DNA of 32,885 bases from Candidatus Dormiibacterota bacterium (GTDB taxonomy: Bacteria > Chloroflexota > Dormibacteria > Dormibacterales > Dormibacteraceae): the NCBI GenBank assembly GCA_003151935.1, contig PLYZ01000054.1, positions 8,746 to 41,630 of the forward strand, read 5' to 3'. Both the position numbers and the translations under genes were made by a program. The notes beneath the pieces are model-generated. The model made no database searches. It was given only the letters and a program-made list of their open reading frames with translations, and had not been told where the DNA came from. Below, in pieces: positions 1 through 32,885 of the stretch. Positions within the stretch are counted from its first letter, which is position 1; each line of letters starts with the position of its first letter.

Positions 1-388
1 CCGTCATCTGGCCGTACATGGTCAGACCAAGCGCTTCGAGCCGCCTGAACTCGTCCCAGGTCGCCCACTCGGGCACCAGCATCGCGTTGGAGATCAGCAC
101 GCGCGGGGCCCACTCGTGCGTGTCGAAGACACCGACGGGCTTGCCCGACTGCACGAGGAGTGTCTGATCCGCCTTAAGGCCGCGCAGCTCGCGCACGATC
201 GCGTCGAACGCCTCCCAAGAGCGCGCGGCCCGGCCGGTGCCGCCGTACACGACGAGGTCCTCGGGCCGTTCGGCGACCTCAGGGTCGAGGTTGTTCATCA
301 ACATCCGCATGGCCGCCTCCTGCGGCCATCCGAGACAGGTGATCTCCGAACCTCGGGGTGCGCGTACTTCTCGCGTCGCTCCCATCAT
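1..388 (-). CDS. hutU: Urocanate hydratase, N-terminal part (cut by window edge)
   Basis: The enzyme converts urocanate to imidazolone propionate, the second step of histidine degradation, using tightly bound NAD+ in the cytosol. About 129 N-terminal residues are visible, out of roughly 550 usual for the family. They include a [15 protein letters not shown] stretch, [12 protein letters not shown], and [19 protein letters not shown] leading to [10 protein letters not shown], all typical of the HutU N-terminal region. The start is a double ATG; the first ATG overlaps the hutH stop in an ATGA, so translation is probably coupled to hutH. I see no separate promoter, so it is the second gene of a hutHU unit continuing beyond the left edge. 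Confidence 0.93.
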
Positions 389-1917
389 TGCAAGGGCCCG
401 GTCGCAGACTCGGCCGCCTTGAGGACCGCGCCGCTGCGGATCAGCTCCTCCGCCGCCGCCAGCTCCGGCGCCAGAAAGCGGTCCGGCCCGGCCCCCGGCA
501 CGTGCTTGCGCAAAAGGTCTCGCACCGCTTCCGTGGCCGGGGCCGCCTTGAGCGGGCGCCGAAAGTCCTGCGCGCGCGCGGCGGACACCAGCTCGACGGC
601 GAGGATGTGCCTGAGGTTGTCGAGCACGGTGCGCAGCTTCAGCGCCGCCCCCCAACCCATCGAGACGTGATCCTCCTGCATGCCCGAGGTGGGGATCGAG
701 TCCACGCTCGCGGGCGCCGCGAGGCGCCGGTTCTCGGCCACCAGCGCCGCAGCCGTGTACTGGGCAACCATCAGGCCGGAGTTGACGCCGGGCTGCTCGG
801 CGAGGAACGGAGGGAGTCCTTCGGACCGATGCGGATCGAGCAGCCGATCGACCCTACGCTCGGCGATGGCTCCCACCTCGGCCGCCGCGATGGCCAGGAA
901 GTCCGCGGCAAACGCCAGCGGCTCGCCATGGAAGTTGCCCGTCGACTCGACCTCGCCGGTCTCGAGGACCACCGGGTTGTCGACCGCCGACGACAGCTCG
1001 ATGGCTTCCACGCGCCTGGCGTAATCCAGGGTGTCACGCGCGGCGCCGGCGACCTGCGGGCTGCAGCGGACGGAGTACGAGTCCTGCACCGCATGGTGCG
1101 AGTGGCGATGCGAGGCGACGATTCCCGACCCACGAAGCAACCGGGTCAGATTCGCGGCGCTCGCGAGCTGGCCGGGATGCGGACGGATCTCGTGGAGCCG
1201 GGCCTGGAAGGGCCGATCCGTCCCGAGCAATGCCTCGGCCGACATGGCCGCGGTGATGTCCGCGATCCTGAAGCAGAGCTCGGCGTCGGCGCAGGCCAGG
1301 GCCAGCATGCCGAGCATTCCATCGGTGCCGTTGATAAGGGCGAGGCCCTCTTTGGTTTCGAGCTTCAATGGCTTGATCCGCGCCGCCTTGAGCACCTGGG
1401 CCGCCGGCCTCACCTCGCCCGCCGGATCCTTGACGTCGCCCTCCCCGACGAGGGCCAGCCCGATATGGGCCAGCGGGGCCAGGTCGCCGCTGCAGCCGAC
1501 CGAGCCGAAGCGCGGCACGATCGGGGTGATCTCGGCGTTCAGCATCGCAATGAGCGTCTCGGCCACGACCGGCCTGACCCCGGACAGACCCATGGCGAGC
1601 GTGCGGGCGCGCAGCAGCATCGTTGCGCGGACGACCTCGGTGTCCACGGGCGTTCCCATCCCGGCGGCATGGGAACGGATCAACGCGAGCTGAAGCTCCG
1701 GCTGGCGAAGCGGAGCGACCCTGGTCCCCGCCAGCGCGCCGAAGCCCGTCGAGACGCCGTAGACCGGCTCCCTCGAGGCTGCGGCCCTCTCGACGCGGGC
1801 CCGGCTCCGCTCCATCCTGGTGCGGGCCGCCGCCGCCAGCGCGACCTTCTCGCCATGACGCGCGACGTCCACGACCTGGCCCTCGGACAGCCCGGCGCCG
1901 CGAAGCGTGACTGTCAT
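385..1917 (-). CDS. hutH: Histidine ammonia-lyase
   Basis: It deaminates L-histidine to trans-urocanate, the first step of histidine catabolism. The 510-residue product has the usual family length. The MIO prosthetic-group site is at residues 142-144 within [14 protein letters not shown], and reads Cys-Ser-Gly instead of the common Ala-Ser-Gly. Tyr53 ([10 protein letters not shown]) and His83 fall at the positions known for Pseudomonas HutH. From memory, a Cys-Gly form of the MIO is annotated in actinobacterial enzymes, so I expect it to be active. I chose the ATG at 1917 because the product [14 protein letters not shown] fits the family N-terminus. The frame stays open upstream to 2046, but that would overlap sixA. 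A TAGCCT hexamer lies 7 nt upstream and no ribosome-binding site is visible. Confidence 0.95.
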
Positions 1918-1942
1918 CGAGGCAAGGCTAACCGATGCCTCG
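1918..1942 (-). promoter_or_regulatory. hutH promoter and candidate operator
   Basis: On the hutH strand a TAGCCT -10 hexamer (1925-1930) lies 7 nt before the ATG, which predicts a leaderless transcript. The hexamer sits inside a perfect 7-bp inverted repeat, CGAGGCA/TGCCTCG (arms 1918-1924 and 1936-1942, 11-nt spacer). The repeat abuts the start codon and would place a bound dimer over the promoter. The binding protein is unknown; it does not resemble the classical HutC site that I recall. Confidence 0.5.
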
Positions 1943-1963
1943 CCGGGCCAGAATGCCGGCGAT

Positions 1964-2425
1964 TCAGGGGGCTGGAATGAACCGGGCGCGCGTGAAGGAA
2001 CCCTCTTCGAGGTCCACCACCCACGTCGAACCCTTGTCGAAGCCACCGGTGCCCGGCTTGATCACGCGCTGCGTGACGAGCTCCTCGACCAGCTCCCACA
2101 CGATGTCGCCGTGAGTGCTGAGCACCGCATGGTCGAGCTCGGGATGGCCCATCACCTGCATCGCGCCCGCCAGCCCGTGGCCTTCCGCGAGCATCGAGGT
2201 TTGCTTCACGGGGAGCTTGCGGACGCGAGCGAGCGGTTCGACGGTCTGCACGCATCGCAGGAACGGGCTCGAGAATACCGCCGTAATCGGAAACGGCTCC
2301 AGGACCGCAACCAGCGCCTCCGCCTGCTTGAAACCCTTCTTGCCCAGCGGGCGGAGCCGGTCATCCTCGGGCCAGTTGCTCCTGCTGCCCGCTTTCGCGT
2401 GCCGTATGACGTAGAAGGTCCCCAC
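1964..2425 (-). CDS. SixA-like histidine phosphatase (phosphoglycerate-mutase fold)
   Basis: A 153-residue member of the histidine phosphatase branch that includes SixA, which removes phosphate from phosphohistidine. The catalytic signature VIRHAKAG places Arg8 and His9 at the N-terminus. Arg57 (SPFLRCVQT) and His105 (STHGD) complete the expected phosphate pocket. The start is a GTG 6 bp after the stop of the CYTH-CHAD gene, so it is the third gene of the ppk1 operon. SixA-like proteins beside CHAD and Ppk genes suggest a role in phosphate or polyphosphate metabolism. The actual substrate (phosphohistidine, or another phosphoester) cannot be read from the sequence. Confidence 0.85.
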   Translation of the reverse strand: MGTFYVIRHAKAGSRSNWPEDDRLRPLGKKGFKQAEALVAVLEPFPITAVFSSPFLRCVQTVEPLARVRKLPVKQTSMLAEGHGLAGAMQVMGHPELDHAVLSTHGDIVWELVEELVTQRVIKPGTGGFDKGSTWVVDLEEGSFTRARFIPAP

Positions 2426-2431
2426 GAGAGG

Positions 2432-3925
2432 TCAGGGCATCCACTGGCGCAGGCTCTTGCGCTCCAGAGCCTTCCAGGTCTTCGACCACTTCGAGCGGGC
2501 GTCCTCCGCCGCGACGTGCTCCATTGCGATCAGCTCGCCCGCGACGAACGCACGCCGCCCGCTGATTCGAGCGCTGCGCAGCCATGACTGGGCGGTGACG
2601 CTGTCCTGGTGCTCGCCAAGGATCGTCTGCAGCTTGGCCGCGGCGCGTGCGAAGCCGGCTGCCGCGCTGCCGGCGACCGGGGCCACGGCCTCGGCGGCGT
2701 AGCGCGCGCGCTTGGCCAGGATGCGTATGCGATGCAGCTCCGGGTCGGTGGGAGTTTCCGGCAGCTGCTTGACGGCCGAGCGCAGGCGCCGCCACGGACC
2801 TGCCGCCAGGGGGGGCAGCACTTTCAACGCCGGCTCGTCGGCCTCGGGCAATGTGGCTGGTGAGTGTGCCGCCATCACGAGTCGCTCGAGCAGGTCGATG
2901 TAGCGAACCGACCCCAGCTCACCCAGCAACTTTGTACGCAGAGTTTCGATCTCGAGCTCGAGGATGTGCAGCAGCGAACCGGCCGACCTCAGGTCGCTCG
3001 GGGGCAATGCCTTGGCCCGCTCGTGCAAGCGTTCGAGCAGGACTTCCCGGTCGCGAACGGCGCCCAGGCCCAGGGCGACCCAGGCCAGCTCCGAGCGCAG
3101 AGGCTCGGTCCATTCCGGATCGAGCAGCGGGCCGAACGTCCGCAGGTGCGACCGCAGCTTGCGCGTCGCGACGCGCGCCTGGTGGACGGCCTCAGGGTCG
3201 CCGCTGGTTCGGATGAGTGGGTCGTGCTTCAGCATCGATGCGATGCTCTCGGCGAACACGTGCTTGATCACGTCTGTCGCGGGCGGGTCGGCCTGCAAGG
3301 GCTGCGCCGCCACCTCGGGCGCTTCCATGGCGCGCGGCCCGAGCGCGCGGATGTGCTTCGGCGTCGGGTCCGGCGCCCCCGCGCCGGCTCCGCGCAGGCG
3401 CATGACCAGCGGATCGATGATGCCGCCGGCCGCGCCGTTCTGCTGCGAGCTCACCTCGACCTCGATCTCGCGGAACCGAGCCGCGACCCGCCGGCCGTCC
3501 CGCACCGAAACTTCGTCGTCCACGACCTCGGCCACGCGTGCTCCGGCTGCGTCGACCAGCCTCACCCGGCGTCTCAGCGTCGAGAGGCGGGCGACGGGAA
3601 CGAGCTCCGCTTTGCGGACGTACGCGCGCACGATCGCCACCGCCGCTTCGGGCGGTTTCTTGGCGCCGCCTTGAAACACGAGCTCATCGCGCTCGAGAAG
3701 CTGGCCGGTGGCATCCGCCGGCGGCAGCTTCAAAGTCCAACCCTCGCCCGCGCGGTGCCTCAGCGAGACGCCCCACCGCGCGAGTCGCAGGTCCGGTGTG
3801 TCGTAGTACACGGTTTCGAGCCGGACGGCCTCCGGCGGTGTCACCACCACGCCATCGATAACGCCGCTCAGGTCAGGTAGGTGGAATGCGGGTCCCGCCC
3901 CGAGCTTCACCTCCCGTTCAAGCAT
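2432..3925 (-). CDS. CYTH-CHAD domain protein
   Basis: A 497-residue protein. Its N-terminal CYTH (triphosphate tunnel metalloenzyme) domain covers about residues 1-190 and begins with the diagnostic EREVK (residues 3-7). The C-terminal CHAD helical domain covers about 225-490 and has repeated conserved His/Arg positions such as EAVHQARVATRKLRSHLR and HRIRILAKRARYAAE. CYTH enzymes act on triphosphates or polyphosphate, and CHAD domains bind polyphosphate. The gene starts 8 bp inside the end of ppk1, so the two are almost certainly co-translated, which fits a polyphosphate-directed role. Whether this CYTH domain is an active tripolyphosphatase is not decidable here. Confidence 0.9.
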   Translation of the reverse strand: MLEREVKLGAGPAFHLPDLSGVIDGVVVTPPEAVRLETVYYDTPDLRLARWGVSLRHRAGEGWTLKLPPADATGQLLERDELVFQGGAKKPPEAAVAIVRAYVRKAELVPVARLSTLRRRVRLVDAAGARVAEVVDDEVSVRDGRRVAARFREIEVEVSSQQNGAAGGIIDPLVMRLRGAGAGAPDPTPKHIRALGPRAMEAPEVAAQPLQADPPATDVIKHVFAESIASMLKHDPLIRTSGDPEAVHQARVATRKLRSHLRTFGPLLDPEWTEPLRSELAWVALGLGAVRDREVLLERLHERAKALPPSDLRSAGSLLHILELEIETLRTKLLGELGSVRYIDLLERLVMAAHSPATLPEADEPALKVLPPLAAGPWRRLRSAVKQLPETPTDPELHRIRILAKRARYAAEAVAPVAGSAAAGFARAAAKLQTILGEHQDSVTAQSWLRSARISGRRAFVAGELIAMEHVAAEDARSKWSKTWKALERKSLRQWMP

Positions 3926-6059
3926 GGCGGACGCCGTTCACCTCTCCATTACCACGGGCGCTTTCCAGGGCCAGCTCCTGGAAGCGCTTGTGCGAGTTGA
4001 GACCGCGAACCGTCGGCACACGCTGCCAGGAGCCGTCCGCGCAGAGCTCCCAGGCCAGGACGTCGTCGGCCAGGGCGATCTCCAGGATCTGGGACAGGCG
4101 CTCGCGCAGCTTGCGATCGGAGACTGGTACAACCGCCTCGACCCGTCGATCCAGGTTGCGCTGCATCAAGTCGGAGGACCCGAGGTAGTACTCGGCGTCG
4201 GCGCCATCGCCGAAAGCGAAGATGCGGGAGTGCTCGAGAAACCGCCCGACGATCGAGCGCACGCTGATGCGCTCGGACAGCCCGGGCACTCCGGGGCGCA
4301 GCGAGCACATGCTGCGGACGATCAGGTCGACTCGGGCGCCCGCCTGCGAGGCCGAATACAGCGCGTCGATGATCTCGGGATCGATCAGGTTGTTGACCTT
4401 GATGATGATCCGGCCGCCCGGCTTGCCCTCGCGCTCGATCAGCTGCGTGATGCCGGCGCGCAAGCTGGTCGGCGCGACGAGAAGCTTGCGGTAGCGATGC
4501 TGGCGGCTGTAACCGGTCAGCAGGTTGAACAGCTCGGTGACATCCGCGCCGAGGTCGGCGTCAGCGGACAGCAAGCTCACGTCCTCATACATATGGGCGG
4601 TGCTCGGGTTGTAGTTGCCGGTGCCGACGTGCAGGTAGTGCTGGATGTGCTTGCCCTCGCGCCGCACGACCAGCGTCACCTTGGCATGGGTCTTCAAGCC
4701 GAGGAGTCCGTACACGACGTGCACGTTGGCTTCCTCGAGAGCCCTCGCCCAACCGATGTTCGCCTGCTCGTCGCCGCGCGCCTTGAGCTCGACCAGCGCC
4801 GCGACCTGCTTGCCCCTTTCAGCGGCACGGATCAGAGCCCTCACGATCGGGCTGCCCGGGCCTGACGTTCGGTAGAGCGTCTGCTTGATCGCGAGCACGT
4901 CCGGATCGCTTGCGGCGTGGTCGATGAAGGCCTCCACCGACGTTGCGAACGAGTCGTATGGATGGTGCGCGAGAAGATCGCCGGCGCGCAGCACCGCGAA
5001 CAGGTCGGGCACCTCCGCCGCCAGCCCGCGCAGTCGCGGCTGCGTGGTCGGAGTCCAGGGCTCCTCTTTCAGGTCGGGACGGTCGAGATGCGAGAGCGCA
5101 TGCAGGCTCCCCAGGTCGAGCAGGCCGGCCGCCTGGTAAACGTCTGTCGGCTGCAGCTCGAGCTCCCTGGTGAGCAGCTCGAGGACTTCGGGAGACATGC
5201 CCGGGTCGACCTCGAGACGCACCACGCGTGCGTGGCGGCGGCGGCGTCGAAGCTCTGTCTGGATGGCGGCCAGCAGATCCTCGGCGTCACTGTCGACATC
5301 GTCGAGGTCGCCGTCTCGCGTGACACGGAAGGGATGGTGGGCGACCACCTCCATGCCAGGAAAGAGCGCCTGCAGGTGGAGTGCGATGACGTCCTCCAGC
5401 GGGACGTAGCGCCGGCCCTCGACCAGAGGGATGAACCGCGGCAGTACCGGCGGCACCTTCACGCGCGCAAAGCGCTGCTGGTGGCGCTGCGGGTCGCGGA
5501 CCATCACCGCAAGGTTCAAGGACAGGTGCGAGATGTATGGAAACGGATGGCCCGGATCGACCGCGAGCGGCGTGAGGACCGGAAAGATCTGCTGCCGGAA
5601 AACGCTGTGCAGCTGGCTCAGCTCTCGCTTGGTCACCTTGTCGGCGCGAACCAGCTCGATGCCCGCCTCGGCGAGGGCGGGAACGATGTCGGTGTTGAAC
5701 AGGCCCACCTGGCGGTCCACCAGGCCCTCGACGCGGGCGCGGATCGCCTTCAGCTGTTCGAGCGGCGACATGCCGTCGGGCGACGCCACCGCCACCGCGG
5801 CGAGCACCTGCTCTTTCAGCCCTGCGACGCGAACCTGAAAGAAGTCGTCGAGGTTCTGGCTGAAGATCGCCAGGAACCTAACCCGCTCCAGCAGGGGCAC
5901 CCGGGGGTCCTCCGCCATGGCGAGGACACGCTCGTCGAAATCGAGCCTGGACAGCTCCCGATTGAGGTAGCGGGGGCTCTCCGGCACGGCAAGAGAGCCT
6001 CCCAGAGAACCTGTTGGAAGGGCTGTTTGATCCGACTCGGCCTGCACTCCCACCACCAC
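3918..6059 (-). CDS. ppk1: Polyphosphate kinase 1
   Basis: It reversibly transfers the gamma phosphate of ATP to polyphosphate. The 713-residue product is full length. The N-terminal domain starts RYLNRELSRLDFDERVL (about residue 30). The autophosphorylated histidine is His458 in LKTHAKVTLVVRREG, followed by HVGTGNYNPSTAHMYEDV. The second conserved histidine is His610 in FLEHSRIFAFGDG, with EYYLGSSDLMQRNLDRRVE after it. The start is the first of three consecutive GTG codons. It is supported by a TAATCT hexamer 7 nt upstream and by the absence of a Shine-Dalgarno. It heads an operon with the CYTH-CHAD and SixA-like genes. Confidence 0.96.
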   Translation of the reverse strand: MVVGVQAESDQTALPTGSLGGSLAVPESPRYLNRELSRLDFDERVLAMAEDPRVPLLERVRFLAIFSQNLDDFFQVRVAGLKEQVLAAVAVASPDGMSPLEQLKAIRARVEGLVDRQVGLFNTDIVPALAEAGIELVRADKVTKRELSQLHSVFRQQIFPVLTPLAVDPGHPFPYISHLSLNLAVMVRDPQRHQQRFARVKVPPVLPRFIPLVEGRRYVPLEDVIALHLQALFPGMEVVAHHPFRVTRDGDLDDVDSDAEDLLAAIQTELRRRRRHARVVRLEVDPGMSPEVLELLTRELELQPTDVYQAAGLLDLGSLHALSHLDRPDLKEEPWTPTTQPRLRGLAAEVPDLFAVLRAGDLLAHHPYDSFATSVEAFIDHAASDPDVLAIKQTLYRTSGPGSPIVRALIRAAERGKQVAALVELKARGDEQANIGWARALEEANVHVVYGLLGLKTHAKVTLVVRREGKHIQHYLHVGTGNYNPSTAHMYEDVSLLSADADLGADVTELFNLLTGYSRQHRYRKLLVAPTSLRAGITQLIEREGKPGGRIIIKVNNLIDPEIIDALYSASQAGARVDLIVRSMCSLRPGVPGLSERISVRSIVGRFLEHSRIFAFGDGADAEYYLGSSDLMQRNLDRRVEAVVPVSDRKLRERLSQILEIALADDVLAWELCADGSWQRVPTVRGLNSHKRFQELALESARGNGEVNGVRHA

Positions 6060-6072
6060 GAATGGAAGATTA
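6060..6072 (-). promoter_or_regulatory. ppk1 leaderless promoter (-10 TAATCT)
   Basis: TAATCT (6067-6072 on the minus strand) ends 7 nt before the first GTG of ppk1. There is no purine-rich ribosome-binding site between them, so the mRNA probably starts at or next to the GTG. No convincing -35 box is seen. Confidence 0.45.
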
Positions 6073-6187
6073 CCGCCTGCCGCACGAGCCTAGGTTAGGG
6101 ACTGGTTAAGGAGTGCCGCGGAGGACGGCGAACCGGGCGGTTGCTAACGATAACAAAGGGCCGATCCGCCAGCGGTTACCGGTCGAA

Positions 6188-6202
6188 GGTAGCCTGGCTA
6201 CC
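6188..6202. repeat. Perfect short inverted repeat between flp and ppk1
   Basis: GGTAGCCTGGCTACC can fold as a 6-bp stem with a 3-nt loop. It lies 65 bp downstream of the pilin stop and 115 bp upstream of the ppk1 promoter. No T-tract follows on either strand, so it is a weak terminator candidate at best; a protein-binding site is equally possible. I see no coding potential in the rest of 6073-6266. Confidence 0.35.
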
Positions 6203-6266
6203 GGATCCGAACGATCTCCACAAGCGGACCGGGGGTTGGCCCGGCCCGCCTCAGGAGCTGCTCGTC

Positions 6267-6422
6267 TTAGCCGAGAGCGGCCACGACGTTCGAAAAGACG
6301 TTCTGAATCTGGTTTCCCATAGTTAACAGAATGACGATGACGACGATCGAAACGAGAACCAGGATCAAGGCATACTCGACCATTCCCTGGCCGCTCTGAC
6401 GAACGGCACCCCGACGTTTCAT
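6267..6422 (-). CDS. flp: Flp/Fap-type pilin (type IVb prepilin)
   Basis: A 51-residue prepilin beginning MKRRGAVRQSGQGMVEYALIL. A short basic leader precedes the prepilin-peptidase motif G-XXXX-EY (Gly11, Glu16, Tyr17). About 20 hydrophobic residues rich in Val, Ile and Leu follow, then an amphipathic end MGNQIQNVFSNVVAALG. This is the standard layout of Flp pilins, which assemble into tight-adherence pili after cleavage by a TadV/CpaA peptidase. A strong ribosome site AAAGGAGGTG lies 10-11 nt before the ATG. No tad/cpa assembly genes are in the window, so the locus is an orphan pilin whose secretion machinery must be elsewhere. Confidence 0.92.
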   Translation of the reverse strand: MKRRGAVRQSGQGMVEYALILVLVSIVVIVILLTMGNQIQNVFSNVVAALG

Positions 6423-6486
6423 CTTTACATCCACCTCCTTTCTCGCCTGCGCGAGCGTGTCGAACGGTAACTTGTCTAACGCTCGG

Positions 6487-6557
6487 GTTCAGCTTTCATT
6501 AAAGTTTTTGTTTCAGCTATTTGTAATGCCTTCCATGAGCCTGGCTAATATGTCGGC
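6487..6557. promoter_or_regulatory. Shared divergent control region of flp and the LysR gene
   Basis: This AT-rich stretch stands out from its GC-rich surroundings. Toward lysR, TAATAT (6546-6551) lies 6 nt before the GTG, predicting a leaderless transcript. Toward flp, TTACAA (6521-6526) and TTTAAT (6498-6503) on the minus strand are 17 bp apart, which would give a leader of about 70 nt before the pilin ATG. The heptamer TTCAGCT occurs twice in the same orientation (6488-6494 and 6512-6518), 24 bp apart, and may be an operator half-site. Confidence 0.45.
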
Positions 6558-7475
6558 GTGGCCCGGCCTTCCTTCAGCCTCGAGCAGGTGAGGTCCTTCG
6601 TCGCCGTGGCCGAACACGAGCACATCTCGAAAGCGGCCGCCTCCCTGTTCCTGACCCAGGGCGCGGTCACCCAGCAGGTCCGGCACTTCGAGCGGGCGAT
6701 GGGACTGCAGCTGCTGGAGCGTGACGGCCGCGGCATCCGCCTTACCGACGCCGGCCGAACGCTGGCCGTCGCGTGCCGGGCGGCGCTGCGATCGATGCAG
6801 GTCCTGGAGGACACGGCCGAATCGATGAAGTCGCTACAAGCAGGCTCGCTACACCTTGGAGCCAGCCCGACGTGCGCGACCTACTACGTGCCGTCCCGTC
6901 TGGCGGAGTTCGCCAAACAGCACACGGGGATCAAGCTCAGCATGACCGTCGCACCTTCCGCCGACCTCAACGGCCAGGTCCTGGCCGGAGCATTGGACTG
7001 CGCTTTGATCGAAGGGGAGCCGGACCCCGAGCTGCTGGCGGTGGTGCTGGATCACGACGAGCTCATCCTGGTCGCTCTTCGGGATCATCCGCTTGCGGCG
7101 CTCCTCCGGGTCACCTCAGCCGACCTGGCCCAGCACCGCTACATTGGACGGGTCCCGACCTGGGCGGCGGAGCGAAGCGTTCGCGACCTTCTCGGCGAGG
7201 ACTTCGACCACACGGATACGTTGAACCTGGGGCATCCCGAGTACGTCCGTGCGGCAGTGCTCGCGGGACTTGGATACGCGGCCCTTCCACGCTTGGCCGT
7301 GGCAGCCGACCTCGAGTCTGGTTTGCTGAAACGACTACCGGGACCATCCAGCCGCCGTCCCATCCGCGCGATCCGCCGCCGAGCCACCGGTGGTCCCGCC
7401 ATGGAGCAGTTCTGGCAGCTCCTCGCCGCAGAAGCGCCGCCGACGGCTGTTGTCTCAGCAGCCGAGCGCCCCTGA
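6558..7475 (+). CDS. LysR-type transcriptional regulator
   Basis: A 305-residue LysR-family protein. The N-terminal winged HTH is seen in FSLEQVRSFVAVAEHEHIS, then KAAASLFLTQGAVTQQVRHFERAMG and LTDAGRTL. From about residue 90 a periplasmic-binding-like effector domain follows (LHLGASPTCATYYVPSRL, then ALDCALIEGEPDPELL). The start is a GTG with a TAATAT hexamer 6 nt upstream; an ATG at 6550 is out of frame. LysR proteins often control the divergent neighbour, here the pilin gene, and the exporter pair 18 bp downstream is another candidate target. The inducer is unknown. Confidence 0.9.
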   Translation: MARPSFSLEQVRSFVAVAEHEHISKAAASLFLTQGAVTQQVRHFERAMGLQLLERDGRGIRLTDAGRTLAVACRAALRSMQVLEDTAESMKSLQAGSLHLGASPTCATYYVPSRLAEFAKQHTGIKLSMTVAPSADLNGQVLAGALDCALIEGEPDPELLAVVLDHDELILVALRDHPLAALLRVTSADLAQHRYIGRVPTWAAERSVRDLLGEDFDHTDTLNLGHPEYVRAAVLAGLGYAALPRLAVAADLESGLLKRLPGPSSRRPIRAIRRRATGGPAMEQFWQLLAAEAPPTAVVSAAERP

Positions 7476-7493
7476 CCCGCCAGAATCTACGCC

Positions 7494-8450
7494 GTGGAAG
7501 AAGTCATCAATACCAAGGGGTTGAGGCGCGTGTTCAAGACACGCGCGCGAGCCGTCGAAGCGGTCGCCGGCGTGGACCTGCACGTGCGCGCGGGCGAGAT
7601 CTTCGGGTTCCTTGGACCAAACGGGGCGGGCAAGACGACGACGCTGCGCATGCTGGCCACGCTGCTGCCGCCCAGCGGTGGCTCAGCAACCGTAGCGGGC
7701 TGCAACCTGCTCACGCAGCCTGACCGGATCCGAGAGCGCATCGGTTACGTCGGCCAGGCGGGCGGCTCGGACCGCGAGATCACCGGACGCCGCGAGCTCG
7801 AGTTCCAGGGCCGGCTCTATGGCCAGTCGTCGGCGGCGGCCAGGAAACGCGCCGCCGAGCTGATCACGATGCTCGAGCTGGAGGCCTGCGCCGACCGCAA
7901 ATCCGGCACCTACTCAGGGGGTCAGAAGCGCCGGCTCGATATCGGCCTCGGCCTGGTCCACGATCCGCAGCTTCTCTTCCTCGACGAGCCGACAACCGGC
8001 CTCGACCCCCAGAGTCGCGCGCGCGTGTGGGACGAGGTACGGCGCATGCACGATCGGGGCACGACCGTCTTCCTGACCACGCACTACCTCGACGAGGCGG
8101 ACGCCCTGTGCGATCGGGTCGCCATCATCGACTACGGAAAGATCGTCGCCGAAGGCACGCCCGAGGAGCTGAAGCGCGCGGTCGCAGGCGACGTCGTGAC
8201 GCTCGCCGTGGCTGGCGACCAGCAGCGGGCGTTGGACCTGCTCGAGGATCAGCCGTTCGTGAGAGAGGCCACGCTGGACGAAGGCTCCGTCCTTCTATAT
8301 GTGGACCGCGGAGAGGTCGCGATGCCGGCCATCCTGAGGCTGCTCGACGGTGCGGGCCTGACCCTCATGACCATCGGGCTCCACCGGCCGAGCCTCGACG
8401 ACGTCTTTCTGCGCCAGACAGGACGCTCGCTGCGGGAGACGGCGGCATGA
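7494..8450 (+). CDS. ABC transporter ATP-binding protein, DrrA-like
   Basis: The 318-residue nucleotide-binding subunit of a drug/lipid-type ABC-2 exporter. Walker A is GPNGAGKT (residues 41-48), the signature is SGGQKRRLDIGLG (from 141), Walker B is LLFLDEP (160-166), and the switch histidine is His197 (TTHYLDEAD). The C-terminal tail after about residue 230 is the extension typical of DrrA-type subunits. The start is a GTG 18 bp after the lysR stop, with CAGAAT 7 nt upstream as a weak -10. The last codon overlaps the ATG of the permease gene as ATGA, so the two are co-translated. The substrate is unknown. Confidence 0.93.
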   Translation: MEEVINTKGLRRVFKTRARAVEAVAGVDLHVRAGEIFGFLGPNGAGKTTTLRMLATLLPPSGGSATVAGCNLLTQPDRIRERIGYVGQAGGSDREITGRRELEFQGRLYGQSSAAARKRAAELITMLELEACADRKSGTYSGGQKRRLDIGLGLVHDPQLLFLDEPTTGLDPQSRARVWDEVRRMHDRGTTVFLTTHYLDEADALCDRVAIIDYGKIVAEGTPEELKRAVAGDVVTLAVAGDQQRALDLLEDQPFVREATLDEGSVLLYVDRGEVAMPAILRLLDGAGLTLMTIGLHRPSLDDVFLRQTGRSLRETAA

Positions 8451-9208
8451 AGCTGGCGCGCGACACCGGGCTCGTCTTCGGCCGCTACTTCGGACTCTTC
8501 ATCCGCAACCCTGCCTGGGTGGCGCTCGGTGTGCTGCAGCCCGTGATCTATCTCGTCCTCTTCGGACCCCTGCTCAAGTCCATCTCGTCGGTGCAAGGTT
8601 TCCCACCGGGTGGGGCCTACAACGTGTTCGTGCCCGGCCTGCTGGTCCAGCTCGGCATGTTTGGCGCCGCCGGGGTCGGGTTCAGTCTCATCGCCGAGCT
8701 GAGGGCAGGTGTGATCGAGCGGCTGCGAGTCACTCCCGTGAGCCGGGTCGCCCTGCTGCTGGGACGCGCTCTTAGAGACATGCTCTCCATCGTCGTGCAG
8801 TCGCTGATCCTGATCCTGCTGTCCCTGCCTTTCGGCCTGAGCATCCATCCGATCGGGGTCGTCATCACGCTCGGTTTGATCGCGCTCATCGGCCTGATGA
8901 CCGCGTCGATCGCCTACGCGTTGGCGTTGTGGGCGCGCGACGAGAACACGTACGCGCCGATCATCTTCACCTCGACCCTTCCCATCCTGCTGCTGTCTGG
9001 AGTCCTGCTTCCCCTGGGCCTCGCGCCCCAGTGGCTGCGCAACGTCGCGGCCCTAAACCCACTCTCCTACGCGGTCGACGCCGCCCGTGCGGTGTTCAGG
9101 GACCACCTGAGCGACCCGAGCGTCACGAAGGGCGTGGCGATAATGCTGGTGCTGTCAATCGTCGCGATCGCAATTGGGGCCCGGTCGTTCGGAAGAGCTG
9201 TTGCTTAA
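8447..9208 (+). CDS. ABC-2 type transporter permease, DrrB-like
   Basis: A 253-residue membrane subunit partnering the preceding ATPase. About six hydrophobic segments are visible, beginning VALGVLQPVIYLVLFGPLL. They continue through ILILLSLPFGLSI, VVITLGLIALIGLMTASIAYAL, IIFTSTLPILLLSGVLLPLGL and IMLVLSIVAIAIGA. The sequence ALNPLSYAVDAARAVF near the C-terminus is characteristic of DrrB/ABC-2 permeases. Translation starts at the ATG overlapping the ATPase stop. The TAA stop lies in a TTAA palindrome shared with the stop of the remnant gene on the opposite strand. Confidence 0.93.
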   Translation: MKLARDTGLVFGRYFGLFIRNPAWVALGVLQPVIYLVLFGPLLKSISSVQGFPPGGAYNVFVPGLLVQLGMFGAAGVGFSLIAELRAGVIERLRVTPVSRVALLLGRALRDMLSIVVQSLILILLSLPFGLSIHPIGVVITLGLIALIGLMTASIAYALALWARDENTYAPIIFTSTLPILLLSGVLLPLGLAPQWLRNVAALNPLSYAVDAARAVFRDHLSDPSVTKGVAIMLVLSIVAIAIGARSFGRAVA

Positions 9209-9420
9209 CCGAAGGCAGTAAGGCTCGCCCTCTCCGTCGCCCACATCTCTTCGAACAGCCGGTCGATCTCTTCGAGCGAGCACACCACAGCCGTCAGCGG
9301 GTCGAGCATCAGCGCGTACTTCGCCTTCTGGCGGTCGCGTTCGAGCAGCGCCTCGACGACCAGCTCGTGCACGGCCATGTGCGACCGGTTCAAGGCCGCG
9401 AGAGAGCATTGGGCGCGGCT
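9205..9420 (-). pseudogene. C-terminal remnant of a glycoside hydrolase family 4 gene
   Basis: The last 70 or so codons resemble the C-terminus of GH4 enzymes (alpha-galactosidase / alpha-glucosidase type, NAD- and metal-dependent). ALNRSHMAVHELVVEALLERD is followed by KYALMLDPLTAVVCSLEEIDRLFEEM. GH4 proteins are about 430-480 residues, so most of the gene is gone. The reading frame meets a stop codon at 9457-9459 just before the homology fades, and no proper start precedes it. The family call is from motif memory and would need a profile search. Confidence 0.6.
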
Positions 9421-9661
9421 GGAGCAGCTGCGGGCAGGCGCGCGAGACCTGACGCCTCAAACCGGAAAGGCTCGTCGTTAGCGGTTAGGCACGCTTGGCG
9501 CCAAACGAGCGCCATCACAAGTCGGGAGACGCGCGGCTGGTGCCATACGTGCCGAACCCGGATTGGTCGGAGGAGGGAACACTATTTAAACTCCCGAGCT
9601 GAACTCGGCGCAGGCATCTTCGGCCTAATTAGAACCCATCGCGAGCGGGTTGATCAGGCTT
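9421..9661. other. Non-coding, degraded stretch
   Basis: I see no credible gene here. It holds a 10-bp palindrome TTGGCGCCAA (9495-9504) and, at 9564-9597, a fragment resembling the 3' end of a tRNA gene on the minus strand. The gene remnants on both sides suggest this is decayed sequence. Confidence 0.4.
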
Positions 9662-9689
9662 CCGCAGGCGGTTAGCCGCCCGCCTGCGG
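9662..9689 (-). terminator. Strong hairpin downstream of the DUF4242 gene
   Basis: CCGCAGGCGG and CCGCCTGCGG (9662-9671 and 9680-9689) are perfect 10-bp inverted arms around an 8-nt loop. They lie 43 bp past the DUF4242 stop. A second hairpin (GCCCGG/CCGGGC, 9712-9728) sits between them and the stop. There is no T-tract, so this would be an intrinsic terminator of the U-less type or an mRNA-stabilising stem. Confidence 0.5.
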
Positions 9690-9731
9690 TCCTTGGCACT
9701 GGTGGCTGCGTGCCCGGCGCCCCCGGGCTGA

Positions 9732-9983
9732 CTAAGCCCCCTCCTGCACCTCGATCAGCTCATCGGCCACCAGCCCGTGGGCTTCACGATGCACTGCGTT
9801 GGCGGCTTCCTTGTTGGGAGCCTCGACCAAACAGAAGGCCTTCCCAGAGGCCGCATCGAACCAGTACTTGTGGTACGTGACGCCATGCTTTTTCTGAACC
9901 TTCACATCTTGTTCGTGCGCGCCCTTGATCGCCTCCGCTGTGAGGCCGTCGATCTTGTGGTGGATATCCATGTACAGCGGCAT
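9732..9983 (-). CDS. DUF4242 (SCO4226-like) small protein
   Basis: An 83-residue protein with the DUF4242 pattern: an early MDIHHKIDGLTAEAIKGAHEQD, KHGVTYHKYWFD, and near the end GKAFCLVEAPNKEAANAVHREAHG. Streptomyces SCO4226 of this family binds nickel; the conserved His residues (HHK, HEQD, YHKYW, VHREAHG) could bind metal here too, but that is inference. An AAAGGAGG ribosome site lies 6 nt before the ATG, unlike most genes in the window. The gene is intact, although both neighbours are remnants. Confidence 0.85.
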   Translation of the reverse strand: MPLYMDIHHKIDGLTAEAIKGAHEQDVKVQKKHGVTYHKYWFDAASGKAFCLVEAPNKEAANAVHREAHGLVADELIEVQEGA

Positions 9984-10153
9984 ACCGAACCTCCTTTACG
10001 AGTCCAACTCCATGGCTAAACCTTAGTCTCCAGGTGCCCAGCATAATCACGACCCGCCAGGCCGCGAGCGCCATCTCGCAACCTGGGCGTACCGCTCACA
10101 GTGCCGGGATGTGGGCGATGGACGCCCAGCAAGACCGGTCTGGCCCTGGCCGA

Positions 10154-10493
10154 CTACGACGTGCTCGCTATCATGGCGGCGACCCTTTCCGCGATCGCCG
10201 CCACCGTAAGGTTGGTGTTGGCGCGCGGAAGCGTCGGCATTACAGAAGCGTCGGCGATGACAAGGTTGTCCAATCCATGGACCCTGCATGAGGCATCAAC
10301 AACAGCCATCGCGTCACCCTCAACTCCCATCCTGCAAGTCCCCACAGCATGGTAGGTATGGGCCGTAGTCTGGCCCGCCCTCCACCAGGCAGACTGAGCG
10401 CGAGGAATCGTCACTCAAGAGGCCGGCCAGCGCGCAGCCCGCAGTTCCACCACCGAGCACGAGAACATCGAAGTGGGTGCCGCGCTCGCTCAT
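10154..10493 (-). pseudogene. GMC oxidoreductase with large internal deletion and frameshift
   Basis: Two ends of one FAD-dependent GMC-family gene lie fused out of frame. The N-terminal piece starts at the ATG at 10493 and shows the FAD-binding VLVLGGGTAGCALAGLL and VCLVEGGPDYGP. Within about 125 bp the sequence switches to the family C-terminus in another frame: TYHAVGTCRMG, AVVDASCRVHGLDNLVIADASVMP and ANTNLTVAAIAERVA. GMC enzymes are usually over 500 residues, so roughly 400 codons are missing. The junction is near 10365-10375, and no functional protein can result. Confidence 0.85.
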
Positions 10494-10539
10494 ATTTCCA
10501 GCATGGTACGACCGGGGCGGGACCTTCGAAGGCGATCGC

Positions 10540-10574
10540 CGGGGAGACGGGACACTATTTGAACCCCCAACGGG
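10540..10574 (-). repeat. tRNA 3'-end-like fragment (second copy)
   Basis: On the minus strand this reads GGGGGTTCAAAT, then AGTGTCCCGTCTCCCCG. It resembles the T-arm and acceptor end of the tRNA-Pro 60 bp away (GGGGGTTCAAAT, CCCCCCTCCCCG) with an inserted AGTGT. The copy at 9564-9597 carries the same AAATAGTGT insertion and ends in GACCA. These may be relics of earlier integration events, but chance similarity is not excluded. Confidence 0.35.
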
Positions 10575-10630
10575 ACGTCGAGAAGTAGTCGGGCGCTGCG
10601 TTCTCTGTTGGTAGTTCAAAAAGAGAGATT

Positions 10631-10707
10631 TGGTCGGGGAGGGGGGATTTGAACCCCCGACCACCTGACCCCCAGTCAGGTGCGCTACCGAGCTGCGCTA
10701 CTCCCCG
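10631..10707 (-). tRNA. tRNA-Pro (anticodon GGG)
   Basis: A 77-nt cloverleaf with encoded CCA. The acceptor stem is CGGGGAG/CTCCCCG, the D-arm GCGC...GCGC, the anticodon stem CCTGA/TCAGG around loop CTGGGGG, and the T-arm GGGGG-TTCAAAT-CCCCC. Discriminator A is followed by CCA. A TCTTTTT run about 10 nt past the CCA may end the transcript. Nucleotides 1-39, up to the end of the anticodon loop, are duplicated at 19846-19884, which marks the integration of the element to the right. Sequence immediately 5' of the gene now belongs to the element. Confidence 0.96.
10669..10707. repeat. Left attachment site (39-bp direct repeat in tRNA-Pro)
   Basis: This 39-bp segment is identical to 19846-19884. 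It covers the 5' half of tRNA-Pro from the first acceptor base to the last base of the anticodon loop. It is the crossover region left by site-specific integration; the tRNA here remains whole. Confidence 0.9.
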
Positions 10708-10713
10708 TTCCTT

Positions 10714-10795
10714 ATCGCATCTGATTCTTTCCTAGTGCGATGGTCTCGCGTCTGCGGCTAGTTCGACAAGGCCGCGTAAAAGGCTGGGAATCAGA
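10714..10795. repeat. Left-end inverted repeats, candidate integrase arm sites
   Basis: TCTGATTC (10720-10727) and GAATCAGA (10788-10795) form a perfect 8-bp inverted pair. The same GAATCAG core occurs twice at the other end of the element (19821-19827, 19829-19835). A second pair, ATCGCA/TGCGAT (10714-10719, 10736-10741), surrounds the first site. The position just inside the attachment site fits arm-type binding sites of a tyrosine integrase or its excision factor. Confidence 0.45.
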
Positions 10796-10839
10796 GTCCA
10801 CATTCTAGGTAGGCATCGTCAGCGGCAAGGCTTCGAGCG

Positions 10840-10851
10840 TATTGTCCGAGG
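10840..10851 (+). promoter_or_regulatory. Leaderless promoter of the rightward module
   Basis: TATTGT (10840-10845) lies exactly 6 nt before the GTG at 10852, with no ribosome site between. This matches the arrangement seen at host genes in the window and supports this start codon. Confidence 0.4.
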
Positions 10852-11124
10852 GTGGCCGAGAAGTGGCGGGTCCTCGTAACCGTAGGTAATCCCCACAACC
10901 CTGTCGCTCATGCCATCACACAGAGGTTGCCCCCTGACACGTCCCCCGTATATATGGACTTCAGTGGCGACCCGGTTCTTTCCGTGGTGAGGGTCACCGT
11001 CGAGGCTGACTCCCCCGAAGATGCCCACACCCTGGCCGAGACCCTAGTCAAGCAGGCGTGTCTTGCCAGTGAATGGAACTGGACCCCTGTGGCGACCGGC
11101 GCCGAACGAGCGCCTCAGGCGTAG
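10852..11124 (+). CDS. Hypothetical protein, first gene of the rightward module
   Basis: A 90-residue protein that I do not recognise. It has alternating hydrophobic strands (WRVLVTVGN; VLSVVRVTVEADS) and helix-forming stretches (VAHAITQRL; EDAHTLAETLVKQACLA), so a small alpha/beta fold is likely. It has no signal peptide or membrane segment. The GTG start is chosen for the TATTGT hexamer 6 nt upstream. It is nearest to the left attachment site and reads away from it. Confidence 0.6.
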   Translation: MAEKWRVLVTVGNPHNPVAHAITQRLPPDTSPVYMDFSGDPVLSVVRVTVEADSPEDAHTLAETLVKQACLASEWNWTPVATGAERAPQA

Positions 11125-11200
11125 ACTCCGCGGTGACGGCGCCGCAGCGCGGGTGTTGGAGCCACCCGGTCACGACGCCGCCTGAGTGAGAGTAACGCCC

Positions 11201-11593
11201 ATGCGTTCTAAGCAATCGCCGCACACCCCGCCCAACGTCAACGTCGGCGACGTGATCCGCGTCCACGTTCCACCGCTCCCCGATCTCTGGACGGTCGACG
11301 CCGTGCTTGTGGAGCAGCGGGACAGCGGAGCTTACTTTTTACGCATCTCGCAGAACAGCGGGCAGATAAGCCGGACGATCGCCCCGCGCGGCTTTGAGAT
11401 CGTGAGCCGCTCAATCTCCATTCCGGTCGAGCTCCGTGCTTTACGCGCCAGCCTCCGACCGGAGATCCTTAGGGCGATGAAAGACCTACGTGCTTCTCAA
11501 TCCGCTCTATACGCGGAGCAACTCGGGGTAGAACCTCCGTTGTCCGTTCCGATCGAGCTTCCTACCCTTGGCCGCGGGCGGCTGGTGATATGA
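11201..11593 (+). CDS. Hypothetical protein of the mobile element
   Basis: A 130-residue protein of unknown family. The N-terminal half is beta-rich (VGDVIRVHVPP, LWTVDAVLVEQRDSGAYFLRIS, SRTIAPRGFEIV). The C-terminal half is helical (VELRALRASLRPEILRAMKDLR). The ATG at 11201 is preferred; an in-frame GTG at 11186 would add five residues. Its TGA overlaps the ATG of the next gene as ATGA, indicating co-translation. Confidence 0.6.
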   Translation: MRSKQSPHTPPNVNVGDVIRVHVPPLPDLWTVDAVLVEQRDSGAYFLRISQNSGQISRTIAPRGFEIVSRSISIPVELRALRASLRPEILRAMKDLRASQSALYAEQLGVEPPLSVPIELPTLGRGRLVI

Positions 11594-11814
11594 GCGACCA
11601 CTTCAAGGACGGCAACCCGACTGCTGAGGAGCGTGCGGTCATCGAGCGGGCATGGCACGCAGGAGAACCCCTACCGCCCGGATGGGTCATGGTCGAACTG
11701 CCGGCCGGGTTTGTGACCCCGACCGGCAAGGTGATTCCGCCGCGCACCTTCGTGATGCTCAGGGAGAGCGACGCCGCGGCCATGTATGCCGGTCAGTTCG
11801 GAGACGACAACTGA
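11590..11814 (+). CDS. Hypothetical small acidic protein
   Basis: A 74-residue protein coupled to the previous gene by an ATGA overlap. It has an acidic helical start (DHFKDGNPTAEERAVIERAW) and a compact beta segment (GWVMVELPAGFVTPTGKVIPPRTFVML). There is no recognised domain. Its position in a three-gene overlap chain supports it being real. Confidence 0.6.
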   Translation: MSDHFKDGNPTAEERAVIERAWHAGEPLPPGWVMVELPAGFVTPTGKVIPPRTFVMLRESDAAAMYAGQFGDDN

Positions 11815-11870
11815 CTACCCCGCTACGGTCACGATCGCGAGCCGACGCAGCGGCGGAATCCCGCGCCACG

Positions 11871-12329
11871 GTGGCGTCCGTAAGGGAACGTAAGCTCCGA
11901 CCTAAGCCTCGGCGGTGGACCGAAGCGCAGCCCGGACAGCTACGCGGAATCCTTGCCGAGGTCCAGGCGGGCGACAACAGGCGCCTCAGCGCTCAGGCGC
12001 GGCGGATGCTGGCGCTAATCACTGCCCGCCCCGATGTCTCACGATCACGGAAATGGACGACCGCCAAGGCGGCGCGGGTGACCGTCGACGGCGATGCGCT
12101 GCGCCGGCACTTCCACCATTGGGCGGCAAGCGCCATGCGTGATTCACTCACCCTCAAAGCGCGACTGGCTGCAGCGGAGCTCGAGCGCCAGTTCGGAGCA
12201 TTCTATAACTCTCTGGACGCGAGATTGCTGGATGAGGAGCGGGTCGAGGGGCGCCGCTGGGACAACGCCGAAGGCGTTCTCTCGCTCCGAGTCTTGACCG
12301 GCGACCTAAGCTATCTCGCGCATGCGTAG
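11871..12329 (+). CDS. Hypothetical basic helical protein
   Basis: About 152 residues from a GTG at 11871. The first third is very basic (RERKLRPKPRRW), and the rest is predominantly helical (LRGILAEVQAGDNRRLSAQARRML; LKARLAAAELERQFGAFYNSLDARLLDEERVEGRRW). The frame is open further upstream, and a CTG at 11811 overlapping the preceding TGA is a possible non-canonical start, so the N-terminus is uncertain. The charge suggests nucleic-acid binding, but no known fold is recognised. Confidence 0.55.
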   Translation: MASVRERKLRPKPRRWTEAQPGQLRGILAEVQAGDNRRLSAQARRMLALITARPDVSRSRKWTTAKAARVTVDGDALRRHFHHWAASAMRDSLTLKARLAAAELERQFGAFYNSLDARLLDEERVEGRRWDNAEGVLSLRVLTGDLSYLAHA

Positions 12330-12450
12330 GACGCCTAAGCGCAAGCCTCTGACGCCTGAGCAACGCGAGTTGCGAGAGTTGAGACTGGCCGCGATCCGGC
12401 AATGGGCTGCCGAGATCACGGCGGGTAAGGTGCGACCCCGGCAACGCTAG
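12322..12450 (+). CDS. Very small basic protein, last gene of the rightward module
   Basis: A 42-residue protein starting MRRTPKRKPLTPEQRELREL and ending in a basic VRPRQR. It starts 8 bp inside the preceding gene. It is a single basic amphipathic helix and is unrecognised. Its TAG stop is half of a CTAG palindrome whose other half is the stop codon of the converging leftward gene. That tight convergence argues that both reading frames are used. Confidence 0.5.
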   Translation: MRRTPKRKPLTPEQRELRELRLAAIRQWAAEITAGKVRPRQR

Positions 12451-12794
12451 GGGTCCTCGCCTTCATCAGCCAGCTCGCCCGGCAAGACGCGAAGGGACGG
12501 CGGAATTCCGTCACCGTGCAAAAACTCGCGGCCAAATATGGCATCTGCACACTCACTCGAGCCCTGCGTGCGTCCAGCTGAGCGTGCCGCCTGAGTAACG
12601 GCTAGGACTTCGTCTAGGGTCCATGGCGCGGCAGGTTCAGAAAGGTGACGCTCTTGGGCCTTGGCTGCCTGCTGCGAGGTAGCGGCGGCCTCTTGTTTGA
12701 GGGACTCGTCTAGTTTCCGAAGACGTTCGATTGCTTCGGGGTCACGCGAGAACGCGTCATGTACTTCGCTCATTCGTAAAGTTTGATCGCTCAC
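12447..12794 (-). CDS. Hypothetical protein, last gene of the leftward operon
   Basis: A 115-residue protein with a coiled-coil-like middle (EAIERLRKLDESLKQEAAATSQQAAKAQE) and a less regular C-terminal half. Its ATG overlaps the tape-measure stop as ATGA. A gene just after a tape measure is often a minor tail or tail-tip component in phages, but the size and sequence give no support for a specific role. Confidence 0.65.
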   Translation of the reverse strand: MSDQTLRMSEVHDAFSRDPEAIERLRKLDESLKQEAAATSQQAAKAQERHLSEPAAPWTLDEVLAVTQAARSAGRTQGSSECADAIFGREFLHGDGIPPSLRVLPGELADEGEDP

Positions 12795-14497
12795 GCACCG
12801 GCGCCCCCACGCATCCTGTTTAAGCCGGCCGCGGTGAATGCTTTATAGAGATGAGCCTCAGTCCCGGTCTGGCCACCTGGCACTGCGGTCACGGCTGCGA
12901 TCAACTGACGGAGAAGCGAGTTCGTTTCACTCGCGTCGCCACCACCAGCTCCACCTCTCTGCGGTCCGATACTTACCCTCTCGGGCGACCCGCCCTCACC
13001 AGCCAGGAAGAGGGTCGGCTTGTAAACCGTTCCTTCGAAACCGGTGGCGGCCCCGATTACACCAGAGCGATGTGCCCCAGCTGGAACCGCTGATCCGTTA
13101 CCAGATCCACCACCGAACACGCTCAACGCTTGGCTGATGACATTCGCGCTTGTGCCAAGACGATCGAAGAAGCCCCCGATGTTGTTCAGGATTGGAGTGA
13201 GCGTGGTTTGTAGCCAGCCGCCGAACCTCTGCAGGTCGCTCCATGCTCCGTTGACGGCATCACGGAACCAGCCGACATTCTTGTAAGCCCAAATGACGCC
13301 GACCACTAGGGCCGCGACGGCGATGGTGATAAGGCCGATCGGGTTCGCATCCATGGCCAGGTCGAGTAGGAGCATGGCCGACCGCAAGAACCCAACTTGA
13401 GGAATCGCGATGGCGATCGCAACCACCAGTCTTCCGATCATCACTGCCATTCCAATGGCGTTCGTGATCGCCAGCGCGACGTTCCAGAGCACCCACGCAG
13501 CTCCGATGGCGACGATGTACGGGGCCAGAGTCGACAGCAAGTTCCAGGCCGTCTTCAAGTCCGGTCCGAGCGTCTTCAGCCAGCCGGCGAATGACACGAT
13601 CTGAGGCATTAGGTTTGTGACCATCTGGGTTGCCCAGTCAGCGATCACGGGAACGATCGGAGCGACGGCAGCTAAGAACTGATCGACATAGGGGATCAAG
13701 ACCGTTCCGATCTGGACTGCCGCGTGGTCGAGCTCTGCCCTGAGCGCGGACATATGGCCACCCAGGGTTTGGGACGCTACCGAAGCCGAGCCGCCTAGCT
13801 TGCCCGACAGCGCATCAAGGATCTGGCTCAGGCCGGCCGTGCGATTTGACTGCTCTGTGGTGATTAGAGCAACCTTGGCTTGAGCGGCCTCGAGCACCTT
13901 GAGGGCGGCAACGTGAGCTGGACCATGCGTGGTGGCGACCTTCTCCTCAGCCTTGCCCACCGCCGTAATGGCGTTAGCAAGCGCAGTAGCTGAGGGGATG
14001 GTGGCCGGCAGCGTGATGCCGAGCTCTTTGAGTGCTCGGCCTGAACCCTGCATCCCGAGCAGGACATCCTTGGCGGATGTTGCCAGGTCGAGATGTTTGG
14101 CCGCAGCAAGGTCTGCGATCGGACCCATGGCGGACATCGCTTGAGTCCACGTAAGGCCGCCTTCGGTCAGTTGGGTCATCACCGCGAGCGTTTGGGTGTC
14201 TGTATCACCGAAGACCCGCATCTTGGCCTCCAGGGCCTCGAGCGCAGTGCTCATCTGCGGCGTGACCTTCTCCCCAGCATCCTTCAGCGCGTTGTTGAGG
14301 AGAGCCTGAGCGGACTGAAATTGAGCCGCCATCTTGGCCGCCTCCCCGAGCGCGGCCACTGCCGCGACGCCGACCACGACGCTGACCAGGGCGGCCGCCT
14401 TGGCCATCCCCATGAGGCCGGATTCGGCCTGCTGGAACGTCTGCAGGCCTTCGCTCTTGGCGCGAAGTAGTACCTCGAGCATGTAAAGATCAGACAC
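12791..14497 (-). CDS. Phage tail tape-measure protein
   Basis: A 568-residue protein with the features of TP901-type tape measures. An Ala-rich N-terminal region (about residues 30-60) leads to AAKMAAQFQSAQALLNNALKD. It continues through VFGDTDTQTLAVMTQLTEGGLTW and AKDVLLGMQGSGRALKELGI. Hydrophobic segments occupy about 330-420, including WAYKNVGWFRDAVNGAW after them. The C-terminus is Gly-rich. Tape measures set tail length and enter the host membrane during DNA injection; at this length a tail of roughly 80-90 nm would follow from the usual rule. It is the only clear virion gene in the element. Confidence 0.85.
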   Translation of the reverse strand: MSDLYMLEVLLRAKSEGLQTFQQAESGLMGMAKAAALVSVVVGVAAVAALGEAAKMAAQFQSAQALLNNALKDAGEKVTPQMSTALEALEAKMRVFGDTDTQTLAVMTQLTEGGLTWTQAMSAMGPIADLAAAKHLDLATSAKDVLLGMQGSGRALKELGITLPATIPSATALANAITAVGKAEEKVATTHGPAHVAALKVLEAAQAKVALITTEQSNRTAGLSQILDALSGKLGGSASVASQTLGGHMSALRAELDHAAVQIGTVLIPYVDQFLAAVAPIVPVIADWATQMVTNLMPQIVSFAGWLKTLGPDLKTAWNLLSTLAPYIVAIGAAWVLWNVALAITNAIGMAVMIGRLVVAIAIAIPQVGFLRSAMLLLDLAMDANPIGLITIAVAALVVGVIWAYKNVGWFRDAVNGAWSDLQRFGGWLQTTLTPILNNIGGFFDRLGTSANVISQALSVFGGGSGNGSAVPAGAHRSGVIGAATGFEGTVYKPTLFLAGEGGSPERVSIGPQRGGAGGGDASETNSLLRQLIAAVTAVPGGQTGTEAHLYKAFTAAGLNRMRGGAGA

Positions 14498-14678
14498 CGT
14501 ACTTTGCCTCCACGACCGCCTTTAGTCGGTCGAGAATCCGCCGGTAGGTTTTCGGTTGGGCGCGGAGTTCCTCTTTCAGCGCCGCGTCCAACGTGGCCCA
14601 TATCTCACGGCCGGTCTCCACGAGAATCTGCTCGTTCGCGTTGCGCCAATGCTCCACAGCCTCGTCTTCGTCAGTCAT
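14490..14678 (-). CDS. Small acidic/basic helical protein upstream of the tape measure
   Basis: A 62-residue helical protein (EDEAVEHWRNANEQILVETG; YRRILDRLKAVVEAKYGV). It overlaps the tape-measure gene by 8 bp and the upstream gene by ATGA. In tailed phages this slot is held by the second tail-assembly chaperone. The position fits, but I find no canonical slippery heptamer in the upstream gene, so the role is only suggested. Confidence 0.65.
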   Translation of the reverse strand: MTDEDEAVEHWRNANEQILVETGREIWATLDAALKEELRAQPKTYRRILDRLKAVVEAKYGV

Positions 14679-15205
14679 GTCGCGCTCGTCTCGGCCGTAA
14701 CAGAGCCGTCTTTGCCCTTCGTAATTTTCGTGGTCCGCTTACCGGCCTTGCGGGGCGTACCTGCTTCCTTGACCGCCTCAGCGATCGACTGAAGGCCCTG
14801 CAGGATAGGTGAGGTCACCTCGTCCCACGTCATGACTACCGGAGGCTTGGCGCTGGCGGCCTTTTGATGTAAGTTCCAAACTGCGCTGAAGCCCTCGGCA
14901 GTCTCGACCAGGCTCAGCAGCTCCGCGCACTGAGGGCAGGCTTCGACATGATCGACCAGTCCGGGCTCTGTGAGAATCCTCTGGGCGAGCCATGCCTCCA
15001 TCGAGGGAAGTAGCGCCTCCGCCGACTCAGCGGTGAGGAACCCGTTGGGCGTTTTGAGATGGAACTCGGCCAGGAACCACGCGCGCTCAGCACCTATCAG
15101 GAGTTGCGGCCCTCGACGGGTGACGACCGGCGCGTTGCCGGCCGCCCCCCAAGGAGACCCACCAGGGGAAGGAGTACCCCGAGCGGGTGTCCGTGTCTCG
15201 CTCAC
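14675..15205 (-). CDS. Hypothetical protein, possible tail-assembly chaperone by position
   Basis: A 176-residue protein. The N-terminus is Gly/Pro-rich and disordered. A helical core follows, with VDHVEACPQCAELLSLV (a single CxxC with a nearby His). The tail is basic, KAGKRTTKITKGKDG. Two genes upstream of a tape measure, it occupies the place of a G-type tail-assembly chaperone. The CxxC motif also recalls zinc-finger anti-sigma proteins, but only one Cys pair is present. It is coupled to both neighbours by 4-nt overlaps. Confidence 0.65.
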   Translation of the reverse strand: MSETRTPARGTPSPGGSPWGAAGNAPVVTRRGPQLLIGAERAWFLAEFHLKTPNGFLTAESAEALLPSMEAWLAQRILTEPGLVDHVEACPQCAELLSLVETAEGFSAVWNLHQKAASAKPPVVMTWDEVTSPILQGLQSIAEAVKEAGTPRKAGKRTTKITKGKDGSVTAETSAT

Positions 15206-15450
15206 CGCTGCCCGGTCCTCGAGGTTTCCTCGGTGTAGAACATCGGCGCGCGCGGAAACGTTGTCGGCTTCACGTTTCGCCCCAGCTGCTCGAGCTGGGT
15301 CTTGAGGCTGGTCCCCCTGAATGCCTTGCGCACCTGCTCCTGGCGAGTCCGCTGGCGCATCTCCTGCTCCAAAATGCGCACCTCGGCGCCTATCGCGTCT
15401 TTCTGCTGTTGGACGTGAAAGCGATCTACTGGGTACAGGTCGACGTTCAT
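15202..15450 (-). CDS. Hypothetical coiled-coil protein
   Basis: An 82-residue protein beginning MNVDLYPVDRFHVQQQKD, then a long charged helix (AEVRILEQEMRQRTRQEQVRK). The ATG at 15450 overlaps the previous stop in an ATGA. The frame stays open far upstream, but that part is an overlap with the zinc-ribbon gene and is not used. Family unknown. Confidence 0.65.
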   Translation of the reverse strand: MNVDLYPVDRFHVQQQKDAIGAEVRILEQEMRQRTRQEQVRKAFRGTSLKTQLEQLGRNVKPTTFPRAPMFYTEETSRTGQR

Positions 15451-15962
15451 GATTTCGTCTCCTCTTCGAGATTTGCGAGCGTGGTTTCGATCAGATCCGC
15501 CAACCCCAAAATGGAGGGCATCAGCGGTCGCAAGTTGCCGATCGAGAAGTCGCCGAGCGTTGCGCTTGCGATACTCAATCTGTCTTGCAAGTAGCCGAGT
15601 GTTTCGCGGGTACCGAGCCCTGAGTTGACAGACTTCCGCGCCACTGCATCCGCTCCGCTCATCGCCAATGCAGCACCTCGCAGAGCTTCGGCTGCCCGCT
15701 TCAGGGTTGCCGAATCGTCCACGGTGAGCGGGAGAACCTTCGGCTTCCCAGGTTGCAGGGCACTGACGATCGTGCCTAGCGGACCCCGCTCGAACGGGAT
15801 GGGGTCGGACATGATCACCTTCTGAATGAGTGAGCCGCACTTCGGGCAGGCCGGCTGCCCCATCCTCCATAGGGCGCCGCACTGATCGCACTCGTAACGG
15901 CTTCCGCCCAGACCAGATTCAGCCGCGCGGAGCTCTTCCACGGTGGCTAACTTCCGGCTCAT
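15447..15962 (-). CDS. Zinc-ribbon protein of the mobile element
   Basis: A 171-residue protein with a classical zinc ribbon, CDQCGALW and CPKCG (Cys25, Cys28, Cys39, Cys42). A mainly helical C-terminal two-thirds follows (LKRAAEALRGAALAMS; LGYLQDRLSIASATLG). It could bind nucleic acid or act as a partner of a replication or transcription protein; nothing more specific is supported. It is joined to both neighbours by ATGA overlaps. Confidence 0.7.
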   Translation of the reverse strand: MSRKLATVEELRAAESGLGGSRYECDQCGALWRMGQPACPKCGSLIQKVIMSDPIPFERGPLGTIVSALQPGKPKVLPLTVDDSATLKRAAEALRGAALAMSGADAVARKSVNSGLGTRETLGYLQDRLSIASATLGDFSIGNLRPLMPSILGLADLIETTLANLEEETKS

Positions 15963-16141
15963 CGGCCCATCACCGTCTTGCGAGGTGTCAGGATTCCCGT
16001 CCCTGGCAGCGCGCGGCCAGTCCCGTAGGGCTTTGATCCGTCGCGGTCGGTCGGATCGGGTTCGGGTGCTTTCCAGTTACCTCCAGGGCGCCGTCCAGTC
16101 AGAGCGTCGGTCGCGATCGGGGTTCGTCGAGTGTCTGCCAT
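15959..16141 (-). CDS. Small basic hypothetical protein
   Basis: A 60-residue, Pro/Gly-rich and basic protein, probably unstructured. It has the best ribosome site of the operon: AAGGAGG, 8 nt before the ATG, which overlaps the stop codon of the HTH gene upstream. It ends in an ATGA overlap with the zinc-ribbon gene. Function unknown. Confidence 0.6.
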   Translation of the reverse strand: MADTRRTPIATDALTGRRPGGNWKAPEPDPTDRDGSKPYGTGRALPGTGILTPRKTVMGR

Positions 16142-16154
16142 TTTCTTGGCCTCC

Positions 16155-16475
16155 TTAATTCCAGCCCGCCACTGACGGTGGCTTTGGCTTGGTTGTCGTT
16201 GCAGTCGGCGCCGGCACAGACGGACGGTTGGGTACCGGGATCGGCATGGGGTCGCCGCGCTGCAGCTCCACCTTCGGCGCCCCAGACCTCGACCATCGAC
16301 GTAGGGCTTCGTCCAGGGCGGCCGCTGAAATTCGAACTGGACCCCAGCGATGAGCGCCGAGCTGGACCGCCTCGATCGAGCCAGCGTCGAGGTACCGGCG
16401 CACGGTGCTCACGGCCACGCGCAGCCGGCGCGCTACTTCTTGGACGGTCAGCAAGTCGGACTCCGCGGCGCTCAT
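16155..16475 (-). CDS. AlpA/Xis-like helix-turn-helix DNA-binding protein
   Basis: A 106-residue protein with a MerR-like HTH of the excisionase/AlpA type: LLTVQEVARRLRVAVSTVRRYLDAG, then a wing and VRISAAALDEALRRW. The tail from about residue 65 is Pro/Thr-rich. Such proteins act as recombination directionality factors or activators of excision genes in phages and islands. With an integrase in the same element, an excisionase role is the simplest reading, though a plain transcription factor is possible. The start overlaps the upstream stop as ATGA. Confidence 0.75.
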   Translation of the reverse strand: MSAAESDLLTVQEVARRLRVAVSTVRRYLDAGSIEAVQLGAHRWGPVRISAAALDEALRRWSRSGAPKVELQRGDPMPIPVPNRPSVPAPTATTTKPKPPSVAGWN

Positions 16476-16864
16476 GCGTGTCCCTGCTGCTTCGTCGCGT
16501 GAACCGTGACGCCTGTTTTCTCCACGCCGCCCGAGATCGGGGAAGATTCCAGACGCTCGCAAAAAGACCGGAGATTAAACTCGCCGCTGATCGGGACGCT
16601 CCGCGACAAGAGCCGATCGCTTTTTTCGCTTAACCGGGGGTGTGTCATCGCCGGTTCCTCCACGTCGGCTGCTTGCGCTTCCTCATCACGCACGAAGCAG
16701 TTGAGATAGCCCTGATGCCTACAGACACGACCTAAGACCTTGCCTGCACTGATCGGAGCCCGCGAAGGGTCCACCCCTAACCGGATGAGCTCATCCGTGA
16801 GCTCGGCTCTCCATACCGCGCCTGGCAAGACGATGAGCGTCCGCGTGATGGTGGTATCACTCAT
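16472..16864 (-). CDS. Hypothetical protein after the ATPase gene
   Basis: A 130-residue protein of unknown family. The N-terminal part is TLIVLPGAVWRAELTDELIRLGVD; a middle segment reads CRHQGYLNCFVRDEEAQ, and the C-terminus is polar. There is no membrane segment or clear motif. It lies between the RecA-fold ATPase and the HTH gene, with ATGA overlaps on both sides, so its product is made together with theirs. Confidence 0.6.
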   Translation of the reverse strand: MSDTTITRTLIVLPGAVWRAELTDELIRLGVDPSRAPISAGKVLGRVCRHQGYLNCFVRDEEAQAADVEEPAMTHPRLSEKSDRLLSRSVPISGEFNLRSFCERLESSPISGGVEKTGVTVHATKQQGHA

Positions 16865-18000
16865 GCCTGAACCTCCATGAGTGCATCGGCCTGATCCGCG
16901 AAGTAGTCGTCATGGGCCACCAACCCCACCTCCAACTTAGGAGACGGTTCGTTGGAGGTTGCACCCGCCCAGGTGTAGGTCTTGCCCTTTTGCTCCCCAG
17001 CCCCGATCGGTGGTTGCCGGCGAATCCTTCCCTCGCGAGCGAGTTTGGTTAGTGCCTGTCGGACCTGTTCGAGACTAGGACGAGGGTCATCCAGGCCAGC
17101 GTGGAGTTCTTTGGTGGTCTGAAACTCGGCCGTCACGCTTGCGAGCAGCCGGTTTACGACCTCATCTAGCCGTAGGGCTTTGGGGTCTCCGAGAAGTACA
17201 AAGGTGCAACCTCCAACGGAGGGTTGTATAGGTTGGAGGTTAGGTTGAACCTTCTCGTAAATCGCCTCCCGGGACTCGATCAGCCGTGCATAGGTGCGGA
17301 TCAGTCGGCGATCCCTAGCCTGGCTGGGATCGCGAAGGACTTCGAGCGCAATGTCGAAACTGCCGAGCAAGGCGTGACCGCCAGCGATACCCTCGCCGTT
17401 CTCTCCTCCACCCTTGCGCTGGTGGTGAGCCATAACGAGCGTCTTGTCCCTCTTGCGGGCATCAGCTATCCACGGCGTGACCGCGCGCGCAATCTCCGAG
17501 TTGTCTTTCTCGTCCTGCAGCCGGAGAAGGTTGCGGAGCGAGTCCACGATCACGATGGCCTCGTCTCCGTCTCGAGCCCGACCGCTAAGAGTCTCTACGT
17601 CGGCGCCAAGACCGAAGACGACGCGCAGGCCCTTCCAATCACCCGAAGCGCCAGCCAAGCGAGAGGCCCACATAACTTGGGGCTCCTCAGTGATATAGAG
17701 CACCTCGTGGCCTTCGCTGAGCCATTCCCTAGTCAGGGCCACAAGCAGCTCGGTTTTGCCAACTCTGGGATAGCCGGACACCAGATGCGACCAGTCCAGC
17801 ACGAAGTAACCAGAGGCGCCGAGCATTGGCAGATATGGCAAGTCGTCCATGCTCAACTCGGAAGCCACGAGCTCCTCGCCGCCAAGCTCTAAGAGCGGAG
17901 GCTTTGCCCGCCAGCTATGTCCGTTCTGTGAGAAAGGCCGGTCGCCAGGCGACACCTCGTCCAATCCAGCGAAGTCCGGATACGTTGTGATGTCGTTCAT
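16861..18000 (-). CDS. RecA-fold ATPase (RepA/AAA_25-like) with C-terminal winged helix
   Basis: A 379-residue protein. Walker A is GYPRVGKT (76-83), Walker B is AIVIVDSL with Asp153, and TLVMAHHQRKG (H192/H193) provides a sensor-like motif. This is the plan of hexameric RepA-type helicases and related AAA_25 ATPases. From about residue 300 a winged-helix segment follows (FQTTKELHAGLDD, LEQVRQALTKLAREGRI). A replicative helicase or initiator of the element is the likely role; loading or recombination functions are alternatives. The ATG at 18000 overlaps the upstream stop as ATGA; the longer open frame to 18126 has no support. Confidence 0.85.
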   Translation of the reverse strand: MNDITTYPDFAGLDEVSPGDRPFSQNGHSWRAKPPLLELGGEELVASELSMDDLPYLPMLGASGYFVLDWSHLVSGYPRVGKTELLVALTREWLSEGHEVLYITEEPQVMWASRLAGASGDWKGLRVVFGLGADVETLSGRARDGDEAIVIVDSLRNLLRLQDEKDNSEIARAVTPWIADARKRDKTLVMAHHQRKGGGENGEGIAGGHALLGSFDIALEVLRDPSQARDRRLIRTYARLIESREAIYEKVQPNLQPIQPSVGGCTFVLLGDPKALRLDEVVNRLLASVTAEFQTTKELHAGLDDPRPSLEQVRQALTKLAREGRIRRQPPIGAGEQKGKTYTWAGATSNEPSPKLEVGLVAHDDYFADQADALMEVQA

Positions 18001-18188
18001 GCCACGGCCTTCTGGTCGCCGATGAGCGCTCGAGCCCAGCGCCGATGCTCGAACTCTCCGAGCGCCGCGAAGTCGGCCAGCCGCTGACGAAAGCGCAAGT
18101 TGCGCTCTAGTCGACACGCGAGCCATTCGCGGTGCTCATCGCTGCCCCAGAGAGGCGGCCATGGGTTAGAGTGGTTCGGGGCGTGCAT
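17997..18188 (-). CDS. Small Trp/Arg-rich hypothetical protein
   Basis: A 63-residue protein (NPWPPLWGSDEHREWLACRLERNLRFRQ...). It starts 23 bp inside the XRE gene and ends in an ATGA overlap with the ATPase gene. The composition suggests a helical, nucleic-acid- or partner-binding peptide. Unrecognised. Confidence 0.6.
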   Translation of the reverse strand: MHAPNHSNPWPPLWGSDEHREWLACRLERNLRFRQRLADFAALGEFEHRRWARALIGDQKAVA

Positions 18189-18516
18189 CTAGTCCATGCA
18201 CCTCCGTCGTTGGCGGGACCGTCTCGGCGAGTGATCGCGCTGAGACGGTTTTCTTTTCCGGCGCTAAGACGAGCATGTCGGCGCCGATCATCAGCGGGAT
18301 TCCGAGCAGTGCCTCAGTGATCCGCCGAAGGGTCCGCTCTGAAACCGGACGCCCATGACGAGCCCGAGACATCGTCGGCTCAGGGATGCCCGCCCGCGCG
18401 GCGAGAGTGCGCTGGTTTACGCCCCGGATGCCGAGCTCGAAATCGATTCGAGCACTATCCAGGCGGACGCCGCTCTTGCGCGGAAGGGTGGACGACAGGG
18501 TGTCTGTCTTTGCCAA
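18166..18516 (-). CDS. XRE-family HTH regulator, likely element repressor
   Basis: A 116-residue protein with a Cro/CI-type HTH at about residues 28-70 (VNQRTLAARAGIPEPTMSRARHG, then SERTLRRITEALLGIPLMIGADMLVL). The C-terminal tail is short and has no peptidase or oligomerisation domain. It is first in the leftward operon, next to an inverted repeat, so autoregulation is likely. The TTG start at 18516 is provisional; its GGAGG lies rather far upstream (13 nt). Confidence 0.8.
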   Translation of the reverse strand: MAKTDTLSSTLPRKSGVRLDSARIDFELGIRGVNQRTLAARAGIPEPTMSRARHGRPVSERTLRRITEALLGIPLMIGADMLVLAPEKKTVSARSLAETVPPTTEVHGLDARPEPL

Positions 18517-18523
18517 AATGGAA

Positions 18524-18547
18524 AGCCAACCTCCATCGAGATTGGCT
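18524..18547. promoter_or_regulatory. Candidate operator upstream of the XRE gene
   Basis: AGCCAA and TTGGCT (18524-18529, 18542-18547) form an inverted repeat with a 12-nt spacer, 8 bp upstream of the XRE start. TTTGCCA is also repeated directly on both sides (18509-18515, 18551-18557). Such symmetry close to an XRE gene fits an autoregulatory site. Confidence 0.45.
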
Positions 18548-18581
18548 GCTTTTGCCAGACCCGGCTTGTGGCGGCCCCTAA

Positions 18582-18655
18582 CGAGTGTCTTTCACTCGCG
18601 GAGTTACCGCCCTGACCGCTTCAGCGCCCAGTATAGCGTGCTCATGGCGCGTCAA
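18582..18655 (-). promoter_or_regulatory. Promoter region of the leftward operon
   Basis: On the minus strand TTGACG (18650-18655) precedes TATACT (18630-18635), with a shorter than usual 14-nt spacer. Downstream is a perfect hairpin CGAGTG/CACTCG with a 5-nt loop (18582-18598). This is the only good promoter candidate upstream of the 12-gene run. The hairpin could be an operator or leader structure. No gene is seen in 18517-18717. Confidence 0.4.
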
Positions 18656-18717
18656 CATGCCTATTTGCCCACCCCCTTGCGGACGGTTGGACCGCTTACC
18701 CCCGCCTGGCGTACCCC

Positions 18718-19689
18718 TCAGTCGGCGTCCTTCTGCAGGTAGCCCATCATCGACTCATAGAGGTCGGTCGAGCTCGGGTGGCTGTAAGTGTTCGCGATCA
18801 TGCTGAGGTCAGCGTGTCCGAGGATGCGCTGCAGCGTTACCGGGTTGTTTGTCCTGCGCATAAAGTCGGTCGCGAACGAGTGCCGCAGAAGGTGAGGGTA
18901 GACACGCTTTTTGATGCCCGCACGCTCAGCTGCAACGTCGACCATATCCTCAGCGCTGCGCTTGGCCAGGGGTGCGTACTCGCCATTCGGCCGGCGACGG
19001 GCGGTGATGAATAGGTGGCTCGTAAGAGCATCCGCAGGGCGCCGTAGGGTCAGCTGGCGCAGGAGAGAGAACAGGGCGGGCCGTACTGGCAACTCCCGGC
19101 CGCTCTCGCCCTTAGCGCCTCCGCCCTTCGATCGGTGACGGATCAAGACGAACCGGCCAGCGCGGCCGCGGTCTGCTAGGTCGTCAACTGTGAGCGCCAG
19201 GGCCTCCCCGAGACGCAGCCCGGTCGAGCACATCAACTCGAGCAACGCCTGGTCGCGGATCGTCTGTCCTGACTCCACCAGCGCTTGCATCTCAGCCCGT
19301 GTCAGAACCTTCTCACTGAGGTCCTGCTTGGGAACCTTGGGCCGCGGAACGCTCACGCCTGCCGGGACGCTTCCAGCCGCCCACTTGATGAACTGGCGAG
19401 TGCTCCGCAGGTAGGTGGCCACGGTGGCAGGTGAGAGTGCCTTACCGTCGTCCTTGCGCCGGCTGTTGAGTTCAGCCGCCAGACGGTCTATGGCGCGCTG
19501 GTCGAGCTGGTCTAGGCGGTTGATCCCCTGAGCCCGACAGAACGGCAGAAGGATCCGCTCCAGCCCATCGGCGTAGAACTCCCGGGTGCGCTTGTTGCGT
19601 GTCCGCGCCTCGACGTTGACGAGGTAATCGGTGATCGCGTTCTCGAGCTCTGTGACGGCGCCGCCTGGCAGGACTTTGACCGTTGGCAA
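18718..19689 (-). CDS. int: Tyrosine recombinase (integrase) of the element
   Basis: A 323-residue site-specific recombinase with an N-terminal SAM-like core-binding domain (about 15-105) and a catalytic domain. The active-site set is complete: Arg159 (STGLRLGEAL), Lys188 (RHRSKGGG), His266 and Arg269 (YPHLLRHSFATDFM), His292 (GHADLSMIANTYSH) and nucleophile Tyr302. It lies 156 bp from the right attachment site, so it is the enzyme that inserted the element into tRNA-Pro. The TTG start has a GAGGGAG ribosome site 7-8 nt upstream, and a good promoter lies at 19739-19767. Confidence 0.95.
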   Translation of the reverse strand: MPTVKVLPGGAVTELENAITDYLVNVEARTRNKRTREFYADGLERILLPFCRAQGINRLDQLDQRAIDRLAAELNSRRKDDGKALSPATVATYLRSTRQFIKWAAGSVPAGVSVPRPKVPKQDLSEKVLTRAEMQALVESGQTIRDQALLELMCSTGLRLGEALALTVDDLADRGRAGRFVLIRHRSKGGGAKGESGRELPVRPALFSLLRQLTLRRPADALTSHLFITARRRPNGEYAPLAKRSAEDMVDVAAERAGIKKRVYPHLLRHSFATDFMRRTNNPVTLQRILGHADLSMIANTYSHPSSTDLYESMMGYLQKDAD

Positions 19690-19708
19690 GTGCGTACTCC
19701 CTCTAATT

Positions 19709-19727
19709 GGTGCGGCTGTAACGCACC
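19709..19727. repeat. Inverted repeat in the integrase leader
   Basis: GGTGCG and CGCACC (19709-19714, 19722-19727) with a 7-nt spacer lie just downstream of the predicted int transcription start. It could be an operator or a leader hairpin that limits integrase synthesis. Confidence 0.4.
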
Positions 19728-19738
19728 TGACCTTGTAA

Positions 19739-19767
19739 ATGATAAGGCTCCGTCAAGAGTACGTCAA
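19739..19767 (-). promoter_or_regulatory. Integrase promoter
   Basis: On the minus strand TTGACG (19762-19767) and TATCAT (19739-19744) are separated by exactly 17 bp, a near-consensus sigma-70 arrangement and the strongest promoter match in the window. The predicted start near 19732 gives a leader of about 43 nt. CGTCAA is repeated (19751-19756, 19762-19767), so the -35 box may be part of a regulatory site. Confidence 0.65.
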
Positions 19768-19820
19768 TGGCTAATCAAGTGCGGTAACCGAATACGCGCG
19801 ATCCTGTTAGCGGAGGTTTC

Positions 19821-19835
19821 GAATCAGTGAATCAG
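19821..19835. repeat. Right-end direct repeats, candidate integrase arm sites
   Basis: GAATCAG occurs twice in tandem with 8-bp phasing (19821-19827, 19829-19835), directly inside the right attachment site. The same heptamer is present twice at the left end in opposite orientations. Confidence 0.45.
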
Positions 19836-19845
19836 GCGAGTACGC

Positions 19846-19884
19846 CCCCCAGTCAGGTGCGCTACCGAGCTGCGCTACTCCCCG
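19846..19884. repeat. Right attachment site (39-bp copy of the tRNA-Pro 5' half)
   Basis: Identical to 10669-10707. Only nucleotides 1-39 of the tRNA are present; the sequence on the element side cannot continue the cloverleaf, so this copy is not a functional tRNA. Confidence 0.9.
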
Positions 19885-19896
19885 CGTCCAGTGGTA

Positions 19897-19902
19897 ATCG
19901 TA
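19897..19902 (-). promoter_or_regulatory. Displaced native promoter of tRNA-Pro
   Basis: TACGAT on the minus strand lies 12 nt before the first base of the tRNA half-gene at the right junction, where a tRNA -10 box is expected. Before integration it would have served tRNA-Pro; now it points through the right attachment site toward the integrase gene. Confidence 0.4.
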
Positions 19903-19911
19903 CCCGGGGCC

Positions 19912-22900
19912 TTAGCTGCGACCCGCATAGGCGACCAGGCCACGGTGCGTCGAGGTGAAACCCGCCTCGCGCAGCATCGCATTGAGCGGCGAGTCCATCA
20001 CCGGCACGCCGTCGACGCGCTGCACCTCCACCCTGCCCGCAAGCACCGCCATCCCGATCAGGGCGCGCAGGTGCTCCGGAGTCACCTCGCCGTTCGTGAG
20101 CAGCGAGCGCCCGCCCCGCTCCAGGTAGAGCTTGATCAGTCCGTCATCCAGGACGACGTAGGCGCCCGCGGCGCGGCCCATCCGCCCGTCAGAGCGCGGC
20201 CACGACAGAAGAGATCCGTACGCGTTGGCGGGGTCGGTCGCGGCCAGGGCGACGATGCCTCCGCCTGAGTCGCGCAGAGCTCGAAGCCTGTCCACGGCGC
20301 CGGGCAGGGCGAACTGCGAACCGCCCAATCCCTCGACGAAATATCCGCGCCGGATGCGTCCTGACTCCTCCATGGCACGCAGCACCGGGTACAGCGCGGC
20401 GAAGGCGCCCGGCCACCCTTCGGCCACAACCGTTTCGCGAGTCAGCACGCCGTAGCGCTGCAGCAGGACGCCGGCCTCGGAATGCAGGCGTTCGGTCGGG
20501 GCGGCTACCCCTACGCCGACGAGGTCCGCGACCAGCGACCAGCGGCCGGACGCGCGGGGTTGGGTGAGTCGCGGAAGCCGCGGCCGGTGGGGGGACCTGC
20601 GGGCCGCCGGCCCAAGGAGGCGCAGCGGAGCGAAGGTGTCGTTGGTCACCCCGCCCGACCAGACGAGGTCCCACAAGGCATCGAGGACGGCTTCTTCGTC
20701 GCCGCCGCCGCTCGCGTTGTAGAGATCGCGGAAGAAGCTCGCGCCCCGTGCCTTCAGGTGCTCTCGCAGCCGTCGGTGGAGCTCGCCGTCAGGCGCATCT
20801 CCCGGCTGTGAGAACAGGCGTGGAGCGTCTCCTCGCAGATACAGCGCGACCTTGCCGTCGCTCGCACCGAGCGAGCCGCGGCCGACCCAGACCACCTCCC
20901 CCATCGAGATGAGCTCGTCGAGGAGACGAGGGCTGTAACCACCGACGCGAGCCGCGATCACATCGCGCTCGATCACGCTCGCGGGCAATGCCGCGCCCTG
21001 GAGCTGGAAGACCACCTCGAGCAGCCTGTCCACCCCGCTGGCTTTGGCCCCGATGCCATGCCAGGCCGGCAGGAAGCGTGCGACCGCTTCCGGCGCGACA
21101 GATTCGACCTCGTGGCGGAGCGCTGCGAGGGAGCGCCGCCGGAGGACTCTCAGAACCTCTGGATGGCAGTATTCGCGTCCCTCCCTGGCGCGCCGGAACT
21201 CGCCCGCCAGGACGTCTCCGCGCGCGGCGAGCCGCGTCAACGCCGCCTCGACCGCGGGCGACGGCAGCGCCCAGCGGGTCGCCGGGTCGAGGGTCACGAA
21301 CGGCACGTGGGTGCGCGCCCAGCGCCGGAGCAGCGAGTCGAGCGGTTCGGGCCCAGGAATCAAGAAGACGTCGGGTAGGCCGACCGGAAGGCTTGCTCCG
21401 AGCGCCTCTCGATACCGGCCCGCGTCCTCCGCGGCGATCCATCGCGATTCGCCAGCGAGCCGAACGGATGCCGCCCGCCGCTCGCGCTGGAGCTCGCTGA
21501 GCCATTCCTCTGAGATGCCGCGAGCGGCCGCCTCGCCGACTGTGAGGTCCCCGAGGCGCACGAGTAAGTCGTGGGCCTCATCCGGATCTCGCGGGTAGCG
21601 CTCCGGCAGCAGCCCTTGCAGCTCCAGCTCGACTGCGGCGATCGCGTCGGGGTCGAGTAGCTCGCGAAGGTCTTCGCTGCCGAGGAGCTCGGCCAGCAGC
21701 TCGCGATCGAGCGTCAGCGCCTGTGCGCGGCGCTCGGCCAGAGGCGCGTCACCCTCGTACATGAACTCGGCCACGTACGAGAAGAGGAGCGATGACGCGA
21801 ATGGCGAGGGGCGTTCCGTGTCGACGGCGACCACGCGAATCTCACGCGAGCGGATGGCGCGGAGCAGTCCCAGCAGGGCCGGCATGTCGAAGTGATCCGT
21901 CATCACCTCCCGCCAAGTCTCCGCCAGGATCGGGAAGTCGGGATACTGGCCCGCCACTTGCAGCAGGCCCGCGCTGCGCATGCGCTGCTGCCACAGCGGA
22001 GTGCGCTGTCCGGAACGGCGGCGGGGCAGCAGCAGCGAGCGCGCCGCGTTCTCCCGGAAGTGCGCCGCAAACAGTGCCGACGCGGGCAGCTGCGAGGCAA
22101 TGAGGGCCTCTACCTCCTCGGGCTCAAGGATCAGCTCGTCGAGCGAAGGGGGAGCCTCGACCTCGGGCAGGTGCATCGCGATCCCGTCATCGGTCCAGAG
22201 AGCGCGAACGTCGACGCCCAGCTTTTCCCGCAGGCGCGCCTCCATCGCCAGGGCGAGCGGGGCGTGAACGCGACCGCCGAACGGCGTGTGGACACAGACA
22301 CGCCAGTCACCCACCTCGTCGCGGAACCTTTCCACGACGATCGTCCGGTCGTCAGGCACGGCACCCGTCGCGGCCGCCTGGTCTTCCAGGTAGGCGAGCA
22401 GGTTCTTGATCGCGAGATCGTCGAAGCCCGCGCGCTCTCGAAGGCGCTTTTCCGCGACCTTCGGCTCGCTCGCCCGTAGCTCGCGGACCATCTTGCCGAG
22501 TGCCGCACCAAGCTCGACCGGCCGGCTTGGCGTGTCCGCCTTCCAGAAGGCGATCTTGCCGGGCTCGCCCGGCGCGGGCACGACGAGCACCTGCGACGGA
22601 GTGATCTCCACGATCCGCCAGGTCGAGGCGCCCAGGACGAAGTTCTCGCCCACCCGCGTCTCGTAGACCATCTCCTCGTCGAGCTCGCCGACCCGCCGGC
22701 CGTCGTCGGCGAGGTTCACCGTGTAGAGGCCGCGGTCCGGGATGGTGCCCGGGTTTGTAACCGCTAGGCGCTGCGCGCCGGCGCGACCGCGCACCTTGCC
22801 CGCCACACGATCCCACACGATCCTCGGCCGGAGCTCGGCGAACTCGTCGGACGGATAACGGCCGCTGAGCATGTCGAGCACCGCCTCGAACGCGATCGGC

Positions 22901-24243
22901 CCGAGTTCGCTGTAGGGATACGCGCGCCTGACGACCCGCCCGAGATCCTCGACGCTCCACTCGTCCATCGCGCACATCGCCACCACCTGCTGGGCGAGCA
23001 CGTCGAGCGGCTTGCGCGGCACGGTGGTCGATTCGATCCGGCCCTCCAGCATGCCCTCCACGACGGCGGCCGACTCCAACAGGTCACCGCGGAACTTCGG
23101 GATGACCACCCCGCGCGAGACCTCCCCCACCGAGTGACCCGCGCGGCCCACGCGCTGGATTCCCGCCGCCACGCTGGGCGGCGCCTCGACCTGCAGCACC
23201 AGGTCAACCGCGCCCATGTCGATGCCGAGCTCGAGCGTGGAGGTGGCGATGAGACCCTTGACGACCCCGGCCTTCAGCTGATCCTCGATCAGCATCCGCT
23301 GCTCACGCGCGATCGAGCCGTGATGGGCACGCACCAACTCTTCTCCCGCGAGCTCGTTGACGCGCGCGGCGATGCGCTCGGCAAGCCGCCGCGAATTGAC
23401 GAAGACAATCGTCGAACGGTGCTCGCGGATCAGCTGCAGCACACGTGGATAGATCGCGGGCCAGATGCTGTTCGAGGTCCGACCGCTCTCATCCTCGACC
23501 GCCATCCTGGCCATGTCCTCGACCGGGACCTCGACCCGTACGTCCATCGTCTTCAGCCTCCCCGCGTCGACGATGGCCACTTCCCTGTCGGTTCCCCCCA
23601 GGAACCGCGCCACCTCCTCGAGCGGGCGCTGCGTGGCGGACAGCCCGATGCGCTGCGGCTCGACCCTGGTCAGCGCGGCCAGCCGCTCGAGACTCAGGGA
23701 GAGATGGCTGCCCCGCTTCGTCCCGGCCACCGAGTGGATCTCGTCGACGATGAGCCACCGGACCGAGGCCAGGATCCGCCTGGCGTTGCTAGTCAGCAAG
23801 AGGTAAAGCGACTCGGGAGTCGTGATCAAGATGTCGGGCGGGTGGCGCTCCATCGATCGTCGAACGCCAGTTGGAGTGTCGCCGGTGCGGATGGCGACGG
23901 TGAGCTCCGGCGCCTTTCCGCCCGCGGCCTCGATCTGGTGGCGCAGGCCGACCAGCGGCGACCGGAGGTTGCGGTCCACGTCGTGGGCCAGCGCCTTCAT
24001 CGGCGACACATAGAGGGCGCGACACCGCTCCGCCTCTGGGGGCACCGCTTCGGAGGTCAGCCGGTCGAGGCACCACAAAAAGGCAGCCAGGGTCTTCCCG
24101 CTGCCGGTGGGCGCGGCCATGAGGACATGCCGGCCGGAGGCCACCTCGCGCCAGCCGTTTTCCTGCACCTGGGTCGGGGCGGCAAACGAGCTGAGAAACC
24201 AGTCGCGAGTAGCCGGCGCAAAGAGATCCAGAGAGCTCCCCAC
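19912..24243 (-). CDS. lhr: Large Lhr-type superfamily 2 helicase
   Basis: A 1443-residue ATP-dependent helicase of the Lhr (long helicase-related) family, linked to DNA repair. Motifs: Walker A APTGSGKT (about residues 44-51), LYVSPMKALAHDV (Ia), ILITTPESLYLLL, the DEIH box in WLIVDEIHSVAGTKRG, LSATQRPLEEVARFLGG (III), then STLELGIDMGAVDLVLQVE and QRVGRAGHSVGE (V, VI). The long C-terminal part matches the Lhr core and C-terminal winged-helix regions. Length fits full-length Lhr (about 1500). The start is a GTG at 24243; the frame stays open to 24861, but that region is the divergent Clp-N gene. tRNA-Pro originally lay directly downstream. Confidence 0.92.
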   Translation of the reverse strand: MGSSLDLFAPATRDWFLSSFAAPTQVQENGWREVASGRHVLMAAPTGSGKTLAAFLWCLDRLTSEAVPPEAERCRALYVSPMKALAHDVDRNLRSPLVGLRHQIEAAGGKAPELTVAIRTGDTPTGVRRSMERHPPDILITTPESLYLLLTSNARRILASVRWLIVDEIHSVAGTKRGSHLSLSLERLAALTRVEPQRIGLSATQRPLEEVARFLGGTDREVAIVDAGRLKTMDVRVEVPVEDMARMAVEDESGRTSNSIWPAIYPRVLQLIREHRSTIVFVNSRRLAERIAARVNELAGEELVRAHHGSIAREQRMLIEDQLKAGVVKGLIATSTLELGIDMGAVDLVLQVEAPPSVAAGIQRVGRAGHSVGEVSRGVVIPKFRGDLLESAAVVEGMLEGRIESTTVPRKPLDVLAQQVVAMCAMDEWSVEDLGRVVRRAYPYSELGPIAFEAVLDMLSGRYPSDEFAELRPRIVWDRVAGKVRGRAGAQRLAVTNPGTIPDRGLYTVNLADDGRRVGELDEEMVYETRVGENFVLGASTWRIVEITPSQVLVVPAPGEPGKIAFWKADTPSRPVELGAALGKMVRELRASEPKVAEKRLRERAGFDDLAIKNLLAYLEDQAAATGAVPDDRTIVVERFRDEVGDWRVCVHTPFGGRVHAPLALAMEARLREKLGVDVRALWTDDGIAMHLPEVEAPPSLDELILEPEEVEALIASQLPASALFAAHFRENAARSLLLPRRRSGQRTPLWQQRMRSAGLLQVAGQYPDFPILAETWREVMTDHFDMPALLGLLRAIRSREIRVVAVDTERPSPFASSLLFSYVAEFMYEGDAPLAERRAQALTLDRELLAELLGSEDLRELLDPDAIAAVELELQGLLPERYPRDPDEAHDLLVRLGDLTVGEAAARGISEEWLSELQRERRAASVRLAGESRWIAAEDAGRYREALGASLPVGLPDVFLIPGPEPLDSLLRRWARTHVPFVTLDPATRWALPSPAVEAALTRLAARGDVLAGEFRRAREGREYCHPEVLRVLRRRSLAALRHEVESVAPEAVARFLPAWHGIGAKASGVDRLLEVVFQLQGAALPASVIERDVIAARVGGYSPRLLDELISMGEVVWVGRGSLGASDGKVALYLRGDAPRLFSQPGDAPDGELHRRLREHLKARGASFFRDLYNASGGGDEEAVLDALWDLVWSGGVTNDTFAPLRLLGPAARRSPHRPRLPRLTQPRASGRWSLVADLVGVGVAAPTERLHSEAGVLLQRYGVLTRETVVAEGWPGAFAALYPVLRAMEESGRIRRGYFVEGLGGSQFALPGAVDRLRALRDSGGGIVALAATDPANAYGSLLSWPRSDGRMGRAAGAYVVLDDGLIKLYLERGGRSLLTNGEVTPEHLRALIGMAVLAGRVEVQRVDGVPVMDSPLNAMLREAGFTSTHRGLVAYAGRS

Positions 24244-24321
24244 GGGTTCAAGTTTGACTGTTCCGGCGCCACAAACAAGCGTTCGTGAACAGGACGATGC
24301 ACACTGGTAGCGAGTCGCGTG

Positions 24322-25143
24322 ATGTACTCGTTCGAACGCTTCACGGAGGATGCCAAGCGGTCCCTCACCCTGGCCCAGGAGGAGGCCGAGCGCTCGCGTC
24401 AGACTTACATCGGCACCGAGCACCTGCTGCTCGGCCTGCTCCGTGTCGAAAACGGGACCGCCTACCGCGTCCTGACCGAGCTCGGAGTGGCGATCGCGAC
24501 CGTGCGCCAGGTCATCAGCTCCGTGATTGGCCGCAACGAACGGCTCCTCATGCAGCAGATCATCCCGACCTCGCGCGTCAAGAAAGTGATCGAGCTTTCC
24601 TTCGAAGAGGCCCGACGGATGGGCGATAACGAAGTTGACACCGGACACATCCTCCTTGGGCTGGTCATCGAGGGCGAAGGGATCGCAGCCCACGTGCTCG
24701 AAGACCTGGGCGCAACTGAGGAAAAAGTTCGAGCTGCCGTCGAGCGGGCGCTGTCGGCGCCACCCGCCGACCGGCCAAAAGTGGAGCCGCGTCTCCAGCC
24801 TGGGTGGACGCAATCGCAACTCGGTCCCCCAACTGGCCGGATCGACGCGCCGCCCGTCCACCCGAGCGATGCGACCGACCTGTTGCGCTTGCTGCGTTCG
24901 CCTGTCATAGCGCGACTGTTGAAGGCAATGGGCGTCGACGCTAAGGCCCTGTCGAAACAGCTCTCAGAACCACCCAGTACCGTGCTCGAGCTCCGCAGCA
25001 AGCTGGCCGTCGCCAACCACGCGCTGCACAGTTCTGTCCAGATCCAGGATTTTGAGCTGGCCGCGAGGCTACGAGATGAAATCAGCGACCTCGCCGGCAG
25101 GCTCGCGAAGGCCGAGCAGGAGTGGCTCGACTCGCTCGCGTGA
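24322..25143 (+). CDS. Clp-N / UVR domain protein without AAA+ modules
   Basis: About 273 residues. Two Clp N-terminal repeats are present: MYSFERFTEDAKRSLTLAQEEA with YIGTEHLLLGLL, then KVIELSFEEARRMGDNEVDTGHILLGLV. A variable linker follows, and a C-terminal UVR-like segment (IQDFELAARLRDEISDLAGRL). This is the N-domain plus UVR motif of ClpC, but with no Walker motifs. It may bind Clp substrates or adaptors such as McsB-type partners; this is inference. The ATG at 24322 or the adjacent GTG at 24319 starts it. Its TGA overlaps a GTG start of the flavin reductase gene. Confidence 0.85.
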   Translation: MYSFERFTEDAKRSLTLAQEEAERSRQTYIGTEHLLLGLLRVENGTAYRVLTELGVAIATVRQVISSVIGRNERLLMQQIIPTSRVKKVIELSFEEARRMGDNEVDTGHILLGLVIEGEGIAAHVLEDLGATEEKVRAAVERALSAPPADRPKVEPRLQPGWTQSQLGPPTGRIDAPPVHPSDATDLLRLLRSPVIARLLKAMGVDAKALSKQLSEPPSTVLELRSKLAVANHALHSSVQIQDFELAARLRDEISDLAGRLAKAEQEWLDSLA

Positions 25144-25643
25144 AACGCCGTGGGATGATCGCTCCGGCGATGATCGATCCGCAGCGGTTCCGCGAGATCA
25201 TGGCCAGCTTTCCCAGCGGCGTCGTCGTGCTGACCGCCTTCGGACATGACTCGCTGCCGCGCGGCCTGACCGTCAGCGCCTTCTGCGCCGTCTCCCTCGA
25301 GCCGCCCCTCGCGTTGGCGTGCATCGACAAGTCTTCGAATACCCTGCCCGCCGTGCAGCACACCGGCGGCTTCACCGCCAACATCCTGGCCGCCGGCCGC
25401 GAGCAGCTCGCGCGGCGCATGGCGACCAAGGTCGCGGACAAGTTCGACGCGATCGGCTGGCGACGGCCGGAGAGCCCGATCGGCGGGCCGATTCTCGACG
25501 ATGACTGCGCGGCGTACGCGGTCTGCACTCTGCGCGACACGATCGAGGCCGGCGACCACTGGATCCTCATCGGCCTCGTCACCGAGGGCTCACATCGCGA
25601 CGGCGTCTCTCCGATGATCTTCAGCCGCCGCGGCTACGGGTAG
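25140..25643 (+). CDS. Flavin reductase-like domain protein
   Basis: About 167 residues with the flavin reductase / FMN-binding split-barrel pattern: FREIMASFPSGVVVLTA, LPRGLTVSAFCAVSLEPPLALACIDKSS, TGGFTANILAAGREQLARR, and DHWILIGLVTEGS near the end. Members reduce FMN/FAD with NAD(P)H for partner monooxygenases, but no monooxygenase lies nearby. A GTG at 25140 overlapping the previous stop (GTGA) is the preferred start; ATG codons at 25155 and 25170 are alternatives. Confidence 0.88.
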   Translation: MKRRGMIAPAMIDPQRFREIMASFPSGVVVLTAFGHDSLPRGLTVSAFCAVSLEPPLALACIDKSSNTLPAVQHTGGFTANILAAGREQLARRMATKVADKFDAIGWRRPESPIGGPILDDDCAAYAVCTLRDTIEAGDHWILIGLVTEGSHRDGVSPMIFSRRGYG

Positions 25644-25664
25644 TGCCGCGCAGCGGACCCATCC

Positions 25665-26273
25665 TCAGACCAGGAACGGGATCAGGCGTTTGGTCCGGCG
25701 CATATAGTCCTGGTAGGAGCGCCCGAGGTCGTGCGCCAGGACCCGCTCCTCGAGCCCGATCCGGTATGCATACCCGGCAACGGCCACGATCAGCGCTGCA
25801 AACGAGGCCCAGTTGACGCAGCACGCCAGCACGCCGATGACCGTCAGCAGGCCTCCCGTGTAGGAGGGATGCCGGACCCAGCGGTACGGTCCGGCTTGAA
25901 TGACCTCCTGGCCGGGCCGGGTCGAGACCTCGCACGTAAAGGACGCGCCGAGGACGCGGATCGAGTACCAACGCAGTGCCATCCCGGCGAGCATCAGGAA
26001 CAGGCCGAAGATGAAGAGGGCGGTGCGGCCGCTCTGGATCGCGGCGCCAGTAGCCAGAAACGCCACCCACATTCCAATCGCGACGGTTGTCCAAACGGAG
26101 GCGATCACCAACCACTTCGAGCCGGAATCGCGGTCGGTTGCGCCGGGCGGTAACCTGCGCTTCCGGGAAGCAAGCCAGACCTCGGTCCCTATCCAGACGT
26201 AGAGGACCACCCAGAATGCGACTATCGCCGCAATCGTCGGGTCCGAGCTGCCGAAGAACATCGGCGGTCGCAC
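25665..26273 (-). CDS. Isoprenylcysteine carboxyl methyltransferase (ICMT)-like membrane protein
   Basis: A 202-residue integral membrane protein with about five hydrophobic segments. It carries the C-terminal ICMT/PEMT signature QAGPYRWVRHPSYTGGLL, followed by GLEERVLAHDLGRSYQDYM. Bacterial relatives methylate small or lipid-like substrates; the substrate here is unknown. The start is a GTG at 26273 (an ATG at 26261 is possible), 18 bp after the ccdA stop on the same strand, so it is the third gene of a hydrolase-ccdA-ICMT run. Confidence 0.88.
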   Translation of the reverse strand: MRPPMFFGSSDPTIAAIVAFWVVLYVWIGTEVWLASRKRRLPPGATDRDSGSKWLVIASVWTTVAIGMWVAFLATGAAIQSGRTALFIFGLFLMLAGMALRWYSIRVLGASFTCEVSTRPGQEVIQAGPYRWVRHPSYTGGLLTVIGVLACCVNWASFAALIVAVAGYAYRIGLEERVLAHDLGRSYQDYMRRTKRLIPFLV

Positions 26274-26291
26274 CGGCTCAACGAGCCTCGA

Positions 26292-27083
26292 TCAAAGCGT
26301 GGGGTTCGGCCACCAGGGTACGAGCTGAGACAGATCCGCGGAGAGAACCGTCAGCTTGTTCGTCAGCAGCAGCACGCCCATCACGAGCAGGATCGCGGCG
26401 GACACCAGGTCGATCGCGCGGCGGTGGCTGTTCACCAGCCGCACGAGCGGCCGGGCGCTCTCGAGCGCGAACGCCAGGACGACGAACGGGAGGCCGAGTC
26501 CCAGGCAGTAGGCGATCATCAGGCCGAGACCCTGGGCCGTCGTGCCCGCCGTGACGGCGGAGCTGAGGACAGCACTCAGCGTGACGCCGATGCACGGCGT
26601 CCAGCCGCTGGCGAACCCCATCCCCAGAACGAAGCCGCCGGCGATGCCGCCTCCACGGGGCGCCTCGTTCATGACCCGGTACTCGCGCATGAGGAACGGG
26701 ATGCGGATCAGGCCCGCGACCTGGAGCGCCATCACGATGACGAGCACGCCCGCCACGACCGGAACGTAGGCGCGGACCGGCTGCACGACGAACGAGAAGA
26801 CATAGAAGAAGAGGATGAAGATCAGCGAGAGGCCGGCGACAAAGCTGAGGCCCGCGGCGACGACCGGGAGCGAGACTGACGTGCGTGGGTTGGTGGCAAT
26901 GGCGCTGCCAGGGCCGTCCAGGACCGCGACCGGCTGCGCGGCACGTGCACCGAGGAAGGCGAGGTAGGCCGGGACCAGCGGCAGCACGCACGGCGACACG
27001 AAAGAGACCAGGCCCGCCAGCACCGCGATCGGCGGGCTGATGCCGTCGAGGGCGCCGCCGGCGAAAAGGAAAAAGCTCGACAT
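26292..27083 (-). CDS. ccdA: CcdA/DsbD-type thiol-disulfide transporter
   Basis: A 263-residue membrane protein of the CcdA family, which passes electrons from cytoplasmic thioredoxin across the membrane for cytochrome c maturation or envelope thiol reduction. The paired redox cysteines are Cys32 in VSFVSPCVLPLVPAY and Cys164 in GFASGWTPCIGVTL. Six hydrophobic segments are visible. The ATG at 27083 is used because it places the first segment at the family position; the longer frame to 27155 overlaps the hydrolase gene. It lies 5 bp after that gene. No ResA/ResB-type partner is seen. Confidence 0.92.
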   Translation of the reverse strand: MSSFFLFAGGALDGISPPIAVLAGLVSFVSPCVLPLVPAYLAFLGARAAQPVAVLDGPGSAIATNPRTSVSLPVVAAGLSFVAGLSLIFILFFYVFSFVVQPVRAYVPVVAGVLVIVMALQVAGLIRIPFLMREYRVMNEAPRGGGIAGGFVLGMGFASGWTPCIGVTLSAVLSSAVTAGTTAQGLGLMIAYCLGLGLPFVVLAFALESARPLVRLVNSHRRAIDLVSAAILLVMGVLLLTNKLTVLSADLSQLVPWWPNPTL

Positions 27084-27088
27084 CGCAG

Positions 27089-27973
27089 CTACTGGCGCGA
27101 CACCGGCGCCGCCCGGTGAGCGAGGTCTTCGATTGCGTCCGCGACCTCGGGCCACACGCGCTCCGGCAGGTCATGCCCCATTCCATCGAACTCGATGAGT
27201 CGCGCGCCGGGCACGGCAGCGGCCACCAGGCGACCGTTCTCGACGGGCACAAGCACGTCGTCGATTCCGTGGATCACCAGCGTGGGCACGCGAACTTGTT
27301 TCAACCGGTCCAGACGACTGCCGGCGGCCAGGATCGCCACCAGCTGCCGGCCGACACCCATCGGATAGTAGGCGCGGTCGATGGAGCGCTCGGCGCGGGC
27401 ACGCTCGACCGCGTCATCCAGCTGATCTTCCGCTCCCGCGAGCGCCCGGTGGATGGTCATGGCAAGCTCGATTCGTTCTTCCCGAGTAGGTGGCGGCGGG
27501 GCCATGAGCACGGCCGTGCCCTCGGGTTTGGGCGCAACCTCGTCCGTACCCCCCGGACCGGACATGATCGACGTGAGCGACAGAACGTGGTCCGGATGAT
27601 TGATCGTGACGAGCTGGGCGATGAAGCCCCCCATCGAGGCCCCGACGACGTGAGCGGCCCTGATCCCAAGCGCGTCGAGGAGACCGGCCACGTCCGCGGC
27701 CAGGTCGTCGAGCTGGTAGGCGGGATGCGGATCGCCGCTGAACGCCGCCGCCATGTCGGGCGGCCCGGCCGCCTCCATGCGGGTGGACAGTCCGCAGTCA
27801 CGGTTGTCGAACCGGATGACATGGAACCCGCGTGAGGCAAGCAGCTCGCAGAACGGCTCCTGCCAGCCGATCATCTGCATCGCAAGGCCCGCGACGAGCA
27901 TTAGAGGTCGGGCGTTGGGATCCCCGAAGGTCTCGTATTCGAGCTCGATTCCGTTTGCCCTGGCTCGCGGCAC
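27089..27973 (-). CDS. Alpha/beta-hydrolase fold protein
   Basis: A 294-residue hydrolase. The nucleophile elbow is GASMGG with Ser113, the acid is Asp239 in HGIDDVLVP, and the base is His267 in GMGHDLP. HVIRFDNRDCGLS and HPAYQLDDLAADVAGLLDALG resemble the RdmC-type esterase branch. The substrate is unknown. The GTG start is supported by TACGAT 6 nt upstream. It leads the hydrolase-ccdA-ICMT run and shares a 33-bp divergent promoter region with the M3 peptidase gene. Confidence 0.9.
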   Translation of the reverse strand: MPRARANGIELEYETFGDPNARPLMLVAGLAMQMIGWQEPFCELLASRGFHVIRFDNRDCGLSTRMEAAGPPDMAAAFSGDPHPAYQLDDLAADVAGLLDALGIRAAHVVGASMGGFIAQLVTINHPDHVLSLTSIMSGPGGTDEVAPKPEGTAVLMAPPPPTREERIELAMTIHRALAGAEDQLDDAVERARAERSIDRAYYPMGVGRQLVAILAAGSRLDRLKQVRVPTLVIHGIDDVLVPVENGRLVAAAVPGARLIEFDGMGHDLPERVWPEVADAIEDLAHRAAPVSRQ

Positions 27974-28006
27974 GGACCCATCGTAGCCCCCTAGGCTTTA
28001 GGGATA
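27974..28006. promoter_or_regulatory. 33-bp divergent promoter region (hydrolase / pepF)
   Basis: Leftward, TACGAT (27980-27985, minus strand) lies 6 nt before the hydrolase GTG. Rightward, TAGGCT (27992-27997) lies 9 nt before the pepF GTG. With such a short region there is no room for ribosome sites, so both mRNAs should be leaderless or nearly so. Confidence 0.45.
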
Positions 28007-29824
28007 GTGGCCACAACTCTGCCGGCCCGCTCGCAGGTGAACGAGCGCTTCACCTGGGATCGCGAGAGTGTCTTTCCCGACGCGGCCGGCTGGGACCAGG
28101 CGGTCGAGACGATCCTCGCGCGGCTGCCCGACCTGGCCGAGTTTCGCGGCCACCTCGGGGACTCGCCGGACGCCCTTGCCGACTGGTTCGACGCAAACGA
28201 GAGCGTGCACCGGCTGATGGGCAGGGCGATGGTCTACAGCACGATGTCCTACTCGGTCGATACCGGCGACCAGGCGGCGCTCGCGCGCACGGATCGAGCT
28301 CGATCCGTGGCCGCCCAGCTCGGCGCGGCGGCCTCGTTCGCGCTGCCGGAGATGATCGGGCTCGGCATCCCGAAGCTGCGTGAATGGGTGGCAAGCTCGC
28401 CCAGGCTCGCCCACCTCGGCCACTACTTCGACCGCGTGGAGAAGCTGGAGAAGCGCATTCGCAGCGCCGAGGTGGAGGAGCTGCTGACCCAGGTGTCGGA
28501 CCCGCTTGCGACAGCTTTATCGGTCCATGGCGTGCTCGCCAACACCGACCTGAGGTTCGCTCCGGCCCTGGACGCGAACGGCGGCGAGCACGAGGTGGCC
28601 CAGGGGACCATCGGCACGCTCCTTACCAGCCCCGATCGCGAGGTCCGGCGGACGGCCTTCGAGAATTACGCCGACGCGCACCTCGCGATGCAGCACGGGC
28701 TAGCGACGAGCCTGGCCGGCGGCATCAAGCGCGATGTCTTCTACGCGCGCGCTCGAGGCTTTCCCTCGTCCCTCGCCGCGGCATTGGAGCCCAACCACGT
28801 CCCGCCGGAGGTCTATCACAACGTGATCCAGACGTTCCGCGCCAACGTGGGCACATGGCACCGCTACTGGAGGATCCGCCGCAAGGCGTTCGGGCTGGAG
28901 GCGCTCAAGCCCTACGACACGCGGGCCCAGCTGGGCCGGTCGACGCTGCACGTCCCCTATGAGCAGGCGGTCGAATGGATTGCGGAAGGGGTCGCACCGC
29001 TCGGCGAGGAATATGTGACGGTCCTGCGCCGCGGGGCGCTGGAGGATCGCTGGGTCGACATCTACCCGAACAAGGGCAAGCGGATGGGCGCGTTTTCGAC
29101 CGGGGTGCCGGACACGTTCCCATTCATCTTCATGAGCTACAACGACGACATCTACTCGATGAGCACGCTCGCGCACGAGCTCGGCCATTCGATGCACTCG
29201 TACTACGCGCGCAAGACGCAGCCATTCATCTATTCGAGCTACGGCCTTTTTCAGGCCGAGGTCGCCTCGAACATGCACCAGGCGCTCGTCCGGCGCCACC
29301 TGCTTGCGACCCACACGGACCCTGCGTTCCAGGTCGCGGTGATCGAAGAGGCGATGGCGAACTTCTACCGATACTTCTTCATCATGCCGTCACTGGCGCG
29401 CCTCGAGCTGGAGATGCACGAGCGGGTCGAGCGCGGAGGGGCCATCACGGCCGGATACCTCAACGGCCTGATGGCCGACCTGATGATCGAGGTCTACGGC
29501 CCGGAGGTCGAGGTCACCGAGCGCGACCGCGAGCGCATCGGCTCGACCTGGGCCCAGTTCCACACGCACCTGTACAGCAACTTCTACGTGTATCAGTACG
29601 CGACCGGCATCGCCGGCGCCGACCACCTCGTTGAACGCGTGGCCACAGGCGACTCGAGCGCAGTCCAGTCTTACCTTGCGTTCTTGAAGAGCGCCGGCTC
29701 GATGTACCCCCTCGAGGGATTGCGGATGGCGGGCGTCGATATGACCTCGCCCGAACCGGTGGAGGCGGCCTTCGCGACGCTGGCGCGGATGGTGGCCCGC
29801 CTGGAGGAGCTGACCGCCGCCTAG
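28007..29824 (+). CDS. pepF: M3-family oligoendopeptidase F
   Basis: A 605-residue cytoplasmic zinc metallopeptidase that degrades short peptides. The zinc motif HELGH is at residues 390-394 (STLAHELGHSMHSYY), with the third ligand Glu418 in GLFQAEVASNMHQAL. KRMGAFSTGVPDTFPFIFMSY before it and the C-terminal TWAQFHTHLYSNFYVYQYATGI are characteristic of oligoendopeptidase F. The start is a GTG. The TAG stop lies inside the 6-bp target duplication of the insertion sequence that follows, so the gene is undamaged. Confidence 0.96.
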   Translation: MATTLPARSQVNERFTWDRESVFPDAAGWDQAVETILARLPDLAEFRGHLGDSPDALADWFDANESVHRLMGRAMVYSTMSYSVDTGDQAALARTDRARSVAAQLGAAASFALPEMIGLGIPKLREWVASSPRLAHLGHYFDRVEKLEKRIRSAEVEELLTQVSDPLATALSVHGVLANTDLRFAPALDANGGEHEVAQGTIGTLLTSPDREVRRTAFENYADAHLAMQHGLATSLAGGIKRDVFYARARGFPSSLAAALEPNHVPPEVYHNVIQTFRANVGTWHRYWRIRRKAFGLEALKPYDTRAQLGRSTLHVPYEQAVEWIAEGVAPLGEEYVTVLRRGALEDRWVDIYPNKGKRMGAFSTGVPDTFPFIFMSYNDDIYSMSTLAHELGHSMHSYYARKTQPFIYSSYGLFQAEVASNMHQALVRRHLLATHTDPAFQVAVIEEAMANFYRYFFIMPSLARLELEMHERVERGGAITAGYLNGLMADLMIEVYGPEVEVTERDRERIGSTWAQFHTHLYSNFYVYQYATGIAGADHLVERVATGDSSAVQSYLAFLKSAGSMYPLEGLRMAGVDMTSPEPVEAAFATLARMVARLEELTAA

Positions 29825-29825
29825 T
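29820..29825. repeat. Left target-site duplication of the IS (CCTAGT)
   Basis: CCTAGT is repeated at 31002-31007 on the other side of the IS. It contains the pepF stop codon. Confidence 0.75.
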
Positions 29826-29850
29826 TGAGATTCCTGGATACATCTGAGAC
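29826..29850 (+). repeat. Left terminal inverted repeat of the IS
   Basis: Twenty-five bp beginning TGAGATTCCTGGATA, paired with 30977-31001 on the opposite strand; mismatches are at positions 4, 5, 16, 19 and 24. Confidence 0.8.
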
Positions 29851-29871
29851 AGCCGGGCTTAACGTGCCGGC

Positions 29872-30972
29872 ATGTCGGACTCTGCGAACGAACACGCCAA
29901 CGACCCGCGCCGTCGCATCCGTCGGCACCACTACCAGGAAGGCCCTGGCTTCCTGATCCTCGCGACTCAGAACGGCAGGCCAGCTGCTGACCGGCCACGT
30001 CGGCAACTGGATCGGGTTCGCTTCCGCATGCGAGCTGTGCGCGTGGCCAAGCTGCTCGGAGTTGAGACCGCCTGTCGCGAACTGGCTTGCTCGAGGCCAT
30101 CTCTATATCGTTGGTTGGCCGCATTCGAAAAGAGGGGCATCGAGGGGCTCCTGGATGCCTCCCGCCGGCCACACCGTCTGCGGATCAGCATCCCAGCCTG
30201 GGTCGATACGGTCACCATCGCCATCCGCCTTGACACCTATTGGAACTCGAAGAGGATCGCGGCAGAGATGAGCCGGCGTCAGATCTATACCGTCAGTCCG
30301 GATCACATCGACCAGCTCTTTCAGCGTCTTGGCTGCAGGCGAGGCACCGTACCCAGACCTCCTGGACCGCGCTATGAACGCAGCCAGCCGAATGAGCTCT
30401 GGCACATAGACATCAAAGGCCCTTTCTTCATCCACCTCCCGAAGGGATACCTCAAGACCTGGATCGTGGGCCTGGTCGACGACCACTCGAGATTCGTAAT
30501 CGGGCTCCGAATCTTGCCTGAAGCCAAGGCGGCTCCGATTTTGCGCTGGCTGGATGAGTGCTTCGAGCTTTGCGGCCAACCCCTGCAGCTAATGAGTGAC
30601 AACGGCAAGGTCTTCGTCAATTGGATTCCAGGTGTCCTCACGCTGTTCGGCAAACGACTCCAGGACCTTCACATCCGACATCTCCGCACCCAGATCAGCT
30701 CGCCCTGGACCAACGGCAAGATTGAGGCCTTCTGGGACATCCTGCAGGGCGAAGTGCTGGATCGAGAGCGGTTCACAGGCCTGGCCCAAGCTGAGATTGC
30801 GCTTGCCAGATTTGCCGACTACTACAACTACCACCGGCTCAGTGGTGTGCTCGGCTGGCTTACTCCGGGCGAGCGCTACGACGGGACGCCGTTCACCGAC
30901 CGGGGCTTCCAGAACATCCCGTCCCTAATTCATTTGGAAGTCTGGCTCGAAGAGGTCATGCGTGCCGCCTGA
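29872..30972 (+). CDS. IS481-like DDE transposase
   Basis: A 366-residue transposase. An N-terminal HTH (VRVAKLLGVETACRELACSR, PSLYRWLAAFEKRG) precedes an integrase-type catalytic core. The acidic residues are Asp180 (ELWHIDIKGPF), Asp243 (LMSDNGKVF) and Glu285 (WTNGKIEAFW). A C-terminal YYNYHRLSGVLGWLTPGER segment is typical of this group. The frame is uninterrupted and ends 4 bp before the right terminal repeat. Its ATG is 21 bp inside the left repeat. No ribosome site is evident. Confidence 0.92.
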   Translation: MSDSANEHANDPRRRIRRHHYQEGPGFLILATQNGRPAADRPRRQLDRVRFRMRAVRVAKLLGVETACRELACSRPSLYRWLAAFEKRGIEGLLDASRRPHRLRISIPAWVDTVTIAIRLDTYWNSKRIAAEMSRRQIYTVSPDHIDQLFQRLGCRRGTVPRPPGPRYERSQPNELWHIDIKGPFFIHLPKGYLKTWIVGLVDDHSRFVIGLRILPEAKAAPILRWLDECFELCGQPLQLMSDNGKVFVNWIPGVLTLFGKRLQDLHIRHLRTQISSPWTNGKIEAFWDILQGEVLDRERFTGLAQAEIALARFADYYNYHRLSGVLGWLTPGERYDGTPFTDRGFQNIPSLIHLEVWLEEVMRAA

Positions 30973-30976
30973 ACCC

Positions 30977-31001
30977 GACTCATATCTATCCAGGAACTTC
31001 A
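30977..31001 (-). repeat. Right terminal inverted repeat of the IS
   Basis: Read on the minus strand it begins TGAAGTTCCTGGATA, matching the left end at 20 of 25 positions. Confidence 0.8.
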
Positions 31002-31007
31002 CCTAGT
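31002..31007. repeat. Right target-site duplication of the IS (CCTAGT)
   Basis: Second copy of CCTAGT. On the minus strand its CTA supplies the TAG stop codon of the acetyltransferase gene. Confidence 0.75.
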
Positions 31008-31434
31008 CGAGCACGATTCGATAGACGTTCGACTCGCGGAGCTTGAACCCCATCCGCGGATAGAGCCTGTTCGCAGCCTCACGAAAGACGCCGGACTGCA
31101 GCTCGGCCACCTGCGCCCCTTTCTGGCGGGCGATGTCCAGGCACGCGGTGACGAGCGCCGCGCCGACCCCTTTCCCCCGCGCCGATTCGTCCACCACGAC
31201 CTCGTCCAGACGCGCCTTGATCCAGAAAGGCGTCGTGTAGACGATGAGCGTGGAGGTGCCGACGACGTTATCCCCATCCATGGCGAGAAGGAGGGTTACC
31301 GATGGGTCGGCGATGAGCGCCTGCAGCCTTTCCATCGTTGGAACCGGGAGCTCCGGGTTGAGCTGGGGCAGGAGATGAGCGAGCGCCGCGTGCACCTCCG
31401 ACGTGGCCTCCTCGACCACTTCAATCCGCACCAT
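31003..31434 (-). CDS. GNAT-family N-acetyltransferase
   Basis: A 143-residue acetyltransferase. The acetyl-CoA binding motif A is clear in DEVVVDESARGKGVGAALVTACLD, followed by GVFREAANRLYPRMGFKLRESNVYRI (motif B). The acceptor substrate is unknown. The ATG at 31434 has TAGCCT 7 nt upstream and no ribosome site; the longer open frame to 31758 overlaps azlD and is rejected. The stop codon lies in the right target duplication of the IS. Confidence 0.92.
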   Translation of the reverse strand: MVRIEVVEEATSEVHAALAHLLPQLNPELPVPTMERLQALIADPSVTLLLAMDGDNVVGTSTLIVYTTPFWIKARLDEVVVDESARGKGVGAALVTACLDIARQKGAQVAELQSGVFREAANRLYPRMGFKLRESNVYRIVLD

Positions 31435-31447
31435 CGGCGACAGGCTA
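31435..31447 (-). promoter_or_regulatory. Leaderless promoter of the GNAT gene (-10 TAGCCT)
   Basis: TAGCCT (31442-31447, minus strand) ends 7 nt before the ATG. It has the same hexamer and spacing as the hutH promoter. Confidence 0.45.
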
Positions 31448-31463
31448 ATCCCTCGACGGGGCT

Positions 31464-31763
31464 CTAGAGGAGGCGGAGGAGGGCGGCGGTTGCGGCGGCG
31501 CTTGCGACCACGACCAGGAACGGGGCTCGCAGGAGCACCGCCACGATTGCCACGGAGAGCGCGGCGGCGCGCACGTCCAGCACCAGGTGGTGGCCGGTCG
31601 AGAAGGTCTGGGTCGCGACCAGGGCGGCGAGCAGCGCGACCGGGACCAGCGGCACCGTTCGCTGCACACGCGGGTCCTGCAGCACGCTCGCCGGCAGCGA
31701 AAGACCCGCGAGCTTGAGCGCGTAGCAGCTCGCGCACGCGACCAGCACGCCGGCCCACATCAT
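31464..31763 (-). CDS. azlD: AzlD-family branched-chain amino acid exporter subunit
   Basis: A 99-residue membrane protein with about four hydrophobic segments. The family-typical LPASVLQDPRVQRTVPLVPVALLAALVATQ lies in the middle. AzlD works with AzlC to export branched-chain amino acids. It begins at an ATG overlapping the azlC stop (ATGATG) and is co-translated with it. Confidence 0.88.
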   Translation of the reverse strand: MMWAGVLVACASCYALKLAGLSLPASVLQDPRVQRTVPLVPVALLAALVATQTFSTGHHLVLDVRAAALSVAIVAVLLRAPFLVVVASAAATAALLRLL

Positions 31764-32443
31764 CCGCGCGACCTCAGGACGCCGAAGATCGCAACCAGGA
31801 CCGCGACGATGAGCAGCGGAACTCCGGCCGGCACGAAGGGCAGGCACACCAGGGCCACAACGCCGGCGCTGAGCGCGATCGCCATCGGCTCGCGCGAGCG
31901 AAGTCGCGGAGCGAGCAGCGCGAGAAAAGCCGCAGGAGGGGCCGCGTCGAACCCGAGCACCTTGGGATCGGGCAGCGCGTGTGTGGCAAGCGCGCCGATG
32001 AGCGTCCCCAGATTCCACAGCGTGAACACCGCCAGGCCGGTCGCCCAGAACGCCAGGCGGCTTTCGGCGACCGAGTCGCGCGCGATCGCCATGGCCGTCG
32101 TCTCATCGATTACGAAGTGCGCAGCAGCCGCTCGCCTCCACCCGCCCCTGACCAGGAGCGACGACAGCCTCACGCCGTAGAGCGCGTTTCGCGACCCAAG
32201 GAGGGCTGCCGTGGCAGCTCCCGCCCACACGCTGCCGCCGGCTCCAACCACTCCGACGAGCGCGAACTGCGACGCGCCCGTGAACATGAGCACCGAAAGG
32301 GCACAGGTCTGCAGCAGCGATAGGCCCGCGGCAGTCGAGATAGCTCCGAATGAGAGCGCATATGCCCCCGTGGCGATTCCAATGCCCATTGCGTCGCGGA
32401 TCACCGCGCGCCGGGTTTGAACGGAAAGCGGCGTAAAAGCCAC
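31760..32443 (-). CDS. azlC: AzlC-family branched-chain amino acid exporter subunit
   Basis: A 227-residue membrane protein with the AzlC pattern: IGIATGAYALSFGAISTAAGLSLLQTCALSVLMFTGASQFA, then GSRNALYGVRLS and HFVIDETTAMA. Several hydrophobic segments follow. The large AzlC subunit exports amino acids such as isoleucine, leucine and valine analogues. The GTG start is supported by TAACTT 6 nt upstream. Confidence 0.93.
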   Translation of the reverse strand: MAFTPLSVQTRRAVIRDAMGIGIATGAYALSFGAISTAAGLSLLQTCALSVLMFTGASQFALVGVVGAGGSVWAGAATAALLGSRNALYGVRLSSLLVRGGWRRAAAAHFVIDETTAMAIARDSVAESRLAFWATGLAVFTLWNLGTLIGALATHALPDPKVLGFDAAPPAAFLALLAPRLRSREPMAIALSAGVVALVCLPFVPAGVPLLIVAVLVAIFGVLRSRG

Positions 32444-32455
32444 GTGCAGAAGTTA
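32444..32455 (-). promoter_or_regulatory. Leaderless promoter of azlC (-10 TAACTT)
   Basis: TAACTT (32450-32455, minus strand) lies 6 nt before the azlC GTG. It sits in the 20-bp gap after the HNH gene. Confidence 0.4.
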
Positions 32456-32463
32456 ACCGGTGG

Positions 32464-32885
32464 TCAGTAGGTCGGTGCGGCGCGAGCCTCCGCGAATGCG
32501 CAAGCATCCGCGATCACGCTCACGGCGTAGCTGAAATGCATCTCCTCGCCGCCCCACAGCGCTGCGGGCGTGCTTGGACCGATGTCCGGATGTCTCTCCA
32601 GGGTGACGGGATCCCGCGCGGGTGGCTGGATCACATGTCCGTCATCAGTCTCGAACGAGAAGCCATCCGCTGTTTTGCGAATTCGATACGCACCCGCGTG
32701 GTGACGCCGGTGATGAAACCCGCACAAAAGCAGGAGGTTGTCGAGATTGGTCTCGCCGCCCAGAGCCCAATGCTCGTGGTGATGCGCTTCCGTTCGATAA
32801 GCCGGCACCCCACAACCAGGAAAGCGGCAGAAGCGATCTCTCACGTGGAGCGCCAGGCGAAGCCGGTCCGGCACCATGCGCTGCT
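32464..32885 (-). CDS. DUF222/HNH endonuclease-like protein, C-terminal part (cut by window edge)
   Basis: The visible 140 or so residues hold the HNH domain found at the end of DUF222 (13E12-repeat type) proteins: VRDRFCRFPGC, then AYRTEAHHHEHWALGGETNLDNLLLLCGFHHRRHH. The frame continues past the window edge without a start (QR precedes MVPDRL), so the N-terminal DUF222 region is outside. This family is typical of actinomycetes and often multi-copy; its role is not established. Confidence 0.9.
   Translation of the reverse strand, partial: QRMVPDRLRLALHVRDRFCRFPGCGVPAYRTEAHHHEHWALGGETNLDNLLLLCGFHHRRHHAGAYRIRKTADGFSFETDDGHVIQPPARDPVTLERHPDIGPSTPAALWGGEEMHFSYAVSVIADACAFAEARAAPTY

Follow-up and report, generated by a model that had tools for sequence, protein, structure and literature searches.

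The 9,177-bp insert described here is an intact, compact unit, which we regard with a probability of about two in three as a minimal phage satellite that hijacks the virion of a helper phage and supplies its own tail tape-measure protein (TMP), giving a chimeric tail. It lies in the window, i.e., the whole stretch of 32,885 nucleotides that was analyzed. The element carries genes for integration, excision, regulation and probably replication and no recognized particle-building set. Furthermore, a TMP gene standing alone was also found in further small elements of related bacteria, and the element is therefore probably a phage parasite that builds its own version of the helper tail.

The boundaries of the element are precise. 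It is flanked by exact repeats of 39 nt, which confirms the exact attachment repeats of the initial annotation. Its left end has to be shifted, since the left repeat belongs to an intact tRNA-Pro; the insert proper is therefore 10708–19884 and does not start at 10669 as proposed. In G016 (L108), which represents a different genus of the same family, the gene of the right flank directly follows tRNA-Pro and the insert is absent. The GC content of the element is 62.5% vs. 67.2% in the flanks, about 94% of it is coding and the codon-position GC pattern is normal in most of its genes. All 18 genes and the complete integrase proved to be intact as previously described; the genes mostly overlap, and broken or fragmentary structural genes are absent. 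Within the run of 12 leftward genes downstream of the integrase gene (m1–m12), 8 of the 11 junctions are exact 4-nt overlaps; two others overlap further, by 8 and 23 nt, and the remaining one is a gap of 13 nt. This agrees with the earlier view that this run does not reflect random decay. The features are listed in Table 1.

Table 1. Features of the window element (positions in the window) and TMP loci of other genomes.
Feature	Position or location	Strand	Observations
Left att copy	10669..10707	-	5' half of intact tRNA-Pro(GGG), 10631-10707
p1-p5, five accessory genes	10852..12450 (10852-11124, 11186-11593, 11590-11814, about 11871-12329, 12322-12450)	+	no family assignment
m12, 115 aa	12447..12794	-	overlaps TMP gene, downstream of it; no family assignment
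m11, TMP, 568 aa, intact	12791..14497	-	phrog_991 1e-18, phrog_58 8e-16, phrog_1272 1e-15
m10, 62 aa	14490..14678	-	immediately upstream of TMP gene; no family match
m9, 176 aa	14675..15205	-	mostly helical in low-confidence model
m8, 82 aa	15202..15450	-	no family assignment
m7, 171 aa	15447..15962	-	N-terminal zinc ribbon (weak matches) and predicted helices
m6, 60 aa	15959..16141	-	no family match
m5, excisionase-family HTH_17, 106 aa	16155..16475	-	TIGR01764 1.6e-10 (above NCBIfam cut-off), PF12728 3e-10
m4, 130 aa	16472..16864	-	no family match
m3, AAA_25 RecA-fold ATPase, 379 aa	16861..18000	-	PF13481 7e-14
Two dyads, AACCTCCAAC-type arms, identical 14-nt spacing	16927..17241 (16921-16965, 17203-17247)	.	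within m3
m2, small protein, 63 aa	17997..18188	-	L045 homologue in same gene order, E 3e-5
m1, Cro/C1-type HTH regulator, 116 aa	18166..18516	-	phrog_4583 6e-7; L045 homologue E 3e-6
Tyrosine integrase, 323 aa	18718..19689	-	PF00589 2.6e-26, phrog_1 8e-37
Right att copy	19846..19884	-	exact 39-nt repeat of tRNA-Pro 5' half
G034 (L045)	9.5 kb at tRNA-Arg		55-nt repeats, 93% identical; TMP 431 aa
G083 (L088)	10.8 kb		26-nt exact repeats; TMP 724 aa; RusA-like resolvase
G070 (L090+L091)	16.1 kb		15-nt repeat, weaker boundary; TMP 848 aa
G046 (L041)	8.8 kb at tRNA-Thr		41-nt exact repeats; TMP 611 aa; capsid protein PF05065 1e-53
G032 (L042)	L042:13002-18805, ends at contig end		TMP 918 aa; large terminase
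G006 (L089)	short contig		ordinary tail module
G323 (L150), other class	9.2 kb at tRNA-Leu		exact 56-nt repeats; TMP 693 aa

The 5' half of a tRNA serves as att site also for the L041 element (6702–6742). After integration at such a site, the intact tRNA no longer adjoins the sequence that natively lies upstream of it, so that the element would need to provide a promoter. A simple scan revealed no promoter-like site for the tRNA adjoining the att site.

On the level of gene content, the regulator, the RecA-fold ATPase and the Xis-like protein named in the initial annotation were all recovered by profile searches, whereby the matches of m1 to Cro/C1-type HTH proteins are weak yet consistent. 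Judged by its sequence, the ATPase m3 is likely a replicative helicase or initiator, and AAA_25 or primase/helicase proteins are present in other TMP elements too. The TMP matches about ten PHROG tape-measure families. It is the sole recognized virion gene, as had been noticed from the sequence, and searches with Pfam, PHROGs and NCBIfam assigned none of the element products to a terminase, portal, capsid, tail-tube or lysis family. A weak match of m5 to the small terminase family phrog_57 (0.003) was given no weight. Likewise, no capsid-redirection, pac/cos or small-terminase function and no tail-assembly chaperone or hub was recognized in the element. Two small genes, m9 and m10, lie ahead of the TMP gene, and their products match no family; from its position, m10 is a candidate tail chaperone. 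Most small proteins of the element belong to no family, PDB sequence searches gave no informative match, and p4 lacks an ATG, its start probably being the GTG at 11871.

Here, the dyads within the ATPase gene deserve mention. Five near-copies of the AACCTCCAAC type are present in the element and six in the window, compared to 0.84 expected, and none of 100 shuffles reached six. A related AACCTCCAAC copy (18528–18537) lies in a terminator-like hairpin upstream of m1. From this pattern the dyads may be considered candidate origin or regulator sites; no counterparts were found near the replication genes of three relatives.

Support for a satellite also comes from recurrence. When 110 genomes of the host's class were searched with phrog_991, and G034 was added via a search with the window TMP, seven loci were judged to be TMP-bearing, the window included; weak phrog_991 matches, nearly all of them in one C-terminal part of the profile, were set aside as a group as non-TMP. 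Five of the seven, as classed by non-blind reading of gene lists, are repeat-bounded elements of 8.8–16 kb, one is a probable case and one (G006) is an ordinary tail module. No portal, terminase, tail-tube or lysis match was obtained in the five bounded elements, one of which (L041) has an extra capsid gene. The probable case, G032, is probably a similar small element cut by the contig end. Between its TMP and large terminase genes only small genes are found, and a serine recombinase at tRNA-Ser adjoins. In G034, regulator, m2 and integrase are homologous to those of the window element (integrase 33% identical). In this element, the TMP is followed by a histidine-rich protein, fibre-like by eye and without a family match.

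Several further observations were made at these loci. The 5' part of tRNA-Arg in L045 is repeated 4.7 kb further on (13070–13107 and 17760–17797), and a second insert seems to be present on the side of the tRNA opposite to the TMP element. Beside the TMP gene of L090, a product (12024–12434) shows a weak match to the C-terminal part of phrog_328, a head maturation protease (2e-4). Five other small elements of the class (L058, L059, L060, L061 and L062) encode, beside an HTH protein, a capsid protein 26–28% identical to that of L041. They carry a serine recombinase or integrase, while portal, terminase and TMP are absent from their gene lists, and they are possibly capsid-only satellites. The gene that appears to be interrupted is comM-like in the case of L058 and comEC-like in that of L061.

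Outside the class the picture is different. Here, 23 TMP loci were read, namely the matches of the window TMP (L055–L057) and 20 of the phylum-wide phrog_991 matches; three on contigs of about 4 kb were left out, leaving 20 evaluable ones. By gene list, 19 of these are ordinary prophage modules, and the TMPs of ordinary prophages in the phylum reside within full structural modules. The exception is G323, where L150 also encodes a primase-like protein, an excisionase-like HTH protein and an integrase, with the TMP as the only recognized virion gene. Small elements thus account for 6/7 loci in the class vs. 1/20 outside of it (Fisher P ~0.0002, or ~0.0005 without G032, both resting on the non-blind classification). 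Pfam scans of the 67 other ORFs of L041, L045, L088, L090 and L150, which covered the G070 element except for its final 1.7 kb, detected no family of capsid, portal, terminase, tail or lysis proteins, nor did such families appear for the same ORFs among the 25 of 75 PHROG families listed.

Some candidates were rejected. The viral contigs with TMP matches that were read (L004, L008, L011, L012, L085–L087) are ordinary phage modules or fragments and not satellites, and G044 (L035) has an ATPase match but its contig contains no TMP. Viral contigs yielded no relatives when scanned with the L041 capsid protein, the L045 TMP or the window ATPase, and for the last of these the phage collection contained none either. 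The genome-contig scan with the window TMP was likewise negative, and that with the window integrase returned a single contig, that of G034 itself, which is deposited under the name Chloroflexi bacterium UBA10874.

The TMP genes of the small elements appear to be of different origin. In BLAST comparisons, the window TMP is 41% identical over residues 195–451 to the TMP of L004, a 43-kb siphophage contig with a complete siphophage module, and it is also similar to those of G032 and G046. The TMP of G046 is closest to the IMG/VR phage fragment L085; for G070 and G032, the most similar TMP is that of the G006 phage module. Between the window element and that of G034, the TMPs have little in common (23% over 178 aa), whereas regulator, m2 and integrase are of common ancestry. 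Since the TMPs of the small elements match different phages, repeated capture is suggested, i.e., several TMP captures from different phages over one inherited satellite gene, as far as similarity scores of fast-evolving TMPs can indicate this.

Mechanistically, the element would excise by means of its own integrase and excisionase-like protein, and its RecA-fold ATPase would drive replication. A tailed helper phage would contribute the capsid and the packaging motor as well as tail tube, tip and lysis functions. During helper infection or induction, the TMP of the element would then replace that of the helper as template for the assembly of the helper tail tube. The length of a tail follows its TMP with 0.15 nm per residue. 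If this usual rule holds, the 568-aa TMP would specify a chimeric tail of about 85 nm, which would favor satellite particles or spoil helper tails. A helper phage was not detected in the genome of the element by the two families searched: the portal PF04860 is absent from five genomes including its own and, with the exception of G032, the terminase phrog_9 is missing from all carriers, its own genome included, all of these being incomplete MAGs from which a helper may be missing.

In 2026, one family of satellites, the PLE of Vibrio cholerae, was shown to control phage tails (PMC12987554). The virions of PLE11 contain the satellite TMP and not the helper TMP, and their tails are about 10 nm shorter. 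PLE1, PLE4 and PLE11 require their own TMP for efficient transduction, which is reduced by 96–99.9% upon deletion of tmp (PMC12987554). Like the window element, they are integrated satellites with their own TMP, in which most virion genes are absent. In contrast to it, they encode a tail-assembly chaperone, PLE11 also a baseplate hub, neither of which is recognizable in the window element. Furthermore, the tail of the PLE helper ICP1 is contractile and the host belongs to another phylum, whereas the window TMP resembles those of siphophages. The likeness refers to gene content and published description, and the window element is not claimed to be a PLE.

Putative tmp genes were also reported in other putative satellites including cf-PICIs (PMC12987554, Extended Data Fig. 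10). Like the window element, these are satellite-like islands with an integrase and a predicted TMP. They are capsid-forming, however, whereas the searches of the window element gave neither a capsid nor a portal or terminase match; the L041 element with its capsid gene and TMP is nearest to their layout. P4-like satellites and PICIs resemble the window element in small size, tRNA-type attachment, regulator, excisionase-like HTH protein and replication-type ATPase, and the PICI-type trio of integrase, AAA_25 ATPase and TIGR01764 excisionase-like regulator is present. However, no capsid-size, packaging-interference or small-terminase gene was recognized; a TMP is found instead. In more general terms, the element shares with satellites that it is a discrete integrative unit with its own integrase and an incomplete set of virion genes.

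Other explanations have been considered. Since its TMP is clearly phage-derived and resembles that of the complete siphophage module L004, the insert could be what is left of an ordinary prophage after the loss of all genes except those for integrase, regulators and TMP. Yet its genes are intact and tightly overlapped, no broken structural gene is left, and the identical reduction to a TMP with a replication and excision kit would have been needed repeatedly, in several genera and at different sites, which makes this reading quite improbable. The preference for a satellite over a reduced prophage is thus supported by the precise, intact unit and the empty site in a relative. It is further supported by five more repeat-bounded TMP elements from other genera, one of them in another class, which lack a tail module, occupy different integration sites and have TMPs like those of different phages. 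No relative was found in which this region forms a piece of some larger prophage. We give very little credence to the idea that the element is a small but complete virus, or otherwise forms particles, with a capsid, portal and terminase that have diverged past recognition. About 12 products are without a family, and the AlphaFold models of the two largest unclassified ones (m9 and m7), a fold check suggested earlier, are of low confidence and helical; they are too poor to exclude a virion fold, so this test is weak. Nevertheless, the largest unclassified product comprises 176 aa, which is small for a portal, a large terminase or an HK97-type capsid protein, and a tailed phage of 9 kb that has just one large virion gene would, to our knowledge, be without precedent.

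It is also conceivable, albeit unlikely, that the TMP is a weapon or decoy, which poisons or competes with the tails of infecting phages and protects host and element, no own particles being formed. This would fit to the TMP being the sole virion gene and to the lack of any recognized packaging function, and tail assembly is an established target of defence (PMC11364771; PMC10884400; Rta of PLE11). However, the TMP is full-length, and integrase, excisionase-like protein and replication-type ATPase are the equipment of a mobile element. Moreover, PADLOC gave marginal matches only and no convincing defence family, and a capsid or terminase gene has been added in related elements.

If the satellite reading is followed, the elements may form a recurrent, convergent class of minimal satellites with the TMP as their sole virion contribution, captured repeatedly from different phages; to this we assign somewhat less than even odds. 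Within that reading, and with the same reservation for both parts taken together, such satellites would be common in this uncultured Chloroflexota-type class and would take over their helpers via the tail ruler alone. Beyond PLE, elements of 9–16 kb with the TMP as sole recognized virion gene are now seen in two classes of the same phylum, integrated at several sites. If this holds true, controlling tail length would be a general way to pirate virions and might suffice on its own, and such compact units would allow the benefit that a satellite gains from its own ruler to be tested directly.
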